From: Hyphomicrobium sp. D-2
Lineage (GTDB): Bacteria; Pseudomonadota; Alphaproteobacteria; Rhizobiales; Hyphomicrobiaceae
Direction of reading: 5' to 3'
Assembly (NCBI RefSeq): GCF_029872155.1
Contig: NZ_JARXLA010000008.1
Location: forward strand, 932,501-996,500
DNA length: 64,000 nucleotides
The notes under the pieces were generated by a model. It was not told the DNA's origin. It worked only from the letters and a program-made list of their open reading frames with translations, and did not search any database. The position numbers and the translations under genes were made by a program. Shown one piece after another: positions 1 to 64,000 of the stretch (positions within the stretch are counted from its first letter, which is position 1; each line of letters opens with the position of its first letter).

Positions 1-1
1 C

Positions 2-1087
2 CGTGGCGATGGCTACGCTGATCTCTCTTATGTGTATGCGGCAGTGGAAGAGCTTGCGCCGCACATTGAGGGCTTCACCGTTATCGTCACCAAGTCCACG
101 GTGCCGGTGGGCACCAGTCGCGAGATCGAAGATCGCTTGCGTGCCGCGCGCCCGGATGCCGAGTTTGCCGTTTGCTCCAACCCGGAATTTCTGCGCGAAG
201 GTTCGGCCATCGGCGATTTCATGCATCCCGACCGCGTCCTTGTCGGCGTCGATGATGACCGTGGCCGCGCTGTGATGAACCGGCTTTATAAGCCGCTGGC
301 CCTGCGCAATGCGCCGGTGATGTTCGTCGGCCGCGAGTCGGCTGAGCTGGCGAAGTATGCGGCCAATGCCTTCCTGGCGATGAAGATCAGCTTCATTAAC
401 GAAATCGCCGATCTGTGCGAGGTCGTGGGCGCTGGCGTGCAGGAGGTTGCCTCCGCCATCGGTAAGGATCGCCGCATTGGCGACAAGTTCCTGCATCCGG
501 GGCCGGGCTATGGCGGTTCGTGCTTCCCCAAGGATGTGTCGGCGCTGATCCGCACCGCGCGGGAGAACAAGTCGCCAGTCAGCATCATCGAGCAGGTGCA
601 GCGCGTGAATGACGAGCGCAAGATCGCCATGGCGCACCGCATTGAGGCGGCGGCGGGCGGTTCGGTGCGCGGGCTCACCGTCGGGCTGCTTGGCGTCACC
701 TTCAAGCCAAATACCGATGACATGCGCGATGCGCCGAGCCTCACCATCGTGCCGATGCTGCAGGAACGGGGCGCAACGGTGCGGGTGGTTGATCCGCAAG
801 GCCGCAAGCAGGCCGACCCGCTGTTGCCCGGTGTGATCTGGTGCGACAGCGCGCTTGAGGTGGCTGAGGGCGCCGACGTTCTGGTGACGGTGACGGAATG
901 GAACGAGTTCCGCGGGCTTGATCTCGCTGCGGCCAAGGCCCGGATGCGGGGCGACGTGCTGGTTGACCTGCGCAACGTATTCTCGGCCGAGCTCGCCCAT
1001 GCGGCGGGCCTGCGTTACACGGCGGTGGGGCGCAAGCCGGATGAGAGCGATCTGGCTCCGGCGCGTGCGGCGCTGCGCGCGGTTTGA
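2..1087 (+). CDS. ugd: UDP-glucose 6-dehydrogenase, 5' end outside window
   Basis: Cytosolic NAD-dependent enzyme that oxidises UDP-glucose to UDP-glucuronate for polysaccharide synthesis. The frame is open from base 2, so the N-terminal Rossmann half with its dinucleotide-binding loop lies outside the window. What remains shows the family landmarks: KSTVPVGTS, the SNPEFLREGSA substrate-site motif, the central helical domain, and GPGYGGSCFPKD with the catalytic cysteine. The C-terminal UDP-binding domain follows, with LGVTFKPNTDDMRDAP. About 361 residues are visible of a family length near 430. A related GDP-mannose dehydrogenase is a less likely reading. A strong terminator follows 33 bases downstream, so this is the last gene of its transcript. 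Confidence 0.93.
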   Translation, partial: RGDGYADLSYVYAAVEELAPHIEGFTVIVTKSTVPVGTSREIEDRLRAARPDAEFAVCSNPEFLREGSAIGDFMHPDRVLVGVDDDRGRAVMNRLYKPLALRNAPVMFVGRESAELAKYAANAFLAMKISFINEIADLCEVVGAGVQEVASAIGKDRRIGDKFLHPGPGYGGSCFPKDVSALIRTARENKSPVSIIEQVQRVNDERKIAMAHRIEAAAGGSVRGLTVGLLGVTFKPNTDDMRDAPSLTIVPMLQERGATVRVVDPQGRKQADPLLPGVIWCDSALEVAEGADVLVTVTEWNEFRGLDLAAAKARMRGDVLVDLRNVFSAELAHAAGLRYTAVGRKPDESDLAPARAALRAV

Positions 1088-1119
1088 TGCGTTAAGGCTG
1101 TAACGGCTACCAAAATTCA

Positions 1120-1151
1120 GGCCGCGCCCCGGATAGGGACGCGGCCTTTTT
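1120..1151 (+). terminator. Rho-independent terminator after ugd
   Basis: A seven-base stem (GGCCGCG at 1120-1126, CGCGGCC at 1140-1146) with further CCC/GGG pairing inside is followed at once by five T. It closes the ugd transcript. Confidence 0.85.
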
Positions 1152-2483
1152 CATTGGCGGATTGCACTGTTCAATATGCGGGGTTGGGCGTTCTGCACTG
1201 CTGCAGGTCAGCGCCGGACCCTGCTTGTGCTCGGCTTTCGCGCTGCAGAAGTGGAGCGCCGCCCTCGCGACAGGCGGGCCAGCATTCGCGCCGCAATGGA
1301 CCGTCGAAGCATGATCCGGCGGGAAGAAACGAGACGATTAACACCAACCGGAGCGGCGCATCCCGGCGAGTTCTGTGCGGTTTCCACCTGCCGCGCGTCC
1401 GCAATCAAAGGGCGAGCGCCTGGCGTTTGATCTGGAGAGAGATGGTAAAGCGGCGCGCCTGTTGAAGGCGGCTGTGTGCGCGGCGCTGGGGGCCAGAGCG
1501 AACATGGTTGCGTTGAAGATGGAACCGGCGAAAGCGTCGAAGCTGCAACGTCGGCGCTGAAAGCAGGCCGCACGGTTCAGGTTTGTTAGCAGTGCGGCTG
1601 TTTCGTTGCGTCGCGTTGGAGTGACGATAACGAACTGTTGCTCGCCTGCGTGCATGACGTCGTCTTGCCATTGAGAGCGCGCGTGCAAATGGTGGTTCAG
1701 CTGCTTGGGGCATACGGTGCCTCATCTTACTGCTGATGTTGTAGCGGGAATTTTTTTGTTCGTCGATGTTTGCGTGCGTGAACGGTGCATCAATCGTGCG
1801 CAACTGTTCTGAGATGCACATCTCGATGCACGTCGCAGCGTGATGCGATACGTTGCTGATGGCGTCGTTGATCGCGTTCTGCGCTACGCATCGGTGATGT
1901 GCGAGGCGGCGTGCATCGCGGTGTTGCGTGAAGCATCGCGCACTTCGAAACACGCGCCGCAGCACCCGCGCGATCACGCATCAGTACGGCGCAATACTTC
2001 GCCAGCGCGTACATCGATGCCCGGTTTTGCAGTGAAATAGGGCGTTGCAGCGCTTGTCGGCTGGGGGATGAGCGCATCGCGTCGCGTCGAGATGCCGATC
2101 GATAAAATTGTTCGGGTGCTGGCCGCGTCTCGCTCATGAACAGGGGTGTGCCGGTCCAGTTCACGGGGCGTGCACATGGATGCGGCGTGCTTCGGTCCGT
2201 GCATATCGATATGCGCAATGGCGTCACCGTGCAGATAATTCCCGCGCCCAAGTATCCGTCGCGGCCACGCGATCTTGTTCCTGAATGAACGACGACGCAT
2301 CGCATCCGCAGGCGGCATTCAGCTTCGGATGAGTGTCGTGCGGCTCGCCGCAAAGCTGGGGACGATCGCCCGCATGCGGTGCCACTCACGGTTAATGCGG
2401 CTCGATCTGGCGAGCCTGATGGTCACGCGGGCGGGCGGAAATTGCGGTGCGGCGGAATGTTGATTGGTCGCTGTAGGGCGCTG
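1152..2483. other. Gene-poor region, no supported gene
   Basis: About 1.3 kb with no reading frame that looks like a known protein. Open frames on both strands are short, overlap one another, rarely have a ribosome binding site, and are rich in Arg, Cys and His as expected of GC-rich noncoding DNA. The part from about 1780 to 2310 is unusually rich in the pentamer GATGC and its complement GCATC (14 counted by eye). With the toxin remnant to its right, the region looks like decayed accessory DNA between core genes. Confidence 0.6.
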
Positions 2484-2920
2484 TTATGCGTCACGCACCC
2501 AGTTCAGCGCCGCGATGCGAGGATCGGCGGCGAATGTATCGCGCGGAAACTCAAGCGCTCCGACGGAGCTTCGCACAGCGCCAGCACCCCATGGGCGCTG
2601 AACCGCATGCGCCATGTCTCTTGATCGACAGGGGCCGACTTGCCGAACGCTGCACAGTTGAGAATGGCCACGTTGCAGCCCTTGCTCGGGTCGCGTGCGG
2701 AGAGGTAGCGGATGGCCGCAGCTCCGGCCGCGCGGGCTGCGTCGGCAAATGCCTGACAGCCAGTGTAGTCGGTCAGATCGGTCCAGACGTGGAAATCGGA
2801 CGCCAGCGGCAGCCGTGATAAATCCAGCAGCCGGTCGGATGCGATCTCAACACCGAACGCGGTGTGTTCCGATGGATTATGTGGTCGGGCCGTATCCGGA
2901 GGAACAACTTAAGCTCCTCC
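2484..2920 (-). pseudogene. RES-domain toxin remnant, frameshifted
   Basis: Reading the minus strand from about 2880 down gives HTAFGVEIASDRLLDL, TDLTDYTGCQAFADAARAAG, AIRYLSARDP and LALCEAPSERL. These match my memory of RES-domain proteins, NAD+-consuming toxins usually paired with an Xre/MbcA-type antitoxin. Two breaks are visible. Near 2555 one base is missing; after it the neighbouring frame reads LEFPRDTFAADPRIAALNWV to a TAA at 2484-2486, the expected C-terminus. Near 2872-2880 the upstream stretch EELKLFLRIRPD is in a third frame. The N-terminal half, which in the family carries an SxF-type segment, cannot be found, and no antitoxin gene is next to it. I infer a dead toxin gene. Confidence 0.75.
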
Positions 2921-3087
2921 CGCCCGCAGGGCAGACGCTGCTGCGTTGCCCGGGCGGGAAGATCGGCCAGGCAAAGAAAGGGCACAGGCAAGCGCCAGCC
3001 GCCGGTTGCGTCGGTGCAACCGGATGGCGGAGGCGCGGGACTAAAGAGAATGGGCCGGGAGAGGCAGGGGAGAAGCGAAGGATAGAG

Positions 3088-3114
3088 GAGAGGGCGCCGT
3101 TCCGCGCCCTTCTC
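3088..3114 (-). terminator. Hairpin just after sspB
   Basis: GAGAGGGCGC at 3088-3097 pairs with GCGCCCTTCTC at 3104-3114 with one mismatch, beginning three bases after the sspB stop. The tail is pyrimidine-rich but not a clean T-run, so termination strength is uncertain. Confidence 0.5.
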
Positions 3115-3116
3115 AC

Positions 3117-3833
3117 TTACTTCTTTCGGAAGGCGTCGAGGCTGACGATCTGGGCGCCACTGCCGTTTCCGGTTGAAGCGGCGGCAGGCGTGTCAGCCGT
3201 CTTGCTCTCATCATCCTTGATGGAGACCGATTCAAACATCGGCGCACCCTTCAGCTCCGGCTGCGAGGATGTGGTCGCGGCTGGGGCCGGTTGCTCGGTG
3301 CTGCCGGGAACCTCAGGCTTGGAACCGGTGGAGGCAGACTTGCGCGGCACCCGTGGCTTCTTGGGGGCGGTTGAGCGCAATGTTGCGGTCCGGCCGCCGT
3401 TGGCCCGCTCGTCGGGGTTGCCTGCCAGACGGGGGGTGAAGGCGTCGTCCTGGTCGAGTTCAGGCTCGCCGCCATCGGGGCCATCGAACTGCATGCCGTA
3501 GCGCACGCTCGGGTCGAAGAAGACGCGAATGGCGCTGAAGGGCACGACGAGCCGCTCTGGAATACCGTCGAAGGTGAGCTTCACCTCAAAGCCCGCTTCG
3601 GAGACCAGCAGATCCCAGAAGCGATGCTGAAGTACGATTGTCATCTCCGCGGGGTATTTGTCCCGCAGCCGTTTCGACAGCACGACGCCCGAGGCGGTGG
3701 TGTCGAAGGAGATATAGAAATGGTGATCACCCGGCAGGCCGGTTTTGGCCGCCTGGGCAAGGACCGTCCGCACGACGCCACGCATGGCATCCTGGGTTAA
3801 GGTCTCGTAGTCGATCGTTGGCTCAGCCGCCAT
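3117..3833 (-). CDS. sspB: ClpXP adaptor SspB, alpha type
   Basis: Cytosolic adaptor that binds ssrA-tagged proteins and passes them to the ClpXP protease. The protein of 238 residues starts MAAEPTIDYETLTQDAMRG and has the SspB fold sequence: HHFYISFDTTASGVVLS, LRDKYPAEMTIVLQHRFWDL, then a strand region ending VPFSAIRVFFDPSV. A long acidic and Ala/Pro-rich linker follows, and the C-terminus IVSLDAFRKK is the short tail that in this family docks on ClpX. A longer reading to 3893 exists, but its first 20 residues look random, so I start at 3833. The tmRNA gene that makes the tag is the next gene upstream on the same strand. Confidence 0.92.
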   Translation of the reverse strand: MAAEPTIDYETLTQDAMRGVVRTVLAQAAKTGLPGDHHFYISFDTTASGVVLSKRLRDKYPAEMTIVLQHRFWDLLVSEAGFEVKLTFDGIPERLVVPFSAIRVFFDPSVRYGMQFDGPDGGEPELDQDDAFTPRLAGNPDERANGGRTATLRSTAPKKPRVPRKSASTGSKPEVPGSTEQPAPAATTSSQPELKGAPMFESVSIKDDESKTADTPAAASTGNGSGAQIVSLDAFRKK

Positions 3834-3910
3834 CGGTCTCGCTGTCAGTCCCCGGCTAACGCACCCCCGGCCGTATCCTATAAAGGCTGGCACGGCGCGA
3901 GTTATTGAAT

Positions 3911-3938
3911 GGAGGGCTTCTGTTGCCCGGTGCCCTCC
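3911..3938 (-). terminator. Hairpin downstream of ssrA
   Basis: GGAGGGC (3911-3917) and GCCCTCC (3932-3938) form a seven-base stem between the tmRNA gene and sspB. No T-run follows on the minus strand, so it could be a processing or weak termination signal. Confidence 0.4.
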
Positions 3939-3954
3939 GGACCGCGCCTTACCC

Positions 3955-4268
3955 GGCTAAGGGCAAGGACTTAGTTTAGGCATTTCGCGCCGCATTACGC
4001 AGCGAGAGCAGCCTCAGCATAGTTGTCATTTGCAACTATTCTGAACGGCCCGATAACGGCGGAACCATGCCGAGCAAAAGCTAAGCCCTTTACACCTTCG
4101 TCGATCCTAGTTCGCCCCCATGGTTCCCTGCCGATAGCGGCCATTTTCCCTTGCGGGAGACAGTCGCACAGTGCGGCAGGGAGAAATTGGTGGAGGCGCC
4201 GGGTACCGCCCCCGGGTCCGAACGGCTTATTTCGACCGCGTTTATCGCCATAGCTGGACGAATCCAGC
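3955..4268 (-). ncRNA. ssrA: tmRNA, circularly permuted two-piece form
   Basis: tmRNA rescues stalled ribosomes and adds a degradation tag. Minus-strand order is acceptor piece, spacer, coding piece, the permuted order known for alphaproteobacteria. The acceptor piece ends with a T-arm (stem CCGGG/CCCGG, loop GGCGGTA, 4199-4215), acceptor strand CGCCTCC (4192-4198) and ACCA (4188-4191). The coding piece begins GGGGGCG (4113-4119), which pairs with CGCCTCC in seven pairs, the third a G-U wobble as needed for alanylation. CTAGGATCGACG follows. The reading frame resumes at GCA after ATAGTT and encodes ANDNYAEAALAA. The spacer (4120-4187) has TCCCTGCCG/CGGCAGGGA arms that would hold the ends together for processing. 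The 5' end is inferred from a -10 box and the 3' end is approximate. Confidence 0.93.
3995..4033 (-). other. tmRNA tag reading frame
   Basis: Twelve codons from the resume codon GCA (4031-4033) to TAA (3995-3997) encode ANDNYAEAALAA, a typical alphaproteobacterial tag: AND start for SspB binding and an AA end for ClpX. The preceding ATAGTT resembles the conserved UAGU(C/U) just before the resume codon. Confidence 0.92.
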
Positions 4269-4274
4269 ATTGTG

Positions 4275-4306
4275 AATATAGAGCCAGACGCGCCAGAAAA
4301 AAAGCC
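4275..4306 (-). promoter_or_regulatory. Probable ssrA promoter
   Basis: On the minus strand TATATT (4275-4280) lies 6-8 bases before the expected 5' end of the acceptor piece. A T-rich tract about 17 bases further upstream could be a poor -35 element. Position fits, but no consensus -35 is present. Confidence 0.4.
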
Positions 4307-4524
4307 TGCTTCATCCGCGCAGTCTGCGGATATGACAAGGCTGTATCTTCGCAAGCAATTGGTAAGCATGCGGGCGCCGATCAAAGGCCGACAACGGCGC
4401 ATGATGTTCAAAGTATCGACCGGGGGACGGGAAGCTGACAGTTCCATCTGAAAACACCGATCCACATGCGCCCGCAGCTGCATCGGGCCCAGCCTACGTT
4501 CCGCGCACCGGATGGCCGGCGTGG

Positions 4525-5226
4525 TTGGTGTTGCCGGCAGCGGGCGTCATCTTTGGCATCGCTGCGCTGTTTGCAGGGGTGGTTTACGTTGTTGCCGATC
4601 AGGTATTCGGCGAGGGCACCGGTCACTTTGGTTCACCGGAATTCGGGCTGGCGCTGCAGCTCATATTGCTGCAGGTCGGCGTTATCGTGCTGACGATTGT
4701 AGCCGCAGGCTTCTTCGGATCGGATCGGTGGGAGGTGCTGGCCCTGCGTAAGCCGCGCGGTGGCTGGCGCGTGATGTGGCTGGCGCTCATTCCGATGTTC
4801 GCGGTCACCGGCATCTGGACCGCGCTGATCATGTGGCTGGCGCCGGACGTGCTGATCGGCGACCTGCGCATCTTCAAGGAATTGCTGGAGAGCGACGCGG
4901 CGCTGCTGGCGTTTATAGCCATTGCCATTGGCGCCCCGCTCTCAGAGGAACTGATGTTCCGCGGCTTCCTTTATTCCGGCCTGGCGAAATCCCTGCTCGG
5001 CCTGATCGGCACCGGCATCCTCACCGCCCTGCTGTGGACGGCGCTGCATGTCGGCTATTCGGTCTTCGGCCTCATCGAGGTGCTGGTGATCGGCTTCTAT
5101 TTCTCGTGGCTGCTGGTGCGCACGGGCAGCGCCTGGGTCACGATTTTCTGCCATGCCGTCTATAACGCCGTGATCGCGGTGGCGCTCTATTTCGTGACTC
5201 TGCCGCCTGCGGTTCAGGCGGGATGA
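4525..5226 (+). CDS. CPBP (CAAX-type) intramembrane metalloprotease
   Basis: Integral membrane protein with about six hydrophobic segments. The abortive-infection/CAAX protease motifs are all visible: APLSEELMFRGFLYSG (paired glutamates and FRxxxY-like core), WTALHVGY with the second-motif histidine, and WVTIFCHAVYNAV with the HxxxN of the third. The substrate is unknown; the family includes bacteriocin-immunity and prenyl-protein proteases. The first usual start codon is TTG 4525, used here, but the frame is open and protein-like back to 4405 (GPAYVPRTGWPAW just upstream). A CTG at 4435 preceded by GGGGGA is a plausible true start giving about 263 residues. No ATG or GTG exists in that extension. 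Confidence 0.88.
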   Translation: MVLPAAGVIFGIAALFAGVVYVVADQVFGEGTGHFGSPEFGLALQLILLQVGVIVLTIVAAGFFGSDRWEVLALRKPRGGWRVMWLALIPMFAVTGIWTALIMWLAPDVLIGDLRIFKELLESDAALLAFIAIAIGAPLSEELMFRGFLYSGLAKSLLGLIGTGILTALLWTALHVGYSVFGLIEVLVIGFYFSWLLVRTGSAWVTIFCHAVYNAVIAVALYFVTLPPAVQAG

Positions 5227-5306
5227 GACCAAATATCCGTGCATGTGGCATTGGGAGGAGTGGAGCAGTGACTGCGTTGCCCCGGAATCGACCTATATAA
5301 AAGTCG

Positions 5307-6101
5307 ATGCAACAATATCTCGATCTCATGCGCCGGGTGCGCGATCACGGCGTGCGGAAGGATGACCGCACCGGCACGGGCACGCTTTCTGTATTCGGCC
5401 ATCAGATGCGCTTCGATCTCGCCGACGGCTTCCCGCTGGTGACGACGAAGAAGCTGCACGTGCGTTCCATCATTCATGAGCTGATCTGGTTTCTCGCGGG
5501 CGAAACCAACACGGCCTATCTCAAAGCCAACGGCGTCTCGATCTGGGATGATTGGGCTGACGCTCAGGGTGAGCTGGGGCCAGTCTATGGCCGGCAATGG
5601 CGCTCATGGGCCGCGCCGGATGGCCGGCAGATCGATCAGATCGCCGAGGTGGTCGAAACTCTGCGGAGCAACCCCGACAGCCGCCGCATCATCGTTTCGG
5701 CCTGGAACCCAGCCGACATCCCGGACATGGCGCTGGCGCCGTGCCACTGCCTGTTCCAGTTCTACGTCGCGGACGGCAAGCTTTCCTGTCAGCTCTACCA
5801 GCGTTCGGCCGACATCTTCCTCGGCGTGCCGTTCAACATTGCTTCCTATGCGCTGCTGACGATGATGATGGCGCAGGTGACGGGTCTGAAGCCGGGCGAG
5901 TTCGTGCACACCTTCGGTGATGCTCACCTTTATCTGAACCATCTGGAGCAGACGGAGCAGCAGCTTTCGCGCGCGCCACGTCCGCTGCCGCAGATGAAGC
6001 TGAACCCGGACGTGAAATCGATCTTCCAGTTCAAGTTTTCGGATTTCGAACTGACGGGCTATGACCCGCATCCGCATATCAAGGGCGATGTGGCGGTTTA
6101 G
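5307..6101 (+). CDS. thyA: Thymidylate synthase
   Basis: Converts dUMP and methylene-tetrahydrofolate to dTMP and dihydrofolate in the cytosol. The 264 residues match the length of the Escherichia coli enzyme. Visible motifs are [14 protein letters not shown] near the N-terminus, [21 protein letters not shown], the active-site [11 protein letters not shown] with its nucleophilic cysteine, [20 protein letters not shown], and the C-terminal [13 protein letters not shown] that closes over the site. Start ATG 5307 has no clear Shine-Dalgarno sequence but fits the family N-terminus. folA follows 15 bases later, which recycles the dihydrofolate made here; the two are very likely one operon. Confidence 0.97.
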
Positions 6102-6116
6102 GAGTTTGCGCGCGGC

Positions 6117-6626
6117 ATGGTTGTTTCAATCGTAGTGGCAATCGCTGAAAACGGCATCATTGGCCGCGATGGCACGCTGCCATGGCGCATTTCTTCCGAT
6201 CTGAAAACGTTTCGTCGATTGACGATGGGCAAGCCGCTCATCATGGGCCGGCGCACGTTTCAATCGCTGAAGAAGCCGCTGGATGGGCGCGATAACATCG
6301 TGCTGTCGACCGATACCAATTATCGCCCCGAAGGCGCGATCATGGCTGCGGATTTTGAAACCGCGCTGGCCATCGGCCGGGAATGTGCCGCACGCCGTGG
6401 CGTCGATGAGATAGCAGCCATTGGCGGTACAGCCGTTTTCGCCGCCGCGCTGCCAATTGCCGATCGGATCTACCGCACGGATGTCCATGGCACGCCGACT
6501 GGCGACGCCTATTTTCCGGCTACGGACTGGACCCAGTGGACCGAGACCGCCCGCGAGGATCTGCCCGCGGGGCCAAATGATGATTTCACCGCTACTCTCG
6601 TTGTTCTGGAACGGCGCCATTCTTGA
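6117..6626 (+). CDS. folA: Dihydrofolate reductase
   Basis: Reduces dihydrofolate to tetrahydrofolate with NADPH. The 169 residues carry the family features in order: AIAENGIIGRDGTLPWRISSD (Trp and acidic residue at the folate site), FRRLTMGKPLIMGRRTFQSL with the NADPH-binding GR(R)T, and EIAAIGGTAVFAAALP, the second dinucleotide loop. It lies directly behind thyA, the usual pairing, and shares its likely transcript. Nothing is missing from the fold. The 231-base gap that follows probably holds a separate start of transcription for hflK. Confidence 0.96.
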   Translation: MVVSIVVAIAENGIIGRDGTLPWRISSDLKTFRRLTMGKPLIMGRRTFQSLKKPLDGRDNIVLSTDTNYRPEGAIMAADFETALAIGRECAARRGVDEIAAIGGTAVFAAALPIADRIYRTDVHGTPTGDAYFPATDWTQWTETAREDLPAGPNDDFTATLVVLERRHS

Positions 6627-6857
6627 GCGGCGTCAAGTTAATCGGCCGTCTTAATATTGAAACTATTGTCGTGAAATTCAGCTTGAACGGCTGACCGGGG
6701 GCCCCAAATCTATTCGGCGCGTTTGCGATCCGGGGAAACCCTGTCATATAAGCGAGCACCCCCTGGCTTCCCGCGCAATCCCGGAAGCTTTCACCGGTGC
6801 CGGTCGGGCAATTCGGCCTGCGGCGCAGCGTTAAAGAATTGAAGGACACTTCTATAT

Positions 6858-8006
6858 ATGCCCTGGAATAATCAGAGTGGCGGCAGCGGCGGTGGCGGCG
6901 GCTGGAAAAGCGGTGGCGGCGGCAACGGTGGCAATGGTGGCGGTCCGTGGGGCCGTGGGCCGTCCGGTGGCGGCGATGGCCAACCCGATCTCGAAGAAAT
7001 GATTAAGCGTGGCCAGGACAAGGTTAAACAGGTCATGCATGGCGGCGGCGTTCCCGGTCCGCTGCTGTTCCTCATCGCGGCGATAACCTGCGCCGTCATC
7101 GGCTGGCAGGCGTTCACGTTCCGCGTCAATCCGGACGAACTCGGCATCCAGATGCGCTTCGGCAAGTTCGTCGAGAAGTATCCGCCGGGCCTGCATTTCC
7201 GTCTGCCTTACCCGATCGATGAAATCTATCTGCCGAAAGTAACGCGTCAGAACATCATCGAAATCGGCGTGCGCTCCTCCGGCCGTGCCGCAGTAGGCGA
7301 CGAGCGCGCTGAAAGCCTGATGCTGACGGGCGACGAGAACATCGTCGATATCAGCTTCGTGGTTTACTGGCGCATCCGTGACGCCGAAAAGTATCTGTTC
7401 AACATCCAGCATCCTGACAGCACGGTGAAGGAAGTGGCCGAGAGCGCCATGCGCGAGGTTGTTGGCCAGTCCAAAATTCAGCCGATCCTGACGCAGGAAC
7501 GCCAGAAGACCGAAGAAGCCGTGCAGGCGCTGATGCAGCGCATGCTGGACAGCTACGGCGCCGGCATCCAGGTCGATCAGGTGCAGCTGCAAAAGGTCGA
7601 TCCGCCGTCAGAAGTCATCGATGCTTTCCGTGACGTTCAGGCAGCCCGCGCCGATCAGGAGCGTCTGCAGAACGAGGCTTACTCCTACTTCAACAAGGTG
7701 GTGCCGGAAGCTCGCGGTCAGGCCGATCGCATCCTGCAGGGTGCTGAGGGTTACAAGCAGCAGGTGGTGAACGACGCCACCGGTCAGACCTCGCGCTTCA
7801 CGCAGGTCTATGATCAGTACAAGAACGCGCCGGAAGTTACCCGTCGCCGTATGTTCCTGGAGACGATGGAAAGAGTGCTGGGCGGAACCGACAAGATTAT
7901 CCTCGATAGCAAGGGCGCGGGAGCGGGCGTTGTGCCCTACCTGCCGCTCGACAGCTTGCAGAATCGAACACCCAGAAACGATGAATCCAACGAGGGAGGC
8001 AACTGA
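6858..8006 (+). CDS. hflK: FtsH protease modulator HflK
   Basis: Membrane subunit of the HflK-HflC complex, a large cage that surrounds FtsH and modulates its proteolysis. The 382 residues begin with a cytoplasmic Gly/Trp-rich tail (residues 1-50, including GPWGRGPSGGGDG), then one membrane segment around residues 70-88 (PLLFLIAAITCAVIGWQAF). A periplasmic SPFH/band-7 domain follows (RVNPDELGIQMRFGKF, FVVYWRIRD), then a long charged helix typical of the family. hflC follows after two bases, as in most proteobacteria. A very Gly-rich N-terminus is normal for HflK. Confidence 0.95.
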   Translation: MPWNNQSGGSGGGGGWKSGGGGNGGNGGGPWGRGPSGGGDGQPDLEEMIKRGQDKVKQVMHGGGVPGPLLFLIAAITCAVIGWQAFTFRVNPDELGIQMRFGKFVEKYPPGLHFRLPYPIDEIYLPKVTRQNIIEIGVRSSGRAAVGDERAESLMLTGDENIVDISFVVYWRIRDAEKYLFNIQHPDSTVKEVAESAMREVVGQSKIQPILTQERQKTEEAVQALMQRMLDSYGAGIQVDQVQLQKVDPPSEVIDAFRDVQAARADQERLQNEAYSYFNKVVPEARGQADRILQGAEGYKQQVVNDATGQTSRFTQVYDQYKNAPEVTRRRMFLETMERVLGGTDKIILDSKGAGAGVVPYLPLDSLQNRTPRNDESNEGGN

Positions 8007-8008
8007 TC

Positions 8009-8896
8009 ATGCGCGCGTTCCTCGCCATTATCGTCATCGCTCTTGGCCTGGCGGCCATCGGCATCTACACCTCAGCGTTTATCGTGCACCAGAACGAGCA
8101 GGCGCTCGTGCTGCGCTTCGGTGAGCATAAGCGCGTTGTCAATCAGCCCGGCCTGAACTGGAAGCTGCCGCTGATCGACACCGTCGAAGTGTTCGACAAG
8201 CGCATCCTGGATCTGGACAGCCAGCCGCAGGAAGTGACCGCATCGGACCAGAAGCGTCTCGTGGTCGACAGCTTTGCTCGCTATCGCATCGTCGATCCGC
8301 TGAAGTTCTACCAGACGCTGCGGTATCAGGAGGCTGTACGCTCGCGCCTTGGCCCGATCGTTGAATCGGCTCTGCGGCGTGTGCTTGGTGGCGCAACCTT
8401 CCAGGATGTTGTTCGCGACAAGCGCGAAGAGCTGATGAAGCGCATCGCCCAGCAGGTGAACAAGGAAGGCGCCGACTTCGGTCTTGAAGTGGTTGACGTT
8501 CGCATCAAGCGGGCCGACCTGCCGAAGCAGAACTCCAACTCGGTGTTCGACCGCATGCGCGCTGAGCGTCAGCGGGAAGCCGCCGAGTTCCGCGCTCAGG
8601 GTACCGCTGAAGCAAACCGCATCCGCGCTACTGCCGACCGTGAGGCAACCGTGATCCGGGCCGAAGCCAGCCGCAAGGGCGAGGAAATCCGCGGTGCCGG
8701 TGACGCCGAGCGCAACCAGATCTATGCCGAGGCTTACAGCAAGGATCAGGAATTCTTTGAATTCTATCGTTCCATGCAGGCTTACGAGCAGGGATTGAAG
8801 TCGTCGGATACGCGGCTGCTGATCTCGCCCGACAGCGAGTTCTTCAAGTACTTCGCTGATCCGCACGGCAAGAAGCCGACAGCCGGTGCCCAGTAA
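8009..8896 (+). CDS. hflC: FtsH protease modulator HflC
   Basis: Partner of HflK in the periplasm-facing SPFH cage around FtsH. The 295 residues start with one membrane anchor (FLAIIVIALGLAAIGIYTSAFIV), then the band-7 domain (HQNEQALVLRFGEHKRV, LVVDSFARYRIVDPLKFYQT) and a long Arg/Glu/Ala helix ending near ISPDSEFFKYFADP, close to the known C-terminus of the family. The two-base gap from hflK and the next gene's eight-base gap show one transcription unit. Confidence 0.95.
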   Translation: MRAFLAIIVIALGLAAIGIYTSAFIVHQNEQALVLRFGEHKRVVNQPGLNWKLPLIDTVEVFDKRILDLDSQPQEVTASDQKRLVVDSFARYRIVDPLKFYQTLRYQEAVRSRLGPIVESALRRVLGGATFQDVVRDKREELMKRIAQQVNKEGADFGLEVVDVRIKRADLPKQNSNSVFDRMRAERQREAAEFRAQGTAEANRIRATADREATVIRAEASRKGEEIRGAGDAERNQIYAEAYSKDQEFFEFYRSMQAYEQGLKSSDTRLLISPDSEFFKYFADPHGKKPTAGAQ

Positions 8897-8903
8897 TTAG
8901 GGC

Positions 8904-9089
8904 ATGAGCGACCTTGTTGTCGGACTAGGACTGGTGTTGGTGATCGAGGGCCTCCTGTGGGCCCTCGTTCCCGATCTGGCCAACCGCATGCTGGAGGCTG
9001 TGGCGTCGCTTCCGCAGGCTACGGTGAAGACGGCGGGCTGGTGCTCAGTGCTCGGCGGGTTGGCTCTGGTATGGTTGATCCGCGGCTGA
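8904..9089 (+). CDS. DUF2065 small membrane protein
   Basis: A 61-residue protein made almost wholly of two membrane segments (VVGLGLVLVIEGLLWALV and WCSVLGGLALVWLIRG) joined by a short loop with PDLANRMLEAVASLP. This is the DUF2065 pattern, a tiny inner-membrane protein that regularly follows hflC in alphaproteobacteria. Its role is unknown; gene order suggests it works with HflKC/FtsH. It is only seven bases behind hflC. Confidence 0.88.
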   Translation: MSDLVVGLGLVLVIEGLLWALVPDLANRMLEAVASLPQATVKTAGWCSVLGGLALVWLIRG

Positions 9090-9416
9090 CCGGTCGAAGC
9101 GTTTGCTAAGGCTGGGTGCGAAGTTTGCTCGTTCGCATTGCGCCCGGTCTGCGCCTTATTAACCGCAGGTCTCGTTGACAGCCGCTCGGGCTTGCCATCC
9201 ACTTGCCGCGACTGTCCCGTATCATTGTCGTTGGGATGCATCGCGCCGATTATATGAACGTTCTGGACTTAGGTTCGATGGGGCTTAGTTCGGTGCCAAG
9301 GCAGGGCGTAGAGTTTATTAATTGTGCTCAATCCGCCGCTTGCGCGGGCTACGGTGGCAAGTAAAAGGCCAATGAATTGGCCGGCACGGGACCGACGCCG
9401 GCGGGAGGCAGAGAGC

Positions 9417-11015
9417 ATGAACCAGATGGCGGTGCTTGGTCGTTGGTCGCATTTGGTGCGGAGCGGACGAAAGCGTCTGCATGGTGGGCTGGCAGAGATG
9501 CTCGGATCGCACCGGCGGCGGTCGTCGAGCGCGACGCCATCTCATAGCTTTGTAATCGGCTGCCGTAAGGTTGGCGCCTTCATTTTCTTTGCTCTCACGT
9601 TGATCACAAGCGGCGCTTTGTTCAGCGGATCAGCTGGCGCGCAGCAGCGTGGCCCGCAATCGGTCGCGCCGGTTGCTGAGCAGTTGATCGAGGCGGTGGT
9701 GAACATTTCCACCAGCCAGGCGATCAAGGGTCCGCAGGGCCTGCCGCTGCCGAGCGTGCCGAAGGGTTCGCCCTATCACGAATATTTTGATGAGTTCTTC
9801 GACAACCGCAACGGCCGCTCGGCTCAGGACCGCATGGTCTCCTCGCTTGGCAGCGGCTTCATTGTCGATGGCAAGGAAGGCATCATCGTCACCAATAACC
9901 ATGTGATCGATGGCGCTGAGGAAATTCAGGTCAACCTGCACGATGGCTCGAAGCTGAAGGCCGAGCTTCTGGGCCGCGATACCAAGACCGACATCGCGGT
10001 GCTGAAAGTGAAGCCGAAAGCGCCGCTGAAGGCGGTGAAGTTCGGTTCATCGGCCGCTATTCGCGTTGGCGACTGGGTAATGGCTATCGGCAACCCGTTC
10101 GGCCTCGGCGGAAGCGTCACGCTTGGCATCATTTCGGCCAAGGCGCGCAACATCAATTCCGGCCCGTACGACGACTATCTGCAAACCGACGCCTCTATCA
10201 ACAAGGGCAACTCGGGCGGACCGCTGTTCAACATGGATGGCGAGGTCATCGGCGTGAATACGGCGATCATCTCGCCGACCGGTGGATCGATCGGCATCGG
10301 CTTTGCGGTGCCCGCCGATACGGTTGTGCCGGTGGTGCAGCAGATCACGCAATTCCGCGAAGTGCGTCGCGGCTGGCTGGGCGTGAAAATCCAGTCCGTG
10401 TCCGAAGACATCGCCGCGTCGCTGAAAATTCCCGATAACGTCGGGGCTGTCATTGCGGCACTGACACCGGGCGGCCCCGCGGAGGCTGCTGGCCTGATGC
10501 CGGGCGATGTCATCCTGCGCTTCGACAATGAACAGGTTGCGGGCATGCGCAGCTTGCCGAAGCTGGTAGCGCGTACGCCCATCGACAAGACTGTGCCGGT
10601 GGAAGTGCTGCGCAACGGTGAGCGCAAAGTCCTGCAGGTCACTGTTGGTCGTCTCGCCGATGAATCTGACGCCGCTGCGCCATCCGCGAATGCTGACGGC
10701 GCCCCGGCGACTGCGGACACAGAGCTGTTGGGCATGAAGCTTGCCGAGCTGACGGACGAGCTGCGCAAGAAGTTCGAGCTGGATGCGGATATTATGGGAG
10801 CGGTGGTTACGGCCGTCGACCCGAAGAGCTCAGTGCCCGGCAGCATTCGCCCCGGCGACGTGATCGTGCAGGCCGCCAACGAGCCGGTACGCAGCCCCAA
10901 GGATGTTGTGCGGCGGGTGCAGGCCATCAAGAAAAAAGGCAACCGCTCAACCATCATGCTTGAGCTGGAGGACGCAAACGGTGCGCACCGGTTTGTGTCC
11001 GTGCCACTGGAATAG
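9417..11015 (+). CDS. DegP/Do-family periplasmic serine protease
   Basis: Periplasmic protease and chaperone that removes misfolded envelope proteins. After a long basic N-terminus comes a signal segment (VGAFIFFALTLITSGALFSG, cleavage near AGAQQ). The trypsin-like domain shows His in VTNNHVIDGA, Asp in TKTDIAVLKV and Ser in NKGNSGGPLFNMDG, so the triad is complete. Two PDZ domains follow, the first with GWLGVKIQSV, the second around LGMKLAEL to the end. ATG 9417 has a GGAGG nine bases upstream; an in-frame start at 9324 gives a longer but less natural N-terminus. It stands behind hflKC-DUF2065, a standard quality-control grouping in this order. Confidence 0.93.
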   Translation: MNQMAVLGRWSHLVRSGRKRLHGGLAEMLGSHRRRSSSATPSHSFVIGCRKVGAFIFFALTLITSGALFSGSAGAQQRGPQSVAPVAEQLIEAVVNISTSQAIKGPQGLPLPSVPKGSPYHEYFDEFFDNRNGRSAQDRMVSSLGSGFIVDGKEGIIVTNNHVIDGAEEIQVNLHDGSKLKAELLGRDTKTDIAVLKVKPKAPLKAVKFGSSAAIRVGDWVMAIGNPFGLGGSVTLGIISAKARNINSGPYDDYLQTDASINKGNSGGPLFNMDGEVIGVNTAIISPTGGSIGIGFAVPADTVVPVVQQITQFREVRRGWLGVKIQSVSEDIAASLKIPDNVGAVIAALTPGGPAEAAGLMPGDVILRFDNEQVAGMRSLPKLVARTPIDKTVPVEVLRNGERKVLQVTVGRLADESDAAAPSANADGAPATADTELLGMKLAELTDELRKKFELDADIMGAVVTAVDPKSSVPGSIRPGDVIVQAANEPVRSPKDVVRRVQAIKKKGNRSTIMLELEDANGAHRFVSVPLE

Positions 11016-11106
11016 CCGTGCCGCCAGAGGGTGGCAGGCAAAAGGATCAACTCAGCGACCGTGAGGACGATACGCCGGTCGGCAAATGCATAGCTAGGAG
11101 CAGTTC

Positions 11107-11820
11107 GTGTCCAACAGACATGGTCTTATCGACACCATCATAGACAGCCTCGCGCCGGTGAACCGCGACGGTTACAAGTTCATCGCGATCGCCGCCGGTC
11201 TGGCGCTGGTGTCTTTCATGATCTGGGAGCCGCTTGGCTGGCTGTTCGTGATCGCCGCGCTGTACGTCGCCTATTTCTTCCGTGACCCCGACCGTGTCAC
11301 GCCGCTGCGCGAAGGCTTGATCATTGCGCCAGCCGACGGCCGCATCGCCGCCATCGAGACGGTGACACCGCCGATCGAAATGGGGCTTGGCCCGGAGCCG
11401 CGCGTGCGCATCTCCACCTTCCTCAGCGTGCTCAACGTTCACATCACGCGCTCGCCGGTATCGGGCCGCATCGCCCGCTCGATCTATGTGCCGGGTGCGT
11501 TTCTGAATGCGGCACTCGACAAGGCGAGCGAGGAGAACGAGCGCCGGGTGATGATCATTCAGAAGCCGGATGGTGTTGAGATCGGTGTGGTTCAGATCGC
11601 AGGTCTGGTCGCGCGCCGCATCGTGCCGTTCACCCATGAGGGTGACAACGTGGCGGCGGGCGAGCGTCTGGGGCTGATCCGCTTCGGCTCGCGCGTGGAT
11701 GTCTATCTGCCGCCGGGATACCACGCGCTGGTCGCGATCGGGCAGACGGCAGTCGCGGGTGAGACGATCCTGGCCGATCTGCAGTCGGCTGAGCCCGAGC
11801 GCGTTGCGCGTCGGAACTGA
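11107..11820 (+). CDS. psd: Phosphatidylserine decarboxylase proenzyme
   Basis: Makes phosphatidylethanolamine by decarboxylating phosphatidylserine at the inner membrane. The 237-residue form is the short bacterial type. There is a membrane-associated N-terminal hydrophobic pair (FIAIAAGLALVSFMIW, LFVIAALYVAYFF), then APADGRI, FLSVLNVHITRSP with the catalytic His, and IRFGSRVD. The Gly-Ser of this last motif is where the chain cuts itself to form the pyruvoyl cofactor. Start is GTG 11107 behind AGGAG. pssA, which makes its substrate, lies 90 bases downstream on the same strand. Confidence 0.96.
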   Translation: MSNRHGLIDTIIDSLAPVNRDGYKFIAIAAGLALVSFMIWEPLGWLFVIAALYVAYFFRDPDRVTPLREGLIIAPADGRIAAIETVTPPIEMGLGPEPRVRISTFLSVLNVHITRSPVSGRIARSIYVPGAFLNAALDKASEENERRVMIIQKPDGVEIGVVQIAGLVARRIVPFTHEGDNVAAGERLGLIRFGSRVDVYLPPGYHALVAIGQTAVAGETILADLQSAEPERVARRN

Positions 11821-11909
11821 TAGTTACGCGTGCGGCCGATCCGATCGTTTCGGATCGCCGCACGCACTGCATAAACTCTCGCAAGTTGCGGTAGGAGGCG
11901 TTGTTGGGC

Positions 11910-12797
11910 ATGGATCCGATCATTCCCCGGCTGGAGCGTGAAACGCGCCGCCGCCGTCGCGCGGCGATGTTCCGGCAGCAACGGGTGCCGGTGCGCATGC
12001 TGGTGCCGAACTTCTTCACGCTGCTGGGGCTGTGTGCCGGCCTCACTTCTATCCGCATGTCGATCGAGGGGCGCTATGAGCTGGCGCTGGGGCTGATCGT
12101 ATTCGCTGCGCTGCTGGACGGCATCGATGGCCGGGTCGCGCGACTGTTGAAGGCCTCGTCGCGTTTCGGCGCCGAGCTGGACAGCCTGGCCGACTTCGTG
12201 AACTTCGGCGTGGCGCCCGCGTTTCTGATTTTCACCTGGGGCCTGGGCGATCTTAAAAGTCTGGGCTGGATCTGCGTGATGATCTTCGCGCTGGCTTCCG
12301 CGCTCAGACTAGCGCGCTTCAACGTGGCGATCGATGACGACAAGCCGAAATGGCAGACGGCTTATTTTTCCGGCATGCCCACGCCGGCCGCCGCGATCGT
12401 GGTGCTGCTACCGGTTTATATCGAGCACCTTGGCTTCGGCGAGATCCGCTCATCGCCGTATGTGCTGGACGTCGTGCTCGTCTATACGCTGGCCATCGCC
12501 TTCATGATGGTGTCGACCATCCCGACATTCTCCGGCAAGCTGCTGGGCGAGCGTATTTCGCGTGAGTATGTGCTGCCGCTGTTTATTCTGGCGATCGGCG
12601 TGGTGGCGTTGCTGATCACGTATCCATTCGGAACTCTGACCGGCGCCAGCATCATTTATCTGGCGACCGTTCCGATGAGCTGGAGGCGCTTCCGCCAGAC
12701 GCTTGCCACGGCGCCTGCTGAAGGCGCGGAAAAGCAACCGGCGCCGCCGCACCGGATCGTTGCCATGCGCCAGAGCGATTCACAGAAACAGGGCTGA
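11910..12797 (+). CDS. pssA: CDP-diacylglycerol-serine O-phosphatidyltransferase
   Basis: Joins CDP-diacylglycerol and serine to phosphatidylserine, the step before Psd. The CDP-alcohol phosphotransferase motif is complete: DGIDGRVARLLKASSRFG followed by AELDSLADF, giving DGxxAR...G...D...D. Several membrane helices follow, as in the family, with a Pro/Ala-rich basic tail. ATG 11910 is annotated; AGGAGG at 11893-11898 is closer to two TTG codons at 11901 and 11904, so a start three residues earlier is possible. It ends 48 bases from the convergent ATPase gene. Confidence 0.95.
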   Translation: MDPIIPRLERETRRRRRAAMFRQQRVPVRMLVPNFFTLLGLCAGLTSIRMSIEGRYELALGLIVFAALLDGIDGRVARLLKASSRFGAELDSLADFVNFGVAPAFLIFTWGLGDLKSLGWICVMIFALASALRLARFNVAIDDDKPKWQTAYFSGMPTPAAAIVVLLPVYIEHLGFGEIRSSPYVLDVVLVYTLAIAFMMVSTIPTFSGKLLGERISREYVLPLFILAIGVVALLITYPFGTLTGASIIYLATVPMSWRRFRQTLATAPAEGAEKQPAPPHRIVAMRQSDSQKQG

Positions 12798-12806
12798 AAA
12801 CGTCAG

Positions 12807-12837
12807 CCGCAGCTAGCACTGTTTAGTTGGGCTGCGG
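12807..12837. terminator. Hairpin between convergent genes
   Basis: CCGCAGC (12807-12813) and GCTGCGG (12831-12837) form a stem in the 48-base gap between pssA and the ATPase gene. There is no T-run on either side, so its action as a terminator is uncertain. Confidence 0.35.
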
Positions 12838-12845
12838 TCGTGCGG

Positions 12846-15068
12846 TCAGCGCTGCTGCCGCTGAATAAGCCGCTCGCGCAACGATTTCAGCGTTGAAGGC
12901 TGGTCGCGCTGTTCGTCGGCGGGATTTTCCTGCGCGCCGGCCGGTGGCGTGTTGTCCTTGCGCTGTGCAAAGCCCGAGCGGGGTGCAGCAGCGGCCTGCT
13001 GTGCAAGTGTTGATAGCCGCGACGGTGCGTAGGCGGGCTGTCCCGCCAGAGGCGCGTCGCCGCTGCCTTTGGTGCCGGCGTTGTCGACAGGTGCAGCCCG
13101 GTTTGGCGATGTATCGCTCGATGGCGTCCGCCGCAATGATGGCTCCGGCGCGGCTGGCGACTGGAATTGCGCCGTTGCATCGGCGGAAGGCATCGTGGCC
13201 TCAGCCGAAGGCATGGCAGCGGATGGCTGGCGATAGGGTTCACTTGCGCGCGGCTGGGCAGAGGCAGTATTCGGCGACGAAACCGACGCGCCCGCTGCGC
13301 TGCTGAACGAACCGGCGTCGTCATCAGCGTCATCATCGTCCGGCGTATATTCTTCAGCGCTGAAGCTGGCCGATCCGGTGATGTCGCCACCGGCGCTGAT
13401 GTCGGATGACCGCCACCGCTCGACCACGTTCTCCAGGAAGCCATCGTCACCAACCGACCGCTGCCAATGCTCGGTGAAACGCGCGGTCGTCGATCGCGGC
13501 AGGCAACCGACAGGGAGTTCGTCGAACTTGATGCGCACGGGCAGCGCCACGCCATCACCGAATGCGAGTGCTTCGCGCTGGCCAAGCGATGGCAGGAATT
13601 CCAGCAGGCCCGAGCCGGTATCGCTGATGGCGGACGTTACGATCTCCTGGTCGCGGTCGTTCGACATGCGCAGCGCGAACACTGTGTTGCACTGGGAGAG
13701 AATGGTCGGATCAACCTCGGCCGGGCGCTGCGAGACGATGCACAGCGAAACACCGTACTTGCGGCCTTCCTTGGCGATCTTGGCGATGGCGCGCTTGCAC
13801 GGCTCAAAGCCCATGTGATCGGCGGCGGGCACGTAACGATGCGCTTCCTCGCAAACGATGTTGAGCGGCACCTTACCTTCGCTCCAGTGCGCGAAGTCGA
13901 AGGTCATGCGGGCAAGAACCGACACGACGACGTTGATGATTTCGGTGGGCAGCCCGGTCAGCTCGACAATGGTGATCGGCTTGTTGTTGACCGGCACGCG
14001 GAAGATGCGCGACAGGACCTGCGTCATGCCGTCATAAACCGTCAGCGAGCCGAACATGAAGGCATAGCGCGCATCCTGCGAGATGGAGTCGATGCGCAGC
14101 TTCAACTGACGATAGGGCGACAGATCCTTTTTGTTTTCGAGCTTGCCCATGCGCTCGTCGATCAGGCCGGTAAGGTCTGAGATGCGGTAGGGCACGGGTG
14201 TATCGACGGTGAAGCGCACCTGTTCCGGCATACCCGCGCGGCGCAACGCTTCGCGTGAGCGGCCGGCACTGTAGCGCGCCTTGGCGATCGGGATCAGCTC
14301 CTGCAGGATCTCGATCTCTGCCTTGCGCGATTGATCGGTAATCAGCACCTCGACGACTTCCTCGAAGTTGAGGAGCCAGAACGGAAGCTGCATGTTGCGC
14401 GGGCTGATAACCTCGGCCCATTCGGCAAACGCGGTGGCATATTCATTGTGCGGATCGAGCAGCACGATGTGTGCGGCCGGATTGCGCTCAAGAATGGAGC
14501 GCAGGATCAGCGCTGTTGTGCACGATTTGCCGGTACCGGTGGTGCCCAGAATTGCGAAGTGTTTGCCGAGCAGGTCATCGACCCGGATCATCGCCGGGAT
14601 GGTGCTGTCCTGGCGGATACAACCGATGCGCACGGAGCGGTCGGGATCGCCACAGAACGCGGCGGCCAGCTCGGCCTTCGAGGCAACGCGCACACGATTG
14701 CCGAGTGACGGATAGGCGGTGACGCCGCGCGCAAAGATGGTGGCGTTGCCTTCCTTATCGCGCCAAAGCTCGCCGACAAGGCCCAGTTCCGCGATCCAGA
14801 TTTCGGCTTCGTCCTCGCGCGTTGCAGGCACAGGAACGCTAAGTGCCGACACGATGGCGAGCACGACGGTGTTGGGCGTATCGATGGCCAGCAGCGTGCC
14901 CATGTCGGGCCGCTCACGGAAGTTGATCTGTCCGCCCGGCTGACTATCGAGCAGCACGATCGCCTTCGAGCCGGTGACGGATACGATGCGGCCGATTGAT
15001 TTATCGGTGGGAGGCGTGCTTCTGCCTACGCCGGGGCTGGCAAGCTGCATTGCTGCTGTGTCGCTCAT
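12846..15068 (-). CDS. HerA-type ATPase (DUF87), ATP-binding protein
   Basis: A 740-residue P-loop ATPase of the HerA/FtsK superfamily. A small N-terminal beta-barrel (HAS-like, residues 20-110) precedes the ATPase domain, which has Walker A GTTGTGKS near residue 178, LLDPHNEY after it, and the HerA-type Walker [11 protein letters not shown], then [18 protein letters not shown] with the arginine and sensor segment. The last 200 residues are acidic, then Pro/Ala/Ser-rich, and look disordered. Such proteins are DNA pumps or translocases; no NurA-like nuclease is next to it, so a DNA-end role is not supported here. Its ATG overlaps the stop of the upstream histidine kinase by four bases (ATGA), so the two are translationally coupled. 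Confidence 0.85.
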
Positions 15069-15916
15069 GCTTCACTTTCCCCACGTCCCATGTCGGCAAT
15101 CGGCAGCATCACTTTCACGGTGCTTCCGACACCCTTTGTGCTTTCAATCTTGAGATCACCGCCGTGCAGCTTGACGAGTGCACGGGCGATCGGCAGGCCA
15201 AGCCCGGTGCCTTCGCGCCAGCGGTTATGGCTTGCTTCCACCTGCCCGAACGGCGTTAGCGCCACCGCGATTTCATCCTCGGTCATACCGATGCCGGTGT
15301 CGCTGACGCTGATGATGGCAAGGTGACCGCTGGCTTCGGTCGAGACGGTTACGGTGCCGCCGCTGGTGGTGAATTTCAGTGCGTTCGAAATCAGGTTGGT
15401 GAACACCTGGCGCAGGCGCACGCTGTCACCCAGAACCGATGGCAGATCGCGGTCGATGTTTTCGCGCAGCGTTACGCCGGCGTTTTCCGCGATGAGACGC
15501 AGCGAAGCGGCGGAAACGTGCAGCACTTCACCAACATCGATATCGCGCAGATCAATCGAAAACTTGCCGCTCTGGATCTTCGAGATGTCGAGGATGTTGT
15601 TGATGACGGCCAGCAGATGGTCAGCCGCATCATGAATAAGACCGCCATAGTCCGCGATTTCAGCATCGGAAAGCCGGCGCTGATTGTGTTCGGACATAAG
15701 CTTCGAGAAGCCAATGATGGCATTGAGCGGCGTGCGCAGCTCATGGCTCATGTTGGCGATGAATTCGGATTTGACCTTGCTGGCAAGCTCGGCCTCGACG
15801 CGAGCCGAGCGTTCAGCAACACGCGCCCGATGACGAAGAATAGCATCGCCGAGTAGCGACGCGTACTCGTTCATCAACGACGTATTTTTCTGATTACCGA
15901 TGGGACCCGTGAACAT
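15065..15916 (-). CDS. Soluble sensor histidine kinase
   Basis: A 283-residue histidine kinase with no membrane segment and no recognisable sensor domain. A short coiled-coil (residues 25-50) leads to the HisKA helix [20 protein letters not shown] with the phosphorylated His. The HATPase domain follows: N box [11 protein letters not shown]1 [10 protein letters not shown] box TPFGQ and G2 [10 protein letters not shown]. The C-terminus lies inside the start of the HerA-type ATPase gene, so the two are made together. No response regulator is adjacent. The class resembles PleC/DivJ-like kinase cores of alphaproteobacteria; the input is unknown and may come through a partner protein. Confidence 0.9.
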
Positions 15917-16136
15917 TGCCGCATTTGCCGCTGGTTAAGTTCGCACCCTACTGGGCGAGATAATAACGAGCGGTAAACCGGCGTCTGGTCCTGGAACGAA
16001 TAAAACATTTCGCGCCGTATCGGCGCGGCACGATCGGCCCCTGTGCGGGTGGGCAAGCAGGTCTGTGATCGAAATCCCTGTCGATGGGCGGCCGTTTTTC
16101 CAGCCGCCCCCGATCCCATCAGGCGTGTACCGTCGC

Positions 16137-16565
16137 TTATTTTGAAATATCGACCTTGGTAAGCGAGCGGACCTTCAGCCCCGCCAGGCAGGCGTTGACC
16201 GGACCTTCGGTGGTGCGGCAGTCCAGAACGTCGTTGACGAGGAAGCTGCCGATACCGTCGCAGTCGGTGCCCTCAAGGTCGAACAGCTTCACCGTGCGCT
16301 TGTCGGCGCGGACAGGCGCCAGATCCAGCGCCAGACGGCGGCCGATGACGCCATCGGTCTGGAACAGCACCAGATCGAGCTTGTAGGTGTCATAGCTGGT
16401 GGAGGTCGGATTTGAGACGACGATGTAGGCGCGGCAGCCCTTCTCGGATTTCTCAAGCTTGTTCAGTTCGAGCGTGATGTCTTCAGCGGCAGCGCTGTGC
16501 GCAGTTGCGAGGGCGCCGAGAAAGCTGAGGGCCGCAGCCGCGGCAAGGGCAGTTGAGAATTTCAT
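16137..16565 (-). CDS. Secreted protein of unknown function
   Basis: A 142-residue protein with a clear signal peptide (residues 1-27, STALAAAAALSFLGALATA, cleavage near AAAED). The mature part has alternating strands and four cysteines (GCRAYIVV, TDCDGIG, LDCRTTEG, NACLAG). I recall the pattern ELNKLE...GCRAY...KLDL from small alphaproteobacterial periplasmic proteins, often annotated as Tat-pathway signal proteins, but no twin arginine is present here. Start 16565 is chosen because the hydrophobic signal follows directly; the upstream open frame is not protein-like. Function unknown. Confidence 0.75.
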   Translation of the reverse strand: MKFSTALAAAAALSFLGALATAHSAAAEDITLELNKLEKSEKGCRAYIVVSNPTSTSYDTYKLDLVLFQTDGVIGRRLALDLAPVRADKRTVKLFDLEGTDCDGIGSFLVNDVLDCRTTEGPVNACLAGLKVRSLTKVDISK

Positions 16566-17082
16566 GTCACTCACAGGAGGCAACCGCGTTCGTCGGTTTG
16601 CTTGGCTGAGGCTTCCTGCGGGCTGAAAGGAGCATTCCTGATTTTGCCCATTGAAAGCCGGATGATGGATCGCGGCCGGCAGCCGCAGAGACGGTATTGC
16701 AGTTCGCTCGTTGCGGCTGGTGTCACATGGCGTCGATGCCCGGCATGGTCGTCTGGTCCTCCCCCACAAACGGTAGTCGGCGCTGGGCCGGTCTGCCGTT
16801 TCTCCTGCGATTATCGTTAAGTGCACCGCCAGCCTGATCCTGGCTGTGAAGCGCCCTTTTTGGGCAGGTAACACCGTCAGTATGAGGCCTGTCAAACTCC
16901 GAAGACCGCTGAGGAACGCCGGAGATGGCGTGAAGCCGCCATCCGCGAATTATTCCCTGTGCTGATGTGGTTCGGACACAGCGTTGGCCCTGCATTGGGG
17001 CGCGCATCGGCGAGAGCGTTCGTATTGCATCGCAGCGTAGCGCAACAAACGAAGGCGATGGCTGCCAGAACCGAGGAGGGCT
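16566..17082. other. Intergenic region, no gene seen
   Basis: About 520 bases between two minus-strand genes. Open frames here are short, overlapping and without ribosome binding sites. No hairpin with a T-run and no RNA gene could be recognised. Confidence 0.5.
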
Positions 17083-17451
17083 TTACATCGGCGTGACGTA
17101 GGCGCGGCCTTCGATGACGTCATAGCGGCAGATCGGCGTGGCGCGATCATCCAGGGTCAGCACCACATGCGGATGGCGGAAGCGGGCTGGCCATTGCTCG
17201 CTATCGAGTTGCCAGATGCGGACGTCGACATCCGCGCGTCCGATAACCAGGTCCACCGATGCGGGCTGGGTCCATAACGGCATTGCGCTCGCGGATATTA
17301 TTTCCGGCGGTGCGCTCTGGCAGGCTGCGATGGCGCGGTCACGATAGGCCTGCAGCAGCGCTTCTTCAGCGCCGTCCCGATACAGACGATCCTGCGCCCA
17401 TAATTTCGCAACTGCGAGAACGGCCAGAACTGCGACGACGACTTTCAGCAT
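17083..17451 (-). CDS. Small exported or membrane-anchored protein, unknown function
   Basis: A 122-residue protein starting MLKVVVAVLAVLAVAKLWAQ, one hydrophobic segment that is either a signal peptide or an anchor. The mature part has two cysteines (AACQSAPP and PICRYDV) that could form a disulphide, and strand-rich text (VDLVIGRADVDVRIWQ, HVVLTLDD). I recognise no family. Start 17451 places the hydrophobic stretch at the N-terminus; the frame is open 14 codons further. It is divergent from the dehydrogenase gene to the right. Confidence 0.7.
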   Translation of the reverse strand: MLKVVVAVLAVLAVAKLWAQDRLYRDGAEEALLQAYRDRAIAACQSAPPEIISASAMPLWTQPASVDLVIGRADVDVRIWQLDSEQWPARFRHPHVVLTLDDRATPICRYDVIEGRAYVTPM

Positions 17452-17676
17452 TGGCGGGTGACCTTCACCCGTGGGGCGATCCGCGCCGCCCACACGCGCA
17501 GGTGCGGCATTTGCTGCATTCGCAGCATTTGCAGATTGGAGACCGGCAGAGTTTCACTATCCATGGTGAACAAAGCGTTGCCGTAGGGCATCGCCGCGCT
17601 TGTCAGAGCGGCCCCATTGCGGCATGGATCGCGCCAGCAACGATGCACTCATACCTTAGGGGGAGAACCCGTTCCC

Positions 17677-18645
17677 ATGAGCAAGAAGAAAATCCTGATC
17701 ACCTGGCCCCTGCCGCCCGCAGCCATGGAGCGCGCACGCGCCACCTACGATGTGATCGCCCATGGCGATGATCCCAAGATCACCATCGAAGAGATGCTGG
17801 AGACCGCCAAGTCCGTCGACGCGATTCTTCTCACCCTGAACGAGAAGTGCCCCAAGGCGGTGATCGATCAGATCCCCGAGAACATCAAGTGCATCTCCAC
17901 GTTCTCGATCGGCTTCGACCATATCGATCTGGAAGCGTGCAAGGCGCGCGGCATCAAGGTCGGCAACGCGCCGCATGGCGTCACTGTCGCCACCGCTGAA
18001 ATCGCCATGCTGCTGCTGCTGGGTGCGGCCCGCCGTGCATCGGAAGGCGAGCGCATGATCCGCACGCGCTCCTGGCCGGGTTGGCAGCCGCTGCAACTCG
18101 TCGGCCAGCGGCTCGACAATAAAAAGCTCGGCATCTACGGCTTCGGCAAGATCGGCCAGGCGCTGGCGCAGCGCGCGCGTGGCTTCGACATGGAAATCCA
18201 TTACTTCGACATCTACCGCGCCAAGCCTGAGGTCGAGGCGAAGTACAACGCCGTCTATCACGACAGCCTCGACAGCCTGCTCAGCGTTTCGGAGTTCTTC
18301 TCCATCAACGCGCCGTCGACGCCCGAGACACGTTACTTCTTCAACAAGGACGTGATCGAGAAGCTGCCGCAGGGCGCCATCGTGGTGAACACCGCGCGCG
18401 GCGATCTGGTGAATGACGAAGATATGATCGCGGCGCTGAAGTCCGGCCGTCTGGCCTATGCCGGCCTCGATGTCTTCGCTGGTGAGCCGAAGATCAACGA
18501 GGGCTATTACGACCTGCCCAACACGTTCCTGTTCCCGCATCTGGGCTCCGCCGCCATCGAGGCACGCAACCAGATGGGCTTTGAAGCGCTCGACAACATC
18601 GACGCTTTCTTCGCCGGCAAGGACATGCCGTTCAAGCTGGCCTGA
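17677..18645 (+). CDS. D-isomer-specific 2-hydroxyacid dehydrogenase
   Basis: Cytosolic NAD(P)H-dependent enzyme, probably reducing glyoxylate or hydroxypyruvate. The 322 residues show the family layout: substrate domain, then the Rossmann loop GIYGFGKIGQALAQRARGF, VVNTARGDLVND with the catalytic Arg, YAGLDVFAGEP with the Glu, and FLFPHLGSAAIEAR with the His. Start ATG 17677 has TTAGGGGGAGAA upstream. The residue after the second beta strand (YFDIYRAKP) is an Asp, which would favour NADH over NADPH. A VOC-family gene follows 15 bases later and may be co-transcribed. Confidence 0.92.
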   Translation: MSKKKILITWPLPPAAMERARATYDVIAHGDDPKITIEEMLETAKSVDAILLTLNEKCPKAVIDQIPENIKCISTFSIGFDHIDLEACKARGIKVGNAPHGVTVATAEIAMLLLLGAARRASEGERMIRTRSWPGWQPLQLVGQRLDNKKLGIYGFGKIGQALAQRARGFDMEIHYFDIYRAKPEVEAKYNAVYHDSLDSLLSVSEFFSINAPSTPETRYFFNKDVIEKLPQGAIVVNTARGDLVNDEDMIAALKSGRLAYAGLDVFAGEPKINEGYYDLPNTFLFPHLGSAAIEARNQMGFEALDNIDAFFAGKDMPFKLA

Positions 18646-18660
18646 TAAGGTTCAGAAGCG

Positions 18661-19047
18661 ATGGCCCAGCTCAGCCGGATCATCCTTTACGTTCAAGACG
18701 TCGAGCGCCTCTCGGTATTTTACCGGGAGGCGTTTGGCTTTTCGCTAGGCCAGCACATCGAAGGCGAATGGGCGGTGCTGCAGGCGGGGCCGTGCGAGAT
18801 CGGACTGCTCAAGGCCGGGGCCGGATATGTCGCTCCGCCGGGCGGTTGGCGCGGCGACAACAACAACGCCAAGCTTGTGTTCTCCATTAGTGAGCCGATC
18901 GACGTCATGCGGGCGCAGCTGGTGGCGCTCGGCGTCGATATGGGCGCAGTCAAATCCTATCCGGGGCTGACGGGGCCGCTGTGCGATGGTCGCGACCCGG
19001 AAGGGAACGTATTCCAGCTCATGGAAATTGTACCGGCGGAGAACTGA
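18661..19047 (+). CDS. VOC-family protein (glyoxalase/bleomycin-resistance fold)
   Basis: A 128-residue single-copy vicinal-oxygen-chelate protein. The two beta-alpha-beta-beta-beta modules are visible: RIILYVQDVERLSVFYREAFGF and LVFSISEPIDVMRAQLVALG, ending DGRDPEGNVFQLMEIVP, the usual last metal-side strand with Glu. Members range from lyases and dioxygenases to binding proteins, so no substrate can be given. The short distance to the dehydrogenase suggests shared transcription, not shared chemistry. Confidence 0.85.
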   Translation: MAQLSRIILYVQDVERLSVFYREAFGFSLGQHIEGEWAVLQAGPCEIGLLKAGAGYVAPPGGWRGDNNNAKLVFSISEPIDVMRAQLVALGVDMGAVKSYPGLTGPLCDGRDPEGNVFQLMEIVPAEN

Positions 19048-19162
19048 TTTCCGGCCATTCGGTGCGCCGGATAAGAAAACAGTAAGCACGCGGAGGGATG
19101 CTCGGGGCGCGTTGCGGGATGCCGCAATGCAATTGGGATCGATGCGATGAGGAGCACACCCG

Positions 19163-19510
19163 ATGACCCAGATCGATCATTCGACTACGCAGCGCGCCGA
19201 CGCGCAGCGTTCAAGTTTCACGAACGGCACGACCTGGATGCGCGGCCTTTATATGGTGGTGCTGGCGCTGGGTTTTGGCGTCGGCCAGACGCTGCTGTCG
19301 CTGACGGCAATCGCACAGTTTCTGTTTCTGCTATTTTCCGGCGCGCCCAACGCGCAGCTTACGCGCTTCGGTGAAACGCTGGCATTCTGGCTTGGTGACA
19401 CTGCCAAGTTTCTGACCTGTGCATCGGAGGAAAAGCCGTTCCCGTGGGCCGCATGGCCAACGGCGTCGCGGGCGCTGGTGGCGGAACGCGATAAGCCGAC
19501 AGAGTTCTGA
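19163..19510 (+). CDS. DUF4389 membrane protein
   Basis: A 115-residue inner-membrane protein. A membrane segment (MRGLYMVVLALGFGVGQTLL) runs into a second (LTAIAQFLFLLFSGAPN), followed by RFGETLAFWLGDTAKFLTCASEEKPFPWAAWP. This matches the DUF4389 pattern, where the ending FLTxxSEEKPFPFxxWP is characteristic. Function unknown. Two copies of the dispersed hairpin repeat lie directly after its stop codon. Confidence 0.85.
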   Translation: MTQIDHSTTQRADAQRSSFTNGTTWMRGLYMVVLALGFGVGQTLLSLTAIAQFLFLLFSGAPNAQLTRFGETLAFWLGDTAKFLTCASEEKPFPWAAWPTASRALVAERDKPTEF

Positions 19511-19514
19511 ATGC

Positions 19515-19613
19515 GCGCTCGGCGGCCAGCTCCGCGTAGCGGATCGCCGAGCGCCAGAAAAAGGAAATCACGCGCTCGGCGGCCGGCTCCCCGGAGGAGG
19601 AGTCGCCGAGCGC
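19515..19613 (-). repeat. Dispersed hairpin repeat, two copies (copies A1, A2)
   Basis: A1 (19515-19554) has the outer stem GCGCTCGGCG/CGCCGAGCGC; A2 (19572-19613) has GCGCTCGGCG/CGCCGAGCGC around the core GGCCGGCTCC...GGAGTCGCC. The core is the reverse complement of that at 46844-46882 and 34304-34342. A-runs follow each copy in this orientation, the counterpart of the T-run that precedes the other copies. Confidence 0.8.
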
Positions 19614-19632
19614 CCCAAAAAAAGAGCGCCAG

Positions 19633-19668
19633 AAAAAGCCGGGATGGAAGCTCCACCCCGGCCTTTTA
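19633..19668. terminator. Bidirectional terminator
   Basis: AAAAAGCCGGGATGGA, a short loop, then TCCACCCCGGCCTTTT: a GC-rich stem with A-run on one side and T-run on the other, between the DUF4389 gene and the convergent thioredoxin-fold gene. Confidence 0.8.
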
Positions 19669-19691
19669 TGTAAGTCTCGATCAAACAGCGA

Positions 19692-20546
19692 TCAGCAGTA
19701 AGAGCAGCCTTCCTTGCGCAGCTCACCCACATGGGCCGTAAGCTGCTCGAAAAGATCGCCCGGCGCGCCTGGAATGGCGCGGTCGCCAACCAGGAAGTGC
19801 GGCGTGCCGTTGACGCCCAGCTTCTTCGCCAGCTCTTCAGCCTTGGCGAGTTCGGCCATCACTTCCGGTGAGTTCATGTCCTTCTTCAGCTTGTCGATGT
19901 CGAGGCCAAGCTTGGTGGCGATCTGCAGCGCTGTTGCTTCGTTCAGCACGCCCTTGGCGTTCAGCATTGCCTGATGCAGTTCCCAGTATTTGCCCTGCTG
20001 GCCAGCAGCGAGTGCCACGCGGGAAGCTTCTTCCGATCCCTTTGAGAGGATCGGCAGCTCCTTGAATACGACGCGCACCTTGGGGTCGGATTCTACCAGC
20101 TTGACGATGTCGCCCAGACCGCGCTTGCAGTAGCCGCAGTTGTAATCGAAGAACTCGACAACGGTGATGTCGCCATCCGGATTACCGGCAATGTCGGCCT
20201 TGGGATCGCGATAGATGTCACGCGCGTTCTCGGAGATGACCGACTTGAGACGAGCGGCCTGCTCCTTCTCCATCTTGCTTTCCAGCGCGGTCTGCACCTC
20301 AAGGAAGATTTCCGGGTGCGTGACCAGATAGTTCTTCACGATCGCTTCGATGTCGCTGCGCTGCTGGGTCGAGAACGAACCCGATGCGGCTGCGGGCGCG
20401 TCAGCCTGGGCGTTGGCCGCCGGGGATGAAACCAGCGACTGACCGAGCAGAACCAGACCGGCCAGTGCAGCTACGGCTGGAATTGCCAGCCAGGCTGCGG
20501 GCCTGTCAGCAAGCACACGCAGCAGCGGCGGACGGGGATTTGACAT
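19692..20546 (-). CDS. DsbA/ScsC-like thiol-disulphide oxidoreductase
   Basis: Membrane-anchored or exported periplasmic thioredoxin-fold protein of 284 residues. An N-terminal hydrophobic segment (AWLAIPAVAALAGLVLL) precedes a helical stretch (FSTQQRSDIEAIVKNYLV, HPEIFLEVQTALE) like the oligomerisation arm of ScsC-type isomerases. The DsbA domain has VVEFFDYNCGYCKRG with active site CGYC, a long helical insertion, and the cis-proline loop VNGTPHFLVG. The chain ends GCSYC, a second CxxC at the very C-terminus, which is unusual. An M48 protease gene lies 69 bases upstream on the same strand, so the two envelope-folding genes are probably one unit. Confidence 0.9.
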   Translation of the reverse strand: MSNPRPPLLRVLADRPAAWLAIPAVAALAGLVLLGQSLVSSPAANAQADAPAAASGSFSTQQRSDIEAIVKNYLVTHPEIFLEVQTALESKMEKEQAARLKSVISENARDIYRDPKADIAGNPDGDITVVEFFDYNCGYCKRGLGDIVKLVESDPKVRVVFKELPILSKGSEEASRVALAAGQQGKYWELHQAMLNAKGVLNEATALQIATKLGLDIDKLKKDMNSPEVMAELAKAEELAKKLGVNGTPHFLVGDRAIPGAPGDLFEQLTAHVGELRKEGCSYC

Positions 20547-20615
20547 GCAGAATAGCCTTTCAAGGGATGTCGCAGCGCTTCAAGCTAGATGGCAACGCAG
20601 AGCGCAGGCGAGCGA

Positions 20616-22001
20616 TCAGGTTTGTGGTTTGTAGTTAATGATGTCGTCGTTCTTCAGCCACTCCGGCGTGCCCTGACGCAGCTTGGTCTGGGCGCGCTTG
20701 GCGAACAGTTGAGCCTGCTTGAGGTTGCCCTCAAGAAAGTAGGCCTGCGCGATCATGGCGTCCGCCTCCGGGCGTCGGCCCATCTTGTAATAGCTGTTGG
20801 CGAGCAGACGATAGGCACGCGGGTTCTCATCTTCGATAAGCGATTTGCGCAGCAGCGTAATGGATTCATTGACGCCCTGCTCGCCCTGCGTCTCCTGCAA
20901 CGCGCCAGCAAGCTGAACGCGGATCAGGCTGGCATTGGGCGCAAGCTTCAGGGCCTGACGCAGCGGCGCAATGGCATCGCGCGTACGACCGGACCGCATC
21001 AGCAGATCGCCCTTCACCTCCCAGAAATAGGGATAGTCAGGCCGGGTTGCCAATAGCCCATCGACTTGAGCCATGGCGGCATCCAGTGCCCCCGGTCCGC
21101 CCTGGAAGAAGCGGGCCAGCGCGCGCGCATAGCGTGCGGGTAGCGAATTGTCGGAGGTTGGATAGCGGTTGAACACCGTCTGCGGCTTTTCGAGATAGCC
21201 GGAGAGCTTGGCGCGCATCAGGTCGTGGCGCAGTTGCAGTTCAGCGCTGTCCTTGTTGCCGTAATGGGGACTGGTCTCCACCAGCTTGCGCAACCGCGCG
21301 AGACGGTCCGTCGAGAGGGGATGGCTGCGCGCAAATGCTTCCTTCTGCGCGTCGGAGATATACTCCTGCGCGGCGAAGCGCTCGAACGTCGTCAGCATAC
21401 CGCGGCCGGACTGCCGGGTTGCGTTTAGCAGTGTCAGGCCAGCCTGATCGGCGGCGGATTCCTGCTGGCGCCGTTCGGCCAGCAGCGAACGCATGATCAC
21501 TTCATTGCCGCCGAACATCACGCCCTGACCGGCGCCGCCGAGACTGTCGGAACCGGAAACGCCGCCAGCCACCATCAGGCCGATACCGAGAATTTGCGCC
21601 AGCAGCGCGCGGGTCTGATCCTTGGCGATGCGCGCGCGCAGGGCGGCCATGTGGCCGCCGGTGATGTGGCCGGTTTCGTGCGCAATCACGCCGATCACTT
21701 CATTCGGCGTGTTGGCCTGCATCAGCGTGCCCGTATGCACGAACACGTTCTTGCCATCGAGCACGAAAGCGTTGAACGCGTCGCTTTGTACGATGCGCAT
21801 GCGGATGCGACCGGCGCCGAAGCCCGCAGCCTTGAACAGCGGCTGCGCATAGTCGTTCAGCACGTTCTCGATTTCGGTGTCGCGGATGAGCGGCACGCCC
21901 TGGGCGGATGCATCCTGTGGGAGGCTTGCCACCAAGGCGCAGCAGAAAAGCCCGAAGAAGGCGGCGAACCGCGACCACTTTGTCTTGGTGATTGACAGCA
22001 T
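20616..22001 (-). CDS. M48 metalloprotease with TPR domain, BepA-like
   Basis: Periplasmic zinc protease and chaperone of the BepA/YfgC type, involved in outer-membrane protein assembly. The 461 residues begin with a signal segment (FAAFFGLFCCALVASLP). The zinc site is VIAHETGHITGGH (HExxH), with the third ligand Glu in ERRQQESAADQAGLTLL. From about residue 270 TPR-like helices take over (RYARALARFFQGGPGALD, RSGRTRDAIAPLRQALKLAP, YKMGRRPEADAMIAQAYF). This two-domain layout is BepA's. The DsbA-like gene follows directly; BepA helps disulphide rearrangement of LptD in E. coli, so the pairing makes sense. Confidence 0.92.
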   Translation of the reverse strand: MLSITKTKWSRFAAFFGLFCCALVASLPQDASAQGVPLIRDTEIENVLNDYAQPLFKAAGFGAGRIRMRIVQSDAFNAFVLDGKNVFVHTGTLMQANTPNEVIGVIAHETGHITGGHMAALRARIAKDQTRALLAQILGIGLMVAGGVSGSDSLGGAGQGVMFGGNEVIMRSLLAERRQQESAADQAGLTLLNATRQSGRGMLTTFERFAAQEYISDAQKEAFARSHPLSTDRLARLRKLVETSPHYGNKDSAELQLRHDLMRAKLSGYLEKPQTVFNRYPTSDNSLPARYARALARFFQGGPGALDAAMAQVDGLLATRPDYPYFWEVKGDLLMRSGRTRDAIAPLRQALKLAPNASLIRVQLAGALQETQGEQGVNESITLLRKSLIEDENPRAYRLLANSYYKMGRRPEADAMIAQAYFLEGNLKQAQLFAKRAQTKLRQGTPEWLKNDDIINYKPQT

Positions 22002-22260
22002 CGTCGGCAGAACCCAGCTCTCCTGACAGGGAATTCACGGTCGGCTGCGAGCCTAGTAGTGGCCCTGAACGGCGTCAACGTAAGGCATGGATGGGGACGG
22101 TGCCACGGCCTATAAGCCGCTGTGAGAACGGATCTCTGCTACAGCCGTCCGGCACCGGATATGCGCCGTGACGCACATTATGGATGGTCCGGTGGGCCGT
22201 TTTGGGGCGATGCGGATAAAACCCGAATATGCCCAATGACATCTGCGTGATGGAAAACCT

Positions 22261-23502
22261 ATGACAGATCAACAGGTGAACCGACTGGAGGCGGCTTCCG
22301 CAGCTCTGGCAACCGCAGACGCAGCCGGGCAGATTGCATCGCTGCGCAGTGATGTCCCCAGCTTTATCGTCATGGACGTCATGCGGGCGGCGCTGGAAGC
22401 TGAAAACGCCGGTCGGCATATCATCCACATGGAGGTGGGGCAGCCCGGCACACCCGCGCCGCGCGTGGCGCGTGACGTCGCTGCCCGTGCGCTGCAGAAT
22501 GATACGCTGGGCTACACCATGGCGCTGGGCAACGATGTATTGCGCGCGCGCATTGCACGCCATTACGCCGATCAGCATGGCCTCAACGTTGCGCCGGAGC
22601 GCATCGCGGTCACGGCAGGATCGTCCGCAGCATTCGTGCTGACGTTTCTGTCGCTGTTTGATGCTGGCGATACCGTTGCGCTACCGTCGCCGGGCTACCC
22701 TTGTTATAGGCATATCCTGTCGGCGCTGGGGCAGCGCTCGGTGCTGCTTGAAACCGGGCCTTCGAATGACTGGATGCCTGATCCTGACGACGTGCTGCGT
22801 GCCATCAAGCGCGACGGCATCAAGGGACTGCTGATCGCCAGCCCAGCCAATCCAACCGGCACGATGATTTCGCAGGAGCGGCTGCGCGCTCTGACTGATG
22901 TTTGTCAGCAGCACGGCGTGCGCTTCATCTCCGATGAGATCTATCACGGCCTGACGTACACACGCCCGGCCGACACCGCGCTTGCCTGCAGCGACGACGC
23001 CATCGTCATCAATAGTTTCTCGAAGTATTTTTCGATGACTGGCTGGCGCATCGGCTGGATGGTTGTGCCGCACCGTTTGATCCGCGCGGTCGAGCGGCTG
23101 ACACAGAACCTTTACATTTCGCCGCCGTCGATCGCGCAGGCCGCCGCGCTCGGTGCATTCGATGCGCGTGACGAGCTCGAAGCCAATCGCGACGTGTACG
23201 CCGCCAATCGCGAGCTGTTGCTGGCGGAGCTGCCGCACGCAGGCTTCACGCAGTTCGCGCCGGCGGATGGCGCATTCTATCTTTATTGTAACGTTGGTGA
23301 GTTGCTTCGTGACACCGGATCTCACGACGCGGCGGCATTGGCGCGCACCCTGCTTGATGAAGCCGGCGTGGCGTTAACGCCCGGTAACGACTTCGACGCC
23401 CAGCGTGGCGGCCAGTTCCTGCGCTTTTCCTATGCGGGAACCACAGCCGACATGGCGGAAGCCGCGCGCCGCCTGCAAGTCTGGGCAAACGGCAGAGCCT
23501 AG
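22261..23502 (+). CDS. Class I/II pyridoxal-phosphate aminotransferase
   Basis: Cytosolic PLP enzyme of fold type I, 413 residues. Motifs: HMEVGQPGTPAP near the N-terminus, YTMALGNDVLRARIARHY, the Asn of SPANPTGTMIS, the Asp and Tyr of ISDEIYHGLTY, and the PLP lysine in NSFSKYFSMTGWRIGW. The C-terminal Arg that binds the substrate carboxylate is in FLRFSYAG. The amino acid used cannot be told from sequence alone; aspartate or aromatic types are the nearest. The N-terminus is about 30 residues longer than usual, so a later start is possible. It is divergent from the M48 gene. Confidence 0.9.
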   Translation: MTDQQVNRLEAASAALATADAAGQIASLRSDVPSFIVMDVMRAALEAENAGRHIIHMEVGQPGTPAPRVARDVAARALQNDTLGYTMALGNDVLRARIARHYADQHGLNVAPERIAVTAGSSAAFVLTFLSLFDAGDTVALPSPGYPCYRHILSALGQRSVLLETGPSNDWMPDPDDVLRAIKRDGIKGLLIASPANPTGTMISQERLRALTDVCQQHGVRFISDEIYHGLTYTRPADTALACSDDAIVINSFSKYFSMTGWRIGWMVVPHRLIRAVERLTQNLYISPPSIAQAAALGAFDARDELEANRDVYAANRELLLAELPHAGFTQFAPADGAFYLYCNVGELLRDTGSHDAAALARTLLDEAGVALTPGNDFDAQRGGQFLRFSYAGTTADMAEAARRLQVWANGRA

Positions 23503-23615
23503 AATTGTTTTGAACTTTTTCGTCGGCGGGCGACGGATCGGAGATGCGACTGCGTTCTTAGGTCAACAGCGGCAATCCCCCGGCTGCTGGTGAAAACGGA
23601 TCAGGAGCAGAATCC

Positions 23616-24329
23616 ATGAATAAACTGTCACGCGCGCTTGCCGTAACGCTGATGGCCGCAACCATCCCGGCCACCATCGTACTGGCACAGCAGCCGCCGG
23701 CCGATGGCCCAGCGGTTGAGCGCAGCGACAAGCGCGGCCCGTCACCGGAAGTAATGGCCCGTTTGCTTGATGGAGACATCGCCAAGGCCAAGACGGCGCT
23801 GAATCTGACACCGGAGCAGGAAAAGCTCTGGGCGCCGCTGGAAGAGCAGATCCGCGCCCGTGCTGCTGATCGAAAGCAGCAGCGCGAAGAGTGGAAAAAG
23901 AAGTTTGAAGAGCGCCGCGCCGAGCGCAAGGAAGCTAAGGAAAAGGGTGAGAAGCGTGAGCGTCCGGACCTGCTTGAGCGCGTTGAGAAGCGCAGCGAAG
24001 GCATGACGAAGATGGCCGAGCGCATGACCAAGAGCGCGGCCAGCTCCAAGGAATTCGCAGCGACGCTGAAGCCGCTTTATGACTCGTTCAGCGATGAACA
24101 GAAGGAAGTGGCCGATCACGTGCTTGCACGCTTCACCGCCGGCCCGCATCACGCGGGCAAGCACCACGGCAAGAAGATGTGTGACAAGGGCAAACGGGGT
24201 CACCACGGCAAGCACGGTGATCACGGCCCGCGTCATGGCGGCCCCGGCCCGCACGGTGGCCATGGACCTCAGCATGCTGATGCTGGCCCGGATGCCCCCG
24301 ACGCTCCTGAAGCACCTGAAGCGGACTGA
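23616..24329 (+). CDS. LTxxQ-motif (Spy/CpxP-like) periplasmic protein with His-rich tail
   Basis: A 237-residue periplasmic protein. Signal peptide ALAVTLMAATIPATIVLAQ is followed by one LTxxQ-type motif (LNLTPEQEKLWAPLEEQI) and a very charged helical region (KKFEERRAERKEAKEKGEKR), then a second helix pair ending FSDEQKEVADHVLARF. The last 60 residues are His/Gly-rich (AGKHHGKKMCDKGKRGHHG, HGGPGPHGGHG) and could bind metal ions. LTxxQ proteins are stress-response chaperones or metal-response regulators. Homologues in Hyphomicrobiales keep this layout. Start ATG 23616 follows a GGAG. Confidence 0.85.
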   Translation: MNKLSRALAVTLMAATIPATIVLAQQPPADGPAVERSDKRGPSPEVMARLLDGDIAKAKTALNLTPEQEKLWAPLEEQIRARAADRKQQREEWKKKFEERRAERKEAKEKGEKRERPDLLERVEKRSEGMTKMAERMTKSAASSKEFAATLKPLYDSFSDEQKEVADHVLARFTAGPHHAGKHHGKKMCDKGKRGHHGKHGDHGPRHGGPGPHGGHGPQHADAGPDAPDAPEAPEAD

Positions 24330-24363
24330 CCCTAACCATCATCGCTTCCCTCGGTGATTGAGA

Positions 24364-24406
24364 GTGCTTCCGGGAAAGTGGGAACCGGTTTTCCGACAAG
24401 AAGCAC
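24364..24406. repeat. Palindromic element of Hyphomicrobiales type
   Basis: GTGCTTC (24364-24370) and GAAGCAC (24400-24406) enclose CGGGAAAGTGGGAACCGG and TTTTCCG, giving a long imperfect hairpin. The core GGGAAAGTGG...CCGGTTTTCC resembles a palindrome I recall as frequent between genes in this order. No copy of the same sequence is seen elsewhere in the window. Confidence 0.55.
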
Positions 24407-24610
24407 GACACAACAAACCTGGAGCCGTTCCGCCAAACGCTGAAAGGCTACAGGTCTGCAAAGGCGCGTCGGCGTAACTTCTGGATGCCTGACATTCAGG
24501 GTCGCTGGCGCGCTCCCCTTCCTCTCCCGGCTCTTCCCCCTGAGTAACGTCCAGCGGATCGGACTTGCGTTCTTCCCCCGCGCTAAATCCGCAGACCGCT
24601 ACGCAAAAGC

Positions 24611-24646
24611 AAAAAGGCCGGAGCAGAAATGCTCCGGCCTTTTTTG
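24611..24646. terminator. Strong bidirectional terminator
   Basis: AAAAAGGCCGGAGCA, loop GAAA, TGCTCCGGCCTTTTTT: a perfect eleven-base GC-rich stem with A-run and T-run. It serves the rne gene on the minus strand and the LTxxQ gene on the plus strand. The rest of 24330-24730 holds one palindrome and no gene. Confidence 0.9.
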
Positions 24647-24730
24647 TCTTATCTGCGAGTGCGATGTGCAGTCTTCGTCGGGGTGCTGCTCGGCGCAGTT
24701 ATGTGCGCCGAGCTTCCGCGCCGTGTGCCG

Positions 24731-27700
24731 TTACTCACCGCCACCGAGCTTGCGCTGCCACCAGCCCTTGCGCGCGGGCGCTGCGGGTGCGGCATCCTCG
24801 GTGACGACTTCGACATCGCTAGACTGGCTGATCACGACGCGCTCAAGGCGCGGCTCGCCGGTGACGTTTGAACGACGCGGAGCCGCAGCTGGCTCGACCA
24901 CTGCTTCCGCGGCGGACGTAGATGCGTGTTCAGCATTGGCCGCGCCATTGCTGACAGGGGCAAGAGTTGGCGCACGTTCTGCGTCGGCGTTGGCAGCCGC
25001 AGTTTCGATGCTGCTGGCAACGTCATTTTCGGCATCGGACTCGGCAGCTTCGGCGGCCTTGGCGGCGGAGCGGGAAGCCCGCGAGCGGCGCGGAGCCGGA
25101 GCGCTTTCCTTCTCTTCCGTGGCGTTATCAGCCTCAGCTTCAATTGCCGGCGCTGCTGCGTCGGCTGAGAACGTTGCACTGTGATCAGCTTCAACAACAG
25201 CTGAAGACGCAGACGCGCTTTCGACGGATGCTTCGCTGTGCTGCAACGGCGCAGCTTCAGCTTCGACAGCGGTTACACGCTCGCTGCCGCGCTCCGATGC
25301 GGTCTCGACAACTGCAACATCGGCATGGTCATGCTGGTGGCCGTGGTCATCGCCGTTGTCGCCGGCAGAGTCGTCGCCAGCATAGGCAGCGGTGTCGCCG
25401 ACAGACGTGTAGTAGTCGGGCTGGTCCGCAGTCACTGCATAGTCTTGCGGCCCATGATCGTCCGAAGTCTCGCCTTCAACACGCTGAGCGTTGCGCTCAC
25501 GGCCGCGCCGACCGCCCCTCCGGCCGCGGCGCCGCCGACGGCCTCCCGTGCGCTCGGAGCCCGCTTCGCCGTCTCCATGGCTGGCGTGCGTTTCGTCGTG
25601 ATGTTCCGCGCCCTCGCCGCCTTCCGACGTATAAACGTCTTCCGGTCCGTCGAATTCCTGCGGAGCGTCATCATGCTCGGCGTTGAACTCGCCATTGTCG
25701 CTGGCGCTGTCGGCGGCATAGCCGTTACCGTTTTCGCGCTCGCCACGGCGTCCGCCGCGACGACGACGGCGACGGCGACGCGATCCGCCTTCGTCCGACG
25801 AGCCGTTGCGATCGTCCTCGCTGTGGCTGTGGGAATGACTATGGCTGTGACCTTGCGACGACTGGCTGTGGCTGTGCCCGTTCGTCTCGCGGCCTTCATA
25901 GACGCCGCCTTCGTCATCGCTTTCGAAGCCGGATTCCATGTTGACGACATTGCGTTCAGCACGGCGCGGGGCCTGCACCGGAGCGGCACCTTTTTCGATG
26001 GTGAAGTTGGCGCCAGCCAGCTTGTCAGAGCCTGTCACCATGATCGGCAGGCCCAGACGGGCTTCCATGTCGATGATGAACGGACGCTTGTTGTTGAGAA
26101 TATAGAGCGCGACGGTCGGGGTGGTGGTTGCGATCAGCGAGGTGCGAGCCCCGGCCATGATCGCGTCCTCAAGCCCGCGCAGAACCGCCAGTGCCACGCT
26201 TTCGGTGGAGCGGATGATGCCCGTGCCCTGGCAGTGCGGGCACTGTGAGGTTGAGCCTTCCAGCACGCCGGTGCGCAACCGCTGGCGCGACATTTCCATC
26301 AGGCCGAAGTGGCTGATGTGGCCAACCTGAATGCGGGCACGGTCAAAGCGCAGCGCTTCCTTCAACCGGCGTTCGACAGCACGGTTGTTGCGCTTCTCCT
26401 CCATGTCGATGAAGTCGATGACGATGAGGCCCGCGAGGTCGCGCAGCTGGAGCTGACGGGCAATCTCGTCGGCGGCCTCAAGGTTGGTGTGATAGGCGGT
26501 TTCCTCGATCGAGAATTCGCGCGTTGCCTTGCCGGAGTTGACGTCGATGGCCACCAGCGCTTCCGTCTGGTTGATAACCAGATAACCGCCGGAGCGCAGC
26601 GTCACGTACGGGCTGAACATCGCGTTGAGCTGACGCTCGATCTGGAAGCGCGTGAACAGCGGTTCCGGCTCCTGATACAGCGTCACGTTCTTGGCATGGC
26701 TCGGCATGAGCATGCGCATGAAGTCCTTGGCCTCATGGTGGGCTTCATCGCCAGCCACGACGACTTCGTCGATGTCCTTGTTATAGAGATCGCGGATCGA
26801 GCGCTTGATGAGGTCGCCTTCCTCATAGACGAGGTCGGGAGCCTGGCTCTCCAGCGTCAGGTCGCGCACGCTCTCCCACAGGCGCAGCAGGTATTCGAAG
26901 TCGCGCTTGATCTCCTGCTTGGTGCGCGCAGCACCGGCCGTGCGGATGATGAGGCCCATGCCCTCCGGCACTTCCAGCTCGGCAGCAATGGCCTTCAGGC
27001 GCTTTCTGTCCTGCGGCTGGGTGATCTTGCGCGAGATGCCACCACCGCGGGCGGTGTTGGGCATCAACACGGTGTAACGGCCGGCCAGCGACAGGTAGGT
27101 GGTGAGGGCTGCACCCTTGTTGCCGCGCTCTTCCTTGACGACCTGCACCAGAATGACCTGGCGACGCTTGATGACTTCCTGGATTTTGTAGCTGCGCGGA
27201 CGGCGGCGCGGGCGCGAGACCAGTTCTTCCAGCGCATCTTCGCCGGTGGCGACGTGCTCAACCTCAGCGGCGGCGCTATCCTTGCCACTGCGCACGGCGA
27301 CGGCGGTGCTGTTACCGGCATCAGTGGTGGATACGTCACCAGCGGAGGCATCCGCCGGTTCTGCGGCGGGCAGGCTGGAGAGAACTGAAAAGTCGACATC
27401 GACATAGGTGTTTTCGTTGGCGGCCGTGTTGCCGTCGACGTTTTCCGTCAGGCGATCATCGGCCGGAGCGGTGGCTGCTGCCGTATAGCTGGCGCGCGGC
27501 TCATCGGACGCATCCGAGCCAGCGGCATGGTCAGCGTCGTCATCGTCCGAGTCATCACCGGCGTGGGGCTCGATATCGATAATATCGACCACCTCGTCAC
27601 CATCGTCGTGCGAGGCGTCGTCGTCATCGCTGTCATCTGCTCCGGAAGCAGCCTGACGGCGGGCCAGAGCTTCGGCGTGTGCGTCGACAGCCGCTTCCTC

Positions 27701-28000
27701 AGCAGCTTCCGCGGCGGCTTCTTCATCGAGAAGCGCCTGACGGTCGGCCATGGGGATCTGATAGTAATCCGGATGGATTTCGTTGAAGGCCAGGAAGCCA
27801 TGGCGGTTGCCGCCATATTCTACGAATGCCGCCTGTAGCGACGGCTCAACCCGGGTTACCTTTGCCAGATAGATGTTGCCACGCAGCAGCTTGCGAGCTG
27901 CGGACTCGAAGTCAAACTCCTCTACCCGGCCGTTCCGGAGCACCACGACCCGGGTCTCCTCCGGATGCGTGGCATCAATAAGCATCTTGTTGTTGGACAT
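24731..28000 (-). CDS. rne: Ribonuclease E
   Basis: Main endoribonuclease of mRNA decay and rRNA processing, scaffold of the degradosome. The 1089 residues start MSNNKMLIDATHPEETRVVV. The S1 domain (RKLLRGNIYLAKVTRVEPSL, FVEYGGNRHGFLAFNEIHPD) is interrupted from about residue 88 to 285 by an acidic low-complexity insertion, as usual in alphaproteobacteria. The DNase I-like domain has the magnesium aspartates in LVAIDVNSGKATREFS and LIVIDFIDMEEKRNN; the Zn-link is SQCPHCQGTG. The C-terminal third is disordered, with a His-Ser repeat (HSHSHSHSHS), two blocks of six to eight Arg, and a basic end (RKGWWQRKLGGGE). These Arg-rich blocks are probable RNA-binding sites. Confidence 0.96.
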   Translation of the reverse strand: MSNNKMLIDATHPEETRVVVLRNGRVEEFDFESAARKLLRGNIYLAKVTRVEPSLQAAFVEYGGNRHGFLAFNEIHPDYYQIPMADRQALLDEEAAAEAAEEAAVDAHAEALARRQAASGADDSDDDDASHDDGDEVVDIIDIEPHAGDDSDDDDADHAAGSDASDEPRASYTAAATAPADDRLTENVDGNTAANENTYVDVDFSVLSSLPAAEPADASAGDVSTTDAGNSTAVAVRSGKDSAAAEVEHVATGEDALEELVSRPRRRPRSYKIQEVIKRRQVILVQVVKEERGNKGAALTTYLSLAGRYTVLMPNTARGGGISRKITQPQDRKRLKAIAAELEVPEGMGLIIRTAGAARTKQEIKRDFEYLLRLWESVRDLTLESQAPDLVYEEGDLIKRSIRDLYNKDIDEVVVAGDEAHHEAKDFMRMLMPSHAKNVTLYQEPEPLFTRFQIERQLNAMFSPYVTLRSGGYLVINQTEALVAIDVNSGKATREFSIEETAYHTNLEAADEIARQLQLRDLAGLIVIDFIDMEEKRNNRAVERRLKEALRFDRARIQVGHISHFGLMEMSRQRLRTGVLEGSTSQCPHCQGTGIIRSTESVALAVLRGLEDAIMAGARTSLIATTTPTVALYILNNKRPFIIDMEARLGLPIMVTGSDKLAGANFTIEKGAAPVQAPRRAERNVVNMESGFESDDEGGVYEGRETNGHSHSQSSQGHSHSHSHSHSEDDRNGSSDEGGSRRRRRRRRGGRRGERENGNGYAADSASDNGEFNAEHDDAPQEFDGPEDVYTSEGGEGAEHHDETHASHGDGEAGSERTGGRRRRRGRRGGRRGRERNAQRVEGETSDDHGPQDYAVTADQPDYYTSVGDTAAYAGDDSAGDNGDDHGHQHDHADVAVVETASERGSERVTAVEAEAAPLQHSEASVESASASSAVVEADHSATFSADAAAPAIEAEADNATEEKESAPAPRRSRASRSAAKAAEAAESDAENDVASSIETAAANADAERAPTLAPVSNGAANAEHASTSAAEAVVEPAAAPRRSNVTGEPRLERVVISQSSDVEVVTEDAAPAAPARKGWWQRKLGGGE

Positions 28001-28757
28001 GCTGGGGGTTCCTTGGCGCGCGGGCTGGCCCCTCTGCCGCTTGCAGCCTCAATCCGCTGACTACGAATTGGGTGACGGACGGAGCGGCGCCAATCTGAGG
28101 CGCGCTTGATTTTGTTGGTTAGATGAAAAGTTGGGGATGGAGGCGCAGCACACAGCCGTCCGCAGCCGGACAGCGCCGGACGTTCTCCGCGGCGCCGACG
28201 GTAGCGCGCAGGAGCCTGCAGTTGGCTGGTACCGAAGTTCAGCATTGCGAAAAAATCTTTCACCATCGAACACGGAAGCGAGCGGTCACGCTGCCGCTAT
28301 AAGTTCCCCCATGTCGGAAGGGGTGGCCGGGCGGTACGCCGCCTGCTCCTCTCGCCAGCCTTTCACTGGCGATGTGGCGGAGCGCACGGGCGATGATTGC
28401 CGCGGATTCAGGCAGTTTACGTCACGCCGGGCGCAAGCTCGGCCCTGTTGGGCAAAGGCTCCATGGTCAAAAAGACCTTGAGCGCAAGCATGCGGGCGCG
28501 GGAGCGAACCACTGACCCTAAGCTGCAGAGGCTCCGTCCCATGCGGAGAACGGCGAACCGGCGCGAACGAATTGAGCGGTTGCCCGTCCGACTCGTTCTT
28601 GCGGCGCACAAATGTCCAAGCAAGAGCGCCACTGCATCAACGACGTTGAAAGTACGGGTTCGCCGGTAGGCTTGCAAGCGTGTTATAAGTCACGGCGCGC
28701 GAGCTTTTCGACCAACCTCATGCAATTTGTAGGAAAATCGGAAAACGTTTGGTTAAA
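28001..28757. other. Divergent intergenic region between rne and the amidase
   Basis: About 750 bases without a supported gene. It must hold the start of the rne transcript on one side and of the amidase on the other. RNase E genes usually have long leaders that the enzyme itself cuts; the length here allows this, but I could not recognise the leader stem-loops. Open frames in it have random-looking composition. Confidence 0.5.
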
Positions 28758-30230
28758 ATGATTGCGCAGGGGGCCGCTGACCGGCGGGGGAGGATGCAGC
28801 AGCATCTGCAACATAATCGGTGGGTTTTGCCGAGGACGCGTTGGCATCGCGACCTCGAAACCTATGCTGCGGTCGCCGCCGATCTTAAGCGTGGGACGAA
28901 GCAGTTCCTCCGATTTAGAGGCGCATGCCTTTATGTAGGGCGGCTGGCCTTGGCGGCACTGGTTGTGCTCGCATCGACTTTAATTGCGATCCCGGAGGCC
29001 TACGCTCAGACCGCCAGCGTCCACCGCAAAACGAAGGCTGCGCAGGCCAAGCGCGCCGAACTGACCGGCGACAGCAAACAGACGACGTTTCGGCTCGGCC
29101 TCTCAAATGGTGTGCGGGCCGAGATCTTCACCCTGGCTGATCCCTATCGCGTCGTGGTCGATCTGCCAGAGGTTGCGTTTCATCTGCCTGAAGGCTCAGG
29201 CGAAAAGGGCGGCGGCCTGATTTCTGCGTTCCGTTATGGCCTGGTATCCGAGGGCAAGGCGCGCATCGTCATGGATGCGAACGGCCCGGTTGTCATCAAG
29301 CACGCCGCTATGAATCCAAAGGATGGGCAGGCGGTTGAACTGATCATTGAGCTGGTCCCAACTTCCGCGCACGCCTTCGGGGCTGGCACTGGAGCAGGGG
29401 CACAGCCTCAGCCGCCGCCCGCGCCGCCTGTTCCGCAGCGGGATGTTGCAAAGGGCGCGCCTCCGGCACCCACAGCGTCGCCGGGTCGGGAGATTGAGCG
29501 CGCCCCCAAGGTGACGCGTGCCAAGCCGCTGGTTGTGATCGATGCTGGCCATGGCGGCATTGACCCGGGGACGACAAGCGCCGGCAACGTCAAAGAAAAA
29601 ACGGTTGTTCTGGCGGTAGCGCTCGCGCTGAGGTCGCAGCTTGCAGCCAGTGGTCGCTACGACGTGCGCATGACGCGCAAAACGGATGTGTTCGTTCCGC
29701 TCGACCGCCGTGTGCAGATGTCACGCGAACTGGACGCCGATCTCTTTATATCTCTCCACGCCGATGCCATCGCCCAGAAGGGTCTGGCAAAAAATGTTCG
29801 CGGCGCAACGGTTTACACCCTTTCTGAGGATGCCTCGGACGAGGAAGCGCGCCGTATGGCCGAGAAGGAAAACAACTCGGACGCCGTTGCCGGATTGCAG
29901 ACTTCAGCGTTCGAGGGCGAGGGGGATGTCCGCAACATTCTGATCGATCTGCTCAAGCGCGAGACTTCCAACTTCTCGGCCGATTTCTCGAACATCCTGG
30001 TGAAGCGCATGGGGCAAAGCATCTCGCTTTCCTCCCGTCCGCAGCGCTCGGCCGCATTCAAGGTGTTGCGTCAGGCAGATACACCGTCCGTTCTGGTTGA
30101 GCTCGGTTACATGAGCAACCCGAAGGACGAGGAGCTTTTGCAGTCGGCGGCGTGGCAGCGTCGTGTTGCCGCCTCGATTGGTTCGGCCGTTGATGCGTAT
30201 TTCTCCCGACGTACGGCTACGGCGCGTTGA
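28758..30230 (+). CDS. N-acetylmuramoyl-L-alanine amidase (AmiC type)
   Basis: Periplasmic zinc amidase that splits septal peptidoglycan. After a basic N-terminus there is an export signal (LALAALVVLASTLIAIPEAYAQ), then an AMIN domain (FRLGLSNGVRAEIFTLADPY, YRVVVDLPEVAFHLPEG), a Pro-rich linker, and an Amidase_3 domain. The zinc ligands are visible: His in VVIDAGHGGIDPGT, Glu in NVKEKTVVLAVAL, His in LFISLHADAIA; the catalytic Glu is in SVLVELGYMSNPKDE. The signal lies 60 residues inside, so the true start may be later than ATG 28758. PBP1A follows about 155 bases downstream, a common pairing in alphaproteobacteria. Confidence 0.93.
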   Translation: MIAQGAADRRGRMQQHLQHNRWVLPRTRWHRDLETYAAVAADLKRGTKQFLRFRGACLYVGRLALAALVVLASTLIAIPEAYAQTASVHRKTKAAQAKRAELTGDSKQTTFRLGLSNGVRAEIFTLADPYRVVVDLPEVAFHLPEGSGEKGGGLISAFRYGLVSEGKARIVMDANGPVVIKHAAMNPKDGQAVELIIELVPTSAHAFGAGTGAGAQPQPPPAPPVPQRDVAKGAPPAPTASPGREIERAPKVTRAKPLVVIDAGHGGIDPGTTSAGNVKEKTVVLAVALALRSQLAASGRYDVRMTRKTDVFVPLDRRVQMSRELDADLFISLHADAIAQKGLAKNVRGATVYTLSEDASDEEARRMAEKENNSDAVAGLQTSAFEGEGDVRNILIDLLKRETSNFSADFSNILVKRMGQSISLSSRPQRSAAFKVLRQADTPSVLVELGYMSNPKDEELLQSAAWQRRVAASIGSAVDAYFSRRTATAR

Positions 30231-30387
30231 ACCGTCTCAGCGTTATCTATTCTCCGCAGGGCGACGACTTGATGCCACATTCCGTGCTAATGTGCCTTGA
30301 TCGCAGGCTCGCCCTCCCCGTGTCGAGGTCGCGCAGCAAACAAGCCAGACCCGCCGCCCCTGCACGGATCAACGGACCCAGAGGTTG

Positions 30388-33012
<2,625 letters not shown>

Positions 33013-33160
33013 AATTGCGTCATGCCGGACAGTCTGCGCGCAACGAATGATCGCTATGGCCAATTGGCCCGCGCAGTATCGTCCGCGTTTACAGTCTCGT
33101 TAGCGGCGACTATATCAAGCCGCACATCCTGAAATCGCACCCATCCCCCGGAGGGCAACT

Positions 33161-34292
33161 ATGCGTGCCGAAGCGCAAAAGCTCGTCGATTCCATCAAGG
33201 AGGCTCTTGGCCTTCTGAGGAGGCATCTTTGACTGGGATACTGCCCCGCTACGCCTAGCCGAACTGAACAAGCGCGCGGAAGATCCAAGCATCTGGAACG
33301 ACCCGAAGTTGGCGCAGAAGATCATGCGCCAGCGCCAGCAGCTTGAGCGTTCGATCGCGATTTATCAGGACATCGAGCGTGGTCTCGACGACGGCGTGAC
33401 GCTGATCGAACTTGGCGAAGCCGAGGACGATGACGCGACGGTGGCCGAAGGCGAAATCTCGCTCAAGAAGCTGGCTGCCGACGCCGAGCGGCGCAGCATC
33501 GAAGCGCTGTTGTCCGGCGAAGCCGATGGTAACGATAGCTATGTCGAAGTGCATGCCGGCGCCGGTGGCACGGAGAGCCAGGACTGGGCCTCCATGCTGG
33601 CGCGCATGTATATGCGGTGGGCGGAGCAGCGCGGATATAAGGTTTCAACGCTGGAAGAAAGCCCCGGCGAAGAAGCTGGCATCAAATCCGTCACGATGGA
33701 AATCAAGGGCCAGGATGCCTATGGCTGGCTGAAGACGGAGTCCGGCGTGCACCGTCTGGTGCGTATATCGCCTTACGATTCCAACGCCCGCCGACACACC
33801 AGCTTCGCGTCGGTGTGGGTGTATCCGGTGGTCGATGACGACATCGACATCCAGATCAACGAAAGCGATTGCCGGGTCGATACCTACCGTTCATCGGGTG
33901 CCGGTGGTCAGCACGTGAACACCACGGACTCAGCCGTCCGCATCACGCACATTCCGACCGGCATCGCAGTTGCCAGTCAGCAGGAGCGCTCGCAAATCAA
34001 GAACCGGGCAATTGCCTGGGGAATGCTGAAGGCGCGCCTTTACGAGCTGGAGCTGAAGAAGCGCGAGGACAAGGCCAACGCTGAAGCGGCTTCAAAGACC
34101 GAGATCGGCTGGGGCCACCAGATCCGCTCGTATGTTCTGCAGCCCTATCAGCTGGTGAAGGATCTGCGCACCGGCTCGCAGAGCACCGATCCCGATGCGG
34201 TTCTCGATGGCGACATCGACCAGTTCATCGAAAGTGCGCTGGCGCAGCGGATCAAGGGCGGCGGTCCGGTCGACGTTGCCGACCTCGACTAA
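33161..34292 (+). CDS. prfB: Peptide chain release factor 2, made by +1 programmed frameshift
   Basis: RF2 ends translation at UGA and UAA. Frame 0 from ATG 33161 encodes 23 residues (ending LGLLRRHL) and stops at TGA 33230-33232. The ribosome then slips +1 on CTTTGAC and reads [12 protein letters not shown] onward, giving about 376 residues, the family length. The peptidyl-hydrolysis loop SGAGGQHVN (GGQ) is present. The stop-codon recognition loop reads [13 protein letters not shown], with SPY where E. coli has SPF; I recall SPY in other alphaproteobacteria. A gene finder without frameshift logic would call only the part from 33309. Confidence 0.95.
33217..33233 (+). promoter_or_regulatory. 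RF2 autoregulatory +1 frameshift site
   Basis: AGGAGG at 33218-33223, three bases, then CTT TGA C (33227-33233). An internal Shine-Dalgarno sequence three bases before a CUU-UGA-C slip site is the classical prfB signal: low RF2 lets the ribosome slip and make more RF2. Confidence 0.95.
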
Positions 34293-34298
34293 GTTCGC

Positions 34299-34378
34299 TT
34301 TTTGCACCGGCGACTCTCCTGTGGGGAGCCGGCCGCCGGTGCTCATTGGGGGCTCCGCAAAGCGGAGTCGCCGAGCGC
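34299..34378 (+). repeat. Dispersed hairpin repeat (copies B1, B2)
   Basis: A T-run (34299-34303) precedes B1 (34304-34342): outer stem GCACCGGCG/CGCCGGTGC around the core ACTCTCC...GGGAGCCGGC. A half-copy B2 (34349-34378, GGGGCTCCGC...GCGGAGTCGCCGAGCGC) follows in the opposite sense. It lies directly after prfB. Confidence 0.8.
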
Positions 34379-34384
34379 AACAAA

Positions 34385-34435
34385 CAAAGCAAAGCGGCGC
34401 GCAGGGGTTCAAAAGCCCCTCGCACCGCGCGCTTT
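34385..34435 (-). terminator. Terminator after the small Cys-rich gene
   Basis: On the minus strand AAAGCGCGCGGTGCGAGGGG pairs imperfectly with CCCCTGCGCGCCGCTTT and is followed by GCTTTGTTTG. It starts 22 bases after the stop of the small gene and may also stop prfB transcription from the other side. Confidence 0.65.
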
Positions 34436-34456
34436 AAGCCTTGCAGCTTTTCGGGC

Positions 34457-34669
34457 TTACTCCGCGGCCGTCATGAAGCGTTCGACGGTGACAGCGAAGT
34501 GTCCGCACCAGTCGCGCGAATCAACGCGCGGCCAGACTGCGGGCTCGCCCGCATCCGCCTGAGCCATGGGCGGATTGAACCGGCACAGGCCCGAATCCCG
34601 GTTTTTTTGTCTCGTCATCTTGCCTTGAGTGTCGAAAAACTGGCAATTGCCGCATGCGCACGTTGTCAT
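34457..34669 (-). CDS. Small cysteine-rich protein
   Basis: A 70-residue protein with five cysteines: TTCACGNCQFFD near the start, DSGLCRFNPP in the middle and DWCGHF near the end. The spacing CxCxxC...C...C with Trp-Cys-Gly-His-Phe suggests a metal or iron-sulphur site. I recall similar short proteins in alphaproteobacteria, mostly unnamed, and some resemblance to small iron-sulphur subunits of glycyl-radical enzymes; I do not assign a function. Start ATG 34669 has GGAGG six bases upstream, which supports translation. Confidence 0.75.
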   Translation of the reverse strand: MTTCACGNCQFFDTQGKMTRQKNRDSGLCRFNPPMAQADAGEPAVWPRVDSRDWCGHFAVTVERFMTAAE

Positions 34670-34828
34670 GGGATACCTCCATGCTGCTTACGCAGATTGA
34701 TGTGCAGCGGTGCTAGACGCTGCACGTTAGAGCGATCCAGCATGCTGCGTTCCCGCCTGAAGCGGAACATCCGTGTGCGGTTAATAGCGGTTTAGCCTAA
34801 TGCGGTACCAAGGAAGCCGACAGCAACT

Positions 34829-35767
34829 ATGAAAACTTCGCACGAACCGTCCGGGCTCCGGCACCTTGATCTCATCGAAACGGCAGGCTTTGGCGGCTAT
34901 GGCCTGATCGACAGCGGTGCGGGTCGCAAGCTGGAGCGGTTCGGCTCGGTGGTGGTTGATCGCCCTGAACCGCAGGCATTGTGGACGCCACGTGCGCCGG
35001 AAAGCCGTTGGCGTAGCGCCAATGCCGTGTTTGCCGGTGATGACGATGAAGACAAAGGCCGCTGGCGCATCGACAAGCCGGTGCCGGAAAGCTGGCCGGT
35101 GCAGGTCGGCACGGCGACGATGATCTGCCGTCTGGCCAGTTTCCGCCACATGGGGCTGTTCCCCGAGCAGATGCCGCACTGGGAATGGATGGTGGAACGC
35201 ATCGAGCAGCGCAAGCGCGCGGCGGGCGATGAGCCGGTGCGCGTGCTGAACCTGTTTGCCTACACCGGAGCGGCGTCACTTATCGCAGCGGCAGCGGGTG
35301 CGCACGTCACCCATGTTGATGCGTCGAAGAAGGCCATCAGTTGGGCCAAGGAAAATCAGGCTGCATCGAAGCTCGGCGCTGCGCCGATCCGCTGGATACT
35401 GGATGATGCGGCGAAATTCGTTGCGCGCGAAGTCCGGCGCGGCAAAACCTATGACATCATTCTCGTCGATCCGCCGAAGTTCGGACGCGGCCCGGAAGGT
35501 GAGGTGTGGGATCTGTTCACCAGCCTGCCGCCGCTGATGCGCGACTGCGCGGCGCTGCTGGCGCCCGCCGCATCGCTGGTGCTGACGGTTTACGCGATCC
35601 GCGCATCGACGATTGCGTTCGACCAGCTGTGCCGCGAAGTGCTGGCGGGGCGCGGCGGTGCGTTTCAAACCGGTGAACTTGCCATCCGTGAAGAGGGTGG
35701 TGCACCGGATGCGCGTGCGGTGCCGGCGTCGCTGTTCACACGCTGGTCAGGCGATACCAATGCTTGA
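34829..35767 (+). CDS. Class I SAM-dependent rRNA methyltransferase, RlmI/RlmK-like
   Basis: A 312-residue methyltransferase. SAM-binding motif I is VLNLFAYTGAASLIAAAAGA, the acidic residue after the second strand is VTHVDASKKAISWAKEN, and motif IV is DIILVDPPKFGRGPEG. The DPPKF motif with an upstream beta-rich domain (FGSVVVDRPEPQALWTP) fits the 23S rRNA methyltransferase group around RlmI and the C-terminal half of RlmKL. The exact base modified is not clear. The gene overlaps the next (TrmH family) by eight bases, so two RNA methyltransferases are translated from one message. Confidence 0.88.
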   Translation: MKTSHEPSGLRHLDLIETAGFGGYGLIDSGAGRKLERFGSVVVDRPEPQALWTPRAPESRWRSANAVFAGDDDEDKGRWRIDKPVPESWPVQVGTATMICRLASFRHMGLFPEQMPHWEWMVERIEQRKRAAGDEPVRVLNLFAYTGAASLIAAAAGAHVTHVDASKKAISWAKENQAASKLGAAPIRWILDDAAKFVAREVRRGKTYDIILVDPPKFGRGPEGEVWDLFTSLPPLMRDCAALLAPAASLVLTVYAIRASTIAFDQLCREVLAGRGGAFQTGELAIREEGGAPDARAVPASLFTRWSGDTNA

Positions 35768-36572
35768 ACCCAAACCCATCACCAGCCTGCAGAACGAGCG
35801 CATCAAGGCCATCCGCGCGCTAGAGATGCGCAAGACGCGTAAGGAAACCGGGCTGTTCGTGGCCGAAGGCACATCGCTGCTCATCACAGCGCGCGACAAC
35901 GGCTTTAAGCCGCAAACGCTGGTGTTCCGCTCCGGCAGCGCTGGATCGGGCGTTGCCAAGGGGCTGGTGTCGTGGGCGCTGGCATCGGGCGTCGAGTGCC
36001 TTGAAGTTTCGGAAGCCGTGCTCGGCAAACTGTCCTCGAAGGACAATCCGCAGAACATGCTCAGCGTGTTCCAGCAGCGCTGGCAGCCGTTGCCGAACGC
36101 AACGAAGGTTTCTGGCGGTGAGGTGTGGCTGGCGCTGGAAGAAGTGCGCGATCCCGGCAACCTCGGCACCATCATCCGCACCGCCGATGCCGTTGGCGCA
36201 GCGGGCATCATCCTGATCGGCAATTGCTGCGATCCTTATTCCCACGAATGCGTGCGCGCGACGATGGGATCGGTGTTTGCTGTGCCGCTGGTGCGCACCG
36301 AACGCGCGGCCTTCATCGATTGGCTCGGCGGCTGGCGCGGCGATATCGTCGGCACGCATCTGGAAGGCGCGGAGGATTTCCGCACAGCTTCTTATCGCGC
36401 GCCGGTTTTGCTGACGATGGGAAGCGAAGGCCCCGGCCTGTCACCGCAGTTGACCGCAGCCTGCACACGCCTCGTCAAAATTCCGATGGCGGGGCAGCTC
36501 GACTCCCTCAACCTCGCCGTTGCCACCGCCCTCGTTCTGTATCAGATCCGCGGCCCCAACCTGAGCCTTTGA
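35760..36572 (+). CDS. TrmH/SpoU-family RNA 2'-O-methyltransferase
   Basis: A 270-residue SPOUT methyltransferase, probably acting on rRNA or tRNA ribose. The N-terminal SpoU substrate-binding domain (SLQNERIKAIRALEMRKTR, GLFVAEGTSLL) precedes the knotted SAM domain with its three motifs: EEVRDPGNLGTIIRTADAVG, VLLTMGSEGPGLSP and VKIPMAGQLDSLNLAVATAL. ATG 35760 lies inside the end of the upstream methyltransferase gene; the longer open frame to 35613 has no methyltransferase-like residues. The next gene begins two bases after its stop. Confidence 0.92.
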   Translation: MLEPKPITSLQNERIKAIRALEMRKTRKETGLFVAEGTSLLITARDNGFKPQTLVFRSGSAGSGVAKGLVSWALASGVECLEVSEAVLGKLSSKDNPQNMLSVFQQRWQPLPNATKVSGGEVWLALEEVRDPGNLGTIIRTADAVGAAGIILIGNCCDPYSHECVRATMGSVFAVPLVRTERAAFIDWLGGWRGDIVGTHLEGAEDFRTASYRAPVLLTMGSEGPGLSPQLTAACTRLVKIPMAGQLDSLNLAVATALVLYQIRGPNLSL

Positions 36573-36573
36573 C

Positions 36574-37494
36574 ATGCGCATTGAATATCACCGCACGCTG
36601 ATCGCTGATCGTCCGCGCAATGAAGCGTTCCAGAAGGCGCTGGCATCCGTCATCCGCGAGGGCGAAACAACCGTCGCGGACATCGGCACCGGAACCGGCC
36701 TGCTGGCGCTAATGGCCTCAAAGCTCGGTGCGCGCGATGTCTATCTTTACGAGGTTGCCGAAGTCGGCGCGGTGGCGGAAGCACTGATCGAGGCTAACAG
36801 CGCGCAGAACTGCCATCTCATTCCGTGCCATTCCACCGAGATGGTGGAGCCGCCGCAGGTCGATGTGATCGTCTCTGAAACGCTGGGCAACTACGCGCTG
36901 GAAGAGCACATCATCGAGACGCTGGCGGACGCAAAGGCGCGCTTTCTGAAGCCGGGCGGCGTCATGATCCCGCAGCGCATCGTGCAGTATGTCGCGCCGG
37001 TGATCGCGCCGCGCATCCAGAACGAATTCGCGGTGTGGGATGAAACCGGCTTCGATATGTCGATCGCCCGCACCATGAGCCTCAACAACATCTATGTGCG
37101 TACACTGAAGCCGGACGAGCTGCTTGCGGCGAAGATCTGGGACACCGTCGAGCTTGGCTCCGACGCGGATGGTGCGCGCTCCGGTGAGGTAAGCTGGCAG
37201 CTTGCCGCCGACGCGACTGTATATGGCTTTGTCGTCTGGTGGGATGCGGAACTGGTGCCAGGTATTACGCTTTCAACCGCGCCGGATGCGGCCCCCACAC
37301 ATTGGGAGCAGCTGTATTTTCCGCTGCTGTCACCTATTGCGGCCAAGAGCGGTGATACGATCCACGCTATCTTGCAGTCGCATACCTCCCAAGAGGGGGG
37401 AACGCACGTTGCGTGGGCGGCAGCGCATGTCGACGCAAATGGAAAAGAGGTTGCACAGCAATCGCTGAACCTCGACAACGGCTATCTGCCATAA
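36574..37494 (+). CDS. PRMT-like class I SAM methyltransferase
   Basis: A 306-residue methyltransferase resembling protein arginine methyltransferases. Motif I is TTVADIGTGTGLLALMASKL, the acidic residue of the second strand is VYLYEVAEVGAVAEAL, and the loop SETLGNYALEEHII places two acidic residues as in the PRMT double-E loop. The part after GGVMIPQRI forms a beta-barrel-like region, also PRMT-like. Genome tools may call it an L11-type methyltransferase. Substrate unknown. It is the third methyltransferase in a row, two bases behind the TrmH-family gene. Confidence 0.75.
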   Translation: MRIEYHRTLIADRPRNEAFQKALASVIREGETTVADIGTGTGLLALMASKLGARDVYLYEVAEVGAVAEALIEANSAQNCHLIPCHSTEMVEPPQVDVIVSETLGNYALEEHIIETLADAKARFLKPGGVMIPQRIVQYVAPVIAPRIQNEFAVWDETGFDMSIARTMSLNNIYVRTLKPDELLAAKIWDTVELGSDADGARSGEVSWQLAADATVYGFVVWWDAELVPGITLSTAPDAAPTHWEQLYFPLLSPIAAKSGDTIHAILQSHTSQEGGTHVAWAAAHVDANGKEVAQQSLNLDNGYLP

Positions 37495-37567
37495 GGACGC
37501 GTCTGCTCCGCAGTGCCACAATGATCGGAGCGGGCGTGATTGGGAAAGAACTCCTGGGGAGGGTTTT

Positions 37568-38149
37568 ATGCTGGTGATGGTGATCGGGCTGCTGGTGTTT
37601 TTCACAGCCCACCTCGTGCCGCTGAATGTCGATCTGAAGAACGGGTTGATCACGCGCTTCGGCAAGCGCGGTTATCATATCGCTTTCGGACTCATGTCGC
37701 TGATCGGTTTGGCGCTGATTGTGTTGGGCTTCCACAAGCTGCAGCTCCATCCGGGCAAGAACCCCGTGCTGTGGGATCCGCCGGTTTGGACGCGTCACAT
37801 CGCGCTGGCGCTGATGCTGCCGGCGATGATTGCATTTGTGGCGGCGTTTTTCCGTTCGCACATCAGCGCCGCGTTGAAGCAGCCGCTGCTGGTTGCAATC
37901 AAGACCTGGGCGCTGGCGCATCTCATCGCGAATGGCGATCTGGCTTCGCTGGTGCTGTTCGGCAGCTTCCTGGCCTTCGCAGTTTATGAGCGGATCATCA
38001 TCAAGCGCCGTAAACTTGCAGGCGTTTTCAGCGGCAGCACCGGTCCGTGGAGCAACGACATTCTTGTGGTGGTGATCGGCGCGGCGCTCTATGCGGTCAT
38101 CCTGCTTTATCTGCATCAGATGGTGATTGGCGTTTCGCCTCTGTCGTGA
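37568..38149 (+). CDS. NnrU-family membrane protein
   Basis: A 193-residue inner-membrane protein with about five segments: VMVIGLLVFFTAHLVPL, YHIAFGLMSLIGLALIVLGF, IALALMLPAMIAFVAAFF, LVLFGSFLAFAVYERII and ILVVVIGAALYAVILLYL. The NnrU family, first seen near nitrite and nitric-oxide reductase genes, shows this layout with FFxxHL at the start and WALAHLIANGDLASL in the middle. No denitrification gene is nearby here, so a link to nitrogen oxides is not supported by context. A GGAGG stands before ATG 37568, and a strong terminator follows. Confidence 0.88.
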   Translation: MLVMVIGLLVFFTAHLVPLNVDLKNGLITRFGKRGYHIAFGLMSLIGLALIVLGFHKLQLHPGKNPVLWDPPVWTRHIALALMLPAMIAFVAAFFRSHISAALKQPLLVAIKTWALAHLIANGDLASLVLFGSFLAFAVYERIIIKRRKLAGVFSGSTGPWSNDILVVVIGAALYAVILLYLHQMVIGVSPLS

Positions 38150-38181
38150 AATTCCATCTGGCCTCTGGGCTTGCCTGAATA

Positions 38182-38217
38182 AAAAACGCCGGACGGGGGC
38201 TCCCATCCGGCGTTTTT
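38182..38217. terminator. Bidirectional terminator
   Basis: AAAAACGCCGGACGGG, short loop, CCCATCCGGCGTTTTT: strong GC stem with A-run and T-run between the convergent NnrU and L,D-transpeptidase genes. Confidence 0.9.
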
Positions 38218-38269
38218 ATTGGTGCGGTCAGCTGTCTCAGCCGCGATTGTTGTGCGGCCGATCTGGCTA

Positions 38270-39757
38270 TTAGTAATAGCGATAGTACGAGCTGTCGGGG
38301 CGGCTGCGCCACGGTTCCACGACGAACTCCGTACGCTCGCTCGTCTCGCGGCTCAGCGGGAAGTCGGAGATGATGAACGAGGAGCCGGGTTTCATCAGCT
38401 CCGCCAGCTTCACGCTGACATCGTGCGGGATCTGAATACGCTCCAGAGCGTGCGCAGGGTCGGTGTTGTGGCCGGCGCTGCGGACGTATTCCTCGTCAAG
38501 ATGACGACGCTTGCGCGATGAATATGCCGGCGTCGATGAGTTCGGACCCATCGTCACTGCATTCCAGCGCAGATTGCGATCGCCTTCGGTGAAGTGCGTG
38601 GCTGTCAAAACGTGCGTGCCAATCGGCTGGCCTTCGTCTGCGATCGTGATCGGCGTATCGATCACTTCCACGAAGCCAAGCTTGGCTGTCAGGCGGCCGG
38701 TTTTGGCGCTGATGAATACCGATACCGGCATGTCCTTGCGCTGTTCCAGGGCGTCTGCGCCAGCCAGCGCCTTGCGGGCGTCGGCCACAACTGTTTCGGC
38801 TTGCTTGGCGTCGTCGGCAGCAATCTTGCGTGCCTTCTCAAGCGCGGCGGCATCGGCGATGGCCTGCTTCGTCTTGGCTGCCTGTTCAGTCGCTGCCTTC
38901 TTGGCTGCCGCTGCAGCCTCGACGGCATCAACCATCTTCTTTTCTTCGGCAAGCTCGTTGGCTGACTGCTTCTCCAGCGCTTCCGCATCCAGTTTGCTGG
39001 CGTCAATCTTTGCCAGTCTCGCGGTCAGGGCCTTGAAGCTCTTGGTTTCCTTGGCAGCGGAAGCGGCTGTGGTGCGCACGCTCTTGGCCAGACGTGCATC
39101 CTCAGCGCGTGCAGTCTTGATGGCCTCTTTGGCGTCCTGCACGGCCTTGGTCGCAGCCGTAACCTGCTCATCGGCTGCAGCCTTGGCATTTTCGGCTTCG
39201 GTTACGCCGTTGGCGAGGCGGTTACGCTCATTTGAGCGGAACGAGGCCGCCATGCCGCGCGTCAGGGTCTGCGATGCGGTTGCCGCGTTGGCCCGGCTGA
39301 TCAGCAGGTCGGAAACGCCGCCAGCTGAAGCCGTCTGCATCGCGTTGCCCGCTGCGTCGTGGGCCACTTCGGCCGGCAGCGGATTGATGAGATCGGGGCT
39401 GTTGAACTGTACCGGGGTCAGATCGTCATTGCTGACGATAACCCGGGCGCCAACGTCGGTGATCTCGAACAGGTTGCGCGCGAAGCTGTACGGCAGCCGG
39501 ATGCAGCCGTGCGAAGCCGGATAGCCTGGCAATTCGCCCGCGTGGAAGGCGATGCCCGAATTGGTCAGGCGCTGCATGAATGGCATTGGCGCGCCATTAT
39601 ACAGGTTCGAGAAATGACGCTGCTTCTTCTCAAGAATTGAGAAAACGCCGGTGGGCGTCGGATTGGAGCTTTTACCGCTGGAGATCGGTGATCTGGCGAT
39701 CTGCTTACCGTCGTCATAGACGGTCAGCGTCTGGCGGTTCAGCGACACCACGATCAC
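38270..39757 (-). CDS. L,D-transpeptidase (YkuD), lacking its N-terminus in this frame
   Basis: Periplasmic enzyme that forms 3-3 peptidoglycan cross-links or attaches proteins to the wall. The YkuD domain fills residues 1-115: IVVSLNRQTLTVYDDGKQI, PTGVFSILEKKQRHFSN, GIAFHAGELPGYPASHGCIRLP with the catalytic Cys in SHGCIRL. A long Ala/Lys/Glu coiled-coil (about 180-330) follows, then a second strand-rich domain (VFISAKTGRLTAKLGFVEVI, PIGTHVLTATHF) without HGC. The only usual start, GTG 39757, falls inside the first strand of the fold, with no signal peptide. The same frame is open upstream to about 39994 and encodes AEAQFYPWGGW and a linker, so a signal peptide was lost to a frameshift (see 39758-39998). 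Confidence 0.85.
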   Translation of the reverse strand: MIVVSLNRQTLTVYDDGKQIARSPISSGKSSNPTPTGVFSILEKKQRHFSNLYNGAPMPFMQRLTNSGIAFHAGELPGYPASHGCIRLPYSFARNLFEITDVGARVIVSNDDLTPVQFNSPDLINPLPAEVAHDAAGNAMQTASAGGVSDLLISRANAATASQTLTRGMAASFRSNERNRLANGVTEAENAKAAADEQVTAATKAVQDAKEAIKTARAEDARLAKSVRTTAASAAKETKSFKALTARLAKIDASKLDAEALEKQSANELAEEKKMVDAVEAAAAAKKAATEQAAKTKQAIADAAALEKARKIAADDAKQAETVVADARKALAGADALEQRKDMPVSVFISAKTGRLTAKLGFVEVIDTPITIADEGQPIGTHVLTATHFTEGDRNLRWNAVTMGPNSSTPAYSSRKRRHLDEEYVRSAGHNTDPAHALERIQIPHDVSVKLAELMKPGSSFIISDFPLSRETSERTEFVVEPWRSRPDSSYYRYY

Positions 39758-39998
39758 AAGCGGGCCGCTGGGCTTGGGCAGCGCGGCCGTGGGTTTCTCG
39801 TTGGTGGGTTCAACGTATTGCCGCGGCGCCCGGCGGACCCGGCGCGGCTGTTTTTGCTGCTGCCAGGGCTGGGCATTGCTCCAGCCTCCCCAGGGGTAAA
39901 ACTGGGCTTCAGCGCGATCTGGCGTTGCAGCGACGAGAAGGCCGCCCGGCGACGAATGCGGCAGTCGAAAGGCGCAGCCCGCGGGGCCAGGCGCTCAT
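39758..39998 (-). other. Displaced signal peptide and linker of the L,D-transpeptidase
   Basis: From ATG 39998 one minus frame reads MSAWPRGLRLSTAAFVAG and soon hits a stop; the frame of the transpeptidase reads GLLVAATPDRAEAQFYPWGG and continues into the enzyme. Joined at about 39943-39948 they give a textbook signal peptide with a cleavage site AEA-Q. One extra base separates the two frames. Either a sequencing error or a real mutation that blocks export is possible. Confidence 0.65.
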
Positions 39999-40312
39999 GT
40001 GGGAAATGGCTAACGTGTGCAAGGGAGCCCCCAATGCAGGAATTTGACGTTACTGTCGAATGGTGCCCCAATTTGATGATCTTAAGACTAAGGTTCCGTT
40101 AGCAAGCTCATGAATTAGAAGTTTTTCAAATAACAATCTAAGGCAAACAAGCCCAACCGGCTTGGAAACGGGCCGGACCGGCACCAGATGGGCGCACCGG
40201 GGGTTAAAAGCCGGGATTGGAGTTGGAGGCGGCGAAGCAGGAGTGGTTAGCGACTTGGTGCTGCGCCGCTAAATTCAAAGACGTCGATCCTTAAAGGGTG
40301 TAATCTCGATAG
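39999..40312. other. Divergent intergenic region
   Basis: About 310 bases between the L,D-transpeptidase and panB. No gene, hairpin terminator or repeat was recognised; it should hold promoters for both directions. Confidence 0.45.
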
Positions 40313-41248
40313 ATGTCCGTACACAGCACCACAAAGCGCCTGATGGCGCCTGACATTGCAGCGATGAAGCGCCGGGGCGATCCGATCGTCGCCCTCACGT
40401 CCTATCACGCGCACACTGCGGCCATCGCCGACAAGCACTGCGATTTCCTGCTTGTCGGCGACAGTCTCGGCATGGTGATGCACGGCTTCGAGACAACGGT
40501 GCCGGTGTCGCTTGAGCTGATGATCATGCATGGCCGCGCGGTGGTCCGTGGTGCCCGTCATGCGCTGGTAGTGGTAGACATGCCGTTCGGCTCCTACGAG
40601 GAAAGCCCGGCGGTGGCATTCCGTAACTCCGCGCGCGTCATGAAGGAAACCGACTGCGGCGCGATTAAACTTGAGGGCGGCAAGAGCATGGCGCCCACGA
40701 TCCGCTATCTCGTCGAGCGCGGCATCCCAGTCATGGCTCACATCGGCCTGACCCCCCAGTCGGTGAACGTCATCGGCGGCTTCAAGGCCCAGGGACGCAC
40801 CAAAGAGGAATGGGTCTCAATCGAGGAAGATGCCCGTCAGGTGGCTGAAGCCGGTGCGTTTGCCATCGTGCTGGAAGCGATCACCGAGCCACTGGCCGAG
40901 CGGATCACCGCTTCTGTTCCGGTGCCGACCATCGGTATCGGCGCTTCGCCTGCATGCGACGGCCAGATCCTCGTCATGGAAGATATGCTGGGCCTCAGCC
41001 CCCGGGTGCCGCGCTTCGTCAAGAAGTTCGGCAAAGTGGCAGAGGTGATCGAGGACGCAATCCGCGATTACGCTCACGATGTGCGGACCCGCGCCTTCCC
41101 GACGCCGGAGCACACCTATGCCATGATCGACGGAACTCCCTCCAAGGCCCGGCGCGCGACCACCAGAGGCGGTGGAACGACCGCTGATGCTGGAACGCCT
41201 GCCGAGGGAACCGGTCGGACGACGTCGAAACGGATTAAAACCCCTTAG
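40313..41248 (+). CDS. panB: 3-methyl-2-oxobutanoate hydroxymethyltransferase
   Basis: First step of pantothenate and CoA synthesis: adds a hydroxymethyl group from methylene-tetrahydrofolate to ketoisovalerate. The TIM-barrel motifs are clear: [30 protein letters not shown] (metal-binding Asp), [43 protein letters not shown] and [17 protein letters not shown]. The enzyme core ends near residue 265; a tail rich in Thr, Gly and Lys extends it to 311, longer than usual. panC is not adjacent in this window. Confidence 0.96.
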
Positions 41249-41406
41249 CGAAGCTTCGGCAGCGGCCTTGGCGCGCAACTTGATCGGTGTAAGTGCCGAC
41301 AATGACTTGCGCGGGGGGCATCGTGGGGTATGTATGCGCCTGTCGGTGGCCTTTTTGAGCCACCCGACAATGAACGTGCCAGATTGCAAGGCTGAAAGAG
41401 CGAGCG

Positions 41407-42267
41407 ATGTCACAGCAGGACGATGGTCTCTTCCGCGAGGTCGAAGAGGAATTGAGGCGGGAACGCCTCGAAAAGATCTGGAAGGACTACGGCACCTTTT
41501 TCATCGCCGGAGCTGTGGTGATCGTGCTGGGCGTTCTGGGCTACAAGTACTGGGAAAACCAGCGCGCAACGGCAGCTTATGATTCCGGCGCCCGGTACGA
41601 AGCCGCGCTGCGTCAGATGGCCGACAAGAAAGACGCCGAGGCCAAGCAGGACTTCGACAAGCTCGCGACCGACGGATCGGGCGGCTATCGCGCACTGGCG
41701 CTGCTGCAACTCGCCGGAGCGCAGTATCGTGACGGCAATCGCGCCGATGCTCTGAAAACCTTCGAACGCCTCGCCACCGACGGGCAGGCTGATTCGGTTC
41801 TGCGCGGTTTCGCGACGCTGCAGGCCGCAGGTTTGCGGCTAGATGAGGCCGATTTTGCCGAGCTGGAGAGCCGCCTCACCCCTCTCATGGCCGAAGGCGC
41901 GCCCTGGCGTTACAGCGCCCGTGAGCTGCTGGGGCTGGCGGCATTCCGCGCCGGCAAGTTCACCGACGCCCGTGCGCTGCTGACGCCGCTGTTTGTCGAA
42001 CAGGAAGTGCCGGAGAGCATCGCTACCCGGGCGCAGATCATCATGGCTGAGATCGCTGCCGGCGAATTGGCAGCCAGTGGCAAGAAGGCCGACGCGGCAG
42101 AGACAACCGCTCCGGAAGCCGGCGCAAAGGCTGCCGACGCGGCTAAGCCTGCGGAAGTGACGCCTGCGCCTGCACCGGCAGTGGAAAATGCCGATCAGTC
42201 TTCGGCTGCCACGCCAACGCCATCAGAGGGTGCAACATCGCCATCAGAACCGGCCAAAAAAGACTGA
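41407..42267 (+). CDS. YfgM-like tetratricopeptide membrane protein
   Basis: A 286-residue single-pass inner-membrane protein with a periplasmic TPR domain. The cytoplasmic start (FREVEEELRRERLEKIWKDY) and the anchor (FFIAGAVVIVLGVLGYKYWE) are typical of YfgM, which interacts with the Sec translocon and chaperones. Helical repeats (GGYRALALLQLAGAQYRDGN, DALKTFERLATDGQADSVLR) follow, and an Ala/Pro/Glu-rich tail of about 70 residues closes the chain. bamB and der follow, the same order as yfgM-bamB-der in E. coli, which supports the identity. Confidence 0.88.
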   Translation: MSQQDDGLFREVEEELRRERLEKIWKDYGTFFIAGAVVIVLGVLGYKYWENQRATAAYDSGARYEAALRQMADKKDAEAKQDFDKLATDGSGGYRALALLQLAGAQYRDGNRADALKTFERLATDGQADSVLRGFATLQAAGLRLDEADFAELESRLTPLMAEGAPWRYSARELLGLAAFRAGKFTDARALLTPLFVEQEVPESIATRAQIIMAEIAAGELAASGKKADAAETTAPEAGAKAADAAKPAEVTPAPAPAVENADQSSAATPTPSEGATSPSEPAKKD

Positions 42268-42289
42268 GCTGAAGGCCAAGCGGGGGCAC

Positions 42290-43669
42290 ATGAGGGACTG
42301 GCTACACCGGAGCTGTTGGGCGGGAGCAGGGATTTGCTCCATCGTGCTGCTCTCCGGCTGTGCGGGCGATGGCCCCTCGCTGCCCAAGCTTGGTGACCTC
42401 AATCCGTTCGCTGAAAAGCAGGTGCCTCTGCCTGGCCGGCGTGTTCCGGTCATGGCGCCCAAGGGCCCCGAGACGGGCGAACTGGCCGATGCCTTCACGC
42501 CGATCACGCTGCCGGCGCCACGCATCAATGACAATTGGAGCCAGCCCGGTGGCGAGCCCAGCAACGCGCCGGGTAATCTCGCCTTCAACGGTGGCACCAA
42601 TACCGCCTGGACTGCGAACGCAGGCACAGGTTCCAGCGGCTCCGGCCGCCTCACCGCCCGCCCGATCATCTACGGCGGCAACATTTACGCGCTCGATGCC
42701 GAAGGCAACGTCAGCGCCTTCTCCACTTCCGGCTCGTCCCTGTGGCGCACCTCGCTGAAGCCCAAGCGCGAAACCGGCGGCGGTAGCTGGTTCTCGCTCG
42801 GCCTTGGTGGTGGCTCCGATGGCGGCGGCTTCGGCGGCGGTCTGGCCATGGATAACGGCAGGCTTTATGCCGCCAGCGGCTTCGGCAATGTCGTCGCGCT
42901 CGATCCGCAAACCGGCAAGGCCATTTGGGAAAAGCAGCTTGAGGCGCCGATCCGCTCCTCGCCGACCGCGGTTGGCGACCGGGTCTATGTCATTGCGCTC
43001 GACGGTCGCTTCTTCTGTCTGGCTGGTGCGGACGGCGGTGAGCTCTGGTCGGTGCGCGGTCTGCCGCAGCAGGCAAGTCTGATCAACAACGCCAGCCCTG
43101 CCGTGGATGGCAACGTGGTGGTCGTCCCTTATCCATCGGGCGACCTGCTGGCGCTCAGCATTGCGGACGGCTCGTCGCTTTGGTCGGAAAATCTGGCCCG
43201 CACGCGCATGACCTCCCAGATTGCGTCGATGAGCGACGCGGCACGCCCTGCCATTGATGGTGGGATCGTGTTTGCCGTCGGGCATGCCGGCCGCATGGTC
43301 GCCACCCACGCTGACAGTGGCGAGCGTCTGTGGACCGCAAATATCCCGAGCATTCAGACGCCATGGGTTGCGGGTGGCAGCGTGTTCGTCGTCGATACGC
43401 AGGGTCAGTTGATGGGCCTGTCGCGCAACGACGGCAAGACGCAGTGGACCGTGAAGCTGCCCGGCAACGGGCCGTGGGCAGGGCCGACGCTGGCCGGTGG
43501 AACGCTGTGGCTCACGTCAGCCGGTGGCGCGCTGGTGGGTGTTGAGGCAACTACCGGCCGCATCGTGACCCAGAAGGAGCTCGGCCAACCGGTGTTTATC
43601 GCGCCGGTCGTGGCTCAGGGGCGCATGTACGTGCTGACCGACAAGGCCAATCTGCTGGCGATCAGCTGA
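42290..43669 (+). CDS. bamB: Outer-membrane assembly lipoprotein BamB
   Basis: Outer-membrane lipoprotein of the BAM complex, a beta-propeller that binds BamA. ATG 42290 opens a lipoprotein signal ending SIVLLSGC with the lipidated Cys. The mature part has repeated PQQ-like blades: GNIYALDAEGNVSAFSTSG, GNVVALDPQTGKAIWEKQL, DRVYVIALDGRFFCLAGADG, GDLLALSIADGSSLWSENL, GQLMGLSRNDGKTQWTVKL, GALVGVEATTGRIVTQKEL. A Gly-rich loop (GLGGGSDGGGFGGG) inside the second blade is an odd insertion. The start lies 23 bases past the upstream stop and has a GGGGG site. Confidence 0.93.
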   Translation: MRDWLHRSCWAGAGICSIVLLSGCAGDGPSLPKLGDLNPFAEKQVPLPGRRVPVMAPKGPETGELADAFTPITLPAPRINDNWSQPGGEPSNAPGNLAFNGGTNTAWTANAGTGSSGSGRLTARPIIYGGNIYALDAEGNVSAFSTSGSSLWRTSLKPKRETGGGSWFSLGLGGGSDGGGFGGGLAMDNGRLYAASGFGNVVALDPQTGKAIWEKQLEAPIRSSPTAVGDRVYVIALDGRFFCLAGADGGELWSVRGLPQQASLINNASPAVDGNVVVVPYPSGDLLALSIADGSSLWSENLARTRMTSQIASMSDAARPAIDGGIVFAVGHAGRMVATHADSGERLWTANIPSIQTPWVAGGSVFVVDTQGQLMGLSRNDGKTQWTVKLPGNGPWAGPTLAGGTLWLTSAGGALVGVEATTGRIVTQKELGQPVFIAPVVAQGRMYVLTDKANLLAIS

Positions 43670-43944
43670 TCCCAGCGGAGGGCAACGCCCCCAATCCTGC
43701 CGAAACAGCTTATGCAACTGAAGCGGCGGCGCATGTCCCATGCGTCGCGCCGGATGTCGTTTGCAATCCGCTGCAAGCCTGCGCTGCTCCGCCAACTTCC
43801 GCACCGGGCGCTGACGGCTGATCTGAGGCTTAACGTATCTGAACGGGCGGTCCGGCTATGCTGATTGCAGCGAATACGCCATAAGCACGGGAGCATGCGC
43901 GCCCGCGCAGCCTTCAATCAAACCTTCGGCCGGCCGAGTTCCCC

Positions 43945-45306
43945 ATGTCGTCACAACCCGTCATCGCCATTATCGGCCGCCCCAACGTTGGCAAGTCGAC
44001 ACTGTTCAACCGCCTGACCGGCACGCGCTCGGCGCTGGTGTCCGACATGCCGTGCCTCACGCGCGACCGGCGTGAGGAACAGGCCGACATCGGCGGTCAC
44101 TCCGTCCGGCTGGTCGATACCGCCGGACTTGAAGAGGCCAAGCGCGGCTCGATTGCCGAACGTATGCGCCAGCAGAGCGAGGCGGCGTTGATGGCTGCCG
44201 ATCTGGTGCTGTTCGTGATCGACTCTCGCGACGGGATCACGCCGGACGACAAGTCGTTCGCCCGCGTTGTGCGTGGCTCTGGACGTCCCGTCATTCTCGT
44301 CGCCAACAAGTGCGAGGGCCGCGCTGGCGAAGACGGTTTTTACGCCGCCTTTGAACTTGGCTTCGGTGAGCCGGTTGCGATCTCCGCCGAGCATGGCGAG
44401 GGCCTGGGCGATCTGATGGTAGAGATGCTGTCGGCGCTGGGCCTCAAGGAAGACCGCGAGAACGCGGCCGAGCCGCTGCCCGCAACCGAGCGGCCTATCC
44501 GCGTCGCCATCGTCGGGCGGCCGAATGCAGGCAAGTCGACGCTGGTCAACGCCATCTTGGGTGAAGAGCGCATGATCACCGGACCCGAGCCAGGGCTGAC
44601 GCGCGACTCCGTTCCCAGCGATGTCGAATGGCACGGTCGCCGGGTGCGCCTGTTCGATACCGCAGGATTGCGACGCAAGGCCAAGATCACCGAAACGGCC
44701 GAGAAGCTGAGTGCATCGGATGCCATCCGCGCCATTCGTTTCGCCGAGGTGGTTGTGCTGCTCGTCGATGCAGAGCGCCCGTTCGAACATCAGGATCTGA
44801 CCATCGGCGATCGCATCGCCGAGGAAGGGCGCGCGCTCGTCGTCGCGGTCAACAAGTGGGATCTGGTCGAAGACAAGCAGCAGGCGCTGAAGGCGCTGCG
44901 CGAAACACTCAATGATCGCCTTGCGCAGGTGCCGGGCGTTACGCTGGTGACTCTGTCGGCATTGAGCGGCAAGGGTGTCGAGCGATTGTCCGCTGCGGTG
45001 CTGGAAGCCTACGACACCTGGAACCGACGCGTGTCGACGGCGGACCTCAATCGCTGGCTCGAAGAAGCGCTGGCGCGTCATTCGCCACCGGCGGTCAGCG
45101 GGCGACGCATCAAGATCCGCTACATCACGCAGCCTTCGACGCGTCCGCCAACCTTCGTCGCGTTTTGTACGCGCCCGGATGAAATGCCTCAGTCGTATTT
45201 GCGCTATCTCACCAACAGCTTGCGGCAGGCGTTCAAGCTTCCCGGTGTTCCGGTGCGGCTCAATCTGCGCAAAGGCGAAAATCCCTACGCTAAGCATAAG
45301 CGCTGA
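43945..45306 (+). CDS. der: Ribosome-assembly GTPase Der (EngA)
   Basis: Double GTPase needed for 50S subunit maturation. The first G domain has [14 protein letters not shown], the second [15 protein letters not shown]3 boxes are LVDTAGLEE and [10 protein letters not shown]4 is NKWD in the second domain but NKCEG in the first, a change from the usual NKxD that I recall in other alphaproteobacterial Der proteins. A KH-like C-terminal domain ([32 protein letters not shown]) completes 453 residues. It sits in the conserved yfgM-bamB-der order, 275 bases after bamB. Confidence 0.96.
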
Positions 45307-45453
45307 GAGTACTTTTTTGGGCCAGCGTGCTGTGCTGTTACTGGCCTAACTGCGGGGCCTGCGTTAACTTTGATTCGCGTGGCTGTGGCGGGGACGAAAG
45401 CAGGCGCGCGGGCAGTGAGCCCGGGGCAAACTCAAAAAAGAGAACAGGGACCA

Positions 45454-45738
45454 ATGGACAGGTGCTCACACAGCCGGGTGCGCCCGGTTTTCTGCGCAGT
45501 CGTTGCGGGTGCAGCGGCAGTCTTCGGTGTAGCGTTCGCTACTCCGGCCGATGCGTATACGGCCAAGGTCAACTCCGCTTGCGAGCGCGATTACTATCGC
45601 CTGTGCGCTGCTTACTCCATCGGCACGCCGGAGCTGCGCAGCTGCATGACGTCGAAGCGCAAGTCGCTGTCGCCGCGTTGCGTGCGCGCGCTCGTCGATG
45701 CCGGCATGGTGCCGCGCCGCTATCTGGCCAAGAAGTAA
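45454..45738 (+). CDS. Small secreted cysteine-containing protein
   Basis: A 94-residue protein with signal peptide (VFCAVVAGAAAVFGVAFATPADA). The mature part has four Cys in a pattern ACERDYYRLCAAYSIGTPEL, LRSCMTSKRKSLSPRCVRAL, ending ALVDAGMVPRRYLAKK. I recall the pattern DYYRxC...LRxCM...LSxxCxxALVDAGxVPRR as conserved in Hyphomicrobiales but with no known function. Two disulphides are likely. Start 45454 follows AACAGGGA; an earlier in-frame ATT/ATG-like extension to 45370 looks unlike a signal. Confidence 0.75.
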   Translation: MDRCSHSRVRPVFCAVVAGAAAVFGVAFATPADAYTAKVNSACERDYYRLCAAYSIGTPELRSCMTSKRKSLSPRCVRALVDAGMVPRRYLAKK

Positions 45739-46290
45739 TCGGCCGCCGCGTCCATTCGCGGGCTTCGGGGCACAGCAATCCGCTCCGCAATCTGACAGCA
45801 ACAACATGGTGCGCGCCCTGCAAATTTGTCGGGCGCGCCGGATCGATAAACGACTAGCACCGGCGACGCGCGAGAGATGCCAGCGGGCAATGCATCAGCA
45901 TGCAGCCAAGCGGCGCGTCGTTCTCAGCGCATGGATTGAGCCGGTCTGGATGAGCCAGTCTGTGTGAGCCGGTGGGAATATTCAGCGGACGGGAGCGGCA
46001 GCGAACCCGAAGATGCTGCCTGGCTCACCGTCCACACGGACGACAGCCGCACGTCTGGCGCCGTTCCGGACTTTCATAAGTAGGAAAGAGGGTTAGAAGG
46101 CGCAAGGGTAATTCGCCCTTGCAGCGCAGCAACTCTGCTTTGCGCCCTCGTCAGTGCTGCGATCATGAACGCGATGTCATGTCGGTTGCGTTTGACGCGC
46201 TCGCCGTGATGCGTTTTCGTCCGTCTGGTGCATTGGACATGACGCTGAGCGAACGTCGGCACCGGCTTGGGCGTGAGGGTTTGTTTCGAG
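45739..46290. other. Intergenic region with hairpins and short tandem repeat
   Basis: About 550 bases with no supported gene. A hairpin GCGCGCCC/GGGCGCGC (45811-45838) follows the small secreted gene but has no T-run. A second stem GCAAGGG/CCCTTGC lies near 46102-46121. A 14-base tandem repeat lies at 45937-45978. Confidence 0.5.
45937..45978. repeat. 14-base tandem repeat, about three copies
   Basis: TGAGCCGGTCTGGA, TGAGCCAGTCTGTG and TGAGCCGGTGGGAA follow one another without gaps (45937-45978). The first two differ at three positions; the third diverges after TGAGCCGGT. Confidence 0.7.
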
Positions 46291-46773
46291 ATGACCGATC
46301 AGGCAGCAGCGGATAAAGCGCCGGCAACGGAAGTACTCTTCTATCATCTGGAACAGCAGCCGCTTGAGAAGGTGCTGCCGGTGCTGGTCGAGAAGACGCT
46401 GGAACGGGGCTGGCGCGCGGTTGTGCAGGCTGGCTCGGCGGAACGGCTGGCGGTTATCGATCAGGCGTTGTGGACGTTTCGCGACGACAGCTTTGTTCCG
46501 CACGGCACCGCGAAGGATGGCCATGCCGCCGAGCAGCCGGTGTATCTCACCACCACGGGCGAAACGCCGAACGGAGCGGGCGTGCGTTTTCTGGTCGATG
46601 GCGCCGAGGCCGAGGCGTTTTCCGGCTTTGTGCGCATCGTCTACATGTTCGACGGCAACGATAGCGACGCGGTGCAGATTGCGCGCGGCCAATGGAAAGC
46701 GGCCAAGGGCGCCGGATGTCCCGTCACCTATTGGCAGCAGAGCAGCGGCGGCAAGTGGGAACGCAAGGCGTGA
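46291..46773 (+). CDS. holC: DNA polymerase III chi subunit
   Basis: Clamp-loader accessory subunit that links the replisome to single-strand-binding protein. The 160 residues show the family order: EVLFYHLEQQPLEKVLPVLVEKTLERGWRA, LAVIDQALWTFRDDSFVPHG, PVYLTTTGETPNGAGV, RIVYMFDGNDSDAVQIARGQWKAAK. The Trp-Asp/Phe element and the HG after it are typical. ATG 46291 starts it; the open frame goes eight codons further. pepA, often upstream in other genomes, is not here. Confidence 0.93.
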   Translation: MTDQAAADKAPATEVLFYHLEQQPLEKVLPVLVEKTLERGWRAVVQAGSAERLAVIDQALWTFRDDSFVPHGTAKDGHAAEQPVYLTTTGETPNGAGVRFLVDGAEAEAFSGFVRIVYMFDGNDSDAVQIARGQWKAAKGAGCPVTYWQQSSGGKWERKA

Positions 46774-46799
46774 CGCCCTTTGCAAGGGCTTCTTTCTTT

Positions 46800-46965
46800 G
46801 CGCCAGGGACTCCACTTCGCGGAGCCGGCCGTGGTTGTTTTTTGCGCTGGCGACTCTCCTTCGGAGAGCCGGCCGCCAGCGCTGATTGGTGCGAGGGCGG
46901 AAGCGCTGCACAGTGCCTCACACTGTCATCCTGACAACGGTCGGGATCTGCGCCAGCTTCATCAT
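46800..46965 (+). repeat. Composite repeat with hairpins (copy C)
   Basis: An imperfect hairpin (46800-46835), a T-run (46836-46843), then the best hairpin of the family (46844-46882): GCGCTGGCG, ACTCTCC, loop TTC, GGAGAGC, CGGC, CGCCAGCGC. TGATTGGTGCG follows, and at 46925-46955 the reverse complement of a second motif GATCCCGACCGTTGTC(A/G)GGATGAC. The same parts in inverted order occur at 55681-55870. Confidence 0.8.
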
Positions 46966-47060
46966 GCTCCCGGGCGCAGAAGAATGCAGATGGGCATGTC
47001 CGCGACAGTCAGAGCCTAATTGCCTTGACAGTCTGCGCGGGCACGCCGAAGCGTGAGCCC

Positions 47061-47930
47061 ATGAATTATCGCCACGCCTACCATGCCGGAAACTTTGCCG
47101 ATGTGATCAAGCACGCAGTGCTGTCGCTCGTGCTCGACTACATGAAACAGAAGCCAGCGCCGTTTCGCGTCATCGATACGCACGCGGGCATCGGGCTTTA
47201 CGACCTCACCGCCATTGAGGCGCAGAAAACCGGCGAATGGCGCGACGGCATTGGTCGCTTGATGCGCGCGGACCTGACGCCCGAGAACCGCGCAGTTCTG
47301 GCGCCGTATCTGGATTGCGTGCGCGCCCTCAATCCGCAGGGCGAGCTGCTGCGCTATCCGGGCAGCCCCATTATCGCCAGCGATCTGATCCGTCGCGAAG
47401 ATCGTCTGATCCTCAACGAGCTTCATCCGGAGGATCGGCTTGCGCTGGAGGATCTGTTTGCCCGTGATCGGCAGGTGAAGGTCATGGGGCTGGATGCGTG
47501 GACAGCCGTTAAGTCGTTACTGCCGCCGCCGGAACGGCGGGCCGTTGTGCTGGTCGATCCGTCGTTCGAAGTGCCGGGCGAGCTGGATCGGTTGATCAAG
47601 GCATTGCAGCAGGGGCTACGTCGCTTTGCGGCCGGCACGTTCCTGCTCTGGTATCCGATCAAGGAGCAGCGGCCGGTGGCCGAGTTCCGTCGGCGCATTG
47701 CCGAACTGGATCTGCCCAGAGCCGTCGCGCTTGAGGTGATGATCCGCGATGGCGCCGATGAAACCCGCTTGAATGGCGCGGGGCTCGTCATCGTCAATGC
47801 GCCGTTCACTCTCGGCGGAATCCTGCAGAATTTGATGCCGGAGCTGGTGAAAATTCTGGCACAGGGTGCCGGTGCGCACTTCAATTATGACGATCTCGGT
47901 AACGATCGCGTTAGGGTGCGACAAAAATAA
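47061..47930 (+). CDS. rlmJ: 23S rRNA (adenine-2030-N6)-methyltransferase
   Basis: SAM-dependent enzyme that methylates A2030 of 23S rRNA. The start MNYRHAYHAGNFADVIKHAVL is the signature of RlmJ. RVIDTHAGIGLYDL is motif I, and VVLVDPSFEVPGELDRL is motif IV, with DPSFE where DPPFE or DPPYE is usual; the replaced proline is next to the catalytic strand, so activity is likely but not certain. FLLWYPIKEQRPVAEFRR and GGILQNLMPELVKILAQGAG finish the family pattern. ATG 47061 is used; 12 upstream codons are open but do not match. Confidence 0.94.
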   Translation: MNYRHAYHAGNFADVIKHAVLSLVLDYMKQKPAPFRVIDTHAGIGLYDLTAIEAQKTGEWRDGIGRLMRADLTPENRAVLAPYLDCVRALNPQGELLRYPGSPIIASDLIRREDRLILNELHPEDRLALEDLFARDRQVKVMGLDAWTAVKSLLPPPERRAVVLVDPSFEVPGELDRLIKALQQGLRRFAAGTFLLWYPIKEQRPVAEFRRRIAELDLPRAVALEVMIRDGADETRLNGAGLVIVNAPFTLGGILQNLMPELVKILAQGAGAHFNYDDLGNDRVRVRQK

Positions 47931-47940
47931 CCAGCAAAGC

Positions 47941-47970
47941 TTGCCTACCCCATAAATTTCACTGATACTT
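47941..47970 (+). promoter_or_regulatory. Possible cspA promoter
   Basis: TTGCCT (47941-47946), 16 bases, then TGATAC fit a sigma-70 promoter with a leader of about 175 bases to the cspA start. Such a long leader is typical of cold-shock genes, but a promoter is not proved. Confidence 0.4.
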
Positions 47971-48092
47971 CGCGCGCTTGGGGCACAGTCGTCCCCGCGG
48001 AATCGGAAGTTGGCATTGAGATCGTGGCGCGCATGTCGATCTACCCGCGCTTATTTTCACCGCATTGCGAATGGTTTCCCGAGCATTTCATG

Positions 48093-48122
48093 GCGCGGAC
48101 CCTGACGGGCCGCGCTTTTTTA
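48093..48122 (+). terminator. Terminator inside the cspA leader
   Basis: GCGCGG (48093-48098) and CCGCGC (48110-48115), extended by ACCC/GGG pairing, are followed by seven T. It stands only 29 bases before the cspA start, so either it ends rlmJ transcripts or it controls cspA by attenuation. Confidence 0.75.
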
Positions 48123-48150
48123 TTTCACGATACACGCAGGAGATTTCGCG

Positions 48151-48363
48151 ATGCGTCAGAGCGGCACTGTGAAATTCTATAATGCCCAGAAGGGCTATGG
48201 CTTCACTACTCCCGACGACGGCGGGAAAGATGTATTTGTCCATGTAACCGCGGTTGAACGCGCGGGTATTCCAAACCTCGACGAAGGCGCGCGCATCTCG
48301 TTTGAAACCGAGCCAGACAAGCGCGGCAAAGGCCCCAAGGCGGTCAATCTCCAGTACTCCTGA
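48151..48363 (+). CDS. cspA: Cold-shock protein
   Basis: A 70-residue single-strand nucleic-acid-binding protein and RNA chaperone. RNP1 is KGYGFTTPDD and RNP2 is KDVFVHVTAV, so the OB-fold motifs are complete; the end is KGPKAVNLQYS. AGGAG stands eight bases before ATG 48151. Most genomes of this order have several cspA copies; this one has a terminator in its leader. Confidence 0.95.
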   Translation: MRQSGTVKFYNAQKGYGFTTPDDGGKDVFVHVTAVERAGIPNLDEGARISFETEPDKRGKGPKAVNLQYS

Positions 48364-48532
48364 CGCTTAAGTTATCCGGCATCCTCTGACGCTCCAGGCC
48401 CTTTGGAGCGTCACCGTATGGCAACGGATCCCCCACCAATCTCGATTGGGCGCGCGCTGGCCATGGGCAAGGGCGCGCGCTCGAGGCAATCTCCGTCCAC
48501 CTGATGTTGTAGGTGATGATGGAGAACTGACG

Positions 48533-48832
48533 ATGCGCAAGTTGTCCTTTGGGGCCGCGCTGGCTCTTGCCGTTTTGTGCGCCGGATTTTCCGGTGACGC
48601 GGAAGCGAAATGCTTCAAGAAATCAGCGTCCGGAACCGCCACGACCATCGATGGCGCCGAGTTTCAGGTCAAGGAAGCAATCCTGCAGTCGTTCGATTGG
48701 GGCGTCTGGGCTGCCTTCATGGCAAGCGGTTCAACGCCGGGCTATCGCGTCAGCACGCCCGCTTACAAGTGTTCGCCGGGTGGCATGGGCTATAACTGCC
48801 GGGGCACTTCCACCATCTGCAAAACGAGCTGA
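48533..48832 (+). CDS. Small secreted protein, unknown function
   Basis: A 99-residue protein. Signal peptide LSFGAALALAVLCAGFSGDAEA is followed by a short domain with cysteines in KCFKKSASGTATTIDG, AYKCSPGGMGYNCRGTS and TICKTS, probably disulphide-linked. The central WGVWAAFMASGSTPGY is aromatic. I recognise no named family; similar small proteins occur in Hyphomicrobiales. ATG 48533 has GGAGAAC upstream, and a clear terminator follows. Confidence 0.75.
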   Translation: MRKLSFGAALALAVLCAGFSGDAEAKCFKKSASGTATTIDGAEFQVKEAILQSFDWGVWAAFMASGSTPGYRVSTPAYKCSPGGMGYNCRGTSTICKTS

Positions 48833-48841
48833 CGAAATGGG

Positions 48842-48870
48842 TCCCGTATCAAAATGGTACGGGATTTTTT
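48842..48870 (+). terminator. Rho-independent terminator
   Basis: TCCCGTA, loop, TACGGGA, then six T, ten bases after the stop of the small secreted protein gene. Confidence 0.85.
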
Positions 48871-49111
48871 CGTCCGTTAACGAATCGGTCGCCGAATCGA
48901 GGCGATGATATCGATGGCCCATGCCGTGCCATGGCCACTTTCGACGCTGTCGAAGGCGGATCGTGTCGCAGCTAGCGGCCTGCAAGCGTGGTTGTCGGGT
49001 GACACGTTCGCCAAAAAAGCCGTCCCAGGTCGGGAATTGCGCGCTGGCGGAGTGTTTTCGGCTATCTTGAGGCCCACATTGGGGTGGTTAGAACGATAAG
49101 GACTTAAAATC

Positions 49112-49444
49112 ATGAGCCTTTCTCGCATCTGCGTGGGGGTCTGCGCTGCCGCTGGCTTCCTGATGCTGGCCACTCTGTCGGGTGCCGGTGAATACATTGC
49201 TCCGGGTGCCCATGCTGGCGAATACTCGAAGTCAAAGAAGAGCGCACGCCGTGCTCCGCGCAGCCGCGCATACGCCGTTGAGCGTAGCTCTACACCGGAA
49301 GAAATCGCCCGTTATTTCGCGCTTTACGGCGGTTACATCGATCCGTCGATCAACAAGCAGACGCCGGGCGGTCCGTTCGATAGCGGCTTCTTCTTCGACT
49401 CCGGAATCGGCCCCAACGGCGGCAATTCACCATACATGAACTGA
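49112..49444 (+). CDS. Small secreted protein with conserved Gly/Phe end
   Basis: A 110-residue protein with signal-like start (ICVGVCAAAGFLMLATLSG), then a basic stretch (KSKKSARRAPRSRAY), a helix STPEEIARYFALYGGYIDP and a C-terminus GPFDSGFFFDSGIGPNGGN. I have a vague memory of this last motif in unnamed Bradyrhizobium-type proteins. Start ATG 49112 follows AAGGACT. Function unknown; it may be wall- or surface-associated. Confidence 0.7.
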   Translation: MSLSRICVGVCAAAGFLMLATLSGAGEYIAPGAHAGEYSKSKKSARRAPRSRAYAVERSSTPEEIARYFALYGGYIDPSINKQTPGGPFDSGFFFDSGIGPNGGNSPYMN

Positions 49445-49582
49445 TGCAGTGCGCAGGACGTACTGCGCTGCAATTGTCCTTACACATGTTTGCTGGGGCG
49501 TCGCCTAGTAAGGGGTTGCGGCCCCCGGTATAACGCTTTGTAATTTCGGGACAGGTTTCTGCGCCTACGGGGGACAAATTCA

Positions 49583-50584
49583 ATGCATGCTAAGCCTAAA
49601 CTCGCCTTAGCTACGGTGTTCCTTGGCACCGTCGCGGCACTCGCGACACCAGCCAATGCCGCCTGCAAGAAATTTGGCTTCACGGTCAACGACTACGGCA
49701 AGGTTGGCCCGACCAACGACGCCAAGAACCTGCTCGACAAGCACATCGCCGAGTGGGCGTCCCAGAACGGCGTGACCAACTATTCAACGGGCAAGAAGAG
49801 CGTCAGCTGTGAGCTCTTCATCGACGTCATTCTGTTCGACGAATACACCTGCACCGCCAGCGCCACTGTTTGCTGGGGCGGCGATGCCGGCAAGGTTGGT
49901 CAGCAGTCCGCTACCGGCGAAGAAGGCGGCGATCATCCCGGCACGCCGGTGCGCAAAGCTGAAGCACTTGGCGAGCAAGCTCCCCAGACCGCAGCGGCAA
50001 TTGCTGGCACACCTGCCGACGATGACGCCTCGGCTGGCGAAGCTGTCCAGGCCGACGCTGCCGGACAGCAGGATGAGCCCGCGCCGTCCGAAACCTATGC
50101 TGACGCTGCGCCAGAAGGTGCTGCTGATGCTTCCCAATCCCACGCTGCTGCCGACGTGATTGTCGGCGAGCCGGAACAGCCGCCGGTTGAGGCCGCCGCG
50201 GTTGATACGCCGCCGCAGCCGCTGGATGACGTCGCCGCTGAAGTAGCCCAGCCGCTGGTGCAGCCCGCTGTCGCTACCGCTACGGCTATCGCGGTACCGG
50301 AAGTGCCGGTGGCGGCCACGGTTGAAACCGGCGCCTTACAGAGCGGTGCTGGCATGGTGAGCGCTCCGTCTGTTCCGGCTTCTGCAATGCCTTCGGCTCA
50401 GGATCGCGCCGCTGCCGCATCGGCTGCTGCCGCTGCCGCCGCCGCTGCTGAGCGCGCTGCCCAGGCTGCTGAAACTGCGGCCAATGCGGCCAAGGCCGCA
50501 GCAGCCGCTGCGGTCGCAGCCAGCACAGCCAGTCAGAAGCCCGCTCATGCTTCCGCATCCGTCCCGCCGCTTGATCAGCAGTGA
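49583..50584 (+). CDS. Secreted two-part protein: Cys domain and Ala-rich tail
   Basis: A 333-residue exported protein. The signal peptide (LALATVFLGTVAALATPANA) precedes a compact domain to about residue 100: CKKFGFTVNDYGKVGPTND, EWASQNGVTNYSTGKKSVSC, DEYTCTASATVCWGG, with four Cys. The rest is low-complexity Ala/Pro/Glu, ending with an Ala-rich helix (AAAAAAAAERAAQAAETAA). I recognise no family. The low-complexity tail could span the periplasm or wall. It is third in a row of secreted unknown proteins. Confidence 0.75.
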   Translation: MHAKPKLALATVFLGTVAALATPANAACKKFGFTVNDYGKVGPTNDAKNLLDKHIAEWASQNGVTNYSTGKKSVSCELFIDVILFDEYTCTASATVCWGGDAGKVGQQSATGEEGGDHPGTPVRKAEALGEQAPQTAAAIAGTPADDDASAGEAVQADAAGQQDEPAPSETYADAAPEGAADASQSHAAADVIVGEPEQPPVEAAAVDTPPQPLDDVAAEVAQPLVQPAVATATAIAVPEVPVAATVETGALQSGAGMVSAPSVPASAMPSAQDRAAAASAAAAAAAAAERAAQAAETAANAAKAAAAAAVAASTASQKPAHASASVPPLDQQ

Positions 50585-50703
50585 GCCCAACACGTTACGG
50601 GCGAGATTAATCGCCGGTTCGTTTGGCTGAGTTGGCACGTTGCGCTTAAGCGGTTCCGGCTCACGGACCGGCAGCGGTAAGTCTGAGACATCGTTGATTT
50701 CAA

Positions 50704-50739
50704 AACGCCTGCCTTTCGGTTGAAAGGCGGGCGCTTTTT
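50704..50739 (+). terminator. Rho-independent terminator
   Basis: GCCTGCCTTTC, loop GGTT, GAAAGGCGGGC, then TTTTTA. It closes the secreted-protein gene. Confidence 0.85.
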
Positions 50740-50838
50740 ATTGGCGCTTTCGCTGGAGCGCGCTGCCACGACCTCGCGGGATGCACGGGCGCTAAGGTGT
50801 CCGCCGCCAACGCGCGAGGCGCCGCACATGCAGCGCAA

Positions 50839-50871
50839 GAAAAGCCGCCCCGTGGAGTTGAGGCGGCTTTT
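50839..50871. terminator. Bidirectional terminator
   Basis: AAAAGCCGCC...GGCGGCTTTT, a symmetric stem with A- and T-runs, 95 bases beyond the stop of chpT on the minus strand. The rest of 50585-50965 holds no gene. Confidence 0.8.
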
Positions 50872-50965
50872 ATCAAATGATCGTCTTTGGCGGTCGAGGA
50901 GCGGTTGTGGCTGCGGCGACTGCCTAGGCAACCGGGCTTTTGATCCGGCTTGCCGCGCGTCGCCA

Positions 50966-51607
50966 TCAGGTCGATTTCGCCGACAACAGAATGTCGTCGC
51001 CATCCTGCAGAATGGCCAGCAGCATGTCGGCGGCAGCCGCCAGTCGCCACGTGTAATAGGGCTGGATCGTCATCGCATCGAGCGGCGGAGTGTTCTCGCC
51101 AGCGATGAATTCCGTCAGGTGCAGCGGGGCGCGTGCGTTGGTGCCTTTGCAGCGCAGCAGGAAGTTCGGCTTTTCCATCGTGCCCGCCATCTGCACGTCG
51201 ATCTCGCCCCCGCGCGGCAGGGCGGTGATCGCGCTGGCCAGAAGGTTCAGCAGCAACTTGGCCTTGTCCTTGGGCATATGGCCCGGCGTCACCTTCCAGA
51301 CCAGCGTATGCTTGCCCTTGCCAATGAAGCCGCGCGAAATCTGTTCGCAGGTGCCAAGGTCGATGATGGCGCCGGCAGAGCCCGCCGCACCGAAAGCAAA
51401 ACGGCAAAACTGGAGGCGCGCTGAGGCCTGTTCAGTGACGTTCCGAATGACGTCCAGAGCGTAATTCTTGGCCTCCTGATCGTCATCCTCATCGAGGATC
51501 TCGAGGCCATTATAGATGGCACCTACCGGGCCGATGACGTCGTGACAGATTTTGCTGGAGATGAGTGCAGCGAGTTCAAGGTCGGTCGGATTGGCGCGCT
51601 CGCCCAT
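50966..51607 (-). CDS. chpT: Histidine phosphotransferase ChpT
   Basis: Cytosolic phosphotransfer protein that passes phosphate from the kinase CckA to CtrA and CpdR in the alphaproteobacterial cell-cycle relay. The 213 residues start MGERANPTDLELAALIS. The phosphorylated His is in SKICHDVIGPVGAIYNGLEI (residue 22). The C-terminal half (LVWKVTPGHMPKDKAKLLLN, LPRGGEIDVQMAG) is the degenerate kinase-like fold of the family that binds no ATP. ATG 51607 is used; TTG is one codon before. CtrA and CckA genes are not in the window. Confidence 0.92.
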   Translation of the reverse strand: MGERANPTDLELAALISSKICHDVIGPVGAIYNGLEILDEDDDQEAKNYALDVIRNVTEQASARLQFCRFAFGAAGSAGAIIDLGTCEQISRGFIGKGKHTLVWKVTPGHMPKDKAKLLLNLLASAITALPRGGEIDVQMAGTMEKPNFLLRCKGTNARAPLHLTEFIAGENTPPLDAMTIQPYYTWRLAAAADMLLAILQDGDDILLSAKST

Positions 51608-51914
51608 CAATGCCCCCTAAGCGAAAATTCGCGGTTCCGCATGACACAGCGGTTACAGCTGTCCAAAGTGCACGGCCGTTGGGCGAACGAAGGGCGATTT
51701 CGCATCCGCGAGCACAGCCTGAAGGCACAACCAGCAGGTATTGGCCGCTTGCGAAGTGTTCTTGCCTTCTGTTACACGCGCCGCAACGTCATGCAAACGT
51801 ATGCCCGGTTATGCTGTTACTCCTGTCCACGAAGCAGCAGTGGCATCCATCCCGCATCCCGACCGCAACCCAACGGCGCGGAGCCGGATAAGCGAATCAA
51901 GGTACGAGCGGTTC
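51608..51914. other. Divergent intergenic region chpT-cysQ
   Basis: About 300 bases with no gene and no recognised hairpin or CtrA-type TTAA-N7-TTAA box. It should contain both promoters. Confidence 0.45.
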
Positions 51915-52742
51915 ATGAAGCTAGATGAATACCGCGGCTTGGTCGAGGCATTGCTGCCCGCCGTTCTCGCCGCCGGACGTATTGAAATGTCTCACTTCAA
52001 GTCCGGCGTCGAAGTTGAGACCAAAGCCGACAGGACGCCGGTTACCGTTGCTGACCAGGAAGCAGAAGAGGTGCTCATCAATGCTTTGCGTCAGGTCGCG
52101 CCAGGCATTCCGGTGATTGCCGAAGAGGAGGTTGCGGCCGGACGCGTACCTGAAATCGGCAGCACGTTCTTTCTGGTGGATCCGCTGGACGGCACCCGCG
52201 CGTTCATCAGCGGCAGCCCCGAATTCACCGTCAACATCGGGCTTGTTGTCGACCATCGCCCGGTGTTCGGCATCATCTATGCGCCGGCAAGTTCGGAACT
52301 GTTTGCAACGCTCAGCCCGCAGGAAGCGTTCGAAGCGCACATCAAGCCCGACGACAGCAATGCAACGCTTGCGTCCTGCAGCCTGACGCGGCTTGCAACG
52401 CGTGATCCCGATCGCGCTGCGCTGGTGGCGTTTGCCAGCCGCTCTCACGCCGCGCAGAATACGGATGAATTTCTGCAGCAGCTTCCGATCACTGAAAAGA
52501 AGCGCGCAAGCTCGTCGCTGAAGTTCTGTCTCATCGCGCGCGGCGAGGCTGATCTTTATGCGCGCCTTGGCCGAACCAGTGAGTGGGATACGGCGGCAGG
52601 GCAGGCGATCCTCAACGCTGCGGGCGGCTGTGTCACTACGCTCGATGGCGAACCGCTTTCCTATGGGAAGAGCACTGAGGGTTACGCCAATCCGCACTTC
52701 ATTGCGTGGGGGCGCGAGCCATTGCTGCCGGTGCCGCAATAA
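51915..52742 (+). CDS. cysQ: 3'(2'),5'-bisphosphate nucleotidase CysQ
   Basis: Magnesium-dependent phosphatase of the inositol-monophosphatase fold that removes adenosine 3',5'-bisphosphate, a sulphur-assimilation by-product. Metal-site motifs: PVTVADQEAEEVLINAL, VIAEEEVAAG, FFLVDPLDGTRAFISGSPEF (DPxDGT), and GRTSEWDTAAGQAILNAAGG (WDxAAG). The length of 275 residues fits CysQ, though an inositol phosphatase role cannot be excluded. ATG 51915 is chosen; the frame is open 58 codons further but the extra part is random-looking. Confidence 0.9.
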   Translation: MKLDEYRGLVEALLPAVLAAGRIEMSHFKSGVEVETKADRTPVTVADQEAEEVLINALRQVAPGIPVIAEEEVAAGRVPEIGSTFFLVDPLDGTRAFISGSPEFTVNIGLVVDHRPVFGIIYAPASSELFATLSPQEAFEAHIKPDDSNATLASCSLTRLATRDPDRAALVAFASRSHAAQNTDEFLQQLPITEKKRASSSLKFCLIARGEADLYARLGRTSEWDTAAGQAILNAAGGCVTTLDGEPLSYGKSTEGYANPHFIAWGREPLLPVPQ

Positions 52743-52893
52743 GGCCACGCTGTAGCGCGCTGCGGCCACACTTTTGCGAACTTTCCGTTGCACGAGTTTG
52801 TTCTGTGATACGCGCGCTTATAAGCGCGGCCTGAACGAACAACTGCCGCTGTGGATGCCGCTAATGCTGGCGAGAGCCCGGCGCAAATAACGG

Positions 52894-53847
52894 ATGATCA
52901 TGGTGCTAACGGGCGCTCGCCACTTTTCCATCAGCATGCCAGCCAAGATGCAGGCCGCGTTTGCAACGCTTTTGCTGCTGACGATCGTTGCGGTTTGCGC
53001 AGGCGCGCCGTCTGCCTTTGCGCAGTCCGGAGGGGGCTATGGTGCCTATTCAGGCGGACGCACTGGCAACGATGCTTACGTGCCGCCTGCGGATGACGCT
53101 TATGTCCCGCCGCAGGATGGCTATGATCCGCCTCCCGGCGGTGCTGCGGGGCAGGCGCCCTACCGTCCAGGTGGCGCCTATTCCGAGGGCGATGGCTATC
53201 GACGCTATGATGGCGAACCTGGTGCCCGCCGCGATGGGCCGCCGCCAGGACCCCCACCGGCCTATGGCGACACCGATCCGGGCGGTTATGGCGAACCCTA
53301 CCGTGCGCCCGGCGAACTCTATGAGCCGCCACCACGCTACGCCGATGACGGCCCGCGGGGTGGGGGCGGCTATTCGCAGGATGAGATCGTCGAGGCTGGC
53401 GGTCGCTTTTTTGGCTCGGTTACCAAGGGGCTTGCCAGCGTAATCGAGCACGCCTTCCGCAAATCCGGCCGGCCCAACGGCTATATTCTCGGTAACGACG
53501 GGGGTGGCGCTTTCATCGCCGGCCTGCGCTATGGCGAGGGCACGCTCTACACCAAGGATGCGGGCACGCACCGGGTATATTGGCAAGGTCCGTCAATCGG
53601 TTATGACTTCGGCGGCGAAGGCTCCAAGACCATGGTGCTGGTTTACAACCTGCAGCATCCCGATCAAATCTATGAGCGTTATGGCGGTGTGCAGGGCTCG
53701 GCGTATGTCGTCGGCGGCGTGGGCATCCAGTATCAGACCCATGGCAATGTAACCTTGGCGCCGATCCGTTCGGGAATCGGCCTCCGCCTAGGTGCCAATG
53801 TTGGATATTTGAAGTATACCCGCTCTCCGACGTGGAATCCGTTCTGA
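52894..53847 (+). CDS. DUF1134 secreted protein with Gly/Pro/Tyr-rich region
   Basis: An exported protein of about 317 residues. A signal peptide (FATLLLLTIVAVCAGAPSAFA) starts near residue 19, so a start at 52948 is also possible. Residues 45-160 are Gly/Pro/Tyr/Asp-rich (GAYSGGRTGNDAYVPP), likely disordered. Residues 165-317 are DUF1134: YSQDEIVEAGGRFFGSVTKG, GRPNGYILGNDGGGAFIAGL, YGEGTLYTKDAG and the end GLRLGANVGYLKYTRSPTWN. Function unknown; the family is confined to alphaproteobacteria and close groups as far as I know. Confidence 0.88.
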   Translation: MIMVLTGARHFSISMPAKMQAAFATLLLLTIVAVCAGAPSAFAQSGGGYGAYSGGRTGNDAYVPPADDAYVPPQDGYDPPPGGAAGQAPYRPGGAYSEGDGYRRYDGEPGARRDGPPPGPPPAYGDTDPGGYGEPYRAPGELYEPPPRYADDGPRGGGGYSQDEIVEAGGRFFGSVTKGLASVIEHAFRKSGRPNGYILGNDGGGAFIAGLRYGEGTLYTKDAGTHRVYWQGPSIGYDFGGEGSKTMVLVYNLQHPDQIYERYGGVQGSAYVVGGVGIQYQTHGNVTLAPIRSGIGLRLGANVGYLKYTRSPTWNPF

Positions 53848-54041
53848 GTCGCCGTGCGACCACCGGCCGGCTTCCTGATGGCGCTGGGCGGGGGATGCAG
53901 AGCTATGTTGGCTTTGGCAATGAAGGCGTTGCTAAGCTGGCGGGCTCGTCGGATAATCCGCGAGTGTGATTTGATGGCCGGCACCGGGACCGGCAGCGAG
54001 GGGCGTGCGTTGCCTAGCTACGCGCAATCGAGGGCGCAGGC

Positions 54042-55526
54042 GTGATCACGATTGAGATGGTCATGCTCGCAGCGTTGGGCTTCCTCACGGCAGCGCTGCT
54101 GGCGCTGTTCGTCGCTCCGCTTTATCGAAAGCGGGTCGCCCGGCTCACAACCCGCGCGCTCAAGGCGTCCATGCCCGTCACCGAGGCGGAGATCCGGGCC
54201 GACAAGGATCGCCTGCGGGCTGAATTCGCCATTCAGATCCATAAGCTTGAGAAGAAGGTGGAAGAGGCCGCCGATGCCTCGGCCCGCCAGATGGTGGAGC
54301 TGAACCGCCGCGACGCCATCATCAGTGAGCTTGAAGGCGACGTTGCCGATCAGAGCGCGGCGCTGGAAGAACATGAAAACGCGCGCCGGGTTCTTGAACA
54401 GACAATTCTGGATCGCCTGCCGAAGGTGGAAGGCCGCCTGTCGGAAGCCCGCAAGCTGCTGTTCCAGCGCGATCGCGAGATCGTCACGCTGACCCAGTCG
54501 AGCGACAAGCAGACCCGCGCGCTTGAAGAAGCAACCCAGATCAACGCGCAGCAGTCAGATGAAGTCCATCGCCTGAAGGCAGCGCTGAGCACTCGCGCGG
54601 CCCGTAGCCGCGAAGGTTTTGCCGATCCGCGTTATGATGGCGAAGTGGCGCTGCGTACCGAGATTGAAGCGCTGCGTGCCAAGGCGCGTGAGCAGGCGGC
54701 ACTGGTTGCGAAGCTGCAGTCGCAGCTTGCCAAGGCCGAGGCGGCTGCCGTCAATGGCGCCACTGCGGATGCAAAGCCCGGCAGCATTACGCTATCGGCC
54801 GATCCGGTGCGTCCGGCCAAGGTCATCGGCCGCAACGGTTCGATCTCGATGCGCTCCGCTGAGGACATTCCCGTCGATAAGCTCGACAATCAGGCGCAGG
54901 CGGAGTTTCGCCGCCTGAAGTCGATCAATCAGGATCAGGCGGCCGAGATTTCGCGCCTCAAGGCTGCGCTCGTCACCTATGAGGCCAGCGATCAGGACGA
55001 TCGCGGCGTCAAGGAAAGCAAGATCGCCATGAAGGCGCGGCTGTCGGCGGTTTCGGCGCTGACCGAAGAGCAGGCCACCACGATCCAGGCGCTGCGGGCC
55101 GAGGTTGCTTCCAGTAACGAGAAGCTCGCCCGTCAGGCTGCCTACTTCATGGAAGAGATGCGCCGTCTGGGTTCGGTGCCGACGACCAAATCGCGCGGGG
55201 CGGAAAGCGCTGAGGCGCTGAAGCGTCCGCTGGCGGAGCGGATCAACGATCCCCGCGTCGCCCGGCTCGTCCGTGCGGCGGGTGAAACTGATCCAGCTGC
55301 TGCGTCTTCTGCTACTCAACCTCCCGCAATGCCGTCCGGCGCGGACGGTGAGGGTGCCGCAGAGCCCCGCCGTGTCGGCGGCTTCCTGAAGGCGCTGGAT
55401 GCGGCTGCGCTTGAGGCCCCGATCGAGCATGTGTCAGACGCCATTGGCGAAGACAGTGACATCCAGCGCCCGCGCAAGGCACGGCTACTCGATCGCATCA
55501 CCGGCCTCGACAAGAATTCCGCCTGA
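54042..55526 (+). CDS. Membrane-anchored coiled-coil protein, unknown function
   Basis: A 494-residue protein with an N-terminal membrane anchor (MLAALGFLTAALLALFVAPL) and mostly charged heptad-rich helix after it (EIRADKDRLRAEFAIQIHKL, LEGDVADQSAALEEHENARR, RLSEARKLLFQRDREIVTL, EIEALRAKAREQAALVAKL). A short non-helical patch (GSITLSADPVRPAKVIGRNG) breaks it at about 255. The C-terminus (HVSDAIGEDSDIQRPRKARL) is conserved-looking. I recall similar hypothetical proteins in Hyphomicrobiales. GTG 54042 is the start. A bactofilin gene lies next on the other strand; a cell-shape or polarity role is only a guess. Confidence 0.8.
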   Translation: MITIEMVMLAALGFLTAALLALFVAPLYRKRVARLTTRALKASMPVTEAEIRADKDRLRAEFAIQIHKLEKKVEEAADASARQMVELNRRDAIISELEGDVADQSAALEEHENARRVLEQTILDRLPKVEGRLSEARKLLFQRDREIVTLTQSSDKQTRALEEATQINAQQSDEVHRLKAALSTRAARSREGFADPRYDGEVALRTEIEALRAKAREQAALVAKLQSQLAKAEAAAVNGATADAKPGSITLSADPVRPAKVIGRNGSISMRSAEDIPVDKLDNQAQAEFRRLKSINQDQAAEISRLKAALVTYEASDQDDRGVKESKIAMKARLSAVSALTEEQATTIQALRAEVASSNEKLARQAAYFMEEMRRLGSVPTTKSRGAESAEALKRPLAERINDPRVARLVRAAGETDPAAASSATQPPAMPSGADGEGAAEPRRVGGFLKALDAAALEAPIEHVSDAIGEDSDIQRPRKARLLDRITGLDKNSA

Positions 55527-55987
55527 CCAGACCATGATGGCTTCGGACCCTATCAGCCCGAAGCGTGAAACATCGGTCTAAAAAAGCTTCCGTGATCGCT
55601 TCGGACACCCGCTCCGACGGCGGCCCGCACATGTGCCGCGCCAATCATACGGCTGCATTCTTCTTTGACCGAAAACCATGCGCAAACTGGCGTGGATCCC
55701 GACCGTTGTCGGGATGACGGGGGGAGAAGGAGCGCGGTCCGCGCGCACCAATCAGCGCTGGCGGCCTGTTCTCCGCGCAGCGGAGTCGCCGGTGCGAGGG
55801 AGAATTATCATCGGCGGCCGGCTCCCCGGAGGAGAGTCGCCGATGACGAAGAGAGCAGTGTCGCCGGTGCAAAAAAAGGGCGCCGCATTCCCATGCAGCA
55901 CCCTTAGATGTTGATTGCAGCGCGTCGCTGGCGAGGCAGGTAGCGGAGAGATGTGTCCCGCGCCGTTCCGCGCCCTCGTCCCGGGTA
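55527..55987. other. Intergenic region filled by composite repeat
   Basis: 460 bases between convergent genes, most of it the composite repeat at 55681-55870. No gene seen. The bases after 55870 contain no recognised terminator with a T-run. Confidence 0.55.
55681..55870 (-). repeat. Composite repeat with hairpins (copy D)
   Basis: In plus-strand order: GATCCCGACCGTTGTCGGGATGAC (55696-55719, the second motif), CGCACCAATCAGCGC, hairpin D1 (55755-55794, GCGCTGGCGGCC...GGAGTCGCCGGTGC), hairpin D2 (55809-55845, CATCGGCGGCCGGCTCC, loop CCGG, GGAGAGTCGCCGATG), then a partial CGCCGGTGC with seven A. It is the inverted counterpart of the copy at 46800-46965. Confidence 0.8.
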
Positions 55988-56503
55988 TCAGCCGTTGTGA
56001 GCAGCAAACGTGGCGGCGTCCGGCGCAGGCTGCCATTCGCTGGCGTCCTTGGCCTTGCGCACGCGGCCATCGAACTGCGCGCCTTCCGCGATCATCAGGT
56101 TCTTCTGGGTGATGTCGCCATTGATGCGCGCGGTGGCATACAGCGCCACCGTTTCGCCGCGCAACTGGCCGTGGATCTCGCCGTGGATCGAGAGGTTGCG
56201 GGCCACCAGTGTGCCAGTCACCTTGCCCGTCTCGCTGACGGTGATGTCGTCGCCATGCACGTCACCGGCAATCTCGCCGGAAATGACAAGCGCGCTCTTG
56301 CAGATGAGTGTGATTTTCTGGCCGACGATCGCAAGGTCGGGGCCGATGACGGAGGCGTTCTTGGCGGGGGACATCATGGGATTTGCCGGGGCCACTTCGC
56401 GGATGCCTGCGGATGGCGGTGTGGCAATGCCAGCCGAAGGGGTGATTGGTGTGCCCGGCGCATTTACCGGCTTCTGATCTGGGTTAAATCCGCGGCCGAA
56501 CAC
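55988..56503 (-). CDS. Bactofilin
   Basis: Polymer-forming cytoskeletal protein of 171 residues. The DUF583 beta-helix is clear: VIGPDLAIVGQKITLICKSA, ISGEIAGDVHGDDITVSETG, VTGTLVARNLSIHGEIHGQL, RINGDITQKNLMIAEGAQFD. An N-terminal Pro-rich arm, which in the family binds membranes, precedes it. The start GTG 56503 has a perfect AGGAGG six bases upstream; an ATG at 56536 is in frame but lies before this site. Bactofilins localise cell-wall enzymes and shape stalks or poles. The coiled-coil gene to the left is convergent. Confidence 0.92.
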   Translation of the reverse strand: MFGRGFNPDQKPVNAPGTPITPSAGIATPPSAGIREVAPANPMMSPAKNASVIGPDLAIVGQKITLICKSALVISGEIAGDVHGDDITVSETGKVTGTLVARNLSIHGEIHGQLRGETVALYATARINGDITQKNLMIAEGAQFDGRVRKAKDASEWQPAPDAATFAAHNG

Positions 56504-56964
56504 AACGTACCTCCTATGGCGGGCGCATGAAACCATGCGCGCGGAACATGCTCTGATGCCCTTGGCATGTCGAGAAATCTATCGGGGCTCATGGTTGCCA
56601 GTGAGGCCATACAGGGGTTTGGATAGATTTAACGTTAATCCGTTGCGTCATCCGTCGCTGCGCGTCCGGTTGATGTCCGGGCTCGCATCCGCACGCCGTC
56701 GTCGTACCGAGAACTGTCGCTGACAGACGAACAGTTTCAACAGCGGATCGGGTGCAATGATGCCATCCGCTCTGGGATGACCGTTCAGGAATGGCGCGCC
56801 CGGCCCGTGCAAAAAATCTGCCCTGAGATCGAGCTGCAACACTAGCCGCCATGGCGTTGCCGCCATTGTAGACTCCTCTCCGCACCCAACCTGAACTCGT
56901 TCCAATGGGGGCGTGCCGGGGTGCCGTTCTAAAAAATATTGTGGCGTTGAAGGGGGAGTGCGGC
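56504..56964. other. Divergent intergenic region
   Basis: About 460 bases between the bactofilin and metallophosphoesterase genes. Open frames here lack ribosome binding sites and have random composition. No terminator or repeat recognised. Confidence 0.5.
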
Positions 56965-58908
56965 ATGGCCGGCGGCTCGGGGGAAATTGATATCAAAGCA
57001 CTGCCGAAGATGGTGCGTTGGTACAGTCCTGCGCATCTTGTCAGCACCGGCTGGCGTTCGGTCGTGTCGGAGATATTCGGTCAGTACGCTGACCAGCGCA
57101 TCATGCAGGCAACCATCGACGGCTTCGCGCCGGAGGTGATGAAGTCTGTCATCAGCCGCTACGACTATGCCGATCTGCGCCAGCTTAGTGACGGCAACTC
57201 GGTGTGGTTCGACTATGTGGCCGACCTTGGCGACGGGTTCGATTCCACCTACGCCGTCGCGTCGCTCATCAGTGCGCCGCAACTGACGCTGGAGGGCGCG
57301 GGCACGTTGCCGGCACCGAAGCTGCTCATCATGGGCGGCGACCAAGTTTATCCATTCCCCACCCGTCAGGCCTATCGCGAGCGTTTCGCGATGCCGTATG
57401 CCACCGCGCTACCGCCCGCTGCCGATGGTGGCTGGCGCCGCAAGCTGTTTGTGCTGCCGGGCAATCACGACTGGTACGACGGTCTCAGCTCGTTCGATCA
57501 CATGTTCTGTAAGGCGCGGTTTGGCCACGCCAGCGAGAACCGCATCGGCGGCTGGCTCTGTCCGCAGCACCGCAGCTATTTCGCGATCCGTCTGCCGCAC
57601 AACTGGTGGATCTGGGGCGCCGACATCCAGCTGGCCCAGTATCTCGACGCCGGCCAGATCCTCTATTTCGAAAGCGTCGCCGAGGAAATGAAGCGCCATC
57701 CGACCGAGGCGCCGAAGGTCATCCTCTGCACGCCGGAGCCGAGCTGGAACTACGACCGCGACGAAAGCCTGCAGGGCGAAGACAATCTCGCCACCATCAC
57801 CAAGATCGCCACCGATGCCGGCGCGCGCATTCCGGCCGTGCTGTCGGGCGATCTGCATCACTACAGCCGCTTCCATTCGGCGGAAACGGGCACCAGCTTC
57901 TTCACGTCCGGCGGCGGCGGTGCGTACTTCTCGCCCACCCATTATCTGAAAGACAAGCGCACCATCACCACCGCCACCGGTGAATCGATCGAGCTCGATC
58001 TGCGCTGCAAGATGAAAGACGGCGAGCGCACAGACGAGCCTTCGTGCTGGCCCTCGCGCGGCACCTGCCGCCGCCTCAGTCTGTCGACGCTCGGCTTCCC
58101 GTTCCGCAACTACGGTTATTCGGTTGCGCTTGGTTTCATCTACTGGGTCATCATCTGGATGTTCTCGACCACGCCCTACGGCGGCAAGACCGTGGGCGAG
58201 ACGCTACTTTATGATCCCGAGTTCCACTGGTGGCCCGGCATCTTCCTGCTGGCACCGCTGGCGGCGGCAACCAACGTCGTGCTTGGCATATGGTGTCTCG
58301 GTCTGTGGGTGGTGCTGTACTTTTATTCCGACAGCGAGTGGGGCGGAAAGGCAAAGGCCGCGCTGGGCACGCTGCACTGGCTGGCGCACATCGCGATGAT
58401 GATCGCGCTCTACTATGCCGTGTCCTACTTCTCGTTCTGGATGGTGGAAACCGCGTGGCCGCAGGCGCGTGAAGTGTTGCAGAATCTTGATCTGCGTACA
58501 TCGCCCGATGTCCGCGAGCTGCTGCGCACCATCGTTATCTTCCCGCTGACGATGATCTTCATCGGCGGCATAGCGGCGGGCTTTGTGTGGGGTGCCTATC
58601 TCACGATCTGCTGTTTCATGGGGCTGCATTGCGACCAGGCGTTCGCTTCAATGGCGATCCCTGACTTCAAGAATTTCCTGCGCATCAAGGTGGAGCCGAA
58701 CAAGGTCACGATCTACCCGATCGGGCTGCGACGTGCGCCACGGCGCTGGGCGTGGAAGCACGCCAAGGATCGCGGCCTGGGAGATTCCAGCGGGCCGTCG
58801 ATCGTGACGTCGCGGCCGATGCGTCCCGAGCTGATCGAGAGCCCGATTGAAATTCGTGTCGGCGATTTGAAGCGACCGCGTCCGCGCGGGTCATCATTTG
58901 GCGTTTGA
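56965..58908 (+). CDS. Membrane metallophosphoesterase, unknown substrate
   Basis: A large protein with calcineurin-like metal motifs: DLGDGFDST, LLIMGGDQVYPF, VLPGNHDWYDGLSS and LSGDLHHYSRF give D, GGD, GNHD and GDxHH. From about residue 395 there are four to five membrane segments (VALGFIYWVIIWMF, FLLAPLAAATNVVLGIWCLG, AHIAMMIALYYAVSYFSFW, IVIFPLTMIFIGGIAAGFVW), then a charged tail with IVTSRPMRPELIESPI. I know no named bacterial family with this exact layout. The ribosome site GGGGGAG supports ATG 56965; ATG 56905 would add 20 residues. The two GMC genes follow on the same strand, so a shared membrane-lipid task is possible. Confidence 0.8.
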   Translation: MAGGSGEIDIKALPKMVRWYSPAHLVSTGWRSVVSEIFGQYADQRIMQATIDGFAPEVMKSVISRYDYADLRQLSDGNSVWFDYVADLGDGFDSTYAVASLISAPQLTLEGAGTLPAPKLLIMGGDQVYPFPTRQAYRERFAMPYATALPPAADGGWRRKLFVLPGNHDWYDGLSSFDHMFCKARFGHASENRIGGWLCPQHRSYFAIRLPHNWWIWGADIQLAQYLDAGQILYFESVAEEMKRHPTEAPKVILCTPEPSWNYDRDESLQGEDNLATITKIATDAGARIPAVLSGDLHHYSRFHSAETGTSFFTSGGGGAYFSPTHYLKDKRTITTATGESIELDLRCKMKDGERTDEPSCWPSRGTCRRLSLSTLGFPFRNYGYSVALGFIYWVIIWMFSTTPYGGKTVGETLLYDPEFHWWPGIFLLAPLAAATNVVLGIWCLGLWVVLYFYSDSEWGGKAKAALGTLHWLAHIAMMIALYYAVSYFSFWMVETAWPQAREVLQNLDLRTSPDVRELLRTIVIFPLTMIFIGGIAAGFVWGAYLTICCFMGLHCDQAFASMAIPDFKNFLRIKVEPNKVTIYPIGLRRAPRRWAWKHAKDRGLGDSSGPSIVTSRPMRPELIESPIEIRVGDLKRPRPRGSSFGV

Positions 58909-58974
58909 TTTGTTTGTTCCGTGCGGGTGCCGCCAATAGGTTCCGCGCTGCCGATCTGGGGAGAGTAAAGGCGT

Positions 58975-60798
58975 ATGCAGGGGCGGCTTTCGATGCCCGC
59001 TTCCAGGCTCAGGGCGCACTACGACGTTGTCGTGGTTGGCTCCGGGTACGGCGGAGGCGTTGCAGCGTCGCGTCTGGCGCGCTGTGGCCGCAAGGTCGCC
59101 GTGCTGGAGCGAGGGCGCGAGTTTCTGCCCGGCGATTTCCCCGATGGCGTCGCGGCCGCCAGCGCCGAAACGCAGCTCACCGGCACGCACGGCAGGATCG
59201 GCTCACCGCTGGCGCTGTTCGATGTCCGTGTCGGTAAGGATGTCGATGTGCTGATGGGCTGCGGTCTGGGCGGCACGTCGCTCATCAACGCCAATGTGTG
59301 CCTGATGCCCGATGCGCGCGTGTTTCAGGACGAAGCATGGCCGTTGCCGCTGCGCACCGACCGCCTGCTGGCGGAAGGCTTCGTGCGGGCGCGCCATATG
59401 CTGCGGCCTGAACCGTCGGCAAAGGCGCAAAGCTATCAGAAGGTGGCGGCACTGGATCTGGCGGCAAAAGCTTTCGACCGCAACGTGAAGCCCATTCCGT
59501 TGCATGTCGCCTTCAAGTCCGGCCCGAATGCTGCGGGTGTTGAGCAGCCCGCATGCACGGATTGCGGCGATTGCTGCGGCGGCTGCAATGTCGGCGCCAA
59601 GACGACAACCGCCTGCACCTACATCGCCGATGCGGCTGCCTTCGGTGCGGAGGTTTTTACCGGCGTTCAGGTGTTGTCGCTGGCGAAGGACGAGCACGAC
59701 GGCTGGCGCGTGTCGGCAACGCCGACGGACGCCGATGCCGCGCGCGGCCAGCAGTATTTCATCACCGCCGAAGTGGTGGTGCTGGCTGCTGGTACGCTCG
59801 GCTCAACAGAAATCCTGCTCCGCTCGCAGCAGCAGCACGGGCTGGCTGTTTCGCCATGGCTGGGGCATCGCTTCACGTCGAACGGCGATGCGATCGCGTT
59901 TTCCTATAACAACGACATTCCGGTGAATGGCATCGGTATCGGTCATCCGCCGAAGGCGCAGGTGGCTCCCGTTGGCCAGGCGGTAAACGCGTTGATCGAC
60001 ATGCGCGATACGGCGGATGTGCGCGATGGCATCGCGATTTGCGAATGTGCGCTGCCCAGCTCGTTCGCGGCTGGCTTGCCCGCCATGCTGGCTCCAACAG
60101 CGGCAATCTTTGGCGAGCGTGAGAAGCGTACGTCGGCGGTGCAACTTGACGGGTTGCAGAACACCGTTGCCAGTCTCGTCAATGGCGCTTACAGCGGCGC
60201 TGTCCACAACTCGCAGACATTTCTGGCCGTCGGTCACGATGCCGGTGACGGTGTCATGCATCTTTATGATGATCGTCTCACGATAGAATGGGATGGTGCC
60301 CTCAATCAGGCCGCGTTCCAGAGTATCGATCAGGCGTTGCGCCGCGCCAGCTACGCCACGGGCGGCACCTATATCCGCAATCCGGTGTCGCAGAAGGCGT
60401 TGGGTGGCAATCCCATGACGGTGCATCCGCTCGGCGGCTGTGTGATGGGAGAGAGTTCCGCGACCGGCGTCGTCAATCACAAGGGGCAGGTGTTCGACGC
60501 CAGCGTCGAAGCCAATCCCGACGCGATCCATCGCGGGCTTTATGTCTGCGATGGCGCGGTTGTTCCGTGCCCGCTGGGCATACATCCCTTGCTGACGATC
60601 ACGGCGCTGGCCGAGCGCGCGATGATTTTGATGGCAGAAGAATACGGTTGGGAAATGCGCGAGGAAAGCGCGCCGATGCAGGTGCCATCGCCAGATGCGG
60701 CGACGGTTGCAGCGGTGGCTATCGCGGCGCCTTCCTCTCAGCGTCCCTGGTTTGCGCGCTGGCTTAGACGCGCGCCGCAACCGGCCAATGGAGAATAA
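58975..60798 (+). CDS. GMC-family oxidoreductase, cholesterol-oxidase-like
   Basis: A 607-residue flavin oxidoreductase. The FAD loop is VVVVGSGYGGGVAASRLARC, and the second dinucleotide-linked stretch MGCGLGGTSLINANVCL fits the GMC signature. A Cys cluster (ACTDCGDCCGGCNVGAK) follows; I recall similar clusters in ChoD and long-chain alcohol oxidases. The end MTVHPLGGCVMG and GIHPLLTITALAERAM carry the active-site His and the FAD-side Pro-Leu-Leu. The substrate is likely a hydrophobic alcohol or sterol-like lipid. Spacing of two bases to the next gene shows translational coupling. Confidence 0.88.
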   Translation: MQGRLSMPASRLRAHYDVVVVGSGYGGGVAASRLARCGRKVAVLERGREFLPGDFPDGVAAASAETQLTGTHGRIGSPLALFDVRVGKDVDVLMGCGLGGTSLINANVCLMPDARVFQDEAWPLPLRTDRLLAEGFVRARHMLRPEPSAKAQSYQKVAALDLAAKAFDRNVKPIPLHVAFKSGPNAAGVEQPACTDCGDCCGGCNVGAKTTTACTYIADAAAFGAEVFTGVQVLSLAKDEHDGWRVSATPTDADAARGQQYFITAEVVVLAAGTLGSTEILLRSQQQHGLAVSPWLGHRFTSNGDAIAFSYNNDIPVNGIGIGHPPKAQVAPVGQAVNALIDMRDTADVRDGIAICECALPSSFAAGLPAMLAPTAAIFGEREKRTSAVQLDGLQNTVASLVNGAYSGAVHNSQTFLAVGHDAGDGVMHLYDDRLTIEWDGALNQAAFQSIDQALRRASYATGGTYIRNPVSQKALGGNPMTVHPLGGCVMGESSATGVVNHKGQVFDASVEANPDAIHRGLYVCDGAVVPCPLGIHPLLTITALAERAMILMAEEYGWEMREESAPMQVPSPDAATVAAVAIAAPSSQRPWFARWLRRAPQPANGE

Positions 60799-60800
60799 TA

Positions 60801-63800
60801 ATGCGGCGCCTGTCCAAGTCTGTTGCTGATCTGAAGCTGCGTTATGACGTCGTCGTTGTCGGCTCCGGCTATGGCGGCGGCGTTACCGCCTCGCGCATGG
60901 CGCGAGCCGGCAAGCGCGTTGCAGTGCTGGAACGCGGACAGGAGTTTGCCATCGGCGATTTCCCCGACCGCATGATCGAGGCGCAGGAGCAGTTTCAGGT
61001 CTCGCGCGAAGGTCAGCGCGTCTCGGGTTCGCCCTCGGCGCTGTATGATCTGCGGCTCGGCAAGGACATCCACGTGTTCGTCGGTTGCGGCCTCGGTGGC
61101 GGTTCGCTGGTGAACGCCAACGTCTCGCTGCCGCCCGATCCGCGCGTGTGGGACGACCCCGTCTGGCCGCCGGAGCTGGCGCAGGATCAGACCCGGCAGG
61201 AGGGCTTCGCGCGCGCGATGGATGTGCTGCGTCCGGTGCCGTACGAAGGGCCGAAGCTGGACAAGCTGCACGCTCTTGGCATCAGCGGCAACGCGTTCCA
61301 CCGAGACATCACGCGCCCGCCGATCAACGTAACGCTGAAGAAGCAGGTGAATTACGCGGGCGTTGAACAGCCCGCATGCACGCTGTGCGGTGACTGCTGT
61401 TCGGGCTGCAACGTCGGCGCCAAAAACACCGTGCAGGTGACATACATCGCCGATGCGTTTCAGCATGGCGCTGAGATCTTCACCGAAATGCGCGTTACGC
61501 ATGTGCTGCCGGAGCGCGGCCGCTGGCGCATTTTCTTCGAAGCAATCGGCCACGACCGCGAAAAGTTTTCCGCCGCTGATCAGTCGATCACCGCCGATGT
61601 CGTTGTGCTCGCTGCGGGTACGCTCGGCTCGACCGAAATCCTGTTGCGTTCGCGTCAGGAGGGGCTTGCGGTTTCCGATCAGCTCGGCGAACGCTTCACC
61701 GGCAACGGCGATGTGCTGGCCTTCGCCTACAACAACGATGTGCGCATCAACGGTATCGGTGTGGGCGATCCGCCGGTGGCCGATACCGGTCCGGTTGGTC
61801 CGTGCATCTCCGGCATGATCGATCTGCGTAACACCGAGAACCTTGAAGACGGCATCGTCATTGAGGAAGGCTCGCTTCCATCCGCCCTCGCGCCCATCCT
61901 GCCCGCACTGCTGACCATCGGCGGCGACAAGCTGGGCGAGGATACCGATCGCGGCGTCGTCGATTTTCTGGCGGAGCGCAAACGCCGTCGCGAAAGTCTG
62001 CTGTTCGGCGCCTATCAGGGCGCGGTCAACAACACGCAGACCTATCTCGTCATGAGCCATGATGATGGCAAGGGCCGCATCGCGCTTGATAACGGACGGC
62101 TGAAGCTGGTGTGGCCCAAGGTGGCGCAACAGTCGATTTTCGACAAGGTCGATCGCACGCTGCGCCGCGCCACGCTGGCGACGGGCGGCAACTACATCCG
62201 CAATCCGCTCACCGAAACAATTCTTGGCAACAACCTCATCACTGTGCATCCGCTCGGCGGCTGTGCGATGGGGCACGACCGCACCAACGGCGTTGTCAAT
62301 CACAAGTGCCAGGTGTTCGATGCGCGGCCCGATGCGCCCGCCAACGCGGTGCACGCCGGCCTTTATGTGTGCGATGGCTCGGTCATTCCGCGCCCGCTCG
62401 GCGTCAATCCGTTGCTGACGATCACGGCACTGTCCGAACGCGCGATGATCCATCTGGCGAAGGATCGCGGCTGGGATTTCTCCGATGCGCAGCGTCACGA
62501 TCTGCCGTTGCTGGTTGCCGCGCCGCAGGGGCGTGAAACAACCCGCCCGGCCGGCGTCGAGTTCACCGAGCGTATGGCGGGCTTCGTCTCGCCGGCCGTT
62601 GCATTGCCCCATGAAACGGCAGCACGGCGCGGCAAGGAAGAAGGCCATCCGTGTAATTTCACGCTCACGGTCATCATCGATGACGTTGATCGTTTCGTCG
62701 CTGACCCTCAGCGTTCGGGCCGCATCGTCGGTACGGTGGAATGCTCGGCGCTCTCGCCCGAACCGCTGGAAATATTCGACGGTAAATTCAATCTGATGCG
62801 CGTTGACGAAGCCGCCGTCGAAACCAAACGTTTCGACTATCGCTTCTCGCTCGCAGCGCGCGATGGTTCGGAATATTATTTCGATGGCCACAAGGTCGTG
62901 CGCTCCGATGCAACTCTCGATCTGTGGCGCGATACAACGCGTCTCAACATCGACATTGCGCGCGGTGGCCAGGGTCAGTTCGGTCCGCTGGCGCGGGGCA
63001 TGCTGGAGATCGCACCGTCCGACTTCTACGTGCAGATGCAGACGCTGCGTGGAACGGGCGGCGCCAACACTGCCGATCGCATGCGCGCAGTCGGCAAGTT
63101 TGGGCGCTTCTTCAGTCGCGAGCTGTTCGACACCTACGGCGGCGTGCTGGCACGCACCGGCCGTTATGACGCGCTCAACCCGCGCAAGAAACGCACCCTG
63201 CGCGTGCCCGAACCGGAAGTGCATCTGGTGCGTACGGAAGACGGCAAAACGCTGAAGCTCACGCGTTATCGCGGCGGCGCCAAAGGTCCGGTGGTGCTGA
63301 TGCATGGTCTGGGCGTCTCCAGCCTCATCTTCTCCATCGACACCATCGAGACCAACCTGCTCGAATATCTCGTTGCCGAGGGGTACGACTGCTGGCTGCT
63401 CGACTATCGCGCCAGTGTCGATCTGCCGTATGCGCATGAACTGTGGAGCGCCGATGATGTGGCGATCCGCGATTATCCGGCAGCGCTGGCGAAGGTGCGC
63501 GGCATCACGCGTGCGCCGACGGTGCAGGTCATCGCCCATTGCTTCGGCGCCACCACCTTCACGATGTCGATGCTGGCGGGGCTTGAGGGCGTGCGCTCAG
63601 CTGTGATTTCGCAGATCTCTACCGACTACGTGGTGCCGTTCTTCCCGCAGCGTATGCTGGCTTATCTGCGTGCGCCGGAGTTGTTTGAGGCCATCGGCAT
63701 CGATGTTGTGAATGCGCGTGCCACCACGGCCGATCCGCTGCGTGAACGTGTGCTGGATAAAGTTCTGCAGATGATCGTGCCGGTGCCCCGTTCCGAGCGC

Positions 63801-64000
63801 ACGCGCGAAGCCACCAGCAATCGCATCACGGCGCTGTACGGCAGGCTTTACAACCTTGCGCAGTTGAACGACGCGACGATCACGTCAGGGCTGGCGGAGA
63901 TGTTCGGTGAAGCGAATATCGAGGCCTTCCGTCACCTCGCGCTGCTGACGCGCGAAGGCAAGCTGCTGGATGCTGAAGGCCGCGATGTTTACCTGCCAAA
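60801..64000 (+). CDS. GMC oxidoreductase fused to alpha/beta hydrolase, 3' end outside window
   Basis: A very long frame, open to the window edge (at least 1066 residues). Residues 1-560 are a second GMC oxidoreductase: VVVVGSGYGGGVTASRMARA, VGCGLGGGSLVNANVSL, Cys cluster ACTLCGDCCSGCNVGAK, VHPLGGCAMGHD, GVNPLLTITALSERAM. A middle part (570-800) of strand-rich text has no name known to me (FTLTVIIDDVDRFVADPQRS, FDYRFSLAARDGSEYYFDGH). From about 810 an alpha/beta hydrolase begins: PVVLMHGLGVSSLIF and the nucleophile elbow VIAHCFGATTF with Cys (residue 914) where Ser is usual. ATG 60801 has GGAG seven bases before it. Oxidation and ester or acyl transfer on the same lipid would be a natural joint task. 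Confidence 0.88.
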   Translation, partial: MRRLSKSVADLKLRYDVVVVGSGYGGGVTASRMARAGKRVAVLERGQEFAIGDFPDRMIEAQEQFQVSREGQRVSGSPSALYDLRLGKDIHVFVGCGLGGGSLVNANVSLPPDPRVWDDPVWPPELAQDQTRQEGFARAMDVLRPVPYEGPKLDKLHALGISGNAFHRDITRPPINVTLKKQVNYAGVEQPACTLCGDCCSGCNVGAKNTVQVTYIADAFQHGAEIFTEMRVTHVLPERGRWRIFFEAIGHDREKFSAADQSITADVVVLAAGTLGSTEILLRSRQEGLAVSDQLGERFTGNGDVLAFAYNNDVRINGIGVGDPPVADTGPVGPCISGMIDLRNTENLEDGIVIEEGSLPSALAPILPALLTIGGDKLGEDTDRGVVDFLAERKRRRESLLFGAYQGAVNNTQTYLVMSHDDGKGRIALDNGRLKLVWPKVAQQSIFDKVDRTLRRATLATGGNYIRNPLTETILGNNLITVHPLGGCAMGHDRTNGVVNHKCQVFDARPDAPANAVHAGLYVCDGSVIPRPLGVNPLLTITALSERAMIHLAKDRGWDFSDAQRHDLPLLVAAPQGRETTRPAGVEFTERMAGFVSPAVALPHETAARRGKEEGHPCNFTLTVIIDDVDRFVADPQRSGRIVGTVECSALSPEPLEIFDGKFNLMRVDEAAVETKRFDYRFSLAARDGSEYYFDGHKVVRSDATLDLWRDTTRLNIDIARGGQGQFGPLARGMLEIAPSDFYVQMQTLRGTGGANTADRMRAVGKFGRFFSRELFDTYGGVLARTGRYDALNPRKKRTLRVPEPEVHLVRTEDGKTLKLTRYRGGAKGPVVLMHGLGVSSLIFSIDTIETNLLEYLVAEGYDCWLLDYRASVDLPYAHELWSADDVAIRDYPAALAKVRGITRAPTVQVIAHCFGATTFTMSMLAGLEGVRSAVISQISTDYVVPFFPQRMLAYLRAPELFEAIGIDVVNARATTADPLRERVLDKVLQMIVPVPRSERTREATSNRITALYGRLYNLAQLNDATITSGLAEMFGEANIEAFRHLALLTREGKLLDAEGRDVYLP

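Follow-up and report, generated by a model that had tools for sequence, protein, structure and literature searches.

Three genes on the + strand occupy positions 56965-64000 (ORF list) of the window, the whole 64,000-nucleotide stretch of the Hyphomicrobium sp. D-2 genome that was analysed. They encode a membrane metallophosphoesterase (MPE), a GMC oxidoreductase (GMC1) and, in gene 3, a second GMC domain (GMC2) followed by a middle part (MID) and an alpha/beta hydrolase (ABH). The coordinates are collected in Table 1. The genes are closely spaced, as the sequence-only reading of this stretch had described: MPE and GMC1 are 66 bases apart, and the GMC1 stop is separated from the start of gene 3 (60801) by two bases. 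The window end cuts through gene 3, which extends 235 bases further, to G000:C8:996735. In the annotated plasmid records examined, such proteins are named only metallophosphoesterase, alpha/beta fold hydrolase and GMC oxidoreductase.

The start of MPE is the ATG at 56965, with the sequence GGGGGAG (56952-56958) six bases before it; a second in-frame ATG lies upstream, at 56905. A promoter scan found none, and shuffled sequence gave a mean of 2.0, hence the scan is uninformative on the transcription unit. The dN/dS ratios, derived from computed dN and dS for one comparison strain, H. sulfonivorans S1, are 0.03 for MPE, 0.09 for GMC1 and 0.03 for gene 3; all three genes are under purifying selection. 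The next genes on the 3′ side are convergent and encode a YbaK-type tRNA editing protein, FdhD and formate dehydrogenase. More lipid genes downstream of 64000 would have supported a pathway; formate dehydrogenase genes lie there instead, and a pathway continuing downstream of the trio is rejected. Beside the trio, the neighbours examined in this genome include neither a lipid gene nor one for an electron acceptor or a hitchhiker subunit.

Table 1. Features of the three-gene locus (window positions)
Feature	Position	Strand	Basis
MPE, metallophosphoesterase, 647 aa	56965..58908	+	ORF, PF00149, AF2 model, structure comparison
MPE DLGDG	57223-57237	+	motif
MPE GGDQVY	57334-57351	+	motif
MPE PGNHDWYDG	57457-57483	+	motif
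MPE VILC	57718-57729	+	motif
MPE GDLHHY	57847-57864	+	motif
GMC1, FAD GMC oxidoreductase, 607 aa	58975..60798	+	ORF, Pfam
GMC1 CxxCxxCxxxC, predicted Fe-S ligands	59554..59586	+	motif, profile comparison
Gene 3, GMC2-MID-ABH fusion, 1144 aa in full	60801..64000 in window	+	ORF, Pfam
GMC2 domain of gene 3	60801..62570	+	motifs
GMC2 predicted Fe-S ligands	61377-61409	+	motif
MID of gene 3, about 210 aa, unclassified	62571..63200	+	sequence searches, low-confidence model
ABH of gene 3, acid-lipase-like alpha/beta hydrolase	63201..64000, runs past window	+	alignments, motifs
ABH Cys914 in AHCFG	63534-63548	+	motif

Features of the encoded proteins

MPE matches PF00149 with 25.0 bits (Pfam cut-off 21.5) and contains four hydrophobic segments, all within amino acids 384-541, which agrees with its earlier description as a membrane phosphoesterase. 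A PDB sequence search with MPE gave nothing useful. The AF2 model (pLDDT 76.8, pTM 0.82) aligned with 2bq8 over 266 residues (model range 76-637; VIA Z 23.9, rmsd 2.9, 16% identity) and matched 1ute in Foldseek with an E-value of 6.3e-8. Judging by the model, the catalytic part has the purple-acid-phosphatase fold, and the four-segment membrane domain looks like an insertion in it. The motifs are well conserved among the 39 MPE rows compared: DxGDG[FW] occurs in 39/39, GGD[QE]xY in 35/39, PGNHDWYDG in 37/39 and G[DN]xHxY in 38/39. The metal-ligand motifs of purple acid phosphatases are D, GDxxY, GNH, VxxH and GHxH. The complete set is absent from MPE, which has VILC for VxxH and GDxH for GHxH; presumably, Cys or other residues and Asp stand at the sites of the two second-metal His of these phosphatases. 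With such altered ligands, the activity of MPE could be changed or lost.

Both GMC1 and gene 3 score above the gathering threshold for PF00732 and PF05199 and thus belong to the GMC oxidoreductase superfamily. The two GMC domains are 52% identical over 576 positions and both have the Cys cluster and HPLGGC, in line with the proposal that they are paralogues. Cys-x5-Cys-x3-Cys is present in 53/53 family GMC rows and HP[LI]GG in 51/53. These 53 GMC rows and the 39 MPE rows (minimum hit length 380 and 300 aa, respectively; a few partial) are a non-random set taken from loci fetched for these genes. According to the available part of PMC6719666, the 3Fe-4S ligands Cys212/218/222 of Burkholderia BcGDH have the same Cys-x5-Cys-x3-Cys spacing. 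The GMC Cys region matched a ferredoxin motif with an E-value of 0.014. Positions 13-288 of the GMC profile matched 6a2u_B 7-301 (whole chain, E 4.8e-22), with a weak match of the Cys region to 6a2u 209-299 (E 0.7). The cluster is predicted to be an Fe-S site.

The putative catalytic pair is His484/His537 in GMC1 (HPLGGC, GIHPLLT) and His483/Asn536 in GMC2, and His/His was found in 11/11 rows of the GMC1 clade. The two domains differ in their pairs; His/Asn and other GMC pair types are described in the available part of PMC6719666. The closest solved relative of both domains is cholesterol oxidase (profile E 4e-60), which has no Cys at the cluster site in the profile comparison. Scores for NF058674 (cholesterol oxidase) are 163.9 bits for GMC1 and 167.8 bits for gene 3 as cut, below the equivalog cut-off of 850. 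PADLOC returned one 13-bit match for the trio (E 0.0094, amino acids 18-46 of GMC1) and nothing else, and a PADLOC-listed anti-phage defence system is rejected on this result.

The part of gene 3 inside the window matches PF12697 as well, with 26.6 bits (cut-off 26.3); the fusion of the second GMC to an alpha/beta hydrolase, as described earlier, is confirmed. The closest solved relatives of ABH are gastric lipase (1hlg, E 3.5e-19) and lysosomal acid lipase (6v7n, E 5e-16), and there is a weak sequence match to PHA synthases (9knj, 6k3c; E 1.6e-6). The ABHs have neither the Ser nucleophile nor the triad Asp of acid lipases. HCxG is present in 14/14 ABHs, where lipases have HSQG, and Asn takes the place of the triad Asp in 12/12 (aligned to 1hlg). 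Asn1083 and His1117 of the D-2 protein are encoded beyond the window end. The earlier assignment of a hydrolysing activity is unsafe because Cys replaces Ser and Asn replaces Asp; the activity could be changed or lost.

MID had no match among Pfam, NCBIfam and PDB sequences. It consists mostly of strands in the model of gene 3, whose pLDDT of 43.3 means that the Fe-S geometry, MID and ABH are not readable from it. A profile for MID built with the patatin rows left out matched the fusions of Leptospira, Variovorax, G270 and G566 and a patatin of G542 (141 bits). The Arthrobacter patatin and the proteins of Ensifer and G324 gave no match. Pseudonocardia has MID as a small gene of its own behind the GMC gene; the row of this bacterium was read in the wrong frame in the profile test.

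Distribution, gene order and fusions

The trio is present in the same order in 6/8 genomes of the window's genus, as well as in G025; no MPE or MID-ABH was found in the other two genomes of the genus. Seven flanking genes were tested: all of them recur at the five further loci from this genus, and four loci from other genera that retain trio genes or the GMC pair have none of them. The order of the trio is kept while its flanks change.

Co-occurrence was counted with matches above 100 bits taken as strong, a threshold chosen after inspecting the match lists. In the order sample (249 genomes, 19 with a strong MPE), MPE was found in 7/7 genomes with a strong MID-ABH vs 12/242 of the others (p 5e-9), and, by genus, in 5/5 strong MID-ABH genera (p 1e-5); the Fisher tests assume independent genomes or genera, an assumption that does not hold. 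The threshold dropped the MPE of G283 (20.6 bits), whose genus is still included in the genus count, and the MID-ABH matches of G324 (77.6 bits), G250, G384, G397 and G458; with G324 counted in, 7/8 MID-ABH genomes would have MPE. In the phylum sample (249 genomes), a strong MPE occurred in three genomes, MID-ABH in four and both in three; dropped here were the MPE matches of G486, G492, G576 and G613 and the MID-ABH matches of G324, G467, G508, G511, G580, G622 and G646. In the class sample, MPE was found in 2/190 genomes, the window's own among them.

MPE lies at most 3 kb from a family GMC in 19/39 rows. In the remaining 20/39, including 13/13 of the long-MPE clade, there is no family GMC of at least 380 aa within 3 kb, hence MPE must also function where these GMCs are absent. 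Outside the genus, there are six genomes in which the longest ORFs of MPE and GMC overlap by 8-26 bases or are 13-114 bases apart, and in Azospirillum, MPE is followed by GMC-MID-ABH. G026 and G020 carry the GMC1-GMC2 pair with no adjacent MPE, and G566 has MPE and the fusion on different contigs. MPE was not found in G024 (73% complete) and G542, where the fusion is present, nor in the Leptospira and Bernardetia stretches. In the unannotated Arthrobacter record (L121), the reading frame of MPE is lost after about 400 aa. In the viral collection there was one contig with MPE (L130) and no GMC-MID-ABH fusion.

Phosphoesterases are also joined to the GMC proteins in other ways. A single 1402-aa frame on one MAG contig fuses MPE to GMC; it turned up twice, since G270:C346 is the same contig. 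Ensifer encodes a GMC-ABH-PhoD fusion of 1910 aa (PhoD 71 bits), and in G324, with no MPE match, PhoD (73 bits) is the gene next to the GMC-ABH gene. In Variovorax, another PF00149 protein overlaps the start of GMC-MID-ABH by 4 bases. In BLASTP against MPE, the Variovorax protein gave an E-value of 0.26, the G324 PhoD 0.04 and the PhoD part of the Ensifer fusion 0.002 over 40 aa. Judged by these similarities, MPE, PhoD and the Variovorax protein would be three different families, which is not to call them unrelated.

Proposed function and rival explanations

The trio is very probably one undescribed enzyme unit, because the same kinds of partners recur adjacent or fused in distant bacteria. 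The functional link suggested from the sequence holds: the co-occurrence is far above chance and, with 19/39 MPE rows near a GMC, the genes are neither rarely found together nor is MPE always alone. Full-text literature searches (titles and abstract starts) found no described pathway with this gene set among the papers listed, of which only one on glucose dehydrogenase seemed relevant, and among the matches listed for H. sulfonivorans, none was on the trio genes by title.

We hold with moderate confidence that this unit processes a membrane-associated lipid by phosphate removal, two Fe-S/FAD oxidations and Cys-dependent acyl chemistry; a hydrophobic substrate at the membrane, as first proposed, would be plausible. 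We infer the following successive steps, in this order. MPE, held at the membrane, would remove a phosphoester and leave a free hydroxyl. GMC1 and GMC2, FAD enzymes related to cholesterol oxidase and with a predicted Fe-S site, would oxidise two different hydroxyls, and the Fe-S cluster would hand the electrons on to a respiratory carrier and not to O2. ABH, fused to GMC2, would then accept the oxidised product on its Cys, and the acyl part would be transferred or cleaved. MID would link ABH to GMC2, perhaps through lipid binding. The di-haem cytochrome gene directly after the fusion in G566 speaks for this reading.

A more specific version is rather improbable. A phosphatase from any of the three families would feed a fused flavin/Fe-S dehydrogenase-cysteine acyltransferase. 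Within this one polypeptide, a lipid alcohol would be oxidised and the acyl group captured as a thioester on Cys and moved to an acceptor, while respiration, not O2, would receive the electrons. This enzyme system would occur in Pseudomonadota and, it seems, in Actinomycetota; Spirochaetota and Bacteroidota would also have the oxidase-hydrolase fusion.

The trio may instead remodel, not break down, a polycyclic or isoprenoid lipid of the cell's own, of hopanoid or polyprenyl type. This is doubtful, although a membrane phosphatase with soluble-looking partners, the site near the envelope genes EipA and bactofilin, which is constant within the genus, and the suitability of polycyclic alcohols for a cholesterol-oxidase-like GMC are consistent with it. 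The sporadic distribution (strong MPE in three and the fusion in four of the 249 genomes of the phylum sample) is unlike that of a core membrane pathway, and the loci in other genera lack EipA and bactofilin as neighbours.

Sterol or steryl-ester catabolism, with the GMCs as cholesterol oxidases, ABH as a steryl-ester hydrolase acting on eukaryotic sterols and MPE removing a phosphorylated head group, would explain why the nearest solved relatives are cholesterol oxidase (E 4e-60) and acid lipase/cholesteryl ester hydrolase. It is unlikely in view of the NF058674 scores (164 and 168 bits vs 850), the Cys cluster absent from cholesterol oxidase and the Cys and Asn of ABH; moreover, the neighbours examined include no sterol-degradation gene, and no secretion signal was noticed by eye. 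A plain cholesterol oxidase plus lipase is rejected on the first three of these points.

That MPE acts as a regulator or has degenerated as a phosphatase, with the GMC-ABH part as the only enzyme unit, is quite improbable. The replacement of the two second-metal His (ligand identities as generally known for purple acid phosphatases) and the GMC pairs with no adjacent MPE would fit, but DxGDG, GDxxY and GNHD are nearly invariant, and the presence of PhoD or another PF00149 protein in the same place argues that the activity, not the protein, matters. Chance neighbourhood or joint transfer with no common chemistry, to which the patchy distribution and the MPE rows with no GMC beside them (about half) could point, is hardly credible given that the genes overlap, are fused in two combinations and stand in varied arrangements in several families and two phyla; chance neighbourhood is rejected on the fusions, overlaps and co-occurrence.

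The evidence joins generically named proteins into a single unit whose chemistry can be tested. An annotation as cholesterol oxidase and lipase probably errs in three respects: the differing GMC pairs, the hydrolase with Cys and Asn, and the predicted Fe-S cluster. If the favoured reading of a lipid-processing unit is true, the trio would represent a new bacterial route for oxidising a phosphorylated lipid, place Fe-S enzymes inside the cholesterol-oxidase branch and provide a context for finding the function of MID.

Comparison with known enzyme systems

The catalytic part of MPE shares its fold with purple acid phosphatases, PhoD, GpdQ and SMPDL3. GDxxY and GNHD, motif names of this group, are common to all of them, whereas the membrane segments within the span of the fold distinguish MPE.

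Among solved structures, cholesterol oxidases (1coy, 4u2l; NF058674) are closest to the GMC domains. They lack the cluster Cys, and the trio GMCs score far below the NCBIfam cut-off. To our knowledge, no cholesterol oxidase has a fused ABH. Their His/Asn pair is common to GMC2 and not to GMC1 (His/His), following the pair types in the available part of PMC6719666. BcGDH (6a2u) and fructose dehydrogenase (7w2j) are also GMC enzymes, and the Cys region of the trio overlaps both weakly; the similarity to this group is much weaker than that to cholesterol oxidase (82 vs 207 bits). The Cys spacing of BcGDH, as given in the available part of PMC6719666, is shared by all the family GMCs (53/53 rows). 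The same text describes hitchhiker and multihaem cytochrome subunits for the BcGDH type; in the window genome, the neighbours examined include no genes for these, and in G566 a di-haem cytochrome gene adjoins the fusion.

For ABH, gastric and lysosomal acid lipases (1hlg, 6v7n) are the nearest relatives, with HSQG and Asp against HCxG and Asn. PHA synthases (9knj, 6k3c) have a Cys nucleophile, with Asp in the triad; ABH shares the Cys nucleophile, and the similarity is weak, so membership is not claimed. PVA dehydrogenase and oxidised-PVA hydrolase are encoded by neighbouring genes and oxidise, then cleave, their substrate, although the enzyme families and the substrate are unlike those of the trio.

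Gene content and conservation of the trio

The trio comprises a membrane metallophosphoesterase (MPE, 647 aa), a GMC oxidoreductase (GMC1, 607 aa) and gene 3 (1144 aa, extending 235 bases beyond the window end), in which a second GMC domain (GMC2), a domain of ~210 aa (MID) and an acid-lipase-like alpha/beta hydrolase (ABH) are fused. The sequence-only reading had described a membrane-embedded phosphoesterase and two paralogous GMC proteins, the second fused to a hydrolase, in closely spaced co-directional genes, and the ORFs, Pfam domains and motifs matched this description on checking. Upstream of the trio lies a bactofilin gene on the minus strand; on the 3′ side are convergent genes for a YbaK-type tRNA editing protein, FdhD and formate dehydrogenase. 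EipA, a coiled-coil protein and the bactofilin make up a block that recurs in the five other loci of the genus. The closest named match to MPE is that of Hyphomicrobium sulfonivorans S1 (98% identical), with dN/dS values of 0.03 for MPE, 0.09 for GMC1 and 0.03 for gene 3. Near a third GMC paralogue stand a FabH-like ketosynthase, a GDSL-type hydrolase and a TonB receptor, all named by eye.

Coordinates of the window and of features discussed in the text
Feature	Location	Remarks
Window	C8:932501-996500	Contig C8; genome of 3.79 Mb
EipA envelope integrity protein	Window, 52894-53847	246 bits; upstream of trio
Third GMC paralogue, as located by the gene 3 search	C8:589242-590867	One further GMC of the family in this genome (search with gene 3)
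Third GMC paralogue	L008:9236-10927 (C8:589236-590927)	Same Cys motif as GMC1/GMC2
PhoD-type version	L125:809-4822 (with divergent cyclase-AAA protein)	
PhoD-type version	L175:12386-16465 (with divergent cyclase-AAA protein)	
MID-patatin of G542	L197:7094-10723	
Neighbour of the G566 fusion	L195:10209-12140	Di-haem cytochrome c peroxidase family, 193 bits (cut-off 150); RoxA-like stretch

Among 60 relatives, counting the window's genome, MPE was found in 20 and the MID-ABH fusion in 12, 11 of which also carry MPE (p 5e-6 when genomes are counted and 7e-4 when genera are). The trio stands in order in six of the eight genomes of the window's genus, and neither MPE nor MID-ABH was found in G004 and G007 of this genus. 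Genome G025, of another genus in this data set, has the trio too, and its longest ORFs for MPE and GMC1 share 4 bases. Seven genes flanking the trio are present in all five other loci of the genus (L069-L073); none of them was found when sought in L074, L084, L089 and L090. With strong matches taken as those above 100 bits, a threshold chosen after the lists were inspected, MPE occurs in 7/7 strong MID-ABH genomes versus 12/242 of the rest in an order sample of 249 genomes; a phylum sample of 249 genomes gave three strong MPEs, four strong MID-ABHs and three genomes with both. In the family of G566, one genome of 148 has MPE, and the same genome has the fusion, on a different contig.

A script placed a family GMC within 3 kb of MPE in 19 of 39 MPE sequences, which come from loci fetched for these genes and are not a random sample; in G036, one more MPE adjoins a GMC truncated by the contig end. 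No family GMC lies within 3 kb of any of the 13 long MPEs of one clade (~730 aa and more: L076, L078-L083, L085-L087, L111, L167 and L171, some near contig ends), and in L111 a GMC lies ~4 kb away on the opposite strand. This clade of longer relatives probably has another role. In L165, L166 and L170, from three genomes, a Glu/Leu-type dehydrogenase gene is located upstream of MPE on the other strand (Pfam for L165, the rest by eye). An MPE relative on a viral-collection contig (L130), beside an integrase-like ORF recognized by eye, is possibly a mobile copy.

Features of the enzyme domains

The AF2 model of MPE (pLDDT 76.8, pTM 0.82) aligns with purple acid phosphatases across 266 residues (Z 23.9), PhoD and SMPDL3 being further structural matches. 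The aligned range, 76-637, encloses the hydrophobic segments at 384-541, which suggests that in the modelled fold the membrane part is inserted within the catalytic domain. The motifs are almost invariant among the MPE sequences. Other residues occupy the positions of two second-metal histidines of purple acid phosphatases, so the metal use of MPE may differ.

Both GMC domains are close to cholesterol oxidase (profile E 4e-60), scoring 164-168 bits versus an NCBIfam cholesterol-oxidase cut-off of 850. Unlike this family, cholesterol oxidase has no Cys at the predicted cluster position. C193, C199 and C203 are invariant in all 15 aligned sequences, and among the 53 sequences from the fetched, non-random loci Cx5Cx3C occurs in every one and CxxCxxCxxxC in 51. 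The spacing is that of Cys212, Cys218 and Cys222, the 3Fe-4S ligands of B. cepacia glucose dehydrogenase (PMC6719666). Weak matches link the Cys region of the profile to 6a2u_B 209-299 (E 0.7) and to fructose dehydrogenase 213-299 (E 0.1), and a short profile hits cluster motifs of ferredoxins (best E 0.014). From these observations, GMC1 and GMC2 are predicted to carry an Fe-S cluster and act as dehydrogenases. The catalytic pair is His/His in 11/11 sequences of the GMC1 clade; among GMCs labelled as fused and showing the motif, the second position is Asn, except in L176 (Ala). PMC6719666 gives His/His and His/Asn as the known pairs of GMC enzymes. Because the pairs differ, GMC1 and GMC2 probably catalyse different oxidations.

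The nucleophile elbow of ABH is HCxG in 14/14 sequences, including separate actinobacterial ABHs, and Asn takes the place of the triad acid in 12/12. We infer that ABH performs acyl-transfer or thioester chemistry. MID had no match in Pfam, NCBIfam or PDB sequences and consists mostly of strands in a low-confidence model. Its profile matches a patatin protein of G542 in the C-terminal region (141 bits); this patatin is accompanied by an acetoacetate-decarboxylase-like gene and an unfused ABH. G684, G698 and G707 each have a separate ABH near a 537-aa ORF that includes a MID-like stretch.

Rearrangements in other bacteria

Among the fusions and REPLACEMENTS, a single 1402-aa frame in locus L112 contains both a membrane MPE and a GMC, each complete. 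Ensifer encodes GMC-ABH-PhoD in 1910 aa (PhoD 71 bits), and G324 has a separate PhoD gene (73 bits) 31 bases 3′ of GMC-ABH; the MID profile found no MID in the former, nor was one found on checking the latter. A large adenylate/guanylate cyclase-AAA protein is encoded divergently from the PhoD-type version; its domains were assigned by Pfam in L175 and by eye in Ensifer. The Variovorax GMC-MID-ABH start is overlapped by 4 bases by a 546-aa PF00149 protein, whose similarity to MPE is not significant. Azospirillum has MPE, 34 bases, then GMC-MID-ABH, and Cupriavidus has MPE, then GMC, with a molybdenum hydroxylase adjoining. Arthrobacter carries GMC-MID, an MPE whose frame is lost late, an unfused ABH, an acetoacetate-decarboxylase-like protein and a patatin, in which checking found no MID; in Pseudonocardia, GMC and MID are separate genes, with ABH oriented divergently from them. 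The fusion is also present in Leptospira and Bernardetia, where MPE is absent from the stretches read. The oxidase-hydrolase is thus repeatedly accompanied by phosphoesterases, which come from three families; no other finding argues as strongly that the process includes a dephosphorylation.

Proposed function and relation to known systems

The trio genes are very probably functionally linked. In the proposed scheme, MPE would remove phosphate at the membrane, GMC1 and GMC2 would oxidise two hydroxyls, with electrons exiting via Fe-S, and ABH would handle the oxidised acyl product through its Cys; we give this detailed chemistry an even chance. In G566 a di-haem cytochrome gene lies 3′ of the fusion, which for this genome alone is consistent with electron export.

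Full-text literature, with subscription journals largely outside its coverage, yielded no paper on this gene set, so the missing prior description is weak evidence of novelty. The trio is real and conserved, and undescribed as far as the search reached; its parts are members of known families. Among solved structures, gastric and lysosomal acid lipases are nearest to ABH in sequence, and this kinship, with that of the GMCs to cholesterol oxidase, suggests a bulky hydrophobic alcohol or ester as substrate. PHA synthases, weaker sequence matches to ABH than the acid lipases, use a Cys nucleophile, as ABH would.
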